From Nitrosomonas sp. Nm34 (lineage in GTDB: Bacteria; Pseudomonadota; Gammaproteobacteria; Burkholderiales; Nitrosomonadaceae), in contig NZ_FORD01000016.1 of NCBI RefSeq assembly GCF_900113925.1, positions 1-64,000 of the forward strand: DNA of 64,000 bases, in the 5' to 3' direction. The translations under genes and the position numbers were made by a program. The notes beneath the pieces are model-generated. The model was not told the DNA's origin. It searched no databases and saw nothing but the letters and a program-made list of their open reading frames with translations. Positions 1 to 64,000 of this stretch are shown here, piece by piece; within the stretch, counting starts at the first letter, position 1; each line of letters starts with the position of its first letter.

Positions 1-1
1 A

Positions 2-303
2 AGCCAGATTGGAGCGCAACCCGCTTTTGCCCAAATGGGACATTCTGATTCGGCCAGCCTGATGGGGATGTTTATTTTCGGAAATCGCCTAAAAGCCTGT
101 TTTGCCGGGCTTAGAGAGCAGGTGGCAAAAGAATTTAAATATCGTGTAGCTCTAAATATTCTTTCCCAAATGATAGGTCGCACGAAGTGACCGCTATAAT
201 GTGTGAACTTGGTTATGATGCAAATGTGAGTCAAATTACTGACCAGTATGCGAAGATTATTGTTAATAACTATATTTTCCACGAACTGGCTAATCAATGC
301 TAA
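2..303 (+). pseudogene. Unidentified broken ORF at the left edge
   Basis: An open frame enters from the left edge and stops at 188-190. The neighbouring frame continues with plausible protein sequence (from about 191) to a TAA at 301-303. A single frameshift near 180-190 would join them into one C-terminal segment of about 100 residues. I do not recognise the family. The segment is cut by the window edge, so it could also be two unrelated open stretches. Confidence 0.25.
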
Positions 304-308
304 GGAAG

Positions 309-407
309 CTAGAAAAAATAACTTGAACATCACAGTGAATGGAATTACAAAATTAAGCATCGATTATCCATGAATATAGCGTGATGTGTTCAAGTTGTTT
401 TTTCTAG
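309..407. repeat. 99-bp inverted repeat / MITE-like hairpin
   Basis: The arm at 309-334 (beginning CTAGAAAAAATAACTTGAAC) is matched as a reverse complement by the arm at 381-407 (ending GTTCAAGTTGTTTTTTCTAG), with about two differences. The roughly 45-base centre is AT-rich. It starts six bases after the stop of the broken ORF. It could be a miniature element, a remnant IS end pair or a large terminator. The remaining bases up to 701 show nothing I can name. Confidence 0.55.
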
Positions 408-701
408 ATCACTAAGGGATTTGCACGCTTGATTTAAGCTTTCTGGCTTTTCTGCTAAAAGCAGATATTAAAGCATGAAGAATGTATTGTTAAGAAAGGG
501 GCGCGTTGCTATTTTGGAATTATAGATAATACGAGACGACGCTTCCCTTATTTAAACTTTTCTTAGAATTAATGAATTAATTGCCTGACTAGTTTAACTA
601 AAGAGTACCTTGATAAATTATTTCCTTCATCTTCTAATTGAGCACCGATTTCATCAACAAGAGAGCTGAAGAAAAATTAAACTGGCACTATAAAACAAAA
701 T

Positions 702-1151
702 ATGGCTACAGGCAAAGTAAGTTATTTTCTTGATATCCTGAGTAAAACTCCAGCTCATCAGAATTTATTCGTTTCAGCAAATCAAATAATTCAAATACAA
801 CGTATTTTCCAAAAGACTATTTCTCCTCAGTTAGCTAAACGATGTCTTATTGGTAAGTTTTCCGAAGGAATACTCGTAATATACGTAGACAGCAGTGCTA
901 TAGCAGCTAAATTAAAACATATTACTCCGTCATTGCTGAAGAAATTTGGTTCACAGGTGAATACAATCCAGGTTATCGTAAATAATCAATGTTATAAAAA
1001 TGCTATTAGCCTTTCAACTTACTACAAGCCACAACTAAGCCAGAAAGCAGCTCAGAATTTGAGTGAATTAGTTTTAGCAATCCCCATGTCGCCTCTTAGA
1101 ACTGCTGTCGAGTCACTGCTCCATAATTGCAAACCTGACGAATTATGTTAG
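702..1151 (+). CDS. DUF721 (DciA-like) protein
   Basis: A protein of 149 residues with the layout of the DUF721 family: a basic N-terminal half carrying the family-type stretch KRCLIGKF followed by GILVIYVDSSAIAAKLKHI, then a more variable C-terminal third. Proteobacterial DUF721 proteins include DciA, which helps load or retain the replicative helicase DnaB, but many members are uncharacterised. The gene stands alone, followed at once by a stem-loop. The start ATG has no strong ribosome binding site. The family call rests on recognising the N-terminal pattern; the DciA function is inference. Confidence 0.6.
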   Translation: MATGKVSYFLDILSKTPAHQNLFVSANQIIQIQRIFQKTISPQLAKRCLIGKFSEGILVIYVDSSAIAAKLKHITPSLLKKFGSQVNTIQVIVNNQCYKNAISLSTYYKPQLSQKAAQNLSELVLAIPMSPLRTAVESLLHNCKPDELC

Positions 1152-1161
1152 ATTTTTTGTT

Positions 1162-1191
1162 AGATTGTGAGAGCGAAGCGAGCTACAATCT
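1162..1191 (+). terminator. Stem-loop after the DUF721 gene
   Basis: AGATTGT (1162-1168) pairs with ACAATCT (1185-1191), and the intervening bases contain a second GC-rich pairing around GCGAAGCG. It begins 10 bases after the stop codon. There is no T-run after the stem, so it may be a processing or rho-dependent site. The stretch from 1192 to the IS end at 1449 contains a short ORF with no recognisable product and an 8-bp inverted pair CACGGTGC/GCACCGTG. Confidence 0.45.
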
Positions 1192-1448
1192 GAACCAGTT
1201 GTTGGACAAGCCCGTGTTTAAAGTATCCCCTTCTCTATGAGAATATCTTTATGAATTTCAGCGGCTGTAAATTTTATTGTACTCAAACAAACCTCAAGAA
1301 TGAGTATGTGACATTTTTATGGATGCAGAACAGCCGGCCTGCTTCACGGTGCGAATGCGCTTACCTCATCCTGTGTCTCCACCACTGCACCGTGCAGATA
1401 ATGCCCGTGGGTGACTGCGAGATGCACGTTCACATAATTTTCATTCCA

Positions 1449-2938
1449 GATTTTCCATTAGGACCGGCTGAGGTGTAAATATTGAGTTAATTTAACGGAA
1501 GATCAATCATTTTGGGTCTATCCCACACACCATCAATTCGTTTGCGTTGTTGCATGGCAACAACCAGATTAAAAGTCTTTTTAAAAATCTTTTTCGACCC
1601 GTATGGGTATAATTAGCCAGCTTTGGCAAAGAGCTTATAGCGCAGCGTTTTGAGGGTATGCAGAACATTAACCCTTACCTGAAACAGCATCGCTCCTCAA
1701 TATCGCCAGACGAAACAAACTCATCGAATTGTAATCCGGCGTCACTGTCAGTAAAACAGCTTCAGTGGCCCAGAAATCTCTGAGATTAAAGCTTTCTCCA
1801 CCAAAATCATATTTCAGTATCTTTGATACGGTTCTCACAGTCAGCACGGCCACACGATACAAACGCCAAAGTTTGGTTTTAGGTAAATCCGTATCGGTGA
1901 CCAGAGCACTGTACGGTAGTGAACAAAAGCTGGATAATCGGCAAATAAAGACCATATCTTGCCATTAGCATCAGGCCACTCCTCGATTTTTTGCCGAATA
2001 CCGACCGCCTCGCGTGGTTTTATTCAGATTGGCGCCTAGTAGTCAAAAGTGATTAACTCTATGCCATCATCCAGTGCCCACCAGCCTGTCTCATCTACCA
2101 GTGCTCTTTGCAATGGCTGATTGAGGTGCAAGGCAATTAGATAATGCATGCTCCGCTGATCCAAATTATCCAAAAACGCACTATCACTAAAACCACTATC
2201 CGCCCGAAGTAACAAGACCCGTTTACCAGCCAGCTTCTCCAAACTGTCGTCCAAAAAAGCCAATGCATTATTGGCACTATGGCTGTTAGCTGGCCTTAGC
2301 CATAGGTTCGCTACCATGCAAATATCTGCGACAAAAGCCATCAAAAGGTGATGAAGAATAAAGCCCGTGCATTAGTAACCTCGCGCCGCACCTTCCTGCT
2401 ACCCATAGCGTGTCATTACCGTTGAATCCAGATCCAGTATTAATCTGTCAACGTGAAGATTGCCAAAAAATCAGCGGTATAAATTTCCAAATACCCGCGT
2501 GTTCATGCTTTGATTAAACTTCCTGAATAGCCGTATGATTGCTTTGAAATTGACCATTCGTTTAAAACCAAACAGCTTCTTCAGCACAGAATGATGCCGT
2601 GTCACTTCTGTCTGTTCAAAATGGTTTGCTCCGCACCAGACTGATAATATGAACTGCAAAAGCAACTGAATCGGTGCATAACCTCGATTACTGCCAGGTT
2701 GCGGCAACTACAACTTATCACAGCTTCACTAAATCCAATTCGGTCCAGCATCCGCTTCATCAATCCCATACCTTCCCAAGCTGTTATCTCTTTATTGGTA
2801 AAGCGAAGCTTAAAATCCACAAGCATCCTCCGGAAGTAAAACGTGCATGAATCAAACCACCCTTACTTAACAAATTATCCTTGTTTTTAACAGCTTATTC
2901 TAATGGCTTCCATTAGAAAATCTCCCTAATGGAAAATC
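1449..2938 (-). mobile_element. Decayed IS1380-family insertion sequence
   Basis: The transposase remnant is bracketed by a 14-bp terminal inverted repeat: GATTTTCCATTAGG at 1449-1462 and its exact reverse complement at 2925-2938. A further palindrome CTAATGG-CTT-CCATTAG lies at 2900-2916, just inside the right end. The length of about 1.49 kb is normal for IS1380-type elements. I could not identify a target-site duplication. The transposase is frameshifted, so the element cannot move by itself. Confidence 0.75.
1487..2826 (-). pseudogene. IS1380-family transposase, frameshifted
   Basis: Read on the minus strand from the ATG at 2826, successive frames give one degraded transposase of about 446 codons: an N-terminal segment with FTNKEITAWEGMGLMKRMLD, then NRGYAPIQLLLQF and RHHSVLKKLFGFKR, a central catalytic-domain stretch with LLLRADSGFSDSAFLD, then LWRLYRVAV and SFNLRDFWATEA near the C-terminus. 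It ends at the complement of 1487-1489. At least four frame changes or stops break it. A GGAGG sits directly before the ATG. The family assignment is by recognition of these segments. Confidence 0.8.
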
Positions 2939-2987
2939 CGAGATAAACCACAAAACAAAAAGGGATTTTTTTAATGAAAAGAATAAG

Positions 2988-3016
2988 TTGACATCACTTT
3001 ATATCAAATGTAGATT
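2988..3016 (+). promoter_or_regulatory. Sigma70-type promoter of the nor cluster
   Basis: TTGACA (2988-2993), a 17-base spacer and TAGATT (3011-3016) lie 43 bases before the first nor gene. The ribosome binding site GGAGGG is at 3042-3047. The -35 element begins 50 bases outside the right end of the decayed IS. No regulator site could be assigned in that 50-base gap. Confidence 0.6.
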
Positions 3017-3058
3017 CGCGATTCTGTATATCAATAAAAATGGAGGGAGAAATTTAAA

Positions 3059-3583
3059 ATGGTCTCAACAGTCTACGCCATTACACTTGTGGTCATGGCT
3101 TTAATAGCAGCAGTTTTCTGTTTTGTCATTGTTAATTCCAAGAAGGTTGAAACAGATTATTCATCAGTTACAAAGAAATGGTACGGGGTACGCGGCAAGT
3201 GGTTTTTTTTCCTACTGACACTTGGGGTTATCATTACATATCTTTCTCTTAGTCCGTTCCCGATTCCCGATCAGAAGAAAGGCTATCAAGAGAATGAGTA
3301 TCAAGTCGTCAAAGTCGATTCCTATCAGTGGTATTGGACAATGACACCCAACACCGTTGAAGCAGGTAAACCGGTAACATTCCTTGTTACCTCGGGAGAC
3401 GTGAATCATGGTTTCGGTATTTATGATGAAAATCTGGAATTACTAGGACAGACTCAGGCAATGCCGGGCTACACTAACAAACTGATTCATACCTTCGATA
3501 AACCAGGTAAATATAAGATTCTCTGTCTTGAGTATTGTGGCGTAGCTCATCATGCCATGATCACCGAGCTAACAGTAAAATAA
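3059..3583 (+). CDS. norS: Nitric oxide reductase NorSY-type subunit II with CuA site
   Basis: A protein of 174 residues shaped like a short cytochrome oxidase subunit II: two N-terminal membrane helices (about 3-25 and 48-66), then a periplasmic cupredoxin domain. All CuA ligands are visible: H117 in VNHGFG, C156 and C160 in CLEYC, H164 and M167 in the following GVAHHAM. It should accept electrons from a soluble cytochrome c and pass them to the catalytic subunit encoded 44 bases downstream. In Nitrosomonas this gene order is called norSY-senC-orf1, and the enzyme is the copper-containing sNOR class. A preceding GGAGGG supports the ATG start. A conventional oxidase subunit II is the alternative, but the partner subunit argues against it. 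Confidence 0.8.
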   Translation: MVSTVYAITLVVMALIAAVFCFVIVNSKKVETDYSSVTKKWYGVRGKWFFFLLTLGVIITYLSLSPFPIPDQKKGYQENEYQVVKVDSYQWYWTMTPNTVEAGKPVTFLVTSGDVNHGFGIYDENLELLGQTQAMPGYTNKLIHTFDKPGKYKILCLEYCGVAHHAMITELTVK

Positions 3584-3627
3584 GCAGTTCATCAGTAAAC
3601 AAGGATAATTAAAGAGTGGAGGGCACT

Positions 3628-5109
3628 ATGAGTAGTACAGCAGTAGTGAATAGAAAGATTGAATATAGTGAATCAGAAAATAGAAATGCTCTGATTGCGG
3701 TCAAGGCGCATTTGATCTTGGGTTTGGCAGTCTTACTGTTGATGATGTTAGCGGGGCTAACCATGCGGGCAGTACAAGGCACTTGGCTGGAAATTGGTGC
3801 TGATTTGTTTTATCAAATCATGACAGTCCATGGAGTAGGAGTCGTAGGAGCTGCGGGAATTGGCTCCACAGGTGTGTTATGGTATTTTCTGCGTCAATAT
3901 GTGCGCTTAAGCAACACTATCTTCTGGATCAATTTCTTCGTTTTTGTGGCGGGCGTGGTCATGCTCTTGGGCTCTATTTTTCTAGGGGGTTATGGCGGTG
4001 CATGGACCTTTCTTTATCCGTTGCCAGGTAAATCGATGGGGGTCTGGTCAACTGGTGCTGCAGCTGTTTTTCAATTGGCATTGCTTATTATTGGAACTGG
4101 CTTCTTGATTCTTTACCTGGATATGGGCAGAGGCATTCTGGCTAGTTTTGGCAGCCTGTCAAAAGCACTTGGACTTCCACAACTTTTTGGGCGAGTGCCA
4201 GTCGATACTACCCATCCACCAACTGTCGTAGCTGGTACCATGGTTCTCATTGTCAACTTCTTGGGGATTGCAGCTGGAGCAGTGGTATTGGTCATGGGCC
4301 TGATCAATTTATATAATCCAGAATTTCAGCCTGATGCACTGTTGATGAAAAATTTGATTTATTTCTTTGGTCATGTCTTCATTAACGCTACTATTTATGC
4401 TTCTGTTACCGCGGTATACGAATTGCTTCCTCGTTATACTGGGCGTCCATGGAAGACCAGTAAAGTGTTTTATGCAGCCTGGTTCGCTATTGTATTCATG
4501 GTGATGGCAGTTTATCCACATCATTTGATGATGGATTTCCCCATGCCGCGATGGGCATTGATAGTGGGGCAAGTGCTTTCTTTTGGTAGTGGTATACCAG
4601 TTCTGGTCGTTACCGGTTACGGTGCATTGATGATTGTTTATCGCTCTGGAATTCAATGGAGCACTACTACAAAATTGTTGTTCTTATCGATGTTTGGCTG
4701 GGCAGCCGGTGTAATTCCAGCTATTCTGGATGCTATGGTTACCGTTAACAGAGTATTTCATAACACTATGTGGGTACCGGGGCATTTCCATTTCTACTTG
4801 TTGCTCGGATTACTGCCAATGATGTTCGGCTTTATCTATCACCTGACGGGTGAAGGACGTCAAGGCGAGCAACCTAAAGCGGCTGATAACCTAGGTTTTT
4901 ACGCCTATTTAATAGGTGCCTTCTTGACATCTATGGTATTTCTCGCCAGCGGTGCAAACAGCATTCCTCGCCGTTGGGCGACACATATGGCAGAGTGGGT
5001 AACTTTTGCGCAGGTGGGCACAGTTGCGGCTGCATTGGTTGTGCTGGGCATGTTAGTATTTACATTCCGTGCGCTCTTCAGTTTGCCTAAAGCTGCTGAG
5101 CCACGCTAA
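3628..5109 (+). CDS. norY: Nitric oxide reductase NorSY-type catalytic subunit I
   Basis: A 493-residue heme-copper oxidase superfamily subunit I with about twelve membrane helices. The histidines expected to bind the low-spin heme and the heme-copper centre are present: H68 (TVHG), H249, H298-H299 (YPHHLM), H386 and H388 (PGHFHF). The helix VI motif, which in O2-reducing oxidases reads HPEVY and supplies the cross-linked tyrosine, reads HVFIN here (249-253). Glutamate and tyrosine are therefore both missing, as expected for an sNOR rather than an oxidase. The ATG at 3628 is preferred over the GTG at 3616 because GGAGG lies 5 bases before it. It probably reduces NO made by nitrite reductase under low oxygen. 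Confidence 0.8.
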   Translation: MSSTAVVNRKIEYSESENRNALIAVKAHLILGLAVLLLMMLAGLTMRAVQGTWLEIGADLFYQIMTVHGVGVVGAAGIGSTGVLWYFLRQYVRLSNTIFWINFFVFVAGVVMLLGSIFLGGYGGAWTFLYPLPGKSMGVWSTGAAAVFQLALLIIGTGFLILYLDMGRGILASFGSLSKALGLPQLFGRVPVDTTHPPTVVAGTMVLIVNFLGIAAGAVVLVMGLINLYNPEFQPDALLMKNLIYFFGHVFINATIYASVTAVYELLPRYTGRPWKTSKVFYAAWFAIVFMVMAVYPHHLMMDFPMPRWALIVGQVLSFGSGIPVLVVTGYGALMIVYRSGIQWSTTTKLLFLSMFGWAAGVIPAILDAMVTVNRVFHNTMWVPGHFHFYLLLGLLPMMFGFIYHLTGEGRQGEQPKAADNLGFYAYLIGAFLTSMVFLASGANSIPRRWATHMAEWVTFAQVGTVAAALVVLGMLVFTFRALFSLPKAAEPR

Positions 5110-5112
5110 AAT

Positions 5113-5142
5113 TATAATTCTCCCTGATAAGGGAGAATTATA
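5113..5142 (+). terminator. Perfect 13-bp stem-loop between norY and senC
   Basis: TATAATTCTCCCT (5113-5125) and AGGGAGAATTATA (5130-5142) pair perfectly around a 4-base loop GATA, starting four bases after the norY stop. No T-run follows, so it is more likely an mRNA-stabilising or attenuating hairpin that sets the ratio of structural to assembly genes than a full terminator. Confidence 0.6.
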
Positions 5143-5252
5143 AGAAAAGTGCCGGAAATATCTTAAGGACTCAATGCAAACTGGTTGTAAGCAGGCAAAG
5201 CGTCTGATATAAGATATTTCTGGCTTTTTCTTCTAAGGAGAATCAAAAAAGC

Positions 5253-5879
5253 ATGAGAACATTCCTGGCAACGACCTTGATAGTCATAGCTGGATTACTC
5301 ATTCTCTGGATAAGTACAGATGGGGGGCGCGCTTATACTGTTGAAGAAGCGCGCCGCCTTGAGGTACGCGAGAATCCTCGTCCTATCCCTAACTGGCGAT
5401 TACAGAATCAAGATTCGGAGATGATTGCTCTACACGATTTTCGTAATCAATTTATAGTTATTGATTTTTTTTATACCAGCTGCCCAAGTGTATGTTTGAT
5501 ACTTGGCAGCAGTCTGAAAGAGTTGCAAAAAGATTTTTCTTCGGAATTAGAGAAAAATAATTTGAAGCTTATAAGTATCAGTTTTGATCCAGAGAAAGAT
5601 ACTCCTCAGAAACTGAGAGAGTATCTTTCCCATTTTTCTGCCAATCTTAAATATTGGATGGCAGCACGTCCCACAAGCTCATCTCAGAAGGAAGCCATCC
5701 TTGATTTCTTTAAGGTAATCGTTATTCCTGATGAGTATGGCGGTTATACGCATTCTGCAGGTTATCACGTCATTGATCGAACGGGTAGATTAGTTGCTAT
5801 TTTTGGTATTGAGCAGCTTAATGAGCTAAAAGAATATTTAACTCAATCATTAAATAAAGAACATGTTCAACAAGATTAA
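5253..5879 (+). CDS. senC: SenC/Sco-family copper chaperone
   Basis: A 208-residue protein with one N-terminal membrane anchor (about 4-22) and a thioredoxin-like Sco domain outside. The copper-binding motif is intact: C77 and C81 in CPSVC, and H167 in THSAGYH. Sco proteins deliver copper to the CuA centre of subunit II, which fits its place after the CuA-containing norS. A ribosome binding site AAGGAG is at 5235-5240. The 3' end overlaps the next gene by 17 bases, so the two are translated together. Confidence 0.85.
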   Translation: MRTFLATTLIVIAGLLILWISTDGGRAYTVEEARRLEVRENPRPIPNWRLQNQDSEMIALHDFRNQFIVIDFFYTSCPSVCLILGSSLKELQKDFSSELEKNNLKLISISFDPEKDTPQKLREYLSHFSANLKYWMAARPTSSSQKEAILDFFKVIVIPDEYGGYTHSAGYHVIDRTGRLVAIFGIEQLNELKEYLTQSLNKEHVQQD

Positions 5880-6432
5880 GCGAGAATGGTTGCTGCTGGC
5901 AGCATTTGTTGCACTGGCTTTGCCTCCCTTGCGGCAATTTCTGGAACAGAGCATGGTGACACACATGCTGGTCCAAATCCCGATATTAGCGATAATAGGG
6001 TGGATGATTGGAAAATCACTACCTGCAAATTGGAAAAATAAGATAGCGTCATGGAATCAATGGGGAATAACAGGCATGGCGCTTGCTATTGTTATCATGA
6101 CTTACTGGATGTTGCCGCGCGCCCTCGATGCTGCAATATCAGAATGGTATTTCGAGCTAATAAAATTTATTACTATTTTTATAATGGGTATGTCGCTTAG
6201 TTTGAGCTGGCCATTGCTTCATCCTATTGCGCAAGGGGTTTTCAAACTGGAGTTTTGGGCTACCTTTATGCGTCTAGGTTGGCTGTATTTAGACCTACCT
6301 GATCGCCTTTGTGCAAATTATCTGTTGAGTGACCAGCGCATTCTGGGTCAGTTACTTTTGCTAGGCGGAAGTGCCTGGGCCATAGCTTGGGTATTTCGCA
6401 TTATGTTTGGAACTAAAATTATCAATACCTGA
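5863..6432 (+). CDS. Membrane protein of the nor cluster (orf1)
   Basis: A 189-residue integral membrane protein with about five hydrophobic segments (around 11-24, 35-50, 69-86, 98-119 and 161-183), with charged loops between. It overlaps the end of senC, so it belongs to the same operon and corresponds by position to orf1 of the norSY-senC-orf1 cluster. No catalytic or metal-binding motif is clear. A role in assembly or insertion of the reductase is inferred only from position. Confidence 0.6.
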   Translation: MFNKIKREWLLLAAFVALALPPLRQFLEQSMVTHMLVQIPILAIIGWMIGKSLPANWKNKIASWNQWGITGMALAIVIMTYWMLPRALDAAISEWYFELIKFITIFIMGMSLSLSWPLLHPIAQGVFKLEFWATFMRLGWLYLDLPDRLCANYLLSDQRILGQLLLLGGSAWAIAWVFRIMFGTKIINT

Positions 6433-7678
6433 AAATGCAACAGGGTATTTATTGATCAGGCAAAAAAGTTTGGTTATTTTCGCTTGCCGTATCAGATGGG
6501 GAAAGGAAAAGAAGAAGATCCTGATAGCTTCTGCTCCATTGAGCAAAACAAACCCAAGTGACATGCTATTTCTGGTGCCTAAAAGGGATCGACCGAACCT
6601 ATCGCAAATGACAGAAGAAAAGTGACCTGCACCCATAATCGGTGGCCGAAGGTGCGAGTAGTGGAAGTAGTGGTGCTATTAAAACACGGTCGGAACAACA
6701 GGTGCAAGCAGGCATTGAACCCCTGAGCCAGGAAGCAAGAATTGAGCTGCATGAACTCGTCCCTATTGCTTGGCTTAAAAGAAGCAAATGAAATTGTGTT
6801 TCGAACTGTTAAAGCGTCTAATGATAATAATATCGCTTTCTGGTGAATCTGACCAAACCAAAGAAGCAAGAACACAATAATCTTGGTGATGATCTTTTTC
6901 GGGTAAACAAGTGTTGAATCAGCGCCACAAGCCGAACCGATTGGCAGGGGAATGGCTGGGGGTTTGTATGGAAGAGCATTTGAGCGGCTGTATTCGGTAG
7001 GATACCCCTTTATTGCATTCCATTTTATGGGCTCTATACTTAGAGTATCATTGGAGTAAATTCACAATTGACGGATATTGCTCTAGACAAAGCTGACGCG
7101 GATCGAGCCTATCGAGCGGATAAGTTATTCCAATTCCCAATAAAAAAGTAAATAATTTTTTAAATAAAATTATTTCTTTACAAGATATTACGTAATTTTA
7201 TACTTTATTTTTCTATTGCGAATTAGAATTAGATAAGCTAACTTATCCGGCAACAATCAATGGCCCAGTCTATCTTCGAGCAATTTATTCGAGCATTTGC
7301 TTTGTAGGTTTAAGAAAACCAGCAAAAGATCCTACTGTTTCTGGCTAACTGCGGGATTGATCTTTAAGATAGGTTAAAGCCCGGTTGGAAGAGTACAAGG
7401 AAGCGATAGAGGAAGGGGGTTCTATCAAATTAGATAGAACCCCCTCACTCGTGAAAAAGACTTGGGGGCAATCTCAAGCATGCTAATCATGCAAAGTGCC
7501 AGTAGTAAAAACCACCCGTATAGAAGGTTAATGACAAACTATTCTTATCCTACTACCTAAAAGCATGGTCAAGACTTGCTATATCAGGTTGCGCCTGTCT
7601 TCATATATGATATCTGAGGTTATTTAGGGAACTAACTGGTTATGATCGCGCATTACTTACTTGTCTTAGGTTGTGTTT
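6433..7678. other. Gene-free region between nor cluster and FNT gene
   Basis: In these 1.25 kb no reading frame gives a recognisable protein; open stretches on both strands are short and lack ribosome binding sites. An 11-bp inverted pair CGGATAAGTTA (7117-7127) and TAACTTATCCG (7239-7249) flanks a very AT-rich 111-bp centre, and a strong hairpin lies at 7415-7444. The stretch from about 6580 to 7010 has mixed composition like decayed coding sequence, but I could not name its origin. Confidence 0.5.
7415..7444. terminator. Perfect 12-bp hairpin
   Basis: GGGGGTTCTATC (7415-7426) pairs perfectly with GATAGAACCCCC (7433-7444) around a 6-base loop AAATTA. It is 235 bases beyond the 3' end of the minus-strand channel gene and could end its transcript. 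Neither strand has a T-run after the stem, so the terminator call is tentative. Confidence 0.45.
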
Positions 7679-8581
7679 TTATGCGCTGTGCGTACGGTAC
7701 CACAACAATGAGTTAAATATCACTGCTCCTATAATATTACCTATCGTTACTGGGATTTGATTCCATAACCACCATTGCGAAATGGTAACATCTGCTCCAG
7801 ATAGAATTCCTACGGGAAAGACAAACATATTCACGACAGCATGCTCAAAACCAAGTGCAAAAAAGGTTGCGATTGGTAACCAGATTAACATCACCTTTCC
7901 CGAAACACTACGTGATGCTTTCGAAAAAACCGGACCGAGGCTGACTAACCAGTTACATAACACACCCATGCCAATGGCTGCAAACCAGCCAGTTAAACCG
8001 TATCCTGAATAAGAGGCTTTTTTTTCTGCGAGATGAGCTAATGTGATTAATACGGGAGGAGTTTCGCCTGCACCCCCCTTGGTCAATGCAAACCAAAGCA
8101 ACCAAGCAAAGAAAATACCGCCAGCTAGATTAGCCAGGAAAGTCCATGACCAGTTACGAATCACGCTTAGCAATTTAATTTTGCCTGCAAGCAGGGCCAT
8201 AGGCATGACGGAAAAGCTTCCTGTGGCCATCTCAAGGCCAAGCATCGCCAGCATGATATAACCAACCGGGAAAAGTAGGCCAGCAGCTGCTGTTGGCCAC
8301 CCTTGCGCAACCAACAATGCAGACAATGCCGTGGCATAAGCGAGAAAGGGTGTACACAAAAATCCCCGCACCAATATCTGAGAAACGTTAAATTTGCTTT
8401 TTTTAACTGCATCCTCGACAAGGTCACGTCCCATCTGTACCGGAGGAACGCTATCGATGATAGGTGAATTACTTGTTTTAGGCGGAATCGCACTCCCGCC
8501 AGCTGACATGGTCTCGGCGACAATACTGGACTGAATAGACTGTTCGATTGAACTAATCGAAGGTTGTTCGGATACTTTCAT
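7679..8581 (-). CDS. Formate/nitrite transporter (FNT) family channel
   Basis: A 300-residue membrane protein of the FocA/NirC family with six membrane helices. Family marks include GFEHAVVNMFVFPVGI in the C-terminal half and the re-entrant-loop-like LEMATGSFSVMP near residue 115. The first 65 or so residues are a hydrophilic serine- and proline-rich tail, longer than in FocA. FNT channels pass small monovalent anions such as formate, nitrite or hydrosulfide across the inner membrane. In an ammonia oxidiser nitrite export is the obvious guess, but substrate cannot be read from sequence. It is divergent from gshA. Confidence 0.8.
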   Translation of the reverse strand: MKVSEQPSISSIEQSIQSSIVAETMSAGGSAIPPKTSNSPIIDSVPPVQMGRDLVEDAVKKSKFNVSQILVRGFLCTPFLAYATALSALLVAQGWPTAAAGLLFPVGYIMLAMLGLEMATGSFSVMPMALLAGKIKLLSVIRNWSWTFLANLAGGIFFAWLLWFALTKGGAGETPPVLITLAHLAEKKASYSGYGLTGWFAAIGMGVLCNWLVSLGPVFSKASRSVSGKVMLIWLPIATFFALGFEHAVVNMFVFPVGILSGADVTISQWWLWNQIPVTIGNIIGAVIFNSLLWYRTHSA

Positions 8582-9003
8582 TTTTTCTATTTGATAACGT
8601 TAATCAAGGAAATTCTGACCGTTGTCTCATGCAAGCTGATGCATGATAGACAAGGATTCTGCCACATCTTGGCGGAGGCGGCAAGCAAGTATTCTGCTCT
8701 TTTATATGTTAAGTCACTGAAAGTGCTAGATCAAATTCGTTGACGTCAATATTTGACTGAGAAATATATATATTATCTATTTACCAGAATTTCGTGGTAA
8801 AACTGTTGTCTTTAACCTGCGACAAAGGATGGCGCCGCGGTTTGACTGAGCTCTTGTGACGATCTTTCCGATGAATTGCTTATTTTATTGAGTCAAATAC
8901 TTTGTAGTCAATCTATATCGATACATGCGTAATAGACACAAGACTGAGCTGACCGAACTCGGTGCAATGGCAATAATTAGTTTGTAAGACCTCAGATGCT
9001 ATA
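8582..9003. promoter_or_regulatory. Divergent intergenic region FNT / gshA
   Basis: These 422 bases hold the promoters of two divergent genes. A possible plus-strand promoter is TTGACG (8740-8745) with TATATA at 8765-8770, but the spacing of 19 is long. A second TTGACT lies at 8753-8758. I see no clear operator or hairpin. Confidence 0.3.
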
Positions 9004-10344
9004 ATGAATTATTCTTATTACATAAATTACTCTATGTCGGTACCTCATCTTACCACTGCATTACGTGGTCCGATTCTTGAACTGGAAAGACGTATTCTGG
9101 AAGCTATGCCTACGATTGAGCACTGGCTACGTGGTAAATGGCAGAATTACAGCATTCCTTTTTATTGTTCGGTCGACTTGCGTAACAGTGGTTTTAAACT
9201 CGCGCCGGTTGATACTAATCTCTTTCCGGGTGGATTCAATAATCTTAACCCAGAATTTTTACCACTCTGTGTTCAAGCGATGATGGCTGCCGTTGAAAAA
9301 ATTTGTCCTGATGCACATAGCATATTGTTGATACCGGAAAGCCATACTCGCAATATCTTCTACTTACAGAATGTTGCCGTATTACGAGACATTATGCGGC
9401 ATGCCGGTATGCATGTTCGTATTGGTTCTCTGATGCCGGAAATAACCAGTGCGACTACGATTTCTCTTCCAGATGGAAATACTCTTGTTTTGGAACCGAT
9501 ACAACGCAAAAATAATAGGTTGTCTGTGGACAATTTCGATCCCTGTGCTGTTCTGCTTAATAACGATCTTTCTAGTGGTATTCCTGATATATTGAAGGAT
9601 CTTGAGCAGATTGTTATCCCGCCATTATCTGCAGGCTGGTCGACGCGCAGAAAATCTCAGCATTTCTTTGCTTATGATAGTGTGGCCCAAGAATTTGCTG
9701 AATTAATCGGAATTGATCCATGGCTTATCAATCCTTATTTTAGCTCTTGTGGCAAAATTGATTTTCGAGAGAAAAAAGGTGAGGAATGCGTTGCTGCTGC
9801 CGTAGATGAGATATTGAAAGATCTGCAGGAAAAATATGCTCAATATGGTGTTAAAGAAAAGCCATTCGTAATTGTCAAAGCTGATTCAGGTACTTATGGC
9901 ATGGGTATTATGACTGTTAAAGATAGCGCAGATGTCTATAAGCTTAATCGTAAGCAGCGCAACAAAATGACCATAATCAAAGAAGGTCTGCCAGTCACCC
10001 GTTTATTGGTACAAGAAGGAGTATATACCTTCGAGAGCATCAATCATGCCGTTGCGGAACCTGTGATCTACATGATAGACCGCTATGTGGTGGGTGGATT
10101 TTATCGAGTTCATACCGGTAGAGGAGCTGACGAGAATCTGAATGCTCCAGGGATGCATTTTGTCCCGTTGGCTTTTAACACTTCCTGTGTTTTACCTAAC
10201 CACACCGCGCTCCCAGATGCCGCGGTGAATCGGTTTTATGCTTATGGCGTAGTAGCACGATTGGCATTATTGGCAGCTGCGCTAGAGTTGGAGCGGCATT
10301 TGGCAGATATTTCTGACCCCTCTTTAGAAGCATTGCAGAGTTAG
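9004..10344 (+). CDS. gshA: Glutamate-cysteine ligase (GshA, ferrooxidans/betaproteobacterial type)
   Basis: A 446-residue protein of the single-domain GshA family found in Acidithiobacillus and betaproteobacteria, unlike the E. coli enzyme. Recognisable stretches are the opening PHLTTALRGPILELE, VDTNLFPGGFNNL (about residues 75-87), and KADSGTYGMGIM near residue 300, a likely nucleotide-binding loop. It joins glutamate and cysteine, the first step of glutathione synthesis. The gene for the second step follows 5 bases after its stop. The ATG at 9034 (MSVPHL) is an alternative start that may fit relatives better; neither has a good ribosome binding site. Confidence 0.85.
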   Translation: MNYSYYINYSMSVPHLTTALRGPILELERRILEAMPTIEHWLRGKWQNYSIPFYCSVDLRNSGFKLAPVDTNLFPGGFNNLNPEFLPLCVQAMMAAVEKICPDAHSILLIPESHTRNIFYLQNVAVLRDIMRHAGMHVRIGSLMPEITSATTISLPDGNTLVLEPIQRKNNRLSVDNFDPCAVLLNNDLSSGIPDILKDLEQIVIPPLSAGWSTRRKSQHFFAYDSVAQEFAELIGIDPWLINPYFSSCGKIDFREKKGEECVAAAVDEILKDLQEKYAQYGVKEKPFVIVKADSGTYGMGIMTVKDSADVYKLNRKQRNKMTIIKEGLPVTRLLVQEGVYTFESINHAVAEPVIYMIDRYVVGGFYRVHTGRGADENLNAPGMHFVPLAFNTSCVLPNHTALPDAAVNRFYAYGVVARLALLAAALELERHLADISDPSLEALQS

Positions 10345-10349
10345 TTCCA

Positions 10350-11312
10350 ATGAAATTTGCTTTCATCGTAGATCAGCTTGATTCAATTAAAATAGAGAAA
10401 GACTCCAGTTATGTGATGATGCGTGAAGCTGCTGGCCGTGATCATCAATTGTTTGTCATGCAACAAGGAGATCTCATCTGGAATGAAGGCTTAGTCACCG
10501 GATTTTCACGAGAATTGACACTTACGCATCAAAAGGAGCAAAAACACCGTTGGTATCAGGAAGGTCCTCCGAAGAACATACCACTACAAGAATTTGATGC
10601 CGTATTAATGCGTAAAGATCCACCCTTTGACATGGAGTATGTATACAGCACTTATCTATTGGAGCTTGCTGAGCAGCAGGGCGCATTGATTGTCAACAGA
10701 CCAAAAAGTATACGAGATTATAATGAAAAGCTTGCCATTGCAAAATTTTCTCAATTTATTCCAGATACGTTGGTAACCAGACAAGAGTCTCTGCTGCGGA
10801 AGTTTCTTGATAAGCATGGAGATATCGTGTTAAAACCACTTGATGGAATGGGAGGTGCTAGCGTGTTTCGTGTTCATAGCGCTGATCATAATATTAGCGT
10901 TATTCTGGAAATGCTTACGCATTACAGTAAGCGCACTATCATGGCACAGCGTTTTCTACCCGAGATCAGCCAAGGTGACAAACGCATTTTACTTATTGCT
11001 GGAAAGCCTCTCCCTTTCGCACTCGCCCGTAAACCCAAACCGGGCGAGACGCGGGGCAACCTTGCTGCAGGTGGTATTGGTATAGCTCAACCATTATCTG
11101 AACGCGATCTTGAGATTGCAAATACTATAGGTCCACAATTGTATGAGCAGGGACTGATACTAGTAGGGCTTGATGTGATCGGTGATTCATTGACTGAAAT
11201 CAATGTTACCAGTCCCACAGGAATGCAAGAAATCACCAATCAGACTGGTTTTAACGTCGCAGGAATAATGATTGATGCGCTGGAAAGATGTGTACATGAC
11301 CGCCGAACATAG
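10350..11312 (+). CDS. gshB: Glutathione synthetase
   Basis: A 320-residue ATP-grasp enzyme of normal length for GshB. Marks include the N-terminal MKFAFIVDQLDSIK, the substrate segment VLMRKDPPFDMEY, VNRPKSIRDYNEKL, the ATP-binding lid VLKPLDGMGGASVFR and the C-terminal EINVTSPTGMQEI. It adds glycine to gamma-glutamylcysteine. The 5-base gap to gshA indicates co-transcription. No terminator was seen after it; the following DNA holds a broken gene on the other strand. Confidence 0.93.
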   Translation: MKFAFIVDQLDSIKIEKDSSYVMMREAAGRDHQLFVMQQGDLIWNEGLVTGFSRELTLTHQKEQKHRWYQEGPPKNIPLQEFDAVLMRKDPPFDMEYVYSTYLLELAEQQGALIVNRPKSIRDYNEKLAIAKFSQFIPDTLVTRQESLLRKFLDKHGDIVLKPLDGMGGASVFRVHSADHNISVILEMLTHYSKRTIMAQRFLPEISQGDKRILLIAGKPLPFALARKPKPGETRGNLAAGGIGIAQPLSERDLEIANTIGPQLYEQGLILVGLDVIGDSLTEINVTSPTGMQEITNQTGFNVAGIMIDALERCVHDRRT

Positions 11313-11399
11313 GCAGCAACTGGTTATCGGGTAAATTGGAGGCAGCAGCGCCTTGTGGAGACGAGTTTTTTTATCATTTAGGCTCAGCCCGAACATATG

Positions 11400-12110
11400 C
11401 AGCTGCGCAGGTGAAATTATAAACACAGATCCGGCCTCGAGGATATTGGGAGGTGTCCCGCTTGCTGAGGGAGCAAATTGTTGTGCAGCACGCACAAAAT
11501 GTCGTAATGCTTGATTACCATTAATTTCCTTCTGGACAAATGGCGATCAGATAGGCACCTTTTTCATCAGGTCTTCATTTTCGTAGCGTTTCTGGCAGTT
11601 CTTATAACGTGACAAGTTCAGGTTCAATCTCTGTTTGTAAACATTTCAACACATCTGGCAAAAATTTGATTAAATCGATATCTCTATTATCAAGTAATAT
11701 TTTGTGGTTACGATCATTTTCCGTCTCAAGTTAAACCAATAGCATGTTGATACATAAACTCAACTGATTGGCAGAAAGTAAAATGGGGTGATCGGGCTTC
11801 TTTGCGACAAAGCGTGCCAGCCCTTCTCCTCATTCAATTAAGGCTAATCGTTGCTGAACTAGCGAGTGATCACTTGCAGTTGAGGCTGTGTCAGACAGCA
11901 AAAAAGGTCCAACAGCCAAGGCAATATCATCGACAAGTAATAGTGGTTTCTCTTCTTGTTCTTCAGATACAAAATCAGCGATGGTGACGGCTTTCTCGAC
12001 TGCAGGTGGTCTCGATACCTGCTGTACAATTCTGTCTGCTTCCAGATGATGAATTCGTATTATATAAGTGCATAACCCGTTTATCAAGCCGAGATGCTTG
12101 CCAGCCGAGG
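11400..12110 (-). pseudogene. hpnN: Remnant of hpnN, hopanoid-associated RND transporter
   Basis: The minus strand read across frames gives a broken internal piece of an HpnN-like MMPL/RND protein: VEKAVTIADFVSEEQEEK, then LLVDDIALAVGPFLL, DRDIDLIKFLPDVLKCL-like sequence (DIDLIKFLPDVL), EPELVTLxELPETLRK, and finally ALRHFVRAAQQFAPSASGTP with PNILEAGS. Stops fall at several points. These segments match the order of HpnN's second periplasmic domain. Both the N-terminal part and the C-terminal membrane part are missing. It lies downstream of hpnM in the same orientation, where hpnN usually sits. Family assignment is from recognition of the segments. Confidence 0.65.
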
Positions 12111-12167
12111 CAGTCAAGAGCAAGGCATGATAAAAGGTATTCCGATATACAACTGACGGGAGACCTT

Positions 12168-12310
12168 ATGGCTTATGCACAGCTTACCCTTGCGGAGAGG
12201 AATTATATCGAAATGCGTCTGAAACATGGGGATTCGCAGTTACCGCCATATGCTGGCGAACAGGAAGGCCAAACAACGCCATGCAGACAAACCCAAAGCC
12301 ATTAAAATGA
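12168..12310 (+). pseudogene. IS30-family transposase, N-terminal fragment
   Basis: The ATG at 12168 opens MAYAQLTLAERNYIEMRLKH, the typical IS30 helix-turn-helix start, preceded by GGGAG at 12158-12162. The frame degenerates after about 30 codons and ends near 12305. Confidence 0.65.
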
Positions 12311-12365
12311 CAATGGAGCTAGTGGGGCTCTATATGAATTTTAGTGAATATGGCATTATTGAGCA

Positions 12366-12735
12366 ATGAATAGTGAAACCTTGTTTAGTTTGGCTTTAGG
12401 CCTTCAGCCTTCAGCCTCCTTGGGAAGTTAAAGAAATAAAGTTTGTTCATGCTGAATTAAAGCGAAAAGAATGACGCCTACACGTTGGTTTTGCAGTAGA
12501 GGCACGATTTGCAGATGAAGCGGGAAACCTTTGCGGTGTTGATGACACAGTGGAGCGGACATGGCAGCACCTTAACTTCTTTGAGTATACTTGTTACTTG
12601 TATTGCGCGGTTGCCCGCATTGCAACCTCGTCAGGTATCGTAGTTAATGTCGCGGTGCCGAGGCACGCGCCAACAGTGGTTTTACCTTGCTGTTTGAAGC
12701 CCTGGCTTTGGCCATGATTGTTGGGGCATCAATTG
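12366..12735 (+). pseudogene. ISL3-family transposase, N-terminal fragment
   Basis: The ATG at 12366 opens MNSETLFSLALGLQPS. After frameshifts the sequence runs through WEVKEIKFVHAELKRKE, a degenerated zinc-finger region, CGVDDTVERTWQHLNFFEY and finally SGFTLLFEALALAM near 12665-12715. This order is that of ISL3 transposases. The rest of the protein is absent. Confidence 0.6.
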
Positions 12736-12740
12736 GGTGT

Positions 12741-13075
12741 ATTCAAGGAATGGGTGCATACCCTTACCTTTGACAATGGCAAGAAGTTTGCTAAGCATGA
12801 ACAGGTAGCAGATACTATCGAATGAACCATATTTTGCCAAACCCTATACTCGTGAGAGCGTGGCCAGAATGAGAACGCCAACGGGCTGCTACGTCAGTAC
12901 TTTCCCAAAGCAATGGTGCTGCTGAATGTGACTACCCAGCAGGTGTTGGAGGTTGCCCTCAAACTAAACAGCAGGCCAAGAAAGTGCTTGAGGTTTAGGC
13001 CGCCTTACGAGGTATTCCGCGAATTATCAGGCACAGATGCTGAAAAATTGGTGAGTTATGCATTTATTACTTGAA
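12741..13075 (+). pseudogene. IS30-family transposase, C-terminal fragment
   Basis: The segment begins VHTLTFDNGKKFAKHEQVAD, containing the second catalytic aspartate region of IS30. It then has ERGQNENANGLLRQYFPK with the third acidic residue region, and ends with LNSRPRKCLRFRPPYEVF. A stop at about 12822 breaks the frame, and the expected WERGANEN is altered. Confidence 0.75.
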
Positions 13076-13192
13076 TTCAAGTCCAGTATAAATTGCTATT
13101 AATGCTTAGCCAAGGTAAGGGATGAATAAATAACCAACCAGGCGACATGCTTGCAAGGTGTTCTCGCGGAGACAAGAATTTTCCTTAATACG

Positions 13193-13822
13193 CTAATTGT
13201 GCTCCGATTGAAGAATTTTTTGTTCAAGCATTGAAATCAAGGCTTGGAAGCCATCTCGCTTTAAGATTGCATTATATTCAGCCCGCTTCAGGGCGAGATC
13301 ACTGACACCGTCCACGAGAATATTAATAATACGCCAACCGTCTTTACTCTGATGCAATACATAATCAAAATTTATAGGATTACCATCTCCCGGAATCAAT
13401 TTACTACGTACTAATATCTGATCGCGTGGTAATGAGCGCCGTTCTATAACTTCAAAACGTTCTCCCTCATAGTGATCAAATCTTTCAGCATAAGTAGCAA
13501 TACTGAGTTTGCGGAAGGTTTCAGTGATTTTTTGTTGTTGTTCCCCATCTAGCTTATTCCAATTAGCTCCCAGTATTGAACGTATTATAGTATCTATATC
13601 ATGCGAGCGATTGATAACAGGTGTCATAAGCTCTAGGCGTCCGCGGTAGCCTAATTCATCCCCTTTTCTCATCGCCTGAATGAGTGTTTCCTGTAAACCA
13701 TGGATGACGTGTTCAGGGGTGTCAGATTGAAAATCCTGAGCGCTAGTCACAGCAGCCAGCGACAATAAAATTAGCGTAATTAAGACATATTTGATGTTTC
13801 GAAATTCAAGCAGAGATTTCAT
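13193..13822 (-). CDS. hpnM: HpnM, hopanoid-associated MlaC/Ttg2D-family periplasmic protein
   Basis: A protein of 209 residues with an N-terminal signal sequence (hydrophobic core about 13-27, cleaved near TSAQD) and a MlaC/Ttg2D domain: PEHVIHGLQETLIQAM, then a conserved FRKLSIATYAERF, and the C-terminal GWRIINILVDGVSDL. MlaC-type proteins carry lipids through the periplasm. In hopanoid clusters the family is called HpnM. The ATG at 13822 is chosen over one 33 bases upstream because it places the signal peptide at the usual distance. It overlaps the end of hpnB by 17 bases. Confidence 0.78.
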   Translation of the reverse strand: MKSLLEFRNIKYVLITLILLSLAAVTSAQDFQSDTPEHVIHGLQETLIQAMRKGDELGYRGRLELMTPVINRSHDIDTIIRSILGANWNKLDGEQQQKITETFRKLSIATYAERFDHYEGERFEVIERRSLPRDQILVRSKLIPGDGNPINFDYVLHQSKDGWRIINILVDGVSDLALKRAEYNAILKRDGFQALISMLEQKILQSEHN

Positions 13823-14927
13823 ATCGACGATTTTTCCATTGAGCACGCTCACCACGCCAGAATCGGAATGCTGACGTCCATGTCATCAGTAAAAACAAAG
13901 TACCGATAAGAGGAAGTGCAGCTATCCAAAGCGAGGAGCATTGGTAATAACGTAAAATGGGCAGATAAACAATGATCATGGCAATCCACGTTAATACGGC
14001 AGTAATAATTAAATAGGTTGTTAACGGAAGAAACAAAGATATTAACGGAGCAAACCAGAACATGCTTACCATAATCAATGTACAAGCAAAAAGTAATAAA
14101 GAAGAGTAATGTAATTGTGTATAAGCCGTTCGTGCCACCATATTCCAAATTGTTTTCATATCATCATAAACTCGATGACTACGAGCAGAATGACTAAGAC
14201 CGGTCCAAGTGAGCAAACCAGTATGCTTGATGCGGGATGCCAGCGTACAATCATCAATCAGTGCATCACGTAAACTGTCAAATGCGCCTATTGTTCGCAG
14301 CACATTCGTCTTGACCAATATACACCCGCCAGCTGCAGCAGCAATTCGCGAGCCAGGTTTATTAGCAAGCTGGAAAGGATAAAGCAATTTAAAGAAGAAC
14401 ACAAAGGCAGGCATCAATAAACGTTCAATAAAATGGTGAAGAGAGGGTTGTGCCATTAAAGATACAAAAGCTAGATTCTCTTCACGCGCTTTTTTGAGTA
14501 AAGCAACAACAATTCCTTGGGTAAGGGTAATGTCTGCGTCCAGTAATAATGTATAAGGCGTACGAACTTTACTGAGTCCTTGTTCTAAAGCCCATAATTT
14601 TCCACTCCAGCCAGTGGGCAGTGGTGTGCCGGATAATACTGTTGCTCCCCATTCCTGTGCTTGTTCAGCAGTATTATCATCTGATTGATCATCTATAACG
14701 ATGATGTGTAGGTTTAATCCTTGAGTGCTGAGCGCTGCTAATGTTTGCTGAATAAATGCCCCTTCATTGCGTGCAGGAATAAGCACGGTAATATCATCCA
14801 ATGATTGCTTTTCATCATTTATTGCATCTAAAGACTCTTGTGTGCTCCATGGTTGCCAAGGAACCAGCACTATTATCCACCAAAGAAAAGTACCTATAAA
14901 AGCTAGAAACGTAGCAAGCTCTATCAT
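13806..14927 (-). CDS. hpnB: HpnB, hopanoid-associated glycosyltransferase
   Basis: A 373-residue membrane-bound family 2 glycosyltransferase. An N-terminal helix (about 4-24) is followed by the catalytic domain with DITVLIPARNE, the donor-site IVIDDQSDDNTAE, the DxD-type LLLDADITL and a central acidic DALIDDCTLASRIK. The C-terminus has three hydrophobic segments (about 276-296, 304-326 and 335-352). It resembles the HpnB family of hopanoid clusters. Its exact substrate is not settled by sequence. It lies between hpnH and hpnM on one strand, so the three are probably one operon. Confidence 0.78.
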   Translation of the reverse strand: MIELATFLAFIGTFLWWIIVLVPWQPWSTQESLDAINDEKQSLDDITVLIPARNEGAFIQQTLAALSTQGLNLHIIVIDDQSDDNTAEQAQEWGATVLSGTPLPTGWSGKLWALEQGLSKVRTPYTLLLDADITLTQGIVVALLKKAREENLAFVSLMAQPSLHHFIERLLMPAFVFFFKLLYPFQLANKPGSRIAAAAGGCILVKTNVLRTIGAFDSLRDALIDDCTLASRIKHTGLLTWTGLSHSARSHRVYDDMKTIWNMVARTAYTQLHYSSLLLFACTLIMVSMFWFAPLISLFLPLTTYLIITAVLTWIAMIIVYLPILRYYQCSSLWIAALPLIGTLFLLMTWTSAFRFWRGERAQWKNRRYEISA

Positions 14928-15014
14928 CGCCTGATCTCAATCAACGGAATTAATTCAGGGTAAACATTGTTCTTCGTACTTTTATATAATAGGTTAAAAA
15001 TAGGCTCTACTATA

Positions 15015-16190
15015 CTAACTATCAGAGCGAGTTAGATTACTTGATGAAGCGGTTGGGGTACTTGTTGTTTGTTCAACTGTGACGGGTATTGGAAATTCCT
15101 TCTGCGACGAGGTACTTTCTCTTGAGGAGGTGGTTAAGTTCTTCTGAGAAGGATCGGGTGCCATAGGGCCGTCAAGACGCGGTCCACGCAGGCTTACGCG
15201 CATTGCTTTAAGCGGATGAGCGAATGTATCGTTAATCGCGGTTGGCTCGAATCCGCAGTGAGCCATGCAATTAGCACATTTCGGATTATTGCCTACACCG
15301 TATTTATCCCAATCTGTTTCCTCCATTAATTCACGGAAGCTGGCTGCATAACCTTCATCTACCAATAAATAACAAGGACGTTGCCATCCAAATAGATTGC
15401 GTGTGGGATTACCCCATGCAGTACATTGATAATTCTGATTACCTGCGAGGAAATCTAAGTAAAGACCGGAATGGTTGAATCTCCATGGTTGCTTTCTTTT
15501 TTTTCCTTCTTGAAAGATCGCTCGAAAAAGTCGCTTGCTAACCGATCGTTGCAAAAATACATCCTGACGTGGAGCATGTTCATAACTGAACCCAGGTGAT
15601 ACATTGATCCCTTCCACTCCTAATTCAGTGGCCGTGTCAAAAAATGCTGCAACTTCTTCTGCCGTTTCATTTTGAAAAAGTGTGCAGTTTACCGTAACCC
15701 TGAAGCCGCGCTTGAGCGCTTTTTGAATAGCTGGAATGACTTTATCATAAACTCCTTCACGACAAACAGATGCATCATGACGTTCTTTATTACCATCAAG
15801 ATGGATTGAAAAAGTAAAATAAGGGGAAGGGCGGTAATCATTCATCCGGTCTTCTAGCAATAATGCATTGGTACATAAATAGACGAATTTTTTTCGCTCG
15901 ATGATACCCTCTACAATTTGAGGCATTTCTTTATGGATGAGTGGCTCTCCACCAGCGATTGAAACAACTGGTGCTCCACATTCATCCACAGCTGATAGAC
16001 ACTCTTGAACGCTCATTCGGCGACGTAAGGTATCATCTGGATAATCAATCTTGCCACAACCAGCGCACGCCAGATTACATTGAAATAAAGGCTCCAACAT
16101 TAGTACTAAAGGATAACGTTTATTACCCTGAAGCTTCTGCTTTAATATATAACTACCTACACGGTATTTTTGTAAAAAAGGGACGCCCAT
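15015..16190 (-). CDS. hpnH: HpnH, radical SAM adenosylhopane synthase
   Basis: A 391-residue radical SAM enzyme with the cluster motif C38-x3-C42-x2-C45 (CNLACAGC), the SAM-binding VSIAGGEPL, and a C-terminal cysteine group CANCMAHCGFEP (about 304-315). HpnH attaches the 5'-deoxyadenosyl group to diploptene, the first step toward bacteriohopanetetrol. The last 45 or so residues form a serine- and threonine-rich tail outside the conserved domain. A good ribosome binding site (GGAGAG) precedes the ATG. No squalene-hopene cyclase gene is in the window. Confidence 0.88.
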   Translation of the reverse strand: MGVPFLQKYRVGSYILKQKLQGNKRYPLVLMLEPLFQCNLACAGCGKIDYPDDTLRRRMSVQECLSAVDECGAPVVSIAGGEPLIHKEMPQIVEGIIERKKFVYLCTNALLLEDRMNDYRPSPYFTFSIHLDGNKERHDASVCREGVYDKVIPAIQKALKRGFRVTVNCTLFQNETAEEVAAFFDTATELGVEGINVSPGFSYEHAPRQDVFLQRSVSKRLFRAIFQEGKKRKQPWRFNHSGLYLDFLAGNQNYQCTAWGNPTRNLFGWQRPCYLLVDEGYAASFRELMEETDWDKYGVGNNPKCANCMAHCGFEPTAINDTFAHPLKAMRVSLRGPRLDGPMAPDPSQKNLTTSSRESTSSQKEFPIPVTVEQTTSTPTASSSNLTRSDS

Positions 16191-16697
16191 TTAATTTCTC
16201 TCCGTTATTTTTAGTACCAATTTTATTTTTATCGCACGATAAATTAGGAATTCTCAACTTGTTCACAATTTGAACACTATCTTTTTCTTATTCTAGTTAA
16301 TTTGATGCAATATCATTTCTTTTTTTTTATGAAAAGAAAAAAGTTTCAATATAGCTTAATGAGAGCTATAGATAATAATGCTTTAAATAAAACCGCTATT
16401 CTATTTGTTATTATTCTACTAAGTGGCGATATGCTAGCATGTATATTTTATAAACCAAAGCAATGATTTTAGAATAAAAATATTAACTCTTCTAATTCCT
16501 GAAATTTATTTAGAAATCTGACAATCTGCTTTCAGCATATTTATATTTATATGCTAAATTTATTAGTGACAATAAATAATGGATGAAGGAAACAAACCGG
16601 AAAAGAGATTTTTATCATAAATAAATTTTCTTATTCGAGCGATACTTTCAGAATAATCTGCAATTATCTCTTTCCGGTCTGTATTGGTTATGAATTT
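16191..16697. other. Intergenic, AT-rich, with a long inverted repeat
   Basis: No gene was found in these 507 bases. ACCGGAAAAGAGA (16596-16608) and TCTCTTTCCGGT (16667-16678) form an inverted pair around 58 bases, ending 20 bases beyond the stop of the minus-strand lipoprotein gene. It may structure the 3' end of that transcript. The remainder is poly-A/T-rich. Confidence 0.4.
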
Positions 16698-17282
16698 CTA
16701 TTGATAGGATACGCCAAGCTTTTGCAGCGTTTCTTTGGTTAGCTGGCCATAGCCCATAGTAATATGGTTCTGTTTCTGAAAGTTTTTCAATGCAGTGATA
16801 GTTTTGGCCCCGCTTTTTCCATCAATTGCACCGGGATTAAATCCAGCATCCGCTAGAGCCTGTTGAACTTTACGAGTTAATTCAGGAGTTCCCTTGACAA
16901 CTTCGCTCAAATCTTCATACTTTTCAATGTGCTGTTCTGATTTTTTCGCCGGTGGCGGAATTTCGTTACTGAATGCAGATAAAGGGTCTTCAGATTCAAT
17001 TGATTCGTTTGGCATAGTATCAATGGTTTGATCAGCGGATATAATTGTCTCTTTAGAAGCTCCATCACTCTCATCTGGAATTGATTCAGGCGTGTCTTTT
17101 GTAGTATCTGCGGTTTTATCAGGCTCGGCTTTTGCCTCGGCTTTCTTCTCATCTTTCTGGAGAACTTCTGAGTTGCCTTGCTTTGCATCTACAATTTTTC
17201 CTCTCGGTTGGCAGCCCATTAAGCCAAATGCAAGCAATATTGAAAAAATTATCATTATCAGATTAGCAGTTTTTATTTTCAT
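16698..17282 (-). CDS. Lipoprotein with C-terminal peptidoglycan-binding domain
   Basis: A 194-residue protein with a lipoprotein signal (hydrophobic 8-20, lipobox LMGC with the modified cysteine at 24). An acidic low-complexity linker rich in Glu, Asp, Lys and Thr follows (about 30-130). The C-terminal PG_binding_1-type domain (about 135-190) includes VQQALADAGFNPGAIDGKSG and TALKNFQKQN. It is probably anchored to the outer membrane and bound to peptidoglycan. GAGGAGA precedes the ATG. It has no operon partner. The function beyond wall attachment is unknown. Confidence 0.75.
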   Translation of the reverse strand: MKIKTANLIMIIFSILLAFGLMGCQPRGKIVDAKQGNSEVLQKDEKKAEAKAEPDKTADTTKDTPESIPDESDGASKETIISADQTIDTMPNESIESEDPLSAFSNEIPPPAKKSEQHIEKYEDLSEVVKGTPELTRKVQQALADAGFNPGAIDGKSGAKTITALKNFQKQNHITMGYGQLTKETLQKLGVSYQ

Positions 17283-17918
17283 GCTGAAATTCTCCTCTCT
17301 AAATAAAATGGCTTAAAAATTTATTTTGATACACGCAAAAACTTTATCATAGGTACTTTTAATAATAAACTGAAATCGCTCCTAATATTTTATTTTTATT
17401 GAATAAATAATTATTGATTCGATTAACTAAGATTGTTTTAATTACTAAGCTAATCTCATGACAATAAGCTTGCGATTTGCGTTATATAACTAGAGCTGAG
17501 GTTACAAACTTTACCTGAATGAATGTGAAAAAATTGTAAGGAAAATTTGGGGGTGTAGGGCGAGTTGAATGGGCAGTGATAGGAATGCTGTTCATTATCC
17601 GGCATTTCTATCACTACCACTGGATGTAGTGACGAGGTTAATAAGAAATAAATTACAAAGAAAGAATATTGGGTACCGCTAAAAATCCATATTTGCGAGC
17701 ATCTGCTTCGTGGATTGCCTGTTTTTCTCGTTTCGTCGCAATATTTCGTTGTTCACAAAAAATGTTCCCTCACTTATCAGTTATAGGCTGCGCCAACATT
17801 TTTTGTTCTCGCCTGTCTTGTTTAGAATTTTAAATTTTTAGAGGCGCGCTATTATAAAAATAAGATAATAAAAGATATATAAATACCGTTCCCAACTGCG
17901 ATAAAAGCATGGAGGAGA
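17283..17918. other. Intergenic region with hairpin and a repeat element
   Basis: There is no gene in these 636 bases. A hairpin is formed by AGTGATAGGAATGC (17575-17588) and GCATTTCTATCACT (17602-17615), with one G-T pair. On the minus strand it lies beyond glcF and could end the glc transcript. A 178-bp-family repeat copy follows at 17672-17846. Confidence 0.45.
17672..17846 (-). repeat. 178-bp repeat family, copy 1 (inverted)
   Basis: It matches, as a reverse complement, the copies at 28104-28281 and 41182-41359 along its length. Shared blocks include ATATTTGCGAGCATC, the central TATCAGTTATAGGCTGCG and CTCGCCTGTCTTGTTTAGAA. The ends GGTACCGCTAAAAA and TTTTTAGAGG are inverted repeats. It is non-coding and lies between glcF and the lipoprotein gene. 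Confidence 0.75.
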
Positions 17919-19196
17919 TTATTTGTGATCTTGGGTAGTAGAATGATTACTTAATATCTCATCCAAAATTTCTATCCAGTGCCTGACGGGTAATGATGTG
18001 CCGCTTTGTAGATGCATTAAGCAACCAATATTTGCAGTTACAAGCTGATCTGGTTTCTCGGCAGTAAGATTGATTAATTTTTCTTTGAGCAATTGTTGAG
18101 ACAATATTGGCTGAAGGATAGAGTAAGTGCCAGCAGAACCACAGCAAAGGTGGGCATCTTTAACCGCACAAAGTGTAAAACCAGTCATACCGAGTATTTT
18201 TTCGACGACACCACGGATCTGCATGCCATGCTGAAGTGTGCAGGGAGAATGAAACGCAAGCTTTGTTTTGTCATATTGTCCGGTTTCTTCAAGAAGAGTA
18301 GCCAAATTAACTGTTTCTGCTGCTAATATCTCACTGATATCTTTAACTAATGCTGAAATTTGTTTAGCTTTTTCTGCATAATCTGGATCGTGGTGTAGTA
18401 AATGCCCATAATCCTTGACCGTGACTCCGCAACCACTTGCTGTAATCACAATGGCTTCTATCGGCTCTGTGTTCTTTTTTTCTTCAATAAGTGACCACCA
18501 AGCATCGATATTGCGACGCATGTAATTCAATCCATCTTGCTGAGCATCAAGATGATAAGAGAGCGCACCACAGCAGCCTGCTTTTTCCGCTGTAATCAGC
18601 GAAATTCCAAGCTTATCGAGAACGCGCGCAGTAGCAATATTGATGTTAGGCGAAAACTCCGGTTGCACGCATCCATCGAGTACAAGCATAGTTCGTTGAT
18701 GTTTTTTTGTAGGCCACTTTCTGCTATTTGGAATCTTGGCAGGGATTGATTTTTTTAATTTGCCCGAAATTAAAGGACGGAAAAATTGGCCTATTTTAAA
18801 TAATGAGGTAAATAAATATCGATTAGGCAAGATTTTGTTCAATAGATAGCGCATGCTTCTCTCGCGCGTACTGCGTGTTACCTTTTTGTGAATAACACCT
18901 CGCCCAATATCGATTAGTCGACCATATCGAACGCCAGAAGGGCAGGTTGTTTCACAAGCACGGCAAGTAAGGCACCTATCCAGATGCTGTTGTGTTTTCT
19001 GCGTGACTGGCTGCCCTTCCAAGACTTGCTTCATCAAATAAATGCGACCGCGTGGGCTATCCAATTCATCGCCCAATAACTGGTAAGTAGGGCATGTGGC
19101 CAGGCAAAAACCGCAATGTACACAGGATCTCAATATCGCATCAGCTTCCTGGCCATCCGGGGTATGTTTAATAAAATCAGCAAGATTCGTCTGCAT
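17919..19196 (-). CDS. glcF: Glycolate oxidase iron-sulfur subunit
   Basis: A 425-residue protein with two N-terminal [4Fe-4S] motifs (CVHCGFCLATCP at about 25-36 and CLTCRACETTCP at about 74-85). Two CCG domains follow, with the cysteine pairs in AGCCGALSYH (about 207) and LCCGSAGTY (about 351). It passes electrons from the flavin subunits to the membrane quinone pool. Length matches E. coli GlcF. Only three bases separate it from the end of glcE, so translation is coupled. Confidence 0.9.
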   Translation of the reverse strand: MQTNLADFIKHTPDGQEADAILRSCVHCGFCLATCPTYQLLGDELDSPRGRIYLMKQVLEGQPVTQKTQQHLDRCLTCRACETTCPSGVRYGRLIDIGRGVIHKKVTRSTRERSMRYLLNKILPNRYLFTSLFKIGQFFRPLISGKLKKSIPAKIPNSRKWPTKKHQRTMLVLDGCVQPEFSPNINIATARVLDKLGISLITAEKAGCCGALSYHLDAQQDGLNYMRRNIDAWWSLIEEKKNTEPIEAIVITASGCGVTVKDYGHLLHHDPDYAEKAKQISALVKDISEILAAETVNLATLLEETGQYDKTKLAFHSPCTLQHGMQIRGVVEKILGMTGFTLCAVKDAHLCCGSAGTYSILQPILSQQLLKEKLINLTAEKPDQLVTANIGCLMHLQSGTSLPVRHWIEILDEILSNHSTTQDHK

Positions 19197-19199
19197 TTT

Positions 19200-20273
19200 T
19201 TAGTACTCTGGATACATTCGTCCTGGATTAAATATTCCCGTAGGATCAAATTTTTGTTTTAAGCGTTTATGGAGTGTCATCATATAAGATGTTAAGGGAT
19301 GAAAAATTTGAGCAGAGGATTTGTTGCCATAAAACAAAGTAGCATGTCCACCTGCTGCTTCTGCTTGCGATCGAATCGTTTTTTCATTTAAATTTTCGTC
19401 GCTCGCCAGCCAGCGCAATGCCCCCCCCCATTCTAATAATTGTTCTCCTGGCAGTAGTAGCTTCGGAGTAGAAGATTTGAGTGATAAGCGCCACAGTCTC
19501 GTCCCTGAATGAAAGAAGGGATGGGTATGCTCGCGTATGGATTGCCAGAACGATTTGGCTTGTTTCATTTCTTCTCCACCCAGTTTAAGGCGAGCGGCGT
19601 GCACCGCAGACTCGGCACCAGAGAGTCTTACAAAAAGATGGTCATTATAAAAACAGGTAGCAGAAATAGGTAATGGTTTGCTTGCCCAATGATGCATTTT
19701 GTCAATTGCTTCGGGTTCTGTCATCTGCATGCCTAGCGTTATTTCCATCGACGGTAGCGGCAATACCTTGAGTGAAACTTCCAGCAGAACTCCTAAGGTC
19801 CCCATTGCGCCGGTTACAAGACGTGAAACATCATAACCAGCCACATTTTTCATGACCTGTCCGCCAAAATGTAAATCATCCCCTTTGCCATCCAGCATGC
19901 GTACCCCGAGCACAAAATCACGAGCTGCTCCCGTATAGGCTCTTCGGGGTCCGGAAAGACCGGTGGCGATACAGCCACCTAATGTGGCATTTTCATCAAA
20001 ATGAGGCGGCTCAAAAGCCAGCATCTGATGATGTTCGGATAATACTGCTTCAAGATCAGATAAGCGTGTGCCCGCACGTGCGGTTACGATAAGTTCGCTC
20101 GGCTCGTAATTTACGATACCCGAATATGCTGCGGCATCAAGTATTTCGTATGTTTGACTAGTTAGCTGACCACCATAAAAATATTTGCTGTTACCGCCAC
20201 GGATATAAAGCGGTCTTTTATTTTTTACTGCAGCATTGATAGTATGAATAAAGTGTTCAACTGCTTTTGGCAT
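19200..20273 (-). CDS. glcE: Glycolate oxidase FAD-binding subunit GlcE
   Basis: A 357-residue flavoprotein of the PCMH-FAD family: PLYIRGGNSKYFYGG near the start, then SELIVTARAGTRLSDLE, LGGCIATGLSGPRRAYTG, and VMKNVAGYDVSRLVTGAMGT in the FAD domain. It ends with KFDPTGIFNPGRMY, the usual C-terminus. It forms glycolate dehydrogenase with GlcD and GlcF. It sits between them with gaps of 51 and 3 bases. Confidence 0.9.
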   Translation of the reverse strand: MPKAVEHFIHTINAAVKNKRPLYIRGGNSKYFYGGQLTSQTYEILDAAAYSGIVNYEPSELIVTARAGTRLSDLEAVLSEHHQMLAFEPPHFDENATLGGCIATGLSGPRRAYTGAARDFVLGVRMLDGKGDDLHFGGQVMKNVAGYDVSRLVTGAMGTLGVLLEVSLKVLPLPSMEITLGMQMTEPEAIDKMHHWASKPLPISATCFYNDHLFVRLSGAESAVHAARLKLGGEEMKQAKSFWQSIREHTHPFFHSGTRLWRLSLKSSTPKLLLPGEQLLEWGGALRWLASDENLNEKTIRSQAEAAGGHATLFYGNKSSAQIFHPLTSYMMTLHKRLKQKFDPTGIFNPGRMYPEY

Positions 20274-20324
20274 AAAGTAAAAAAATAATATAGTTTGGAT
20301 GAATTTACCCAGTTTATTGCTTAA

Positions 20325-21779
20325 TCAAAATCTAGGGATCGTTGGAAATTTATTTTCGCCATGATGTACATGCATGGCTCCTAATTCTGCGCAGCGATGG
20401 AGCGATGGAACCGCTTTCCCGGGATTGAGTAAGCCAGCTGGATCAAAGGCATGTTTGATCGCATGAAATAGGTTTCGTTCGGCAGATTTAAATTGAAGAC
20501 ACATTTGATCTAGCTTTTCTATTCCAACGCCATGCTCTCCAGTGATCGTTCCGCCAGCCTCAATACATATTTCCAATATTCTAGCGCCGAAAGCTTCAGT
20601 TTTCTCTAATTCTCCAGGTTGATTGGCATCATAAAGTATTAATGGATGTAAATTACCATCCCCGGCATGGAAAACATTCATGCAGCGCAAGCCATATTCA
20701 GCAGAGAGCGTTTCAATATCATGTAATACTTGCGCTAAACGCTTGCGAGGAATCGTTCCATCCATACAGTAGTAATCGGGGGATACCCTGCCGGCAGCAG
20801 GAAAAGCAGCTTTGCGTCCTGCCCAAAAACAAAGCCGCTCTGTTTCATTGCGTGAGATGCTGATTTTAATTGCGCCACTCTCTTGCATGATGGTGCTTAT
20901 CTTTTGAATTTCATCTGCCACCTCTTCTGTCATGCCATCGGCTTCACATAATAGGATAGCAGCAGCATCTAAATCATAGCCTGCATGCAAAAAATCCTCA
21001 ACAGCATGGATAGTAATCTTATCCATCATCTCCATGCCGGCAGGAATAATTCCGGCACTGATGATATTAGCCACAGCGTCTGCAGCTTTTTGAATATCAT
21101 TAAATGCTGCCATTACTAACTGTGCTTTTTCAGGTTTTGGAGTGAGCTTAACCGTGATCTCGGTAATGATACCTAGCATTCCCTCGCTGCCAGTCATTAA
21201 AGCCAGCAAATCATAGCCTGGACTATCGAGCGCACTGCTTCCGATTTCGATTGCTTGACCTTCCATGGTGAGTACGCGTAACTTGAGAATATTGTGAACG
21301 GTCAATCCATATTTCAGGCAATGTACTCCGCCAGAATTCTCAGCTACATTGCCACCAATCGTGCAAGCTATTTGTGATGAAGGATCAGGCGCGTAATACA
21401 AACTGTATGGCGCAACTGCTTCGCTAATCGCCAAATTCCTTACCCCCGGTTGTACGCGTGCCGTGCGTGCTATTGGATCGATTTCAAGTATTCGTTTCAA
21501 TTTGGCAAGCGATAGCAAAATACCTTCATTATGAGGTAGCGCGCCACCCGATAGGCCTGTTCCTGCGCCACGTGCAACTACCGGGGTTTGGGTGGCATGG
21601 CAAATCTGTAGAATTTTGGCCACTTCTTCTTCTGTTTGAGGGAGCGCAACGATCATCGGTGTTTGCCGGTATGCCGATAGGCCATCACATTCGTACGGTT
21701 TTAAATCCTCCGTTTCATATAAAACAGCATCACGAGGAAGGAAAGAGCGCAATTTACTGACTAATTCGAAGCGAGACAT
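20325..21779 (-). CDS. glcD: Glycolate oxidase FAD-linked subunit GlcD
   Basis: A 484-residue FAD-linked oxidase of standard length. FAD-domain marks are PVVARGAGTGLSGGALP (about 68-84), IGGNVAENSGGVHCLKYG (about 143-160) and GSEGMLGIITEI. The C-terminal cap has MNVFHAGDGNLHPLI and GEHGVGIEK, which carry the catalytic histidines, and ends with FDPAGLLNPGKA. It oxidises glycolate to glyoxylate. In an organism with RuBisCO, glycolate comes from 2-phosphoglycolate, which fits the glxR gene 9 bases upstream in the same operon. Confidence 0.92.
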   Translation of the reverse strand: MSRFELVSKLRSFLPRDAVLYETEDLKPYECDGLSAYRQTPMIVALPQTEEEVAKILQICHATQTPVVARGAGTGLSGGALPHNEGILLSLAKLKRILEIDPIARTARVQPGVRNLAISEAVAPYSLYYAPDPSSQIACTIGGNVAENSGGVHCLKYGLTVHNILKLRVLTMEGQAIEIGSSALDSPGYDLLALMTGSEGMLGIITEITVKLTPKPEKAQLVMAAFNDIQKAADAVANIISAGIIPAGMEMMDKITIHAVEDFLHAGYDLDAAAILLCEADGMTEEVADEIQKISTIMQESGAIKISISRNETERLCFWAGRKAAFPAAGRVSPDYYCMDGTIPRKRLAQVLHDIETLSAEYGLRCMNVFHAGDGNLHPLILYDANQPGELEKTEAFGARILEICIEAGGTITGEHGVGIEKLDQMCLQFKSAERNLFHAIKHAFDPAGLLNPGKAVPSLHRCAELGAMHVHHGENKFPTIPRF

Positions 21780-21788
21780 AAATCGGTA

Positions 21789-22685
21789 TTAATTCTTTAT
21801 TTGATGATTGCTTAATTTTTCAAGTATGCAAACAATGGCGGAGTTATCCCACTTGCCGCCTTCATGAGCAATACATGCATTATAAAGCGATTGGGTTATA
21901 GCTGTATTGGGTAAACTGATGCCTAAGTCAGATGCGCATGAAAGAGCGATAGCAAGATCTTTTTGTTGCAATTCGATCCGAAATCCTGGGTCAAATGAAC
22001 GCTTGATCATACGGTCTCCATGAACCTCAAGAACACGTGAGCAAGCGAACCCTCCGAGCAAAGCTTGTCGTACTCTTGCAGGATCAGCGCCTGCCTTGGA
22101 TGCAAACAGGAGCGCCTCTCCTACCGCTTCTATTGTAAGCGCAACTATAATCTGGTTAGCCACCTTGCAAATTTGACCCGCGCCATTCGCCCCTATCAAC
22201 GTGATGGTTTGTCCCATCAAATCAAGTATGGGTTTTATTTTTTGAAATACACTTTCGTCTCCTCCCACCATGATGGTGAGTGTAGCGTTTTTCGCGCCGA
22301 CATCTCCTCCCGAAACAGGAGCATCCATATAATCGCAACCTAATTCATTGATTCGGTGTGCAAATTTTATGGTTTGGAGAGGGGAGATAGAGCTCATATC
22401 CACGATTATTTTTTTTGCAGAATTTTCATTCAAACTATCAGCGATTCCATCGCGACCAAATAAAACTTTTTCAACATCAGGCGAATCAGGTAACATCAGA
22501 AAAATTATTTCTGCATTTTTAGCGACTTCTTTGGGTGTAGCGCAACGCTTACCGCCTTTTTTGATAAGTTCTTCAGGTACGCCGCTACGAGAGTGTAGAA
22601 ATAATTTATGCCCACCTCGAATAAGATGACCTGCCATGGGCTTGCCCATGATACCCAAGCCAATAAAACCAATATTATTTATCAC
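21789..22685 (-). CDS. glxR: Tartronate semialdehyde reductase (2-hydroxy-3-oxopropionate reductase)
   Basis: A 298-residue beta-hydroxyacid dehydrogenase: NAD(P)-binding IGFIGLGIMGKPMAGHL at the N-terminus, substrate motif DAPVSGGDVGAKNATL (about 118-133), and the catalytic-lysine segment GAGQICKVANQI (about 168-179). It reduces tartronate semialdehyde to glycerate. The start is GTG with GGAG upstream. It is the first gene of the glx-glcDEF operon. Glyoxylate carboligase, needed between the two steps, is not in the window. Related 3-hydroxyisobutyrate dehydrogenase is the alternative, but the neighbours favour this call. Confidence 0.82.
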   Translation of the reverse strand: MINNIGFIGLGIMGKPMAGHLIRGGHKLFLHSRSGVPEELIKKGGKRCATPKEVAKNAEIIFLMLPDSPDVEKVLFGRDGIADSLNENSAKKIIVDMSSISPLQTIKFAHRINELGCDYMDAPVSGGDVGAKNATLTIMVGGDESVFQKIKPILDLMGQTITLIGANGAGQICKVANQIIVALTIEAVGEALLFASKAGADPARVRQALLGGFACSRVLEVHGDRMIKRSFDPGFRIELQQKDLAIALSCASDLGISLPNTAITQSLYNACIAHEGGKWDNSAIVCILEKLSNHQIKN

Positions 22686-22789
22686 TCAATCTCCTCTAAT
22701 CCTCTAAGGATGTTATTCTCTTTATGTTAACAAATCGATCTGATCCTACCTGAATTAGCAGTCTGATAAAAATATCTCTTCGCTCCGTT

Positions 22790-22918
22790 GCAGCTGCGCT
22801 GTTAAAAACTGGCTCAAAATGCTGCTCATTGATCAAATATAAATTTTGCTTTTTCACCTGTTTCTACCTCTCTTCTGCCTATCTCGACTACTCAAATGCG
22901 TTTTTTCAACAGCCGGTT
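22790..22918. repeat. Possible repeat element upstream of carA
   Basis: GCGCTGTTAAAAAC near 22790 and GTTTTTTCAACAGCC near 22903-22917 are imperfect inverted repeats around about 100 bases. This is a single copy in the window, so calling it an element is tentative. The gap 22686-23117 otherwise holds two TATAAT hexamers (22969-22974 and 23027-23032) that could be -10 boxes for carA, neither with a good -35 partner. Confidence 0.35.
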
Positions 22919-23117
22919 AGATCTGTTAGATAATTGATAATAACTATAAAGTGTTTTGTTGATAATGCTATAATTTTGCTTGTTGGGCAGTATGCTTGGC
23001 TATTCATAGAAAACGCACTTTTCACGTATAATCTATAGAGATTTTGAACGTGGACAATATACGAGTCTACGTTTGTCTTTGTCTTTAAGTCTGGTTAGAT
23101 CCATAAGGAGTCTTTTT

Positions 23118-24275
23118 GTGTCACAACATCCACGTGCTATCCTCGTTTTAGAAGATGGCACCGTTTTTCATGGTATTTCTGTCGGTGTTGAAGGGATAAC
23201 TGCTGGTGAGGTGGCTTTTAATACAGCTATGACAGGTTATCAAGAAATTCTGACTGATCCCTCATATTGTCGCCAAATTATTACGCTTACTTATCCCCAC
23301 ATTGGTAACACTGGGACTAATTTAGAGGATATAGAATCCTCAAATATCAACAAAGTCTTTGCTGCTGGTTTGGTAGTGCGAGATTTGCCTCCCGTTTCTA
23401 GTAATTGGCGAAAAACTGAATCACTTCCTGCTTTTCTCAAGAATTATAACGTTATTGCTATTGCTGAGATTGATACACGTAAGCTTACGCGTATTTTAAG
23501 GCAAAAAGGGGCTCAGGCCGGCTGTATTATGGCTGGGAGGATCAATGAATCCGAAGCATTGCAGGAAGCTAGAACATTCCCGGGGTTAGCAGGCATGGAT
23601 TTGGCGCAGGTCGTTAGCTGTGATCAAAGGTACGAATGGAAAGAGGGGGAATGGAAGTTGGGGGTGGGATATCCTATTCAACCAACAACACATTTCCATG
23701 TTGCTGCGCTCGACTTCGGGATCAAACGCAACATATTGCGGAAGCTGGCGCAGCGTCATTGCAAGGTAACGGTATTTCCAGCACAAACACCGGTGAATGA
23801 AATTCTAGCCTCGCAGCCCGATGGTGTATTCTTATCAAATGGGCCTGGTGATCCAGAGCCCTGTAATTATGCGATTAAGATGACCCAGAGATTGCTGGAA
23901 GAAAAAATCCCACTTTTTGGTATTTGCCTAGGACACCAGATACTTGCACTTGCCGTTGGCGCTAAAACCATCAAAATGAAATTTGGTCACCATGGGGCAA
24001 ATCACCCTGTCCAGGATCTGGATAGTGGTCGGGTGATCATCACAAGCCAGAACCATGGATTCGCCGTAGATATCAATACGCTTCCATCCCACGCACGCAT
24101 TACCCATCGATCACTATTTGATGATAGTCTACAAGGTTTTGAACTTACTGAAAATATGGCTTTTACTTTTCAAGGGCATCCAGAAGCGAGCCCTGGTCCA
24201 AACGATGTGGATTATTTATTTGACCGTTTTATCGGTCAGATGAATCAGAGAAAAAAAAGCCAATTTGCATCATAA
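23118..24275 (+). CDS. carA: Carbamoyl-phosphate synthase small subunit
   Basis: A 385-residue glutamine amidotransferase subunit. The N-terminal domain starts [15 protein letters not shown]. The C-terminal triad domain has the nucleophile cysteine in [11 protein letters not shown] (about 273) and the histidine in [11 protein letters not shown] (about 355). It feeds ammonia from glutamine to CarB for arginine and pyrimidine synthesis. The GTG at 23118 is chosen because AAGGAG ends 7 bases before it; the frame is open 15 codons further upstream without a ribosome binding site. Confidence 0.95.
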
Positions 24276-24321
24276 TAGCTTGTATCACATTCAGTTTTAC
24301 AGATTGCCTGGTTAGAGGAAT

Positions 24322-27300
24322 ATGCCTAAACGTACTGACTTAAAATCCATTCTCATCATTGGAGCTGGGCCGATTGTCATTGGTCAGGCCTGCGAATTTG
24401 ATTACTCCGGTGTGCAGGCATGCAAAGCCTTGCGTGAAGAAGGCTACCGTATTGTTCTGATTAATTCCAATCCTGCCACTATTATGACTGATCCAGAGAT
24501 GGCCGATGCCACCTATATCGAACCCATCACCTGGACAATGGTTGAGAAGATTATTGAGATTGAGCGCCCTGATGCCTTATTGCCAACAATGGGGGGGCAA
24601 ACAGCCCTAAATTGCGCGCTTGATTTAGTTAAGCATGGTGTTCTCGAAAAATATGGTGTGGAGCTTATTGGCGCGTCCCGTGAGGCCATTGATAAAGCTG
24701 AAGATCGGGAAAAATTTAAAGATGCGATGTCGCGAATTGGGTTAAATTCAGCCCGTTCTGCAGTCGCGCATAGCCTGGAAGAAGCATTGCAAGTCCAAGC
24801 CATGATTGGTTATCCTGCTATTATTCGGCCATCATTTACTTTAGGTGGCAGCGGAGGAGGTATTGCATATAACCGCGAAGAATTTGTTGAAATTTGCGAG
24901 CGTGGCCTTGATATTTCTCCAACAAAGGAACTTCTTATTGAAGAATCAGTCATTGGCTGGAAAGAATTTGAAATGGAGGTGGTGCGCGATAAAAATGACA
25001 ACTGCATCATAATATGCTCTATTGAAAATTTTGATCCAATGGGGATTCATACCGGAGACTCAATTACAGTTGCACCGGCACAAACGCTTACTGACAAAGA
25101 GTATCAGCGTATGCGTGATGCATCTATTGCGGTATTGCGTGAAATTGGTGTAGAGACAGGTGGTTCCAATGTGCAATTTGCCATCAATCCGCAAGATGGC
25201 CGTATGTTAGTGATTGAAATGAATCCACGTGTCTCACGCTCTTCCGCTTTGGCATCTAAAGCGACAGGGTTTCCCATCGCTAAAATCGCTGCTAAACTTG
25301 CGATCGGATATACGCTCAATGAACTTGGTAACGATATTACCGGAGGGATGACGCCTGCTTCTTTTGAGCCAACCATTGATTATGTGGTCACTAAGATTCC
25401 ACGCTTTGCTTTTGAAAAATTTCCTCAAGCCAATGATCGTCTAACTACCCAGATGAAATCCGTAGGAGAAGTGATGGCTATGGGGCGCACTTTTCAGGAA
25501 TCCCTACAAAAGGCATTGCGCGGATTGGAAACGGGCATAGATGGTTTGGATGAAAAAACTACTGATACCGAAACGATTGAAACTGAGTTGGGCCACCCTG
25601 GTTCTGAACGTATCTGGTATATTGCTGATGCATTCCGTTGCAATATTTCATTTGATGAGATTCATCATCTTACACACATTGACCCTTGGTTTCTCTCGCA
25701 AATTGAGGATTTAGTCAGAAAAGAAGAAGCGCTTGGAGACAAAAAGTTAGAGGCACTCGATTTACAGGCGCTGCGTAAATTAAAGCGATGTGGTTTTTCT
25801 GATCGGCGGCTGGCCAAATTGCTCAATACCACTGAGGCAGCTGTACGAGCACGTCGGCATCAAGAAAATTTACGTCCCGTTTACAAGCATGTGGATACCT
25901 GTGCAGCAGAATTTGCTACCTATACGAGCTATTTATATTCTACTTATGAAGAGGAATGTGAAGCAAACCCCAGTGACAGCAAGAAAATTATTGTGCTGGG
26001 CGGCGGTCCTAATCGAATTGGTCAAGGGATTGAATTTGATTATTGCTGCGTTCACGCATCGCTTGCTCTACGTGAAGATGGATATGAAACAATCATGATC
26101 AATTGTAATCCAGAAACGGTCTCCACAGATTATGATATTTCTGATCGATTGTATTTTGAACCGCTTACACTGGAGGATGTGCTTGAAATTGTTGCGATAG
26201 AAAAACCGGTGGGCGTTATTGTGCAATATGGTGGTCAAACGCCTCTTAAGCTTGCGGGAGAACTTGAAGCAAATGGTGTTCCGATTATCGGTACCAGTCC
26301 AGATATGATCGATTGTGCTGAAGATCGTGAACGCTTTCAAGCGATGCTTCACACATTAGGATTAAAACAGCCCCCTAACCGTACAGTGCGTAGTGCGGAG
26401 GCTGCCTTGTCAGCAGCAAATGACATTGGTTATCCTTTAGTTGTTCGTCCCAGCTATGTGCTGGGCGGTCGTGCGATGGAAATTGTTCATGAGCAGCGTG
26501 AGCTCGAGCGCTATATGCGTGAAGCCGTCAAGGTGTCCAATGATTCACCCGTTCTGCTAGATAATTTTCTTACCAATGCAACTGAAGTGGATGTCGATGC
26601 AATATTTGATGGAGAAAGCGTTTTAATTGGTGGAATAATGGAACATATTGAGCAGGCAGGTGTCCATTCAGGAGATTCTGCTTGTTCTCTACCTCCCTTT
26701 ACTCTCTCTTCGGTCATGCAAGATGAATTGCGTCGGCAAACTGGCATCATGGCTCGTGCTCTCAATGTGAAGGGATTAATGAATGTACAGTTTGCTATCC
26801 AGAATGAAACTGTATACGTATTAGAAGTCAATCCCCGAGCATCTCGTACGGTTCCCTTTGTCTCTAAGGCAACTGGCCTTCAGTTAGCAAAGATTGCTGC
26901 GCGTTGCATGGTTGGTAAGAAAATAGCCGATCAAGGTATTTTACGTGAGGTCAAACCGTCTTATTTTTCAGTGAAAGAAGCGGTTTTCCCTTTTACTAAA
27001 CTTTCTGGCGTAGATACTATATTGGGACCTGAAATGAAATCGACTGGTGAAGTCATGGGGGTAGGCTCTACTTTTGCAGAGGCATTCGTTAAATCGCAAC
27101 TTGCTACAGGTGTTCGGTTACCCATGACTGGCAAAATTTTTATCAGCGTGCGACGCAGTGACAAACCAGAGGCTGTCAGTATTGCTCAAAAATTTGCAAA
27201 GTTAGGATTCACTATTTATGCCACTCATGGTACTGCTGAAGCGATAGCTGAGGCTGGCTTAGTGGTTAATAAAATAAATAAAGTTGCAGAGGGTCGGCCG

Positions 27301-27519
27301 CATATCGTGGATATGATTAAGAATGGAGAAATTTGTCTGATTATTAATACTGTCTCCGATAAACGCAGCGCAGTTCAGGATTCATATTCGATCCGGCATG
27401 CTGCGTTACAAGCAAGAGTGACCTATTACACGACTATGGCTGGAGCTCGTGCAGCATGTATTGGTATCGCTGAAATGCGCGAGTTGCAAGCTTATAACTT
27501 ACAAAAACTGCATGCATAA
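24322..27519 (+). CDS. carB: Carbamoyl-phosphate synthase large subunit
   Basis: A protein of 1065 residues with the family's duplicated architecture: two ATP-grasp halves (starting [20 protein letters not shown] and [20 protein letters not shown]), an oligomerisation domain between, and a C-terminal methylglyoxal-synthase-like allosteric domain (about 930-1065, [15 protein letters not shown]). Length is close to E. coli CarB (1073). It lies 46 bases after carA in one operon, and greA follows. Confidence 0.97.
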
Positions 27520-27580
27520 TGAGAAAGAATGAATTCCAAATAAATAATATAAAATCGATAATAAAAGGTGGAAAAGTGTT

Positions 27581-28057
27581 ATGAGTCCAGTTCCCTTAAC
27601 CGTGAGAGGCGCAGAAAAACTGCGTGCAGAATTACATGAGATGAAAACTGTCCAGCGTCCTGCTGTCATTGCCGCTATTGCAGAAGCACGTGCACATGGT
27701 GATCTTTCTGAGAATGCTGAATATGAAGCGGCAAAGGAAAAGCAAGGGTTTATTGAAGGACGTATTGCTGAACTGGAGGCCAAGCTTTCAAACGCTCAGA
27801 TCATCAATCCTACACTGCTAAATGCAGATGGTGCCTGTGTTTTTGGTGCGACGATCGATCTTAAGGATATGGACAGTGATGTGGCAGTAACCTACCAAAT
27901 CGTAGGAGATGACGAGGCTGATATTAAAGAAGGAAAAATTTCTATCAGTTCTCCAATTTCTCGCGCCTTGATTGGTAAGTACGCGGGTGATATCGCAGTA
28001 GTAGAAGCACCAGGCGGTATCAGGGAATATGAAATTCTAGATGTAAAATATATTTAG
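27581..28057 (+). CDS. greA: Transcription elongation factor GreA
   Basis: A 158-residue protein with the N-terminal coiled coil including [18 protein letters not shown], the acidic tip that enters the RNA polymerase secondary channel, and the C-terminal FKBP-like domain with [14 protein letters not shown]. It stimulates cleavage of backtracked RNA. It is 61 bases downstream of carB; the carAB-greA order is common in betaproteobacteria. Confidence 0.96.
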
Positions 28058-28103
28058 AATATTGATTAATTCCTGCTAGAAGAATAAAGATTGGTTTCTT
28101 GTA

Positions 28104-28281
28104 GGTACCTCTAAAAATTCGGAGTTCTAAACAAGACAAGGCGAGAACAAAAAATGTTGACGCAGCCTATAACTGATAGGTAAGGAACCATTGTTGGTGA
28201 ATAATGAAGTATTGTGACGAAACAGGGTAAGCAAGCAATCCGCGAAGCGGATGCTCGCAAATATGGATTTTTAGAGATGCC
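28104..28281 (+). repeat. 178-bp repeat family, copy 2
   Basis: The ends are GGTACCTCTAAAAA (28104) and TTTTTAGAGATGCC (to 28281), inverted repeats of each other. The interior matches the copies at 17672 (inverted) and 41182. It is located between the convergent greA and yhbY genes, where it may also serve as their 3' structure. No ORF. Confidence 0.8.
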
Positions 28282-28313
28282 TCTGTGATTAAGGTGATTT
28301 TTTGAGAAAAGGC

Positions 28314-28607
28314 TTAGCAGGCAGGTTCCTTTCCTTCGGTTTCTGGACGATAAATGACTAGAATTTTGCCGATATGATTGACCGGAAAGGCTTCCAATTG
28401 CTGGCAGATTTCTTCTAGCAATAAGGCTCTCGCTTTCCTATCTCCATTCAATATTTTAATTTTGATGAGTTCGTGGTTTGAAAGCCCTTTATCGAGTTCG
28501 CTCATTACGCCTGCTGATAGACCGTCTTTACCTATCATCACGATTGGGTTAATGTGATGAGCTCGCGCAGCAAGCGATCGGCGTTGGGAACTATTAAATT
28601 TCAACAT
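28314..28607 (-). CDS. yhbY: YhbY-family ribosome assembly RNA-binding protein
   Basis: A 97-residue single CRM domain protein: RSLAARAHHINPIVMIGKDGLS at the start, then LIKIKILNGDRKARALLLEEI and the C-terminal GKILVIYRPE. YhbY binds pre-50S particles. It is divergent from rlmE, another 50S-maturation gene, with 37 bases between starts. Confidence 0.92.
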   Translation of the reverse strand: MLKFNSSQRRSLAARAHHINPIVMIGKDGLSAGVMSELDKGLSNHELIKIKILNGDRKARALLLEEICQQLEAFPVNHIGKILVIYRPETEGKEPAC

Positions 28608-28644
28608 AGAATAAATTCTTTCTAAAATTATATTTTACTACTTG

Positions 28645-29265
28645 ATGAAGTCTGCTAAAACTAGTAAAGCATGGATGAAAGAACATGTTAATGACTTTTT
28701 TGTTAAACAAGCAAGAAAAGAAGGTTACCGCTCAAGAGCAGCCTATAAATTAAAAGAAATAGCTGAGCGAGATCAACTTTTTAAACCTGGAATGACGGTC
28801 ATAGATTTAGGAGCAGCACCTGGTGGTTGGTCACAAGTAGCCATTGAAAAAATAGGAAAAAATGGGAAAGTTTTTGCGCTGGATATACTCGAGATGCCTT
28901 CCTTGACAGGTGTTACTTTTATTCAGGGTGATTTCAGCGAAGAAGCGATTCTGAGAGAATTTAAAACTTGTCTTGGAAATTGTTCGATAGATCTTGTAAT
29001 TTCAGATATGTCACCCAATATCGCTGGTATTGGAGTCAGTGACCATGCACGTAGTTCTTATCTTGCTGAATTGGCATTGGTGTTCTCCAGGGAACAATTG
29101 AACCCTGGTGGCAATTTTCTTGTCAAATTTTTTCAAGGGAGTAATTTCGATCAATATCTGAAGGATATGCGAGCAAGCTTTAAAAAGGTGGTTGTTCGTA
29201 AACCCAAGGCGTCACGAGATCGAAGTAGCGAACTATATTTATTAGGGTTAGAAAAAATCTGTTAG
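28645..29265 (+). CDS. rlmE: 23S rRNA (uridine-2'-O-)-methyltransferase RlmE
   Basis: A 206-residue FtsJ-family enzyme with SAM-binding VIDLGAAPGGWSQVA (about 54-68), the catalytic DMSPNIAG region (about 123) and KxFQG near residue 165; the K-D-K-E tetrad lies around these. It methylates U2552 in the ribosomal A loop. The ATG at 28645 is preferred to the adjacent TTG. ftsH follows, the usual rlmE-ftsH pair. Confidence 0.94.
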   Translation: MKSAKTSKAWMKEHVNDFFVKQARKEGYRSRAAYKLKEIAERDQLFKPGMTVIDLGAAPGGWSQVAIEKIGKNGKVFALDILEMPSLTGVTFIQGDFSEEAILREFKTCLGNCSIDLVISDMSPNIAGIGVSDHARSSYLAELALVFSREQLNPGGNFLVKFFQGSNFDQYLKDMRASFKKVVVRKPKASRDRSSELYLLGLEKIC

Positions 29266-29422
29266 ACTGAATATACGTTTTGTTAATTAAATGGCGGATA
29301 TTAAATTTTATTCAATCAGATATTTTCAAATAACCGGTTTTGTCACAAATATTACAAAATAGGATTAGAATGAGAAACTTAATATTCTGGTACATTATTA
29401 AGCTGCAAACCAAGGAGCTGTC

Positions 29423-31327
29423 ATGAATAATTTAATTAAAAATATGGCTATTTGGCTGGTGATTGCGTTGGTGCTAATGACCGTATTCAATCAATTCACT
29501 GTACGTCAATCATTACAGGCGCCGCTGGAGTACTCTCAGTTCATCAATGAAATGAATCAAGGCAGGATTGCGAAAGTGATTATTGATGGGCGCACACTTA
29601 AAGGTACTAAATCAGATGGTCGGCAATTTATAACTTATGCCCCGTCAGATCCGTGGTTAGTCAGTGACCTGCTCAGAGCAGGGGTGATCGTCGAAGCTAA
29701 GCCAGAAGAAGAGCCCTCTATGCTCATGAGTATTTTTGTTTCATGGTTCCCCATGCTATTGCTGATTGCAGTATGGATTTTCTTCATGCGTCAAATGCAA
29801 GGCGGTGGGCGAAGTGGCGGAGCATTTTCTTTTGGTAAAAGTAAAGCCAGGATGTTGGACAAAAATAGTAATCATGTGACCTTTGCAGATGTTGCAGGTT
29901 GCGAAGAAGCAAAAGAAGAAGTAGCCGAATTGGTTGAATTTCTGAGGGATCCTACAAAATTCCAAAAATTAGGTGGGCGTATCCCGAGAGGTGTGCTCAT
30001 GGTAGGTAATCCAGGAACTGGAAAAACACTATTAGCTCGGGCTATAGCAGGAGAAGCGAAAGTTCCTTTTTTCAGTATTTCGGGTTCTGATTTTGTCGAG
30101 ATGTTCGTGGGTGTTGGTGCATCCAGGGTAAGAGACATGTTTGAGCAGGCTAAGAAGCATGCACCCTGCATTATTTTTATTGATGAGATTGATGCAGTTG
30201 GTCGGCAACGCGGCGCTGGTCTAGGGGGTGGAAATGATGAACGTGAGCAAACACTGAATCAATTGCTGGTAGAGATGGATGGTTTTGAAGGCAATATGGG
30301 TGTAATCGTGATTGCAGCAACCAATCGTCCTGATGTGCTTGATCCCGCTTTATTGCGTCCAGGTCGTTTTGATCGGCAAGTTACCGTGCCCCTTCCTGAT
30401 ATTCGAGGTCGTGAGCAAATTCTTCAGGTTCATATGAGAAAGGTGCCCATCTCTCCAAATGTTCATGCGGATGTAATTGCAAGGGGAACCCCTGGTATGT
30501 CAGGTGCTGATCTTGCCAATCTGGTTAACGAAGCAGCATTGTTTGCGGCACGGGCTAACAAACGTTTAGTGGATATGGAGGATTTTGAACGCGCAAAAGA
30601 TAAGATCCTCATGGGTACTGAGCGACGCTCGGTCGTAATGCCTGAAAATGAGCGCCGTAATACTGCTTATCATGAATCAGGGCATGCTGTGGTTGCTTAT
30701 CTTTTACCAAAAACTGATCCAGTGCACAAAGTTTCAATCATTCCTCGCGGACGAGCACTGGGTGTGACGATGCAATTACCAGCAGAGGATAGATATAGTA
30801 TGGATCGTGACCAGATTCTACAAACTATCGCGGTTATGTTTGGTGGGCGTATTGCAGAAGAGATATTTATGAATCAAATGACGACAGGTGCTTCCAACGA
30901 CTTTGAGCGTGCCACTGAAACGGCTAGAAGAATGGTAACTCAATGGGGTATGTCAGATACACTGGGACCGATGGTTTACGGTGAAAATGAAAGCGAAGTA
31001 TTCCTTGGGCGATCGGTCACTACTCATAAAAATGTAAGTGAAGCAACTATGCAGAAAGTTGATATGGAAATTCGCCGTATCGTTGATGAACAGTATGCGC
31101 TTGCTCGTAAACTTATAGAAGAGAATAGGGATAAAGTAGAAGCTATGACTAAAGCCCTGCTTGAGTGGGAAACGATTGATAGCGAGCAAATCAAGGATAT
31201 TATGGATGGACGGCCACCACGGCCACCTCAATCACCACAATCTCCAGCTTCAGTTAAGGAGAAAGAAAGTAAGCAATCTGCAGGAACGGTTGCAACTGAA
31301 ACACCGGCACAAGAAGCTGAAGTGTAA
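29423..31327 (+). CDS. ftsH: ATP-dependent zinc metalloprotease FtsH
   Basis: A 634-residue membrane AAA+ protease. Two N-terminal membrane helices (about 8-26 and 103-122) flank a periplasmic domain. Walker A GNPGTGKT (about 196), Walker B IIFIDEID (about 249), the second region of homology [20 protein letters not shown] and the zinc site HESGH (about 417) are intact. It degrades misfolded membrane proteins and regulators. AAGGAG precedes the ATG by 6 bases. A strong terminator follows. Confidence 0.97.
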
Positions 31328-31350
31328 CCCATAATAATTTTTCCCGATTC

Positions 31351-31390
31351 AATATGGCCTGCGTATTAATTGATACGCGGGCCATATTTT
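31351..31390 (+). terminator. Rho-independent terminator after ftsH
   Basis: AATATGGCC plus GCGTAT pairs with ATACGC plus GGCCATATT around the loop TAATTG, giving a stem of about 15 bp followed by TTTTAT. It lies 24 bases after the ftsH stop. Confidence 0.85.
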
Positions 31391-31451
31391 TATCAACATG
31401 GTATATTTCTGTTGATATTTTGCTAGGTTGCCCAGTTTTGTTATTTTTATA

Positions 31452-32279
31452 ATGAGCCAATTACAACAATTAAAACTGATTGACGGCCCATATATAATGG
31501 GGATTATCAATGTAACACCTGATTCTTTTTCTGATCACGGTCTCTACGCAACAACAGATAAGGCTCTTGAGCTTGCTGAGCGCTTAATTGAAGAGGGCGC
31601 AGATATATTAGATATTGGAGGAGAATCAACGCGACCTGGAAGTTTAGGTACTACTCTTGAAGAAGAACTACGCCGAGTAATACCTGTAGTAGAGATTCTA
31701 TCTCAAAAAAATATTTCCATTTCTGTCGATACCTCTAAGCCTGAAGTCATGCAAGCTGCGATAAGCGCAGGTGCTTCCATAATAAATGATGTGAATGCCT
31801 TGCAAGCACCAGGTGCAATCGAAATGGCTGCAAGAAGCAAGGCAACTATCTGTTTAATGCATATGCAGGGTAACCCAAGAAGTATGCAAAACAGCCCTCA
31901 TTATGTTGATGTGGTTTCTGAAGTTAAAAGCTTTCTCCAGCATCGTATTGATATTGCAATTTCAAGTGGTATTCCATACCATCGTCTCATCATAGATCCT
32001 GGGTTTGGTTTTGGTAAAACGCTCAAACATAATCTTGAGCTACTCAGGCATCTTGATCAATTTGTGCAGATGAATGTACCTGTCTTGGTAGGACTTTCGC
32101 GAAAATCTATGTTGGGAACGATTACAGGGAATGATGTGGATAACCGAGTTCATGCTAGCGTGGCAGCAGCCTTGTTTGCTGTGACCAAGGGGGCCAAAAT
32201 TCTACGTGTACATGATGTTAAGGCTACAAAAGACGCTATTATGATTCATAATGCATTGGTTAATGAAGAGTATTGCTAA
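31452..32279 (+). CDS. folP: Dihydropteroate synthase
   Basis: A 275-residue TIM-barrel enzyme with both signatures: MGIINVTPDSFSDHG (about 16-30) and DIGGESTRPGS (about 56-66). RLIIDPGFGFGKT and VGLSRKSMLG mark the pterin and phosphate sites. It joins the pterin pyrophosphate to p-aminobenzoate in folate synthesis. The ATG at 31452 is used; the frame is open to a TTG 24 bases upstream. No clear ribosome binding site. glmM follows after 36 bases, a conserved pair. Confidence 0.94.
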   Translation: MSQLQQLKLIDGPYIMGIINVTPDSFSDHGLYATTDKALELAERLIEEGADILDIGGESTRPGSLGTTLEEELRRVIPVVEILSQKNISISVDTSKPEVMQAAISAGASIINDVNALQAPGAIEMAARSKATICLMHMQGNPRSMQNSPHYVDVVSEVKSFLQHRIDIAISSGIPYHRLIIDPGFGFGKTLKHNLELLRHLDQFVQMNVPVLVGLSRKSMLGTITGNDVDNRVHASVAAALFAVTKGAKILRVHDVKATKDAIMIHNALVNEEYC

Positions 32280-32315
32280 TAATTAATTTCAAACTTCAAG
32301 GAGTTAATTCACAAA

Positions 32316-33680
32316 ATGGATAAGAAGTACTTTGGTACCGATGGGATTCGGGGAAGAGTCGGTGAATTCCCCATTACGCCTGAATTTATCATGCACCTTG
32401 GTTATTCAGCTGGAAGAATAATAGCGACCACTGATTGGCACCTTGCAAAAGGAGAACGACCTACAGTTTTAATAGGAAAAGACACCCGGGTATCAGGCTA
32501 TATGCTTGAATCCGCTCTAGAAGCAGGGTTCTCTGCTGCTGGGGTCGATGTGTTATTATCCGGACCATTACCTACTTCTGCTATCGCTTATCTAACTCGA
32601 GCTCTTCGTTTACAAGCTGGAATTGTTATTTCGGCATCACATAACCCCTTTGAAGATAATGGCGTCAAGTTTTTTTCATCAGGAGGGACCAAACTGCCGG
32701 ATGAAATAGAAATTGAAATTGAGGCAGGATTAAATAACCCAATTCAAACCATGCCTTCAGCAGGGCTTGGGAAAGTGCAGCGTCTTAAAGATGCAACAGG
32801 CCGTTATATCGAGTTTTGTAAAGGTACTTTTCCTTATGATCTTGACCTTCGTGGTTTGCGTATCGTGGTTGATTGTGCTCACGGTGCTACCTACCATATT
32901 GCTGGGCACGTGATGCTCGAGCTAGGAGCAGATGTCATCACGATTTGTGCGAAACCGGATGGTTTCAATATCAATCATGAATGTGGAGCGACGCATATTG
33001 CAGCGTTACAGAATTCAGTGATACAACATGAAGCTGACCTTGGTATTGCACTGGATGGGGATGGTGATCGGGCCTTAATGGTCGATAAGGAAGGAATTGT
33101 CTATGATGGAGATATGTTGCTCTATATTATTGCTAAACATCGTAAGCAAAAAAATATTCTGAAAGGGGGGGTGGTCGGCACACTGATGACCAACCTTGCT
33201 ATTGAGAAAGCTTTTGGGGAGCTTAATATTCCTTTTAAGAGAGCACGCGTTGGGGATCGCCATGTGCTTGAATTACTGATAAAGAATAACTGGCAATTAG
33301 GCGGGGAAGGATCCGGGCATATTCTATGTCTCGACAGGCATACCACTGGTGATGGCATCATTACGGCGCTGCAAGTTTTGTATGCATTACGTGATACCTC
33401 TTTGACATTGGCAGAGTTTACGCAAGATATGGTACTATTTCCGCAACGATTGATTAATGTGAATGTTCCCAAAGGGTTCGATTTCCTTAATGACTTAACG
33501 ATTAACTCATCTACACAGCAGGCAGAAAGCGATCTTGGAAACGATGGAAGAATATTGCTGCGTGCATCAGGGACTGAACCACTGATCAGAGTAATGGTGG
33601 AAGGCAGGATGAAGCAGAAAGTTGATCATTGGGCAGAACAGATTGCTACTGCGGTTCAGCATGCTGCTAATATACAATAG
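32316..33680 (+). CDS. glmM: Phosphoglucosamine mutase
   Basis: A 454-residue alpha-D-phosphohexomutase: start KKYFGTDGIRGRVGE, catalytic phosphoserine loop VISASHNPFEDNG (serine near 103), metal loop LDGDGDRALMVD (about 246-257), sugar-binding GGEGSGH (about 330), and phosphate-binding RASGTEPLIRVMVE. It converts glucosamine-6-phosphate to the 1-phosphate for cell wall and lipopolysaccharide precursors. AAGGAG precedes the start. Confidence 0.96.
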   Translation: MDKKYFGTDGIRGRVGEFPITPEFIMHLGYSAGRIIATTDWHLAKGERPTVLIGKDTRVSGYMLESALEAGFSAAGVDVLLSGPLPTSAIAYLTRALRLQAGIVISASHNPFEDNGVKFFSSGGTKLPDEIEIEIEAGLNNPIQTMPSAGLGKVQRLKDATGRYIEFCKGTFPYDLDLRGLRIVVDCAHGATYHIAGHVMLELGADVITICAKPDGFNINHECGATHIAALQNSVIQHEADLGIALDGDGDRALMVDKEGIVYDGDMLLYIIAKHRKQKNILKGGVVGTLMTNLAIEKAFGELNIPFKRARVGDRHVLELLIKNNWQLGGEGSGHILCLDRHTTGDGIITALQVLYALRDTSLTLAEFTQDMVLFPQRLINVNVPKGFDFLNDLTINSSTQQAESDLGNDGRILLRASGTEPLIRVMVEGRMKQKVDHWAEQIATAVQHAANIQ

Positions 33681-34176
33681 AAGAGAGCTGCAATAGTGAC
33701 GAATCTTACCTCAGCATCCATATTCAGTAATGCTGAATATTCCATAAAGAATTTATTATTAACCTAATATGAAGGACTTGCTGATTGATGACCAATAAAT
33801 TGCGATTTTTGATCACCAGAAGTATGATTGGCTGACAAATCAATTGGTTATTCAATCAGCAATAGTTTGCCATTATTCTATACCTCATTTATAAATTATT
33901 TTCCTGTTTAAGCTTTATAACGCTATCTCAATAATCTGCAGAGCTGATTAGGGGTAAAGAGATTCGCTTTTAAATCAGTTATTTTCAAAATTATCATTTT
34001 TGTTATAGTGCCAACTCCAGTTTTAATTTGCAAATGGAATAACTCTTTGAGTATATTGTTAATCTATCGCTATTAAATCTGTCTATCAGAGGAAATTAAA
34101 GTTCAAGAAATTTTAATATGCGAAATATGAGTACGCTATAACAAGCAATGATCAAAATGAAAAATTCCTCAGTTCT
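33681..34176. other. Intergenic glmM-cysG with hairpin
   Basis: These 496 bases are AT-rich with no recognisable gene. The perfect hairpin ATATTCAG (33720-33727) / CTGAATAT (33733-33740), 39 bases after glmM, may be its 3' end, although no T-run follows. No promoter for cysG was confidently seen. Confidence 0.4.
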
Positions 34177-35580
34177 ATGGATTATCTACCCATTTTTCTT
34201 AATATTAAAGACCGTAACTGCCTCGTCGTAGGTGGGGGAGAGGTTGCAGCCAGGAAGACGATATTATTATTGAAAGCGGGGGCACAAGTCAGAGTGGTAT
34301 CGCCACATCTTAATGATGAACTAAATAACCTTCTCCAACGAGGCAGCATTATTTATTATGCAGAAACTTTTGACCCCGTGCATCTGAAAGATGTGGTGCT
34401 GGTGTTTGCTGCAACGAATGAACGCTTAGTCAATCAATATGTTTCTGAAGCCGCGAATGGACTGGGTATACCAGTTAATATCGCTGATAATCCCGCATTG
34501 TGTTCATTTATCATGCCATCGATACTCAATCGTTCACCTATTCTCATCGCCATTTCTAGTGGGGGAACATCGCCAGTACTAGCAAGGTTGTTACGCGCAC
34601 AGCTGGAAACTTTGATACCAGAAGCTTATGGCCGTTTGGCTTATTATGCTGGTAAATTCCGTGAGCATGTCAAGCACCGTTTCAGTTCTCCCAAGAAGCG
34701 CCGCTTATTCTGGGAAAAAGTGTTACAAGGCCCATTTGCTGAAATGGTTTTTTCGGGAAAAAATCGGGAGGCAGAAGCATTTTTATTAAGTTCTCTTGAG
34801 CACGAAACAAACGAGCCACCTTGGGGAGAAGTCTATTTGGTAGGTGCCGGGCCAGGTAATTCCGATTTGCTGACCTTTCGTGCCATGCGCTTGATGCAGC
34901 AAGCTGATGTTGTCGTATACGACCGCTTAGTCTCTCCAGCCATACTCGACATGGTAAGACGCGATGCAACGCGTATCTATGCGGGGAAGGAGCGCAATAA
35001 GCATACCTTGCCACAAGAATCAATCAACCATTTATTGGTAAGACTAGCCAAAGAAGGAAAGCGAGTACTTCGACTAAAAGGCGGCGATCCTTTTATTTTT
35101 GGCCGAGGTGGCGAAGAAATTGAAACATTATCCCAGCATCACATTCCTTTCCAGGTAGTACCAGGAATTACAGCAGCATCAGGTGTGGCTTCCTATGCGG
35201 GTATTCCGCTTACCCATCGCGATTATGCTCAATCCTGCATTTTCGTTACAGGTCATCTCAAAAACAATACCATTAATTTGGATTGGCAGGTGTTAGCCAG
35301 ACCACAGCAGACTATCGTAATTTATATGGGATTGCTTGGATTACCTGTATTGTGCAAGCAGCTTATTGCGCATGGTCTTCCAGCATCAACACCGGCAGCC
35401 ATTGTACAGCAGGGAACTACTTACAAACAGCGTATCGTGATTGGTTCACTCGAAACATTACCTGCTCTTGCTTCGGCCGCTAACTTGGTGCCTCCAACGC
35501 TCATTATTGTAGGGGAAGTGGTCAGATTACATCAAAAACTAGCCTGGTTTGAGCCTGTATGTGATTCTGTTGGAGAATGA
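34177..35580 (+). CDS. cysG: Siroheme synthase CysG (multifunctional)
   Basis: A 467-residue fusion. Residues 1-210 are the precorrin-2 dehydrogenase/ferrochelatase part, with NAD site NCLVVGGGEVAARK and ISSGGTSPVLARLLR. Residues 215-460 are the uroporphyrinogen-III methyltransferase, with VYLVGAGPGNSDLLTFRAMR, VVYDRLVS, RLKGGDPFIFGRGGEE and VVPGITAASG. It makes siroheme from uroporphyrinogen III for sulfite or nitrite reductases. The ATG lacks a good ribosome binding site. Confidence 0.95.
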   Translation: MDYLPIFLNIKDRNCLVVGGGEVAARKTILLLKAGAQVRVVSPHLNDELNNLLQRGSIIYYAETFDPVHLKDVVLVFAATNERLVNQYVSEAANGLGIPVNIADNPALCSFIMPSILNRSPILIAISSGGTSPVLARLLRAQLETLIPEAYGRLAYYAGKFREHVKHRFSSPKKRRLFWEKVLQGPFAEMVFSGKNREAEAFLLSSLEHETNEPPWGEVYLVGAGPGNSDLLTFRAMRLMQQADVVVYDRLVSPAILDMVRRDATRIYAGKERNKHTLPQESINHLLVRLAKEGKRVLRLKGGDPFIFGRGGEEIETLSQHHIPFQVVPGITAASGVASYAGIPLTHRDYAQSCIFVTGHLKNNTINLDWQVLARPQQTIVIYMGLLGLPVLCKQLIAHGLPASTPAAIVQQGTTYKQRIVIGSLETLPALASAANLVPPTLIIVGEVVRLHQKLAWFEPVCDSVGE

Positions 35581-35602
35581 TTTGAAGAATGGGTGAATTC
35601 TA

Positions 35603-35705
35603 ATTTCATTTCCAAATTAAACATGACGCGAAGGCGAGCCGCAGACAGTATCAATCATACGGCAAGGTGGAGCTGACAAAGTCAGTTTTGATTTGGAAAG
35701 GGAAT
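35603..35705 (+). repeat. 103-bp MITE-like family, copy A
   Basis: The ends are ATTTCATTTCC and AAAGGGAAT. The core shared with the other copies includes GACGCGAAGGCGAGCCGCAG and ATCATACGGCAAGG. It lies between the convergent cysG and sbcB genes. It can fold almost end to end: AAAC-TGAC pairs with GTCA-GTTT inside the terminal repeats. Confidence 0.85.
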
Positions 35706-35742
35706 AAAGAATATGAATTTATTAAGGAATTTATTGCTTATA

Positions 35743-37194
35743 TTAAAAATTCCAAGGTAGGTTATTTGCCGTAGCTAATTCTTTACCCCATGTTTCGATG
35801 GCATTCAATATTTGCACAATATGAGCATTTTCTATATGAGCGTCACGTAATGCCTTAATTTTATCAGCGAATTCAGTTAGAATCATGCTATTGTCGCAGT
35901 TTTTCTCCATAAGATGCTGACGGCATAGAGCTTTCCATCGCTGTAATTCATTTTCTGATAAAGTATCTGGCCAATTACGTGCACGATATCGAAATAATAG
36001 TTCATGAAGTCGCTTATCCTGGAAATCAAAATGATGATGCGTAAGCTGCCGAGGTGAAGCATTACGCACTGCTGACATGAGGATGCGATCATTCTCACTG
36101 AAAAAACTGTCATAAAGCGCCAGATCGACATCTTTAGATGCTTCAAATTCCATACTGGAATAGGCCTGCGCTACCCGCTGCATAAATGCGATATTTTTAT
36201 GCAACAATTGCCAATGTTGCTGGCAAGCTTCTGTATTAAGGTTAATTCGGGAGATAATGGATTTATCAAGCACATTCTGAGGGGCAAGTGCAGGACACTT
36301 ATTAATCTTTACTGATTTTACCGGCAAGCGTGGCACTTCCTCAGGTAATGTGGATTGGGGTGTAAACAAGCACATTGCCAGTTCCTCGACACTTAATTCC
36401 ATAAAAGGGGACGGATTATGACGCAGATCATAAACCAAAATACTGTTCCCGTTTCCCTGCTCTTGAATCAAGGGCATCACTACTGTAGTACAGCCAGTTT
36501 CTGAGGGATACATACGAGAAGTATGGATAACCGGGGTATGATTGATTAAATCCAATAATAAAGCGGCATTATGCTTGTTACGAAGTCGAAAAAACCAGCT
36601 ATAAAGACGCGGTTGTCTATCATGTAATAAGCGCGCCAGCTTGATCGTTGCTTTAACATCTGATAGCGCATCATGGGCAGAATCATGATGAATATTATTG
36701 GCTGTTGTGAGATCCTCAAGACGAAAGCTGGGTCTGCCATCCTCATGCCTGGGCCATATCATACCTTCCGGCCTGAGCGCATAAGTCATACGCACCAAAT
36801 CGATGAGATCCCAGCGCGAGTTCCCTTGTTGCCATTCACGCCCATAAGGATCATAAAAATTCCGATAGAGGGTAAAGCGTGTAACTTCATCATCAAAGCG
36901 CAATGTATTGTAGCCAACACCACAGGTCTTGGGCTGTGCCAGTTCATTATGAATTCTTGCAATAAATTCTGGCTCAGGGAGACCCTGGTTATCGGCTATT
37001 TGCGGCGTAATGCCAGTCAGTAAACAGGCATCGGGTTGAGGCAAAATATCTTTGGGTGGTTTGCAATAGATAACGAGTGGATCGCCAATTTCATTCAGTG
37101 CTTCATCAGTTCTTAAACCGGCAAACTGAGCTGGACGGTCCCATCTGGGATCCGAGCCGAAGGTCTCATAATCATGCCAATATAATGTTGTCAT
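35743..37194 (-). CDS. sbcB: Exodeoxyribonuclease I
   Basis: A 483-residue DEDDh exonuclease: N-terminal TLYWHDYETFGSDPRWDRP with the first acidic pair, GYNTLRFDDEVTRF (about 98-111), and HDSAHDALSDVKATIKLA carrying the last catalytic histidine and aspartate (about 170-187). The C-terminal SH3-like and helical parts follow. Length is close to E. coli SbcB (475). It digests single-stranded DNA 3' to 5' in recombination and mismatch repair. Confidence 0.95.
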   Translation of the reverse strand: MTTLYWHDYETFGSDPRWDRPAQFAGLRTDEALNEIGDPLVIYCKPPKDILPQPDACLLTGITPQIADNQGLPEPEFIARIHNELAQPKTCGVGYNTLRFDDEVTRFTLYRNFYDPYGREWQQGNSRWDLIDLVRMTYALRPEGMIWPRHEDGRPSFRLEDLTTANNIHHDSAHDALSDVKATIKLARLLHDRQPRLYSWFFRLRNKHNAALLLDLINHTPVIHTSRMYPSETGCTTVVMPLIQEQGNGNSILVYDLRHNPSPFMELSVEELAMCLFTPQSTLPEEVPRLPVKSVKINKCPALAPQNVLDKSIISRINLNTEACQQHWQLLHKNIAFMQRVAQAYSSMEFEASKDVDLALYDSFFSENDRILMSAVRNASPRQLTHHHFDFQDKRLHELLFRYRARNWPDTLSENELQRWKALCRQHLMEKNCDNSMILTEFADKIKALRDAHIENAHIVQILNAIETWGKELATANNLPWNF

Positions 37195-37311
37195 TGCATG
37201 TTACAGAATAATATTCAACTTACGTGCTATATTAATTGTTCTACCTATAACTTTCTTGAACTTATGGATATGGTCGAATTAAGAAGATTCCGGTGAAGAG
37301 CAGCGATAATG

Positions 37312-38157
37312 CTATAAACCAAGGCGTTGCCAAATTTTTGTTGTCAGGACAGCTGAGTTAAGCGTGTAAAAATGGAGTCCCGGCGCGCCTGCTTTAAGTA
37401 ATCGCTCACATAAAGCGGTTACCACGTCTAACCCAAAAGCATGGATAGACGCTATATCATCCCCATATCCTTCCAACTTTTTTCTAATCCAGCGGGGGAT
37501 TTCAGCGCCACAATTATCTGCAAATCTAACCAGTTGAGAAAATTTGTTAATAGGCATAATACCTGGGACAATCGGCACATTCAGATTGGCCGCCTCGCAC
37601 ATATCAACAAAATGAAAATAAGCATCTGCATTATAAAAGAATTGCGTAATTGCAGAGTCTGCGCCGGCTTCTATTTTATTTCTAAAATTCCTGAAATCTT
37701 CTTGAGCAGATCGGGCCTGTGGATGATATTCTGGATAAGCTGCCACATCCATCTCGAAGGTATTACCAAATTCTTTGCGAATGAAGGTAACCAATTCATT
37801 GGCATAACGGAATTCACCTGGTTGAGCCATTCCAGAAGGTAAATCTCCACGCAGAGCCACGATGTGGCGAATACCGCTTTCCTGGTACTTTCTCAAGATT
37901 GAATAAATATTTTCACGAGTAGAACCGATACAGGAAAGGTGTGGCGCAACAGAATGACCGTCTGCCAGCATTTCCAATACTGTATCAAATGTCCGATCGC
38001 GAGTGGAACCTCCTGCACCGAAGGTGACCGAGAAAAATTTTGGCTTAAACTGGGCGAGCTGATGGCGCGCAGCGCGTAATTTTTCTACCCCTTCTGGGGT
38101 TTGTGGAGGGAAAAGTTCAAAGCTAAAAGTAGGCGAAAAAACTTTCTGTGATTTCAA
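37312..38157 (-). CDS. metF: Methylenetetrahydrofolate reductase
   Basis: A 281-residue FAD TIM-barrel enzyme: FSFELFPPQTPEGVEKL near the start with the catalytic glutamate, VTFGAGGSTRDRT, the FAD-binding HIVALRGDLPSG (about 97-108) and ITQFFYNADAYF. It makes 5-methyltetrahydrofolate for methionine synthesis. It follows ahcY on the same strand in the metK-ahcY-metF set, with a hairpin between, so it may be separately controlled. Confidence 0.95.
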   Translation of the reverse strand: MKSQKVFSPTFSFELFPPQTPEGVEKLRAARHQLAQFKPKFFSVTFGAGGSTRDRTFDTVLEMLADGHSVAPHLSCIGSTRENIYSILRKYQESGIRHIVALRGDLPSGMAQPGEFRYANELVTFIRKEFGNTFEMDVAAYPEYHPQARSAQEDFRNFRNKIEAGADSAITQFFYNADAYFHFVDMCEAANLNVPIVPGIMPINKFSQLVRFADNCGAEIPRWIRKKLEGYGDDIASIHAFGLDVVTALCERLLKAGAPGLHFYTLNSAVLTTKIWQRLGL

Positions 38158-38248
38158 CTTATTATATCTGGATCATTACTAAATTAAGAGGGTAATCTTA
38201 CTAAGATATTAAAATAAATGATTGACCCTCTCTATTAAAAGGAATTCT

Positions 38249-38278
38249 TAACCCTAAAAAGGGGTTTTTTTAGGGTTA
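38249..38278 (-). terminator. Hairpin between ahcY and metF
   Basis: TAACCCTAAAAA (38249-38260) pairs with TTTTTTAGGGTTA (38266-38278) around a GGGG-containing loop, in the 168-base gap after ahcY. The stem is long but AT-rich and lacks an external T-run. It could partly terminate ahcY transcripts before metF. Confidence 0.5.
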
Positions 38279-38325
38279 GGCAAGCGTCTTATTATATTTA
38301 AACTATTCGTGCTTTTAATCCGTAA

Positions 38326-39777
38326 TTAATATCGATATGCTTCTGGTTTGTAAGGGCCTTTTTTATCCAGATTAAGGTATTGCGCTTGTTCGCTGGTTAA
38401 TTCGGTCAGTTTTGCGCCCAGCTTGCCAAGGTGTAGGCGCGCTACTTTTTCATCCAGATGCTTAGGAAGCACATACACTTTTTTCTGATAACTTTCTCCA
38501 TTTTGCCAAAGCTCAATTTGCGCCAATACCTGGTTGGTAAAGGAACTGGACATGACAAAGGAAGGATGACCCGTTGCACAGCCCAGGTTGACTAACCTAC
38601 CTTGTGCCAATACAATAACCCGACGGCCTGTCGGGAAAATGACATGATCCACCTGCGGTTTGATATTTTCCCATTGATATTGCTGAATTGAAGCAATATC
38701 GATTTCAGAATCAAAATGTCCAATGTTACAGATAATTGCCTGGTCTTTCATTTTCAGCATATGATCATGACAAATCACCCGAATATTACCCGTTGCCGTC
38801 ACAAAAATATCCGCCTGATCGCATGCATCCTCCATCGTTACCACACGATAACCTTCCATAGCGGCTTGCAATGCACAGATTGGGTCGATTTCAGTAATCC
38901 AGACAGTGGCCCCTAAACCCCGCAGTGATTGTGCGCAGCCTTTGCCCACATCACCATAGCCACATATTACTGCAATTTTCCCGGCAATCATGACGTCAGT
39001 AGCACGCTTGATACCGTCCACTAGCGATTCCCGGCAGCCATACAAGTTATCAAATTTAGATTTGGTGACTGAATCGTTAACATTAAACGCGGGGAATGGT
39101 AAAGCTTCCCTTTTTTGCATTTCATACAAGCGATGGACCCCTGTGGTCGTTTCCTCCGTGACGCCTCTGATGCTGGCAAGCTTTTCAGAATACCAGTGAG
39201 GTTGACTGTTAATTCGTGATTTGATCGCTGCAAACAATACACGCTCTTCTTCATTGGTGGGATTTGCAATAACAGAAGGTTCTTTCTCGGCTTTACTTCC
39301 AAGTGTTAGAAGTAAGGTCGCATCCCCCCCATCATCCAGAATCATATTTGCGTTACCGGCTTTGCCATCTTGCGACCATTCAAAAATAAGGTGAGCATAT
39401 TCCCAGTAATCTTCCAGTGATTCACCTTTATAGGCAAAAACCGGGATATTTTTTGCCGCAATGGCTGCTGCTGCATGGTCTTGCGTTGAAAAGATATTGC
39501 AAGAGGCCCAGCGTACCTCAGCGCCTAAAGTAACAAGTGTTTCAATCAATACTGCCGTCTGAATCGTCATATGTAAAGATCCCGCGATGCGCGCCTCTCT
39601 CAGCGGTTTCTGGTCTGCATATTCATGACGCAATGCCATTAAGCCTGGCATTTCCGTTTCAGCAATAGCTATTTCTTTTCTTCCCCACTCTGCCAGGGAA
39701 ATATCAGCAACTTTGTAATCAGTAAATTGGCTTCGAGAAATATCAGCAATTTTCAAATCAGTAGATTGGCCGTTCAT
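38326..39777 (-). CDS. ahcY: S-adenosylhomocysteine hydrolase
   Basis: A 483-residue enzyme with NAD-binding [19 protein letters not shown] (about 263-281), [17 protein letters not shown] (about 223-239) and the C-terminal [15 protein letters not shown]. It splits S-adenosylhomocysteine to homocysteine and adenosine. An SAH riboswitch lies directly upstream. GGAG is 10-13 bases before the ATG. At the N-terminus the segment TDLKIADIS is followed by TDYKVADIS, a short tandem duplication; the second copy is the one that normally starts the conserved domain. Confidence 0.96.
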
Positions 39778-39797
39778 AGTTCACATCTCCAAAAATG

Positions 39798-39872
39798 AAC
39801 GAGCGCCGTTAGGTTGCTATCCTCATATACTGAGCCTCACGGATAGGTACCCGTTGCAGCGCTCCTCAGTCT
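39798..39872 (-). ncRNA. S-adenosylhomocysteine (SAH) riboswitch
   Basis: On the minus strand, read from about 39870 down, the sequence has the SAH riboswitch core: CTGAGGAGCGCTGCAACGGG, a variable hairpin, GTGAGGCTCAG, then a second variable hairpin and AACGGCGCTCG. CTGAG pairs with CTCAG to form P1, and GAGCGC near the 5' end pairs with GCGCTC at the 3' end as the pseudoknot-like P4. It ends about 20 bases before the ahcY start. In this class SAH binding turns on ahcY expression so that SAH is removed. Found by consensus recognition; it lies between metK and ahcY. Confidence 0.9.
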
Positions 39873-39950
39873 ACAGGAAAAATTAAGCTTATACTTAAAT
39901 AAGGTAGGGATAATTTCAGCTAGTCGATTTTGTTCTAAAAATGAAATCAA

Positions 39951-41114
39951 TTAGATGCCAGCATCAGCGCGAAGCTGGGCAGCCATATCCGTTGCTTCCC
40001 AGGTAAAATCCGGATCATCCCGTCCAAAATGACCATAGGCAGCAGTTTTTGTATAAATCGGTCGTAACAGATTAAGTCGATGGATAATGGCTCTTGGACG
40101 CAAATCAAAATGTTGTTCTATTAGCTTGGCAAGTTTTTCATCTGAAATTTTCCCGGTACCAAACGTTTCAACCATCAGAGAGACCGGGCGAGCCACACCA
40201 ATAGCATACGCGACCTGGACTTCACATTTAGAGGCAAGTCCAGCGGCCACGATATTTTTTGCAACATGACGTACAGCATAAGCAGCGGAACGATCTACCT
40301 TGGAAGGATCTTTACCCGAGAAAGCACCGCCACCATGATGCGCAGCACCACCATAAGTATCGACAATGATCTTGCGGCCTGTTAAACCACAATCACCCAT
40401 CGGTCCGCCGACCACAAAGCGTCCTGTCGGATTAATCAGATACCGGGTATTTCCATTCAACATTTCTTTGGGAAGTACTGGCTTAATGATTTCTTCGATA
40501 ACTGCCTCACTCAGGGCAGCATAAGAAATATCTGGATCATGTTGAGTGGAGATGACAACTGTATCTATCCGCTGCGGCTTACCGTCGATATATTTAACCG
40601 ATACTTGAGATTTGGCATCAGGCCGCAACCAGGGTAAACGCCCGTTTTTTCTTAATTGTGATTGTCGTTCCATCAAACGATGAGCATAATAAATGGGCAT
40701 CGGCATTAATTGTGGGGTTTCCGCACATGCAAAACCAAACATTAGTCCTTGATCACCTGCACCCTGATCCATTTCTTCTTCTTTACTACGGTTAACGCCT
40801 TGTGCAATGTCAGGTGATTGTCTATTAAATGCGGTTAATACAGCACAGGTATTCCAATCAAAACCAATCTCAGAGCTGGTATAACCTATTTTTTTAACGG
40901 TTTCACGCGCAATTACATTGTAATCGACTGACGCATGTGTTGTAATTTCACCTGATAGAACAATTAGACCTGTGCTACACATTGTTTCACAGGCAACGCG
41001 TGCGTTTGTATCATGACTTAATATAGCATCTAAAACTGCATCTGATATTTGGTCTGCAACCTTGTCAGGATGTCCTTCAGAAACAGATTCAGAAGTAAAA
41101 AGATATTCACTCAT
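39951..41114 (-). CDS. metK: S-adenosylmethionine synthetase
   Basis: A 387-residue enzyme: opening [22 protein letters not shown] split over ATP-binding residues, [12 protein letters not shown] (about 118-129), the P-loop-like [19 protein letters not shown] (about 264-282) and [13 protein letters not shown] at the C-terminus. It makes SAM from methionine and ATP. It is upstream of the riboswitch and ahcY on the same strand and divergent from gltX, with a repeat element between. Confidence 0.96.
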
Positions 41115-41181
41115 GTTATTAGAAATTTTTTTAAAGTTGCTCAGTATAGCAAATAGTTTGAAATTAAATAAAAGAATAAAG

Positions 41182-41359
41182 GAGACCTCTAAAAAATCAA
41201 AGTTCTAAACAAGACAAGGTGAGCACCAAAAATGTTGCCACAGCCTATCACTGGTAGGTAAGGAAACATTTTTTGTGAACAACGAAGTATGGTGGCGAAG
41301 CGGGGTAAGCAGGCAATCCTCGAAGTGGATGCTCGCAAATATGAATTTTTAGAGGTGCC
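41182..41359 (+). repeat. 178-bp repeat family, copy 3
   Basis: The ends are GAGACCTCTAAAAA and TTTTTAGAGGTGCC. The interior matches the copy at 28104 nearly base for base in AGTTCTAAACAAGACAAGG, CACAGCCTATCACTGGTAGG and GATGCTCGCAAATAT. It sits between the divergent metK and gltX genes, so it lies in or near both promoter regions. Confidence 0.8.
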
Positions 41360-41494
41360 CTAAAGCAAGATCAGTAAGCTGTATTGATTTCGGTTTTTTT
41401 GTTAAAAATAAAAATATATTCCACCAGAACACTATCTTGCGTAATTGCAAGCATTGTTCTGTTTCTAATTGACATTACTCATCGCATTTTCACA

Positions 41495-42886
41495 ATGGTA
41501 CGTACACGATTTGCACCTAGCCCTACAGGCTATCTTCATATTGGAGGGGCCAGGACAGCCCTTTTTTCCTGGGCATTTGCCCGTAAACATGGCGGTAAAT
41601 TTATTTTAAGAATTGAAGATACCGATCTTGAGCGCTCAACTCAACTATCAGTGCAAGCCATCCTTGATGGGATGGCATGGTTAGGTCTTGATTATGATGA
41701 AGGCCCCTTTTATCAAATGCAGAGATTGGCGCGTTATCATGAAGTGGCTGAGCAATTGCTGCAAAACAATCTTGCTTATCGCTGCTACGCCAGCAAAGAG
41801 GAGCTGGATTTGTTGCGAGAACAACAACGTGCTGCAGGGTTGAAACCAAGATACGATGGACGTTGGCGGGATGCAAAACAGCCCCCCCCAGCCGAAGTCA
41901 AGCCAGTTATCCGCTTTAAGAATCCCACAGAGGGACATGTCGTCTTTGATGATCTGGTCAAGGGTAAAATTGTGGTAGCGAACAGCGAGCTTGATGATCT
42001 GGTTCTGCTGAGAAGTGATGGCATCCCGACTTATAATTTTGGTGTGATAGTGGATGATCTGGATATGAATATCAGTCATGTCATTCGTGGTGATGATCAT
42101 GTCAACAATACCCCACGGCAAATTAATATTCTTAAAGCACTGGACGCTCCCATACCTCAGTATGCGCATGTGCCCATGATATTAGGAGCAGATGGTGAAA
42201 GATTATCTAAACGGCATGGAGCCGTTTCAGTGATGCACTATCATGAAGAAGGCTATTTACCTGAAGCTATGATAAATTATCTTGCACGACTTGGGTGGTC
42301 TCATGGTGATGAAGAAATATTCAATACTGATCAGTTGATTGAGTGGTTTGATTTAGCCACAATAAGTCGTTCTCCAGCAAAGTTTAACCCGGAAAAGCTG
42401 ATGTGGCTGAATCAGCACTATCTTAAAAACAAAGATGATGTGCATATAGCCGAATTGATGACACCGTTTCTTGAGCAAGACGGCTGTCATATCCCAAATC
42501 AGCAATATTTATTAAAAGTAATTAATCTGCTGAAAGAAAGAGTCAATACGATTAGCGAACTTGCCGATGCGGCTGTCTATTTTTTTCGCCCACTAGAACC
42601 CTCGTATGACCTCAAAGCGCAGTATTTCAATCCGGAGGCAAAATCCATCCTGCTTTATTTAATCGATAAATTTAACTCGCTTGATTGGAACCGTCAGGCT
42701 ATCCATGATGAAATTAAGAAAGCAGCAGCCACATTTAATGTCAAATTACCAAAGGTAGCGATGCCTTTGCGTATAGTGATAACAGGCGAGACACAAACGC
42801 CTTCAATAGATGCCATATTGGAGTTGCTCGGCAGAACAGAAACCCTGAAGCGAATAAAACAACAAATATCTTACTTTCCAGATTGA
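41495..42886 (+). CDS. gltX: Glutamyl-tRNA synthetase
   Basis: A 463-residue class I synthetase with VRTRFAPSPTGYLHIGGAR (HIGH motif HIGG) and the KMSKS-type LSKRHGAVSV (about 242-251). Length matches bacterial GltX. The ATG at 41495 is chosen because conserved sequence begins there; the frame is open 37 codons upstream, with hydrophobic sequence unlike any GltX. The tRNA-Glu gene, its substrate, lies 162 bases downstream. Confidence 0.95.
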   Translation: MVRTRFAPSPTGYLHIGGARTALFSWAFARKHGGKFILRIEDTDLERSTQLSVQAILDGMAWLGLDYDEGPFYQMQRLARYHEVAEQLLQNNLAYRCYASKEELDLLREQQRAAGLKPRYDGRWRDAKQPPPAEVKPVIRFKNPTEGHVVFDDLVKGKIVVANSELDDLVLLRSDGIPTYNFGVIVDDLDMNISHVIRGDDHVNNTPRQINILKALDAPIPQYAHVPMILGADGERLSKRHGAVSVMHYHEEGYLPEAMINYLARLGWSHGDEEIFNTDQLIEWFDLATISRSPAKFNPEKLMWLNQHYLKNKDDVHIAELMTPFLEQDGCHIPNQQYLLKVINLLKERVNTISELADAAVYFFRPLEPSYDLKAQYFNPEAKSILLYLIDKFNSLDWNRQAIHDEIKKAAATFNVKLPKVAMPLRIVITGETQTPSIDAILELLGRTETLKRIKQQISYFPD

Positions 42887-42939
42887 TCTTCAACTTTACA
42901 ATAACCAAGTGTCCCAGTATAATCCTTTCTCCTTCAGTC

Positions 42940-43015
<76 letters not shown>

Positions 43016-43048
43016 GTATCTCTCGCTAGTCGTTGTAAATATATTCTG

Positions 43049-43124
43049 GTCCCCATCGTCTAGAGGCCTAGGACATCACCCTTTCACGGTGAGTACAGGG
43101 GTTCGAATCCCCTTGGGGACGCCA
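43049..43124 (+). tRNA. tRNA-Glu (anticodon TTC)
   Basis: A 76-nt cloverleaf with CCA encoded. The acceptor GTCCCCA pairs with TGGGGAC, the anticodon arm is TCACC-CTTTCAC-GGTGA, and the T arm is GGGTTCGAATCCC-like. It lies 33 bases after tRNA-Ala, likely one transcript. A 103-bp repeat follows 22 bases later. Confidence 0.97.
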
Positions 43125-43146
43125 CTATATGAAGGTATTCATGGGA

Positions 43147-43249
43147 ATTCCATTTCCCAATCAAACATGACGCGAAGGCGAGCCGCAGACAGTATCAATC
43201 ATACGGCAAGGTGAAGCCGACAAAGTCAGTTTTGATTTAGAAATGGAAT
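43147..43249 (+). repeat. 103-bp MITE-like family, copy B
   Basis: This is the best-preserved copy: ends ATTCCATTTCCCAATCAAA and TTTGATTTAGAAATGGAAT, which are inverted repeats with two mismatches, around the shared core GACGCGAAGGCGAGCCGCAG. It lies just downstream of tRNA-Glu, where it may act as a 3' structure for the tRNA transcript. Confidence 0.88.
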
Positions 43250-43324
43250 AAGATTAAACCTTAGCATGAATACCCAATCAAGCAACTACTTCGCTTTCCA
43301 TTTCACCTGAATAAGAGCGTTCTT

Positions 43325-43347
43325 GGGAATGCTCGCAAATTTTTTAC
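43325..43347 (+). repeat. Possible end fragment of the 178-bp repeat
   Basis: GGAATGCTCGCAAATTTTTTA resembles the right end of the 178-bp family (GGATGCTCGCAAATATGGATTTTTA with a gap). It is short, so chance similarity is possible. Confidence 0.3.
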
Positions 43348-43359
43348 ATCGGTCTCAAT

Positions 43360-44349
43360 GTGAAATCACTTACATTTGCTATTTTAAGACGATTAAGTGA
43401 TGGCGAGTTTCATTCAGGAACAGAGCTTTCTCAAATTCTGGGGGTATCACGCTCCAGCATCTCAAATGCTTTGCATGATCTTGATCGATTAGGGCTGGTT
43501 ATTCACAAAATTCAAGGCCGTGGTTATCGCTGGCTTAATCCCGTGCAATGGCTGAACACAGCCATGATTCAGACGCATCTTGCGGGGGAGTCAGATCGCT
43601 TTCATATTCAGGTCCTCGACATTACAGAATCTACTAACACTTTACTGCTGCATGAGATCACAAGAAACCATATCATCCATGATGGAAAAATTCATGTCAT
43701 TGCTGCTGAGTTACAAACTCAGGGACGGGGACGCCGAGGACGGCAATGGTATACAGGCTTAGGAGACAGCCTGACTTTTTCATTATCGTGGCAGTTCCAG
43801 CGAGGGGTCAATTTTCTCTCTGGCTTAAGTTTAGCCATTGGTGTAGCAATTATTCGAGCATTAATGGCAGTCGGGATCAAGGGTGTGACGCTAAAATGGC
43901 CTAACGATCTGCTGTTTGAGTTTATTAAGCTTGGAGGCGTGTTAATTGAGTTGCAGGGCGACATGCTTGGACCGGCTACGGCAGTTATTGGTATCGGAAT
44001 CAATCTAAGATTGCCTGATCATATTAAAAATAAGATAGACCAAGAGACGACTGATCTCTATTCCATTGTTCAGGAAGTTCCTGATCGCAATAAATTGTTG
44101 GCTGTTTTATTGGGAGAATTGGTGGCGACATTAAATACATTTGATCAGAAGGGCTTCTCGCTATTTAAGGATGAATGGATACGTTATCATGCCTTTGAGA
44201 ATAAACTGATTGAGTTGCATCTACCAAATGGCTCTATACAGCAAGGTATTGCCCATGGTGTTGCGCCTGATGGATCATTACTGGTAAATACTTTAATGGG
44301 CGAGCAAAGCTTCCATGGTGGCGAGATCAGTCTGCGTAAATTAGACTGA
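43360..44349 (+). CDS. birA: Biotin-protein ligase / biotin operon repressor BirA
   Basis: A 329-residue bifunctional protein. The N-terminal winged helix (about 5-60) has SGTELSQILGVSRSSISNAL. The ligase domain has VLDITESTNTLLL, the biotinyl-AMP loop QGRGRRGRQW (about 119-128), LKWPNDLLF (about 179) and IGIGINLRL. It attaches biotin to carboxylase subunits and, given the HTH domain, may repress biotin genes such as the bio operon at 56-60 kb. The start is GTG. coaX follows after 10 bases. Confidence 0.93.
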   Translation: MKSLTFAILRRLSDGEFHSGTELSQILGVSRSSISNALHDLDRLGLVIHKIQGRGYRWLNPVQWLNTAMIQTHLAGESDRFHIQVLDITESTNTLLLHEITRNHIIHDGKIHVIAAELQTQGRGRRGRQWYTGLGDSLTFSLSWQFQRGVNFLSGLSLAIGVAIIRALMAVGIKGVTLKWPNDLLFEFIKLGGVLIELQGDMLGPATAVIGIGINLRLPDHIKNKIDQETTDLYSIVQEVPDRNKLLAVLLGELVATLNTFDQKGFSLFKDEWIRYHAFENKLIELHLPNGSIQQGIAHGVAPDGSLLVNTLMGEQSFHGGEISLRKLD

Positions 44350-44359
44350 AATAAATGCT

Positions 44360-45109
44360 ATGCCTTATCTTCTAGCTATAGATTCGGGTAATACTGCTAT
44401 CAAGTGGGGGTTACACAATGGTAATGACTGGCATGAACGCGGAAGCGTTACTCAGAATCAACGTGTATTGCTGAGCCAGATTTGGCGAGATGTGCCGGAG
44501 CCATCCGCTATTATTGTTTCCAATGTGGCAGGGCCTTCAGCTGAATCGGCACTATTAAATTTGTTTGCTATTTGGAAAGCCATCCCGCATTGGATCTCAG
44601 CGGCTGCTGATCAATGTGGTGTTAAGAATCGCTACTCAAATCCAGCGCAATTGGGTAGCGACCGCTGGGCAGCTTTGATCGCTGCATGGAGAATGAAACA
44701 ACAGGGCTGTCTGGTGGTCAATGTAGGGACTGCTATGACAGTCGATACTCTCTCTGATAGAGGAGAGTTTTTGGGTGGAATTATTTTGCCTGGCTTTGAG
44801 TTAATGAAACAGGTATTAGCACACCAGACGGCATTGTTAACTTTAAAAGAAGGTCGCTTTCAAGATTTTCCGGTTAACACGGCAGATGCTATTCACAGCG
44901 GAATAGTTCATGCATTGACAGGTACGCTTGACCATATGTATACATTGCTTTCCACTTATCTGGATCGCGATACTATCCACTGTATTATTAGCGGTGGAGG
45001 CGCTGCCTTATTGTTACCTTATATTAAAATTCCTACCATGAGTGCGGATAATTTGGTGCTGGAAGGATTAAAGATAATTGCCCAAGAAAAACCTGAAATA
45101 GCTTGGTAG
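44360..45109 (+). CDS. coaX: Type III pantothenate kinase
   Basis: A 249-residue kinase of the ASKHA fold: [15 protein letters not shown] at the start (phosphate 1), [14 protein letters not shown] (about 94-107), [24 protein letters not shown] with the phosphate-2 and catalytic acidic residues, and a C-terminal [10 protein letters not shown]. It catalyses the first step of coenzyme A synthesis. The birA-coaX pair is widespread in betaproteobacteria. Confidence 0.93.
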
Positions 45110-45120
45110 AAAATAAGTAT

Positions 45121-45843
45121 ATGTCATTATTTCAAAATATCCATTTTTATACTACCGTCAATCGGTTAGTAGACTTACCTCGAGCATCTGGTCTGGAGGT
45201 TGCTTTTGCTGGACGTTCAAATGCGGGTAAATCCAGTGCCATTAATACGCTTGCCAAACGTGGTCGTCTTGCTCATGTAAGTAAAACACCCGGCCGAACC
45301 CAGCATATCAACTTTTTTCAACTCGGGGATAGTCACTTTCTGGTTGATCTTCCTGGCTATGGTTATGCCAAAGTGCCTTTAGCCATCCGTCAGCATTGGG
45401 AGCATCTCCTCAGCACTTATCTGCAGACTCGTGGTGTGCTATACGGCATGGTGCTCATTATGGATATTCGTCACCCTTTAACCAAGCTTGATCTCCAGAT
45501 GCTGGAGTGGTTTTTGCTCACAAAAAAACCAGTGCATATTCTATTAACCAAAGCAGATAAATTGAGTCGCAATCAAGCGGCTTGCGTGCTGAAAAAAGTA
45601 AGACATTTTTTAACTGAACGATATCCACACTGTACAGTGCAGCTTTTTTCCAGCATGATGGGGTATGGTATTGAAGAGGCTACCGCAATTTTAACGGATT
45701 GGTTTGGGCCAGCCGGAGCAAAGATTGATCAGCATCATATTGAATTAGAGGCAAAAAAAACCCCGGTTAAAGGGGAAAAACCGGGGGGAATCGCCTTATA
45801 TCAAAGGCCCCGCCTCAGGGAGGGAAGGCGAGAGACGAGTTAA
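45121..45843 (+). CDS. engB: Ribosome biogenesis GTPase YihA/YsxC (EngB)
   Basis: A 240-residue GTPase with P-loop [12 protein letters not shown] (about 31-42), G3 DLPGYG, G4 TKAD and switch sequence [12 protein letters not shown]. It assists 50S assembly. The ATG at 45121 is used because conserved sequence starts there; a TTG at 45103 overlaps coaX. The last 35 or so residues (after about 205) are a basic, low-complexity tail longer than in E. coli; its DNA contains a hairpin with a terminator on the opposite strand. Confidence 0.93.
45753..45786 (-). terminator. Canonical terminator on the antisense strand inside engB
   Basis: Read on the minus strand, CCCCGGTT and AACCGGGG (complements of 45779-45786 and 45761-45768) form a perfect 8-bp GC-rich stem with a 10-base loop, followed by eight T residues (45753-45760). 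On the plus strand the same stem has no T-run after it. It would stop transcripts coming leftward from the hemB-mrcA side. Confidence 0.7.
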
Positions 45844-45848
45844 ATATC

Positions 45849-45877
45849 GCCTCCCCTTAAGAGGCAAAATTTTTTAG
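45849..45877 (+). terminator. Weak terminator after engB
   Basis: GCCTC (45849-45853) and GAGGC (45861-45865) with AAAATTTTTT behind, starting six bases after the engB stop. The stem is only 5 bp. Confidence 0.45.
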
Positions 45878-45910
45878 TAAGTTCCATATTAATATTTTAT
45901 TTTTTGATGA

Positions 45911-46924
<1,014 letters not shown>

Positions 46925-46941
46925 ACCTGAGAGATCCTCTT

Positions 46942-49257
46942 TCAGTATAACTGATTCCATAGCGCTTCTATCGAGTCAAAATCCTCAGTAGGTAACTCAG
47001 CCTGAGGGGGGAGCTGTTCGTTGAAAAAATATTCGCTCATCGCTCCTCTCTCTTCTCTCAAGCCGGTTTCCGGATTAATTCTGGCTATCATGATGCCTTG
47101 GGGAGGAGTATAAGTCGCAACAGGGATATCTTTTAACGCCTTTTCCATATAGTTTATCCAGATGGGTAAAGCGACACGTCCTCCGGTTTCATTCTTACCC
47201 AATGTTTTAGGTTCATCAAACCCCGCCCAGCTTACCGTGACCAAATTCTTCTGAAAACCACAAAACCAGGTATCAATAAAATTACTGGTTGTGCCTGTTT
47301 TTCCTGCGATATCCTTGCGACCGAGTCTTTTTGCCATGGTGGCTGTTCCTCGTTGAATCACATCTTGCATCATACTGGTCATCAGAAAGGCATTCCGTGG
47401 ATCAATCACCTGCTTAGCATTCATCCCGGCAATAACAGGTTGAGCATTTTCAAGAATTCTACCCTCATCATCTTCTATTCTTTCGATGAAGTAAGGATGA
47501 ATGCGAAAACCGCCGTTAGCAAACGTGGCATACCCAACGGCCATTTGCAGGGGGGTTACAGAGCCTGCTCCCAGCGCCATGGGTAAAAAAGGAGGGTGAC
47601 GATCACTATCAAAACCAAAGCGAGTAATATAATCCTGGGCGTAGCGCAGTCCAATGGATTGAAGAATTCGAACGGATGCCAGATTTTTTGAATGAGTCAG
47701 TGCAACGCGCATGCGTATTGGACCGCTGAACTTGCCATCAAAATTTTTAGGTTCCCAAGACTTGCTACCCGTTTGCGCCGCATCGAAAAATAAAGGCGCA
47801 TCGTTGATGATCGTTGCGGGTGTAAATCCTTTTTCCAGTGAAGCGGAGTAAATGAATGGTTTGAAGCTGGAGCCTGGTTGTCTCCATGCTTGGGTGACAT
47901 GATTAAACTGATTGAGATTGAAATCAAATCCTCCGGCCAGAGCACGAATCATCCCATCAATCGGATCAATGGCAACGAGTGCGGCTTCAATTTCGGGAAG
48001 TTGGACAATTTGCCAGACATTTTTCTCATTCTTTTGTATCCGGATTAATGCGCCTGGACGAATTCGCTGGTTACCAATCTTAGGGTCATCGGTAAGAAAT
48101 CTTTTGGCAAACTTGAGTCCATCTCCGCTAATCTGTATCACTTCTCCACCCTTATGATAAGCTTTAACAGAATTTAAGCTGGTGGTTAGCACTACAGCAA
48201 TGAACATATCGTAGCTATCATGAAATGGTTGCAGCGCTTCTTCCAGATTTTTTTTCAGGTTAGCATCATTTCTGGGTAAATCAATGAACCCTTCTGGGCC
48301 TCGATAACCATGACGGCTATCATATTCTAATGCGCCTTTACGCAGTGCTTGATTAGCGGCCTCTTGATCTGATTTTCTTACAGTGGTATAGACTTTAATG
48401 CCACGTGTATAGGCTTCTTCACCAAAGCGTTGATATACTGCTTGTCTGGCCATTTCAACCACGTACTCAGCGGGCATGGCAGAATTCCGTACTTGGCGGT
48501 GTATGGGTAACGGCTGCTTTTCTGACTTGGCTAATTGTTCGTCGGAAATATAGTCAAGTTCGTGCATCCGCTTCAACACATAACGCTGGCGTATCTTTGC
48601 GCGCTCTGGATTAACGACTGGGTTAAATCTTGAGGGGGCCTTGGGTAATCCTGCCAGCATGGCTGCTTCCGCTAAATTAATTTCATCGAGCGATTTTCCA
48701 AAATAAGTTTGAGCTGCGGCTGAGAACCCATAGCTTCTTTGACCCAGATATATCTGATTAATATAGAGTTCTAGAATTTTATCTTTACTTAGACTGTGCT
48801 CAATTTTAAATGCCAGTAAGGCTTCGCTGAATTTTCTCGTCAAGGTTTTTTCTTTGGTCAGAAAAAAATTACGTGCAACCTGCATCGTAATCGTACTGCC
48901 ACCTTGAAGCGCGCCTCCTCCACTGAAATTGGAATAAGCAGCTCGCAGAATACCAATATAATCCACCCCGCCGTGCTGATAGAAACGGTCATCCTCAGCG
49001 GCCACGATGGCTTGTTTAAGATAGGTGGGTGTTTCGTTAATTTTTACAAAATTTCTACGCTCTTCTCCAAATTCACCGATGAGTAACCCTTCCGCGCTAT
49101 AGATCCGTAACGGTATCTTAGGCCGATAATCCATCAAAACTTCGAGCGAAGGTAATGTCGGGATAACAACGAGTGCTGCAAAAACGATTAGCAAAACACC
49201 AATCATGCTTGCTCCCAGCACTGCTAGAAAGAGATAGGCCAGCCAACGAAATAACAT
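46942..49257 (-). CDS. mrcA: Penicillin-binding protein 1A
   Basis: A 771-residue class A PBP. It has an N-terminal membrane anchor (about 8-32), then a family 51 glycosyltransferase domain with AAEDDRFYQHGGVDYIG (catalytic glutamate) and GGSTITMQVARNFFL, an intermediate OB-like region, and the transpeptidase with SSFKPF (nucleophile serine), SKN and KTGTT motifs. It polymerises and cross-links peptidoglycan. It is divergent from pilM, a conserved arrangement in proteobacteria. Confidence 0.95.
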   Translation of the reverse strand: MLFRWLAYLFLAVLGASMIGVLLIVFAALVVIPTLPSLEVLMDYRPKIPLRIYSAEGLLIGEFGEERRNFVKINETPTYLKQAIVAAEDDRFYQHGGVDYIGILRAAYSNFSGGGALQGGSTITMQVARNFFLTKEKTLTRKFSEALLAFKIEHSLSKDKILELYINQIYLGQRSYGFSAAAQTYFGKSLDEINLAEAAMLAGLPKAPSRFNPVVNPERAKIRQRYVLKRMHELDYISDEQLAKSEKQPLPIHRQVRNSAMPAEYVVEMARQAVYQRFGEEAYTRGIKVYTTVRKSDQEAANQALRKGALEYDSRHGYRGPEGFIDLPRNDANLKKNLEEALQPFHDSYDMFIAVVLTTSLNSVKAYHKGGEVIQISGDGLKFAKRFLTDDPKIGNQRIRPGALIRIQKNEKNVWQIVQLPEIEAALVAIDPIDGMIRALAGGFDFNLNQFNHVTQAWRQPGSSFKPFIYSASLEKGFTPATIINDAPLFFDAAQTGSKSWEPKNFDGKFSGPIRMRVALTHSKNLASVRILQSIGLRYAQDYITRFGFDSDRHPPFLPMALGAGSVTPLQMAVGYATFANGGFRIHPYFIERIEDDEGRILENAQPVIAGMNAKQVIDPRNAFLMTSMMQDVIQRGTATMAKRLGRKDIAGKTGTTSNFIDTWFCGFQKNLVTVSWAGFDEPKTLGKNETGGRVALPIWINYMEKALKDIPVATYTPPQGIMIARINPETGLREERGAMSEYFFNEQLPPQAELPTEDFDSIEALWNQLY

Positions 49258-49493
49258 GAGATATAAAATTTCTAACTATGAGGAATAAAAATCAATTGCT
49301 AATTATAGAGGGTATATCTGCTGTTTTTGTATAAATCAAACTCTTTTGGAATCTGCCAGAATAGTTTACCCAGCATATCAGTTTGCTAAAGAAAGTTAGA
49401 TTGACTCGAAGGATTACACATGCCGATGAAAATTTTTGCATGTCATCTGATAATTACAATACCGCACTTTAAAATATTGTTTCTAATAAATCA

Positions 49494-50597
49494 ATGTTGA
49501 ATAAAAGCTTTGATATCAATCTTAATTTCTTTTCTACCAGATCGTCACGACTCTTAGGGGTCGATATCAGTGCTTCGTCGGTGAAAATGATCGAGCTTTC
49601 CATGACTAACAAAGCTGAGAACACATTATGCCTTGAGCGATATGTTATTGAACCGATGCCGAAAGAAGCTATTCTTGATGGAAATATCAATGATCTCAAG
49701 GAAGTGGGAGATAGCCTTCATCGTGCATGGAAGCGCATGGAGACACGTGTAAAAAATATCGCCCTTGCACTGCCCGCGGCTGCTGTCATTACCAAAAAAA
49801 TCATCATGTCCGTTGGGCAACGAGAAGATGATTTGGTCTTTCAAGTTGAAACAGAGGCGAATCAATATATTCCATTTACGCTGGATGAAGTCAATCTCGA
49901 TTTTCAGGTCATCAGAGCAATACCTGAGAATCCAAATGAGGTAGAAGTCCTGATCGCTGCTGCACGCAAGGAAAAAGTGGAAGATCGGGTTGCTGCTGCA
50001 TTAACGGCTGGTTTAAAAGCAGTCGTAATCGATGTCGAGCACTTCGCTGCCCAAACTTCTTTTGAGTTAATTGAGCGTCAGTTGCCTGGAGAAGGCAAGG
50101 ATCAAGTGATTGCACTGGTCGATATCGGTGCGAGCACTACCCGTCTAAATGTTCTTTGCAATGGTGAATTTGTGTATACACGGAATCAACCGTTTGGGGG
50201 AGCTCAGTTAACTCAGGAAATTCAGAATCAGTTTAATTTGACATATGAAGAAGCGGAAGCAGCCAAGCGCAATGGGAGTTTACCCAACAGCTACCAGACG
50301 AATGTGTTGCAACCTTTCTGCGAAACACTTACGCAGGAGGTGAAACGTGCTTTGCAGTTCTTTTTTACTTCTACCCAATATACCCGGATTGATTATATTT
50401 TTCTTTGTGGCGGATGCGCAACAGTTCCTGGTTTGGGGGAGATGATGACTGAATGTACCCAAGTGATGACACAAATCGCTAACCCTTTTGTCAATATGGA
50501 GCTATCTAATCGTATCCCCCTCAAGCAGCTGAAAGCAGATGCACCCCTATTAATGACTGCCTGTGGATTGGCAATGCGGGGCTTTGATCCATCATGA
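49494..50597 (+). CDS. pilM: Type IV pilus assembly protein PilM
   Basis: A 367-residue actin-like cytoplasmic protein. ATPase-fold marks are LLGVDISASSVKMIEL (phosphate 1) at the start, ALVDIGASTTRLNVL (phosphate 2, about 205) and IFLCGGCATVPGL (adenosine site). It binds the PilN tail and recruits the inner-membrane alignment complex. Its stop overlaps the pilN start by four bases (ATGA). Confidence 0.93.
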   Translation: MLNKSFDINLNFFSTRSSRLLGVDISASSVKMIELSMTNKAENTLCLERYVIEPMPKEAILDGNINDLKEVGDSLHRAWKRMETRVKNIALALPAAAVITKKIIMSVGQREDDLVFQVETEANQYIPFTLDEVNLDFQVIRAIPENPNEVEVLIAAARKEKVEDRVAAALTAGLKAVVIDVEHFAAQTSFELIERQLPGEGKDQVIALVDIGASTTRLNVLCNGEFVYTRNQPFGGAQLTQEIQNQFNLTYEEAEAAKRNGSLPNSYQTNVLQPFCETLTQEVKRALQFFFTSTQYTRIDYIFLCGGCATVPGLGEMMTECTQVMTQIANPFVNMELSNRIPLKQLKADAPLLMTACGLAMRGFDPS

Positions 50598-51181
50598 TTC
50601 GCATTAATTTACTTCCGCACCGTGAACTTAAACGTAAGGCACGCCAGCAGCAGTTTGCCATGCTGGCTGGAGTTGCTTGTGTTCTTGGCATACTGACTAT
50701 CTGGGCAGGGCATGAGGCTATTCTGGGAAAGATTGAGTATCAGAATAGGCGTAATCAATACCTGCAGAGTCAAATTGCTATTCTCGATAAGCAAATTGTA
50801 GAAATCAAACAAATCAAGCAGCAACTCAAGGAAGTGCTCGCACGCAAAGAGGTCGTAGAAGCATTACAAGTCAATCGCACGCATGTTGTTTATATGTTAG
50901 ATCAGCTGGCTAGACTAGTGCCAGATGGGGTATATCTCAAGAGTCTCAAGCAAACTAATGAGCACATCCATCTTTCTGGCTATGCGCAATCAAATGCATG
51001 GGTATCTACCTTAATGCGGAATTTGGACGCGTCACCCATATTTGAATCTCCTCTATTGATCGAGATCAAGGCAGTTAATGTCAATAATGTGCGTATGAAT
51101 GAATTTGATTTGAATGTGAGGCTCACCGAATTATTGACTAGCTGGGATAATGGATCTACGCCAGCGCATATTTCCAATTAG
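50594..51181 (+). CDS. pilN: Type IV pilus assembly protein PilN
   Basis: A 195-residue bitopic protein starting MIRINLLPHRELKRKARQQQ, the cytoplasmic motif bound by PilM, then one membrane helix (about 23-42), a coiled coil (about 47-80) and a ferredoxin-like periplasmic domain with LVPDGVYLKSLKQTNEHIHL. It is separated from pilO by a 103-bp repeat rather than the usual overlap. Confidence 0.92.
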   Translation: MIRINLLPHRELKRKARQQQFAMLAGVACVLGILTIWAGHEAILGKIEYQNRRNQYLQSQIAILDKQIVEIKQIKQQLKEVLARKEVVEALQVNRTHVVYMLDQLARLVPDGVYLKSLKQTNEHIHLSGYAQSNAWVSTLMRNLDASPIFESPLLIEIKAVNVNNVRMNEFDLNVRLTELLTSWDNGSTPAHISN

Positions 51182-51184
51182 CTG

Positions 51185-51287
51185 ATTCCATTTCCAAATC
51201 AAAAATGGTGCGAAGGCGAGCCGCAGACAGTATCCATCATACGGCAGGGTGAAGCCGGCAAAGGCAGTTTTGATTTAGAACTGGAAT
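51185..51287 (+). repeat. 103-bp MITE-like family, copy C, inside the pil operon
   Basis: The ends are ATTCCATTTCCAAATCAAAA and TTTTGATTTAGAACTGGAAT; the core is TGCGAAGGCGAGCCGCAGAC. It fills almost the whole gap between the pilN stop (51181) and the pilO start (51298). Confidence 0.88.
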
Positions 51288-51297
51288 AAAAAGGGGG

Positions 51298-51930
51298 ATG
51301 AGGATGAATTTATCAGAACAATTGCGGCTACTTAACCCCAATGATCCCGGTAGCTGGCCGGTAGCCATTAAGGTCTGTGCATTGATCAGTTTGCTGGTGG
51401 CAATTGTTGCAGTAGGTTATTTTCTGGATTGGCAGGAGCAGTCAGAAATGCTTGAAAGGGCTGAAGCAGAGGAAGTGACGCTTAAAGAAACTTATCTGAT
51501 CAAAAAAAGAAGCGCGGTTAATTTGGATATTATGCGGCAGCAATTACAGGAGATCGAGCAGACACTCAGTTTGATGCTGAAACAATTACCCAATAAATCT
51601 GAAATAGATGCTTTGCTGGTAGATATTAATCGGGCTGGTTTAGGACGGGGATTGCAATTTGAGTTATTCAAGCCCGCAGCGAGCGAAACGATCAAGGAAA
51701 TTTATGCTGAATTACCCGTAACGGTACGTGTCATGGGTAACTATCACGACATCGGTGCTTTTGCCAGTGATGTTGCCCAATTACCACGGATTGTAACGTT
51801 AAATGAGATCAATATTACTCCCGGGAAGGAGCAAAATCTGGTATTGAACGCTGTCGCAAAGACCTTTCGCTATCTTGATGATGAAGAGCTTGCTAATCAG
51901 GTCAAGAGCAACAGTGGGGGAAATAAATGA
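51298..51930 (+). CDS. pilO: Type IV pilus assembly protein PilO
   Basis: A 210-residue inner-membrane protein: LNPNDPGSWP near the start, one membrane helix (about 27-44), a coiled coil (about 50-100) and a periplasmic domain with GLQFELFKP and GNYHDIGAFASDVAQLPRIV. It pairs with PilN to form the alignment subcomplex. GGGGG precedes the ATG. Its stop overlaps the pilP start by four bases. Confidence 0.92.
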   Translation: MRMNLSEQLRLLNPNDPGSWPVAIKVCALISLLVAIVAVGYFLDWQEQSEMLERAEAEEVTLKETYLIKKRSAVNLDIMRQQLQEIEQTLSLMLKQLPNKSEIDALLVDINRAGLGRGLQFELFKPAASETIKEIYAELPVTVRVMGNYHDIGAFASDVAQLPRIVTLNEINITPGKEQNLVLNAVAKTFRYLDDEELANQVKSNSGGNK

Positions 51931-52454
51931 TTAAGTGGTTTCCTCATTTATGGCGTATATGGCTTGTTATCGTTTCGGTCTCGGCCTGTAGTGAAGGGAC
52001 CTACAGTGATCTTGAAGAGTTTGTGAACCAATCTGGAGAAGGGTTGCGTGGCAAGGTCGAGCCATTACCTCAGATCAGGCCTTTTGCTCAGTTCAATTAT
52101 GAAGCATTTAACGTTTCCGATCCTTTCAATGCACAAAAAAACATTCCATCCAGCAAGCATGACACGCTTCAGCCTGATCTGAAACGACGTAAGGAAGCGT
52201 TGGAGAATTTTCCGCTGGAAAATCTGACCATGGTAGGAACATTGCAGCGAAACAAGCAAATTTTTGCATTAGTGAGAACGCCTGATAATACTGTGCATCG
52301 TGTCAAGGCTGGTAATTACTTAGGCCAGAATTTTGGATTGATTACCAATATTTCCGAGACAGAAATCCAGCTAAAAGAAATCGTACAAGATGGTGTCCAT
52401 GTTTGGATCGAGCGCCTGAGTACGCTCGTATTGCAAGTGCAGGCGCAGAAATAA
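51927..52454 (+). CDS. pilP: Type IV pilus lipoprotein PilP
   Basis: A 175-residue lipoprotein: signal with lipobox ending VSAC (cysteine 21), a flexible linker, and a C-terminal beta-domain with LENLTMVGTLQRNKQIFALV and VKAGNYLGQNFGLI. It links the PilNO complex to the PilQ secretin. It overlaps pilQ by one base (TAATG). Confidence 0.92.
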   Translation: MIKWFPHLWRIWLVIVSVSACSEGTYSDLEEFVNQSGEGLRGKVEPLPQIRPFAQFNYEAFNVSDPFNAQKNIPSSKHDTLQPDLKRRKEALENFPLENLTMVGTLQRNKQIFALVRTPDNTVHRVKAGNYLGQNFGLITNISETEIQLKEIVQDGVHVWIERLSTLVLQVQAQK

Positions 52455-54586
52455 TGAGAAGGATGATAGCAAGAGAGCTTTTCTACGGGTGGCGATATGC
52501 TGCCTCCCAACTCATACTATTATTGATATTATTTCAGGTTCCCATCGTCGCGGCCGATAATCCGGCGCGTGTGGCATCAAAGCAGCAGAACAGAATCAGT
52601 GGAATCGATGTGGTTAGCAATCGAAACAGACAAATCATAGTGAAAGTATCGCTTGATCAACTGCTTGATACAGCGCCTGTAGGGATTTCTTTGAACAATC
52701 CGGATAGAATTTATTTTGATTTTATCAATACGGTTAATGCACTGGGTAAAAGAGTACAGGCAGTAGAGGAAGGAGATTTGAAGAGTATTGATATTGTTCA
52801 AACTGAAAACCGTACCCGCCTGGTGATGAACTTGTTAAAGCCTATGATCTATGAGACTAAAATGGTAGGAAATCAACTGTTTATTTCACTAAATGGACTC
52901 AATGCAAAAAAAACTGCCCATGCTCCCGTTCATCCTTTTAACAGCGTAGATATGCAGGAGAAGAAGCTGTTGAGCCTGCAAGATATTGATTTCAAGCGTG
53001 GCCTGAATGGCGAGGGCCGTGTGGAAGTCGATCTTTCCGCCCCAGGCATCGGCGTCGATGTCCGTCAACAGGATAACCGGATCATGATCGAATTCATCAA
53101 CGCTTATTTGCCTCCTCATTTAGAGCGGCGTGTGGATGTGGTAGATTTTGGCACACCAGTGCAAACTATAGAAACCATGACACAAGGTAATAACGTACAG
53201 ATGGTCATCAAACCCAAAGGACGGTGGGAGCATACCTCCTATCATGCAGGGGCGAGATTTATTCTGGATGTCAAGCCGATTGTTGAAAGCGAAGATGTGC
53301 CTGCCCACAGGAAATTGCTCACAGGAGGGTATACTGGCGAGAAACTATCGCTTGATTTTCAGAATGTGGAAGTTCGCTCAGTTTTGCAGGTTCTGGCTGA
53401 GTTTACTAATCTCAATATTATTGCCAGCGATTCAGTTAAAGGAAGTCTTACTTTGCGTCTGAAAGATGTCCCCTGGGACCAAGCTTTGGATATTGTACTT
53501 CAGTCCCAGGAGCTCGATAAACGGCGAGTAGGTAACGTCATTTTTATTGCTCCACGTGAGGAATTAGCTGCCAGGGAAAAAACCGAACTGGAGTCTCGTC
53601 AGCAAATTACTGAATTAGAACCTTTGCATACTGAGACTTTCCGATTAAATTATCGGACAGCCAGTTCAATTCCTCTCAAAGGGATTTTGAGTCAACGTGG
53701 AACGGTAGAAGTTGATGATATCAGTAATACTTTGACCGTCACCGATATTCCTATCAGACTGGCAGAGGTCGCCAAACATATCAGAAATCTTGACACTCCT
53801 GTGCGTCAAGTCATGATCGAGTCCCGTATCGTGGTCGCAACGGATACCTTTAGTCGCAATCTAGGTGCCCGGTTTGGCGTACAAAGTGCTCATCAGATCG
53901 GAAACCGTAATCTGGGAATCTCCGGCAATCTGGACAGCTCCAGCGCACTTGCTACTGGCGCTGCCCCGGGCGGTGGCCAGAATCTTAACGTCAATTTACC
54001 GGCTGCTGCGATTGCGGGTGCAGCAGGGGGGCCGGCTGCTTTAGCGCTGAGTTTAATCAAGATCAATGATGATTCGCTGATCAATCTGGAATTATCTGCA
54101 CTGGAATCAGACAGTAAAGGTAGAGTGATTGCCAGTCCACGCCTGGTTACAGCTAACCGTGTAGAAGCAACCATTGAGCAGGGAACCGAAATACCTTTCC
54201 AGATTGTCAGCCAGCTCGGAAGGCCGCAGATTCAGTTCAAAAAAGCTGTGCTGGCCCTCAGGGTAACGCCACAGATTACTCCGGATGACAACATTATCAT
54301 GAAGCTGCAAGTTAATCAGGACACCCGTGGTCAAGATACGCCTGCTGGTCCAGCGATTGACACTAAACAAATTACGACTGAAGTTCTCATTGAGAATGGT
54401 GGCACCGTAGTAATTGGTGGGATTTTCGAGCGAGCAGAAAATGTTGCGAATAACAAAGTGCCTTTGCTCGGTGATGTGCCGATAATCGGTAATATCTTCA
54501 AGAATAATTCAAGACGGGATGATAAGCGGGAACTGCTGATTTTTGTCACCCCTCGGATTTTGAATGAAAATTTAAGCATACGTTAA
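52454..54586 (+). CDS. pilQ: Type IV pilus secretin PilQ
   Basis: A 710-residue outer-membrane secretin. It has a signal peptide (cleaved near IVAAD, about residue 34) and two AMIN domains (about 45-270) for peptidoglycan binding. A secretin/TonB short N-terminal domain follows with SLDFQNVEVRSVLQVLAEF and LTLRLKDVPWDQALDIVLQ, then the N1 and secretin domains with IEQGTEIPFQI and VPLLGDVPIIGNIFK. The start at the TAATG overlap is preferred; the frame is open 17 codons earlier inside pilP. aroK, often next, is absent; trmL follows convergently. Confidence 0.94.
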   Translation: MRRMIARELFYGWRYAASQLILLLILFQVPIVAADNPARVASKQQNRISGIDVVSNRNRQIIVKVSLDQLLDTAPVGISLNNPDRIYFDFINTVNALGKRVQAVEEGDLKSIDIVQTENRTRLVMNLLKPMIYETKMVGNQLFISLNGLNAKKTAHAPVHPFNSVDMQEKKLLSLQDIDFKRGLNGEGRVEVDLSAPGIGVDVRQQDNRIMIEFINAYLPPHLERRVDVVDFGTPVQTIETMTQGNNVQMVIKPKGRWEHTSYHAGARFILDVKPIVESEDVPAHRKLLTGGYTGEKLSLDFQNVEVRSVLQVLAEFTNLNIIASDSVKGSLTLRLKDVPWDQALDIVLQSQELDKRRVGNVIFIAPREELAAREKTELESRQQITELEPLHTETFRLNYRTASSIPLKGILSQRGTVEVDDISNTLTVTDIPIRLAEVAKHIRNLDTPVRQVMIESRIVVATDTFSRNLGARFGVQSAHQIGNRNLGISGNLDSSSALATGAAPGGGQNLNVNLPAAAIAGAAGGPAALALSLIKINDDSLINLELSALESDSKGRVIASPRLVTANRVEATIEQGTEIPFQIVSQLGRPQIQFKKAVLALRVTPQITPDDNIIMKLQVNQDTRGQDTPAGPAIDTKQITTEVLIENGGTVVIGGIFERAENVANNKVPLLGDVPIIGNIFKNNSRRDDKRELLIFVTPRILNENLSIR

Positions 54587-54729
54587 ACCATTAAAGCTGG
54601 ATTTTGCAGCTAATGGCTAGCTCGGTTGTTAAGAGAATCCATATAGTAGTCTTTCTTATCGATTGCATGCTTGTCCTCCTGTTTTCGCTGCTGTACCAAT
54701 ATGCACCACAGCCGGCTCAGAAATCGAGG

Positions 54730-55200
54730 CTAACATTTCCCGTTTGCGATAAACCCAAGCTGTCGCCAAGCCTCGTAGATTACGATGGAAACAGCATTAG
54801 CAAGATTCAAGCTGCGACGGTCAGGCAGCATGGGAATATGAATACGTTGCGTATTGGAAAAACTCTCCAGAATTTCAATCGGTAATCCACGGGTTTCTGT
54901 ACCAAACAGAAAAACATCTTGAGGGTGATACTTAACCTGATCATAGCGCTGGGTTCCTTTGGTAGACACCGCAAAAATACGCCGTCCTGGTAAGCTACGC
55001 CTGCATTCTTCCCAACTTTTGTGTAACACGACATGAGCAAATTCATGATAGTCGAGTCCGGCCCGGAGCAGCTGCCTGTCATTCAGAAGAAACCCTAACG
55101 GTTTGATCAGATGAAGTGTAGCGCCTGTATTGGCACAAAGTCGGATGATATTGCCCGTATTAGGAGGAATCTCAGGTTGATAGAGAATAACATTCAGCAT
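54730..55200 (-). CDS. trmL: tRNA (cytidine/uridine-34-2'-O)-methyltransferase TrmL
   Basis: A 156-residue SPOUT methyltransferase with the trefoil-knot motifs NTGNIIRLCANTGATLHLI, LFGTETRGLP and IPMLPDRRSLNLANAVSIV. Length matches E. coli TrmL (157). It methylates the wobble base of tRNA-Leu isoacceptors. It lies 32 bases downstream of comF and may be co-transcribed with it. Confidence 0.93.
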   Translation of the reverse strand: MLNVILYQPEIPPNTGNIIRLCANTGATLHLIKPLGFLLNDRQLLRAGLDYHEFAHVVLHKSWEECRRSLPGRRIFAVSTKGTQRYDQVKYHPQDVFLFGTETRGLPIEILESFSNTQRIHIPMLPDRRSLNLANAVSIVIYEAWRQLGFIANGKC

Positions 55201-55232
55201 AAGGCCTATTCTATAACATAGTCTGATGATGC

Positions 55233-56048
55233 TCAGTGGCGTTGATTAAAGCGGATGGGCATTGCTCTAGCGATCACCCATACACTCACCCCGGTTGCGC
55301 CTTGTTTACGTACCACCTTGGCCAATTCATTCAATGTGGCACCGCTTGTCATGACATCATCCAGTAAGGCAACCTGCTTATGTGCGAGACTCGTCGTACA
55401 TTCAAACGCATTTCGTATATTAGTTAGCCGTTTCTTCCACGATAACTCAGTTTGAGAAAACGTGTCTCTGGTACGCACACAAGCATGAGGCAGCAAAGGC
55501 ACATTGATTTGTCTGGATATATGTCGACTTATTTCTAGCGCCTGGTTAAAGCCTCTTTCCTGTAATTTAGTCGGATGGAGCGGAACAGGAATGATGACAT
55601 CGGGCAGAGGGCAATGATTCATTTTTGCGAGCAATAGATTAGCCAAGATGGGCGCCACAGTCAGGTTACCCTGATATTTAAGCGAATGAATCATGGCATC
55701 GATGGGAAAAACGTATTGTAGTGCTGCAAGCGCATGTGTCCATACTGGCGGATGCTTGAGGCAATTACCACAAATACAGGAACCTTTTGTGGGCAATAAG
55801 CACAAAGGACAATGTTCAGAAGGTAATTGGGGTAAGCTCTCACGACAGGCACGACACAGATCGCTTTCGCAGTCTGCCAGGCATAAAAGACAATGGGTTG
55901 GGAACAGGGTTTGCACAAAATTTAATCGCCTGTTCAAAAATTTTGAAAGAAAATTTGACAATTGAAGCGTGATCCTTGATGATTCTTGGCACTCTATTAT
56001 AGATCGAGCAAAATTTTCTGACCTTATCATGATTGAATCCAGTACCAA
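55233..56048 (-). CDS. comF: ComF-family phosphoribosyltransferase-like protein
   Basis: The protein is up to 271 residues. It has an N-terminal zinc-ribbon region with paired cysteines ([16 protein letters not shown] and [17 protein letters not shown]), then a phosphoribosyltransferase fold with [21 protein letters not shown] and the PRPP loop [17 protein letters not shown]. ComF proteins are linked to DNA uptake; in this window type IV pilus genes are close by. The true start is probably internal (family length is about 230-250), since the first 30 codons overlap the divergent bioB start. Confidence 0.85.
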
Positions 56049-57036
56049 GTCTGTTGCAAACGAAAAAAAGTACTCTAGGGGTGAACAACAGGATCACAGC
56101 CGTATGGCACCATGGAGCGTTCCACAAATCCAGGCCTTACTGGATCTCCCTTTCACTGATTTGGTTCATCAAGCGCAAACCATTCATCGGCAATACCATG
56201 AGGCCAATGCTGTTCAATTATCTACGCTGATTTCTGTTAAAACAGGTGGCTGCCCGGAAGACTGTGGTTACTGTCCCCAGGCCGCGCGCTATCATACCGG
56301 TGTGGAGAATCAGGATATGCTGTCGCTGGATACCGTTGTGGCCGCTGCCCAGGCAGCCAAGGCGGAAGGTGCGACACGATTTTGTATGGGAGCAGCCTGG
56401 CGTGGCCCCAAACAACGTGATATTGATAAAATGAGCGAGATCATTGGGGCTGTGAAGGTGCTGGGACTTGAAACCTGTGCGACTTTGGGCATGCTGAAAC
56501 CGGGGCAGGCCGAGCAGCTCAAACAGGCTGGTTTGGATTATTACAATCATAACCTGGATACCTCACCCGAGTTCTATGAAGAAATCATTAGCACACGCGA
56601 CTACCAGCATCGCCTCGATACCCTTGAGGAAGTGCGCAAGGCAGGCATCAATGTGTGCTGCGGCGGGATTGTGGGTATGGGGGAATCCCGGCTGGCTCGC
56701 GCTGGATTGATTGCCCAGCTGGCCAATCTGGATCCTTATCCTGAATCAGTGCCGATCAATTATCTGGTGCAAGTTGAAGGGACCCCGCTTTATGGTACGG
56801 ATCCCCTTGATCCGTTCGAGTTTGTACGTACCATTGCAGCCGCCCGTATTACGATGCCGAAAGCGATGGTCAGGTTATCTGCAGGCAGGCGGCAAATGTC
56901 AGAGGCGGTGCAGGCATTATGTTTTCTGGCGGGCGCTAACTCCATTTTTTATGGAGACAAGTTGCTGACGACAGGTAATCCCGAAACAGAGAGCGATAAA
57001 GCCTTATTTGACAAATTGGGGTTACGCACCCTCTAG
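56029..57036 (+). CDS. bioB: Biotin synthase
   Basis: A 335-residue radical SAM enzyme: cluster motif [10 protein letters not shown] (C-x3-C-x2-C, about 66-73), [28 protein letters not shown] and GGIVGMGES, with an arginine ligand of the second Fe-S cluster in RLSAGRR near the C-terminus. It inserts sulfur into dethiobiotin. The ATG at 56029 gives the usual family length; the frame is open 20 codons upstream. It is the first gene of bioBFHCD; bioA is not present here. Confidence 0.94.
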
Positions 57037-57048
57037 CCGGGAACAGGC

Positions 57049-58221
57049 ATGCTAACACATCTCTCAGCCAAACTGAGGGAACGCGAAAACGCGGGGTTAT
57101 CCCGTCGCCGGTTGATGCTCGACGGCCCTCAGATGGTTCATGCTGCGATTGAGGGAACGCATTATCTTGCTTTCTGCAGCAATGATTATCTAGGCCTCGC
57201 CAACCACCCCGCATTAATTGAAGCGGCCTGTGCGGGCGCTCAACGTTATGGCGTGGGATCAGGTGCATCCCATCTGATCTGCGGCCATTCTCTGGCTCAT
57301 CATACGCTCGAGGAAGCGTTGGCCCATTTTGTAGGGCTACCCCAGGCATTATTGTTCTCTACCGGCTATATGGCGAATATGGCAGTGATCACGTCGCTGG
57401 TCGGTCGTGGCGATGCGATTTTCGCCGACAGGCTCAATCATGCTTCTCTCAATGATGCAGCGCTGCTTTCCAAGGCCACCTTTAAGCGTTATCCCCATCT
57501 TGACTTGACAAGGCTGGAAAGGTATCTGGCGAACTCAGACGCAAGTGGTAAACTCGTCGTCACCGATGCTGTGTTCAGCATGGACGGTGACATCGCTCCT
57601 GTCGTTGAACTATTGGCGCTATGTGAGCAGTATGATGCCGGGTTGTTACTGGATGATGCTCACGGCTTCGGCATACTCGGGAAAAACGGTAACGGTGTGA
57701 CGCATGCGTTTGGTAAATTTAATGTGCGCTCACCACATTTGGTTTACATGGCCACACTCGGTAAAGCAGCGGGTGTTTCTGGTGCTTTTGTCGCGGCTCA
57801 ACCCGATATAATAGAAACACTTATCCAATTTGCGCGCCCTTATGGTTATACCACCGCTACGCCTGCATTATTGGCGCATACCCTCATGACCAGTTTGTCA
57901 TTGATCAAGCAGGAAGCATGGCGACGTGAAAAATTAATCAAACTTATCACGCAATTGAAAACCAGCCTGCACTCATTGCGTTGGCCATTAATGCCTTCCA
58001 TGACGCCCATTCAGCCATTGTTGGTAGGAGGCAATGACGAGGCCATGCATTTAAGTGCAGCGTTACGTGACAGAGGCATCCTGGTACCTGCCATCCGCCC
58101 GCCTACTGTTCCGGAGGGAAAAGCGCGCTTGCGCATTTCCTTATCAGCGGCCCACCGGGAGGAAGATGTTGAGCAGTTGAGTGAAACATTACATGATTTG
58201 GCAAAAATCATCTCATCATAG
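57049..58221 (+). CDS. bioF: 8-amino-7-oxononanoate synthase
   Basis: A 390-residue PLP enzyme of the alpha-oxoamine synthase family: FCSNDYLGLANHP, GSGASHLICGHSLAHHTLEEAL split around the substrate site, LLLDDAHGFGILG (PLP-ring aspartate and histidine) and ATLGKAAGVSGAF with the Schiff-base lysine (about 242). It condenses pimeloyl thioester with alanine. It lies 12 bases after bioB. Confidence 0.95.
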   Translation: MLTHLSAKLRERENAGLSRRRLMLDGPQMVHAAIEGTHYLAFCSNDYLGLANHPALIEAACAGAQRYGVGSGASHLICGHSLAHHTLEEALAHFVGLPQALLFSTGYMANMAVITSLVGRGDAIFADRLNHASLNDAALLSKATFKRYPHLDLTRLERYLANSDASGKLVVTDAVFSMDGDIAPVVELLALCEQYDAGLLLDDAHGFGILGKNGNGVTHAFGKFNVRSPHLVYMATLGKAAGVSGAFVAAQPDIIETLIQFARPYGYTTATPALLAHTLMTSLSLIKQEAWRREKLIKLITQLKTSLHSLRWPLMPSMTPIQPLLVGGNDEAMHLSAALRDRGILVPAIRPPTVPEGKARLRISLSAAHREEDVEQLSETLHDLAKIISS

Positions 58222-58237
58222 AAAATAGTCATGTGAT

Positions 58238-58996
58238 ATGAGTCGGCTACATGTAGAAATTTCAGGCAAAGGGCCTGATCTCGTGATGTTGCATGGCTGG
58301 GCAATGCACAGTGGTATCTGGGGCGGTATCCGCGATCAGCTGGCGCGGCATTTCCGGTTGCATTTGGTGGATCTGCCTGGTCATGGCCAGAGTTCAATGT
58401 GGGAATCCTATTCACTCGAAGCCATCGTAGCCAGTGTTGCGGAGATTTTGCCAGCGGAAAGCATCGTTTGTGGCTGGTCACTCGGCGGACAGGTAGCCCT
58501 CAAGCTGGCTTTATCTGTCCCCACGCAAGTGAGTCAGCTTGTTCTGGTCGCGACCACCCCCTGTTTTGTCAAACGAGTGGATTGGCAGTGGGGAATGGAT
58601 CAATCTACGCTGCTGCTTTTTATGGAAAATCTGGAGCATCATTATACCCAGACGCTCAACCGTTTTTTTACCCTGCAGGTCAACGGTGGATGTGATATGA
58701 CACAGGTATTAGCGCAAATACGTGACCATTTTTTCCAACATAAGCAACCTGATGGTCACGCGCTCAGGGCTGGTTTACAGATCCTGCTGACCACCGATTT
58801 ACGGGAAAAATTAGCGGATATTTCTCAACCTGTCTTACTGTTGCATGGAGAAAATGATGTGATCACGCATGTGGATGCAGCCAAATGGATGCACCAGCAA
58901 TTGCCTCACGCAAGATTAGTCAGCTTTCCACACTGTGGTCATGCCCCGTTTTTATCGCATCCGAATCAATTTATAACCAGCCTGTATGATTTATGA
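58238..58996 (+). CDS. bioH: Pimeloyl-ACP methyl ester carboxylesterase
   Basis: A 252-residue alpha/beta hydrolase with oxyanion region VMLHGWAMHSGIWGG, nucleophile elbow CGWSLGGQVAL (serine about 78), acid in LLHGENDVITHVDA and histidine in FPHCGHAPFLSHP. It frees pimeloyl-ACP from its methyl ester, ending the BioC-started route. It overlaps bioC by 11 bases. Confidence 0.94.
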   Translation: MSRLHVEISGKGPDLVMLHGWAMHSGIWGGIRDQLARHFRLHLVDLPGHGQSSMWESYSLEAIVASVAEILPAESIVCGWSLGGQVALKLALSVPTQVSQLVLVATTPCFVKRVDWQWGMDQSTLLLFMENLEHHYTQTLNRFFTLQVNGGCDMTQVLAQIRDHFFQHKQPDGHALRAGLQILLTTDLREKLADISQPVLLLHGENDVITHVDAAKWMHQQLPHARLVSFPHCGHAPFLSHPNQFITSLYDL

Positions 58997-59867
58997 TCAC
59001 ATTTTAGATAAGCGTCAGTTGCGTCAAGCATTTGAACGAGCTGCAGCCAGCTATGATCAAGCGGCCGTTCTGCAGCGGGAAGTGGGGGAGCGCATGCTCT
59101 CGCGCCTTGAATACATCAAATATACACCCGATTGGATACTGGATATGGGCAGCGGTACCGGCTATGGCAGCCGTAAGCTTATCGAGCGCTATCCGCATAG
59201 CAAACTGCTGGCCCTGGATATCGCACTCGCGATGCATTTGCAAGCGCGTCAACCTGTTCCCCGATGGCAGCAATGGTTACCGTTGGGTAAGCGCGCTATG
59301 ACGCATTATGTGGGTGCGGATATCGAGCAGCTTCCACTGCGCGATGCATGCGTCGATATGATTTGGTCAAATCTAACCATTCAGTGGTGTAACGATCTCA
59401 AGCAGACCTTTGCCGAAACCCATCGTGTTCTGAAAAAAGGGGGACTGCTGATGTTTAGCACCTTCGGCCCGGATACTTTGAAAGAATTAAAGCAGGCCTT
59501 TAAAACAGTGGACAGTTACAACCATATCAATCGTTTTACAGATATGCACGATATCGGCGATCTGCTGGTGTATAGCGGCTTTGCCACGCCGGTCATGGAT
59601 ATGGAATACATAACGCTCACTTACCAGGAAGTGATGGATATCATGCGTGATCTTAAAACCATCGGTGCGCATAATGTGACGCATGGCAGACAGCGAGGCC
59701 TGACCGGGAAAGGGAGATGGCAACAAGTCGTGAAGCATTACGAATCATTCCGTCAGGCAGGCAGGCTGCCGGCGACTTTCGAAGTGGTCTATGGTCATGC
59801 CTGGAAACCAGAGCCACGACAAGCAGTTCTCAATCCAGAAACCAGACGGAAGCTCGGTCTGGAATAA
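58986..59867 (+). CDS. bioC: Malonyl-ACP O-methyltransferase
   Basis: A 293-residue SAM methyltransferase: RQAFERAAASYDQAAVLQRE near the start, typical of BioC, motif I ILDMGSGTGYGSRKL (about 50-64), ADIEQLPLRD, and MIWSNLTIQWCNDL, the BioC hallmark. It methylates malonyl-ACP to disguise it for fatty acid elongation toward pimelate. The bioD gene follows after a 103-bp repeat. Confidence 0.94.
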   Translation: MIYDHILDKRQLRQAFERAAASYDQAAVLQREVGERMLSRLEYIKYTPDWILDMGSGTGYGSRKLIERYPHSKLLALDIALAMHLQARQPVPRWQQWLPLGKRAMTHYVGADIEQLPLRDACVDMIWSNLTIQWCNDLKQTFAETHRVLKKGGLLMFSTFGPDTLKELKQAFKTVDSYNHINRFTDMHDIGDLLVYSGFATPVMDMEYITLTYQEVMDIMRDLKTIGAHNVTHGRQRGLTGKGRWQQVVKHYESFRQAGRLPATFEVVYGHAWKPEPRQAVLNPETRRKLGLE

Positions 59868-59873
59868 ATGGTT

Positions 59874-59975
59874 ATTCCAATCCCCATCAAATATGACGCG
59901 AAGGCGAGCTGCAGACAGTATGCATCATGCGGCAAGGGGAAGCCAACCAGGTCGGTTTTAATTTAGCAATGGAGT
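59874..59975 (+). repeat. 103-bp MITE-like family, copy D, before bioD
   Basis: The ends are ATTCCAATCCCCATCAAA and TTTTAATTTAGCAATGGAGT. The last bases, GGAG where other copies have GGAA, form the ribosome binding site 9 bases before the bioD ATG. It is in the same orientation as copies A, B, C and F. Confidence 0.85.
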
Positions 59976-59983
59976 TAAACACT

Positions 59984-60667
59984 ATGCCAGCAGGCTACTT
60001 CGTAACCGGTACGGATACCGCTGTCGGTAAAACGCTCACAAGTTGCGCGTTGCTATATGCGTTTGCCAGGGCAGGTAAAACGGTGATTGGGATGAAGCCA
60101 ATCGCAGCAGGGTGCGAAAACGGTCAATGGATGGATGTGGAACGCCTTGTTGAGGCCAGCAACGTATCAGCAGCACGTGAATGGATTAATCCTTATGCGT
60201 TAGTGCCGCCGATGGCACCACATATCGCGGCTGAGCAAACAGGTCTCGTGATTGATATAACCGCTATTCAGCAGGCTTTTCAAGTGCTGCAGCAAATGGC
60301 GGAAATGGTCATTGTCGAAGGGGTCGGGGGATTTCTGGTACCGTTGGATGACCGCTACGATAGCAGCGATTTGGCGCGCGCATTGAAATTACCGGTGATA
60401 CTGACAGTAGGATTGCGGCTGGGTTGTCTCAACCATGCCTTGTTGACTGCCCGGGCTATTCATGCAAGCGGGTTAACCCTGGCAGGCTGGGTCGCTAACC
60501 AGATTGATCCTTATATGGAATGCCAAGCAGAAAACATTCGTGCCTTGCAACAACGCCTGGATTGTCCTCTGCTTGGTGTTTTGCCGTTTAATGAACAAAT
60601 AGAGGCAAAAGAATATGCTGAGTTGCTCGATATCTCGCAGCTTATTCCATTGCCCAATCAAACCTGA
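59984..60667 (+). CDS. bioD: Dethiobiotin synthetase
   Basis: A 227-residue P-loop enzyme with FVTGTDTAVGKTLTSCALL, KPIAAGCE, and VEGVGGFLVPLDDRYDSSDLA. It closes the ureido ring of dethiobiotin. The ATG at 59984 starts the conserved domain; an ORF extension to 59927 runs through the repeat and is rejected. The last codons (LIPLPNQT) and the stop lie inside the inverted repeat copy E. Confidence 0.94.
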   Translation: MPAGYFVTGTDTAVGKTLTSCALLYAFARAGKTVIGMKPIAAGCENGQWMDVERLVEASNVSAAREWINPYALVPPMAPHIAAEQTGLVIDITAIQQAFQVLQQMAEMVIVEGVGGFLVPLDDRYDSSDLARALKLPVILTVGLRLGCLNHALLTARAIHASGLTLAGWVANQIDPYMECQAENIRALQQRLDCPLLGVLPFNEQIEAKEYAELLDISQLIPLPNQT

Positions 60668-60745
60668 CCTGGTCAGCTTCGCCTGGCCGCATGATGGAAC
60701 GGTTTGCGGTTTGTCTTGGTGTCAGGTTTGATGGGAGAATGGAAT
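60644..60745 (-). repeat. 103-bp MITE-like family, copy E (inverted), at the 3' end of bioD
   Basis: Read as a reverse complement it matches the family: ends ATTCCATTCTCCCATCAAA and TTTGATTGGGCAATGGAAT, core with CAAACCGCAAACCGTTCCATC and ATGCGGCCAGG. It is the most diverged copy and the only inverted one. It overlaps the last 24 bases of bioD. Confidence 0.78.
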
Positions 60746-60764
60746 CATGCCGCAGTTAGCAGAG

Positions 60765-61727
60765 CTATTTGAGCGGCTTAAGCATGGTTTTGAACTTATC
60801 GGTTGCTTGCACCAGCGCCGAGCGAATACCGGGTTCCCATGCAGAATGACCCGCATCCTCGATAATGACATATTCGGCTTGAGGCCAGGCATGGGTTAAA
60901 TCATCTGCGCTGACAATCGGACAAACAGCATCATAACGTCCCTGCACGATGGTGGCAGGCATGCCGTGGAGCTTTTTGATATTATCCAGCAACGCATTGT
61001 GTGGCAAGAAGATGTCATGACTGAAATAGTGGGCTTCCATGCGTGCAAGCCCGAGCGCAACCGTATCGCTTGTAAAATAATTGACGGTTTCCGGACTGGG
61101 CAGCAAAGTGGAGCATCTGCCTTCATAGCGACCCCATGCACGAGCGGCAGGCATATGAATGGCGGGATCCGGGTCCATCAGGCGTTGATAATAAGCGGCA
61201 AGGATATCTTTTCGTTCATGCGGAGAGAGGGGTGCCACAAACTCTTGCCAGGCTTCTGGAAAGAAATGGCGCAGTCCATAAAGAAACCAGTCGATTTCAC
61301 TTTTGCGGCAAAGAAAGATCCCCCGCAGAATGAATCCCAGACAACGTGAGGGGTGTGCTTCTCCGTATGCCAGCGCCAATGTGCTGCCCCAGGAGCCTCC
61401 GAATACCAGCCACTGTTCGATACTGAGATATTGTCGCAATGTTTCGATATCCTCGATAAGATGAGGCGTAGTATTGTCCCGAATGTCACCCAGGGGCGTG
61501 GACCGTCCCGCTCCACGCTGATCGTAAATGATGATGCGGTAGTGGGCGGGGTCGAAGAAACGACGATGGTTGGGTGCTGATCCAGCACCTGGACCCCCAT
61601 GTAGAAACAAGACGGGTAAACCGTTAGGGTTGCCTGATTGTTCCCAATAAAGGGTATGCCGCGCATCAACTGGCAGCATTCCTTGTTGATAAGGCTCGAT
61701 TTCCGGGTAAAGCTCGGTATGTGACAT
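60765..61727 (-). CDS. pip: Proline iminopeptidase
   Basis: A 320-residue alpha/beta hydrolase of the S33 family: FLHGGPGAGSAPNHRRFFDP (oxyanion), YDQRGAGRSTPLG, nucleophile GGSWGSTLALAYGEAHP (serine about 113), WGRYEG with acidic residues that bind the N-terminus, aspartate in GRYDAVCP and histidine in DAGHSAWEPG. It removes N-terminal proline from peptides. AAGGA precedes the ATG. It is convergent with bioD. Confidence 0.95.
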   Translation of the reverse strand: MSHTELYPEIEPYQQGMLPVDARHTLYWEQSGNPNGLPVLFLHGGPGAGSAPNHRRFFDPAHYRIIIYDQRGAGRSTPLGDIRDNTTPHLIEDIETLRQYLSIEQWLVFGGSWGSTLALAYGEAHPSRCLGFILRGIFLCRKSEIDWFLYGLRHFFPEAWQEFVAPLSPHERKDILAAYYQRLMDPDPAIHMPAARAWGRYEGRCSTLLPSPETVNYFTSDTVALGLARMEAHYFSHDIFLPHNALLDNIKKLHGMPATIVQGRYDAVCPIVSADDLTHAWPQAEYVIIEDAGHSAWEPGIRSALVQATDKFKTMLKPLK

Positions 61728-61863
61728 GTTATCCTTCTATCATTGATGGTATAAATCTGGCAGTTTACTGATTGCGGAGATATTGGAAAAGCAAAAGAAA
61801 TTGCTGAGAGTTTCGCCATTTGCCTATTTGCTTATTTGCCTGTTTGTTTGAAATAGTGCCTTG

Positions 61864-61966
61864 ATTCCATTTCCCAACCAAACATGGCGCCAAGGCGAGC
61901 CGCAGACGGTATCCATCATACCGCAAGATGAAGCCGACCAAGCCAGTTTTGAGGTAGAAATGGAAT
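61864..61966 (+). repeat. 103-bp MITE-like family, copy F
   Basis: The ends are ATTCCATTTCCCAACCAAA and TTTTGAGGTAGAAATGGAAT; the core is GGCGCCAAGGCGAGCCGCAG. It lies in the 476-base gap between the divergent pip and patatin genes. I saw nothing else clear in that gap (61728-62203) beyond AT-rich DNA. Confidence 0.87.
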
Positions 61967-62203
61967 GATAAGACAGGATAACGATTGAAACAGTATACCT
62001 GGCTAAAGGAAACGATTATGATGCATATTTCATAGCAGAGCGTGAGTGTTCCATATGACAGGCAGGAATAGCCATGTTAATGGATGTATAGCAGAATAGT
62101 TTGAACATCCAAAATAAGCGGGTAACAGCATCACTTATGACAAACGAAGCGTTGTGGTGCTTGAAAAGCCGAGAAAGAAATTAATAGCCAAAATGAATAA
62201 TCA

Positions 62204-63367
62204 GTGAGTGAGCCGAATAATACTTTCGCACAATCATCTAAATTAGGCTTGTTTTTGACAGGTGGAGGAGCGCGCGCTGCTTATCAGGTAGGGGTGCTGC
62301 GTGCCATTGCTGAATTGTTGCCTTCTCCTGCGCATAACCCTTTTCCTGTTATTTGTGGAACCTCGGCTGGCGCCATTAATGCAGCAGGTTTGGCCATGTC
62401 GGCCACTCATTTTGCCACAGGTGTGCGACAACTGGAGGCAGTGTGGGGAAATTTGCACGTTGACCAGGTGCATCGGGCAGATCTCCTTGGGGTAATCCGC
62501 AACACGGCTCACTGTGTGGGTTCCTTACTGTCAAGTCAGGTCAATAAAAAAGCACCTTTCGCACTGCTGGATAATGCTCCCTTGAGAACGTTGCTTGGCT
62601 GCCGTCTGCCGTTTCGTGGTATTCAGCGAAGTATCCACCTCGGTGCCTTGCACGCACTGGGGGTGACCGTTTGGGGGTATACTTCAGGACAATCGGTCAC
62701 ATTTTATCAAGGGCATGAAAGTATTAAGCCCTGGAGCCGGGTGATGCGTGTAGGCGTGGCGTCACGTATTGGTATCCAGCATTTGCTCGCTTCTTCGGCG
62801 ATTCCGCTTATTTTTCCAGCCGTCCGTCTCAATCGCGAGTACTTTGGCGATGGTTCTATGCGCCAGCTCGCACCGCTCAGTCCAGCGTTGCATCTGGGAG
62901 CTGATCGTATCCTGGTGATCAGTGTGAACAAAAAAAGAGAAATCCCCCTTGAGCGTGTTAAAGTGACGAGCTATCCACCCGTCGCCCAAATCGCGGGTCA
63001 TATGATGAGTAGTATTTTTTTTGATAGCCTGGAAGTTGATCTGGAGCGCCTGGAGCGCATTAATGGTACGTTAGCGCTCATTCCGCCTGAGGCAAGAAAA
63101 GAGGGGGGCGTTTTGCTGCGCCCCATCAAATCGCTGGTGATATCACCGAGTGAAAGAATCAGTGAACTCGCGTGGCAGCATGCTTATTCATTACCGCGCA
63201 CCATGCGCTATTTATATCGTGCTGTAGGCGCAATGAGTCCGAGCGGTTCGAGATTATTGAGCTATGTTTTATTTGAAGCTTCTTATTGTCGCGCCTTAAT
63301 TGATCTTGGCTATCGTGACACGATGCAACAGCAAGATGAAATTCTTAAATTTATTACCCTGTCTTGA
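62204..63367 (+). CDS. Patatin-like phospholipase
   Basis: A 387-residue patatin-fold acyl hydrolase: glycine-rich oxyanion loop LTGGGARAAYQVG (about 18-30), nucleophile elbow GTSAGAINA (serine about 50) and catalytic aspartate in FGDGSMRQ (about 224). A C-terminal DUF3336-like helical extension follows. It likely cleaves membrane or storage lipids; no signal peptide is seen. The start GTG at 62204 is the most likely; an upstream ATG runs into a stop. Confidence 0.85.
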   Translation: MSEPNNTFAQSSKLGLFLTGGGARAAYQVGVLRAIAELLPSPAHNPFPVICGTSAGAINAAGLAMSATHFATGVRQLEAVWGNLHVDQVHRADLLGVIRNTAHCVGSLLSSQVNKKAPFALLDNAPLRTLLGCRLPFRGIQRSIHLGALHALGVTVWGYTSGQSVTFYQGHESIKPWSRVMRVGVASRIGIQHLLASSAIPLIFPAVRLNREYFGDGSMRQLAPLSPALHLGADRILVISVNKKREIPLERVKVTSYPPVAQIAGHMMSSIFFDSLEVDLERLERINGTLALIPPEARKEGGVLLRPIKSLVISPSERISELAWQHAYSLPRTMRYLYRAVGAMSPSGSRLLSYVLFEASYCRALIDLGYRDTMQQQDEILKFITLS

Positions 63368-63379
63368 GAGAAATTGAAT

Positions 63380-64000
63380 ATGGATTTTTCTAATCCCCAG
63401 TTCTGGTTAGCAGCATTACAAATTATTGCGATTGACATCGTACTTGGCGGAGACAATGCAGTCATCATTGCCCTTGCTTGCCGGCGGTTACCTGAGAAGC
63501 AACGCAACCAAGGGATTTTCTGGGGAGTTTTTGGTGCGATAACGATACGTGTCATCCTGGTTTTCTTTGCGCTTAATCTGTTGGCACTTCCCTTCCTGAA
63601 ACTCGTGGGCGCGCTGCTGCTGCTGTGGATCGGGGTCAAATTACTGCAGCCGGAAGCAGCAGGTGATGGACATGAAATTGATGCCAGCACAACCCTGCTG
63701 GGTGCCATTAAAACGATTATCATCGCGGATACTGTCATGAGCCTGGATAATGTGATCGGTATTGCTGGTGCTGCGCGGGGTGATCTTACGCTGGTTATTT
63801 TTGGGCTCCTGGTAAGTGTTCCGATCATTGTCTGGGGCAGTAAGCTGGTCATGAAACTGATGAATCGCTTTCCTCTGACTATTTTTATTGGAGCTGGATT
63901 GCTTGGCTGGATCGCGGGAGGCATGGCCATAACCGACTCAGTGACCAGAGAATGGGTCAATATGCATGCTGCTTTTCTACACTGGTTCATGCCGATTGGG
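63380..64000 (+). CDS. TerC-family integral membrane protein (3' end outside window)
   Basis: The first 207 residues of a TerC/YjbE-type membrane protein. Family marks are the N-terminal ALQIIAIDIVLGGDNAVIIA, LLLWIGVKLL, and the repeat-like TIIIADTVMSLDNVIGIAGA with its acidic intramembrane residues. About six membrane helices are visible. TerC proteins are linked to tellurite resistance and metal (manganese) export or metalation of exported proteins. It starts 12 bases after the phospholipase stop, so it is probably co-transcribed. Confidence 0.9.
   Translation, partial: MDFSNPQFWLAALQIIAIDIVLGGDNAVIIALACRRLPEKQRNQGIFWGVFGAITIRVILVFFALNLLALPFLKLVGALLLLWIGVKLLQPEAAGDGHEIDASTTLLGAIKTIIIADTVMSLDNVIGIAGAARGDLTLVIFGLLVSVPIIVWGSKLVMKLMNRFPLTIFIGAGLLGWIAGGMAITDSVTREWVNMHAAFLHWFMPIG

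Follow-up and report, generated by a model that had tools for sequence, protein, structure and literature searches.

The dethiobiotin synthase gene bioD of Nitrosomonas sp. Nm34 is bracketed by two oppositely oriented copies, D and E, of one short dispersed repeat, and both of its edges differ from those of close relatives that lack the repeats. We propose, with a probability of about 0.85, that D and E are independent insertions of a MITE-like palindrome, non-autonomous and present in many copies, which goes into TNA sites and duplicates 3 bp, that E gave BioD its present C-terminal end, and that a GGAG at the end of D most likely serves bioD as its ribosome-binding site. The window analysed, a stretch of 64,000 nt, comes from a genome of 3.80 Mb in 149 contigs. 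Its biotin genes run bioF-bioH-bioC-bioD on the plus strand and are followed by pip on the minus strand; bioH, bioC, bioD and pip were named from NCBIfam matches, while bioF, and a frame upstream that we take to be BioB-like, were recognised from our own translations.

The bioC gene (58986-59867, plus strand; malonyl-ACP O-methyltransferase; TIGR02072, 265 bits) ends with a TAA at 59865-59867, and bioD (59984-60667, plus strand; TIGR00347, 161 bits against a cutoff of 83.3; PDB 1dts, E=4e-49) encodes 227 amino acids. The pip gene (60765-61727, minus strand; prolyl aminopeptidase; TIGR01249, 381.8 bits) is convergent with bioD, and copy E lies between the two. Beyond pip the window carries a gene (62204-63367, plus strand), which we take to be patatin-like, that resembles a CBASS phospholipase model far under its cut-off (43.6 of 200 bits); Nm33, a relative, has a similar frame beyond its pip as well. 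Elsewhere the window holds an Rfam anti-hemB RNA (RF02837, 45753-45835, minus strand, 61.4 bits), here in a Nitrosomonas, and an SAH riboswitch (RF01057, 39794-39873, minus strand, 58.8 bits).

The order bioF-bioH-bioC-bioD-pip is kept in two relatives, G011 and Nm33 (locus L079), and D, E and a third copy, F (61865-61965, plus strand, flanked by TGA on both sides), which lies upstream of pip, are absent from both; the Nm33 locus holds no copy of the repeat in its 8,660 bases. G011 aligns to window positions 57005-59867, then, after 4 nt of its own, to 59975-60643, and once more, past another 12 nt, from 60754 onwards, so that the window has 107 nt (59868-59974) against 4 at D and 110 nt (60644-60753) against 12 at E; around F, 379 nt in the window face 218 nt in G011. 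In G011, GGCATTAATCACC stands between the bioC stop and the bioD ATG, with a single TTA where the window has one on each side of D (59872-59874 and 59975-59977, plus strand), as expected of a target duplication. The absence of D, E and F from both relatives indicates that they were inserted in the lineage of the window, which is more likely than their parallel loss in two relatives.

In the window, repeat searches and alignment place copies on the plus strand at 35602, 43146, 51184, 59872 (D) and 61863, and one, E (60644-60745), on the minus strand. The core of about 101 nt is an imperfect palindrome that folds end to end between TNA flanks; in an alignment of 83 copies its terminal inverted repeats pair consensus positions 2-24 with 78-100 (20 pairs). 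The window copies were made into a profile, which gave 149 matches (one copy being split in two) at E <= 1e-3 in about 1.23 Mb of the genome, 115 of them in a first 830 kb and 34 in another 400 kb, and the membership of D and E in the family is therefore not a chance similarity. The whole genome probably holds several hundred copies; the densities in our samples are not fair genome estimates, since the contigs of the 830 kb were chosen for holding matches and those of the further 400 kb mostly for transposase matches. Leaving out matches that were partial or lay at stretch ends (25 of the 115) gave 90 full copies, and a further 7 of the 34 were dropped in the second sample, for a total of 117 full copies; two of the 90 were set aside for end-sequence and accessibility counts (n=88) and seven for the consensus alignment (n=83). 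Genes were predicted with a home-made codon-usage caller, which gave 648 in the 830 kb sample and 296 in the other.

The flanks carry the signature of insertion. A TNA triplet stands at 73 of the 90 left ends and at 73 of the 90 right ends, against 7.6% of genome trinucleotides, and the two 3-nt flanks are identical in 35 of the 90 full copies, where 2000 shuffles gave a mean of 18.5 and a maximum of 33; the other 55, E among them, do not have identical flanks. With a short, dispersed, high-copy unit, terminal inverted repeats, target-site duplication and presence or absence between relatives, the family has the features of a MITE. Some IS5-group insertion sequences make 3-bp TNA target duplications, like those of the repeat, but no transposase gene with the ends of the repeat, as an autonomous partner would have, was found around the 30 of 57 DDE_Tnp_1 matches and 12 of 12 DDE_Tnp_1_2 matches inspected. 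We rejected an assignment to REP/BIME, since a 101-bp unit with flank duplications is not the 20-40 bp palindrome given for REP (PMC3733652). None of the 6 window copies matches any of 4227 Rfam models, and no earlier description of the family was found in literature naming Nitrosomonas, as judged by titles and abstracts. Among 61 genomes searched, the repeat is matched in 7 of the 37 of the same genus, its own included, and the sole other match, in a genome of a different bacterial family, is a 34-nt piece (E=6e-4). Compatible double changes at the paired positions number 29 over 83 copies, where 17.9 would be expected; because this covariation is weak, and because palindromes can be homogenised, we do not claim selection on an RNA. 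Intergenic regions between convergent genes are not clearly preferred (they make up 12% of intergenic bases and hold 15 of the 88 copies), and the right end is not preferentially turned towards genes (52 of 106). A second dispersed repeat of about 175 nt was also seen in the window (17671-17844, 28107-28281 and 41185-41360; 83-86% identity, one copy inverted).

At the end of bioD the contribution of the repeat can be read directly. Copy E (60645-60744, inverted; hairpin of -43.3 kcal/mol on the bioD strand; plus-strand flanks TTA and TCA) reaches into the gene, as the first-pass annotation had noticed: from 60644 to 60667, 24 bases including the stop, the bioD frame reads ATT CCA TTG CCC AAT CAA ACC TGA, giving the last seven residues IPLPNQT, with the first base also belonging to the flanking TTA. 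When E is removed in silico the bioD frame stays open for 50 more codons. BioD ends in DISQL-IPLPNQT in the window, in DIPQL-LQQDS in G011 and in DITHL in Nm33; the tail after the conserved DIxxL measures 0-13 residues in 28 of 29 relatives, with a long fusion in the remaining one, and so is not a conserved part of the protein. In G027 (locus L021, a one-contig genome) the BioD frame runs on into a long downstream frame, presumably HNH-like, as a fusion of 446 codons in total.

We suggest that E inserted at a TTA that lay a few codons upstream of the old bioD stop, and that this stop would have drifted out of frame once E had supplied a new end. Right after E the window reads GCAGTTAGCAGAG where G011 reads ACAGGATAGCTAGCAGGG, and in an alignment by eye the old TAG can still be made out, no longer in frame; the probable remnant lies at 60757-60759 on the plus strand (TAGCAGAG, against TAGCAGGG in G011). 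At E no terminator-like site was found on the plus strand.

A second gene has been ended in the same way. The stop of a predicted gene falls inside the repeat in 2 of the 149 matches, E and C64:97624-97721, the latter lying outside the full-length set. Here the gene at C64:97036-97647 (L063:17036-17647), for an ABC-type auxiliary lipoprotein (PF03886, 41.5 bits), ends QWL-IPFLNQK inside the copy, at the opposite element end from that used by bioD and in the same register. The copy is absent from Nm33 and G011, which at this site read TGGCTTAGC and TGGCTTAGA respectively, with the TTA intact and the reading continuing past it; their tails after WL are longer (15 residues in Nm33). A stop comes after exactly seven codons of the ATT register at 59 of the 90 left ends and at 58 of the 90 right ends. 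The presence of a seven-codon tail and TGA in one register at both ends supports the view that E supplied the new end of BioD, a donation of tail and stop that we regard as established at the level of sequence; by the same reading, such donation is a property of both element ends that is rarely used. No full copy lies inside a predicted gene (0 of 90) and only D and E overlap one; three further matches among the 149 touch a stop codon at their edge. A preference of the repeat for stop codons, among which TAA and TGA fit TNA, was rejected: the 90 full copies include 3 that border directly on a stop, and 2.3 would be expected.

At the other edge, copy D (core 59875-59974, plus strand), whose terminal stem is largely lost, lies between bioC and bioD and, as had been reported for this locus, ends in GGAG (59971-59974, plus strand) nine nucleotides (59975-59983) before the bioD ATG, where the family consensus is GGAA. 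Copies end in GGAA in 54 of 88 cases and in GGAG in 4 of 88, D included, and we therefore see the GGAG as ordinary variation between copies that is here well placed. The ATG at 59984 is common to G011, with MPAGYFVTGTDT in both, and so is the BioD N-terminus MPAGYFVTG; in-frame alternative ATGs lie inside D at 59927 and 59969, and the conserved N-terminus favours 59984 over these.

Before D arrived, bioD would have begun close behind bioC. The distance from bioC stop to bioD start is 13 nt in G011 and 18 nt in Nm33, against 116 nt in the window, and each of the 36 relatives for which it was measured, out of 45 examined, has 0-25 nt (the 45 being 29 relatives together with 16 of 80 further loci, not all of them Nitrosomonas; the gap was measured where the bioC stop was recognised, and the other nine gave none). 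By entering a gap of this size D would have moved bioD 116 nt from the bioC stop, so that stop-start coupling should break, and would have put its own end where a ribosome-binding site must be. For the predicted pairing with the anti-Shine-Dalgarno sequence, the window has -5.9 kcal/mol, G011 -3.3 and Nm33 +0.4; the median of the 45 relatives is -3.6, and 10 of the 45 equal or exceed the window without having D. In the predicted fold the GGAG is partly paired, with a probability of 0.31 of being unpaired; set in the place of D, 24 of the 88 copies (D itself among them) would be at least as open. Of the 149 matches, seven others have a predicted start no more than 25 nt away. We consider it likely, from position and predicted pairing, that the GGAG of D is the putative Shine-Dalgarno sequence of bioD.

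D could also be a passive passenger, with bioD translated by coupling or reinitiation and the GGAG irrelevant. An open frame of 32 codons (59868-59966, plus strand) starts right after the bioC stop (TAAATG), runs through D and ends with a TAG 17 nt before the bioD ATG, and might, speculatively, form a translational relay onto bioD; the relatives' gaps, moreover, are short and many of these carry a weak predicted Shine-Dalgarno sequence. We hold this to be rather unlikely, in view of a GGAG that stands at a workable spacing and pairs more strongly than the sequence in either of the two nearest kin. The opposite possibility, that D has been adaptively domesticated by a decay of its palindrome that exposes the GGAG, we find distinctly improbable. 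D does keep only 4 terminal-stem pairs, where the median copy has 19 (a count of 6 or fewer is shared by just 4 of the 90 copies), its fold z is -0.55 while those of B, E and F lie between -3.8 and -5.1 (B being at -5.1), and one of the three other low-stem copies sits 23 nt before a predicted start; but the GGAG is no more accessible than its value of 0.31, which other copies match, D is no more than a diverged copy (83% identity to the family consensus), and for the other two low-stem copies the nearest start is over 100 nt away.

The first-pass annotation had held that the repeat ends were recruited into gene expression. Of this the change at both gene edges stands; in the comparison with relatives lacking the repeats for which it had called, the predicted pairing upstream of bioD and the BioD C-termini both differ, so that G011 and Nm33 do not share the window's sequence at either edge. 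Recruitment by selection, however, is unproven, since GGAG is normal variation among copies, 10 of 45 relatives pair as well, BioD tails vary freely and stop donation is rare. Set against the reading of D and E as insertions that gave bioD a new end and most likely a new ribosome-binding site are the unequal flanks of E and of the rest of the 55 copies without identical flanks, the lack of an autonomous partner around the transposase matches inspected, the partial pairing of the GGAG, the 10 of 45 relatives that pair at least as strongly without D, and the alternative starts within D.

It had further been suggested that the inverted pair might allow bioD to be inverted or transferred as a unit, in the manner of a composite transposon or an inversion cassette. 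The pair does lie close to both ends of bioD, and all 10 genes flanked on each side by a copy no more than 150 nt away are bracketed by inverted pairs, in a post hoc count over the 648 genes of the first 830 kb (contigs C64, C118, C68, C102, C146 and C69 with the window) in which bioD and pip, both among the 10, share copy E; for neighbouring copies more than 1.5 kb apart the orientation counts look even. The other bracketed genes look like housekeeping genes, which we take to be MutS-, OsmC- and aldehyde dehydrogenase-like, and the further 400 kb has no bracketed gene. Gene order and orientation are the same in G011 and Nm33, and D and E are only 76% identical with a longest identical run of 11 nt, which would make them a poor substrate for inversion. 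At fourfold sites bioD differs from Nm33 at 32 of 87 positions, and bioF, bioH, bioC and pip together at 194 of 532 (Fisher p=1.0). The lower identity of the BioD protein to Nm33 (79.5%, against 88-91% for its neighbours) had suggested a foreign origin of bioD, against which this equal synonymous divergence speaks; there is no excess of change on the window branch, with 15 window-only and 17 Nm33-only sites. As far as sequence can show it bioD was thus inherited vertically; we reject its movement as a cassette, and a mobile or invertible unit made of D and E is scarcely credible.

In its effect on genes the repeat is of an already published kind. According to PMC3049150, BOX elements of Streptococcus pneumoniae encode the stop in 36 of 58 overlapping coding sequences, at their extreme 3' ends, without strong evidence that proteins were truncated, and frames encoded by BOX are without good Shine-Dalgarno sequences. 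BOX thus resembles the Nitrosomonas repeat as a short interspersed repeat that supplies genes with stop codons, and differs in that the tails here are clearly unlike those of kin and that stop donation is confined to two matches. Insertions of QMITE1 and QMITE2 in Coxiella burnetii extend into functional genes at their 3' ends, where they can contribute C-terminal residues (PMC5896051), as E has done; at about 400 and 190 bp (PMC10969869) these elements are larger. ERIC, or RU-1, is a 127-bp intergenic MITE-like repeat of enterobacteria whose RNA affects flanking transcripts (PMC2759123, PMC2229807), and at ECA3499 of E. carotovora it appears to have taken away the normal stop and lengthened the C-terminus (PMC2759123), a change of protein end comparable to that at bioD.

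A bolder extension, possible but one that on balance we doubt, is that the repeat acts as a portable kit for gene edges, with a seven-codon tail and stop at both ends, put to use at bioD and at the lipoprotein gene, and with an end able to serve as ribosome-binding site where it faces a start codon, and that bioD expression now depends on both D and E. If so, D would replace stop-start coupling at bioD and E would replace its stop, and D would be kept open by its decayed stem, perhaps together with the 32-codon relay frame. Whether or not this is the case, the bioD locus provides, with two close relatives that retain the empty sites, a before-and-after case of mobile repeats rewriting the likely start signal and the end of a gene while the gene itself stays put, with the end of a second gene rewritten in the same register, and it documents a high-copy MITE-like family in Nitrosomonas, an ammonia-oxidising bacterium.
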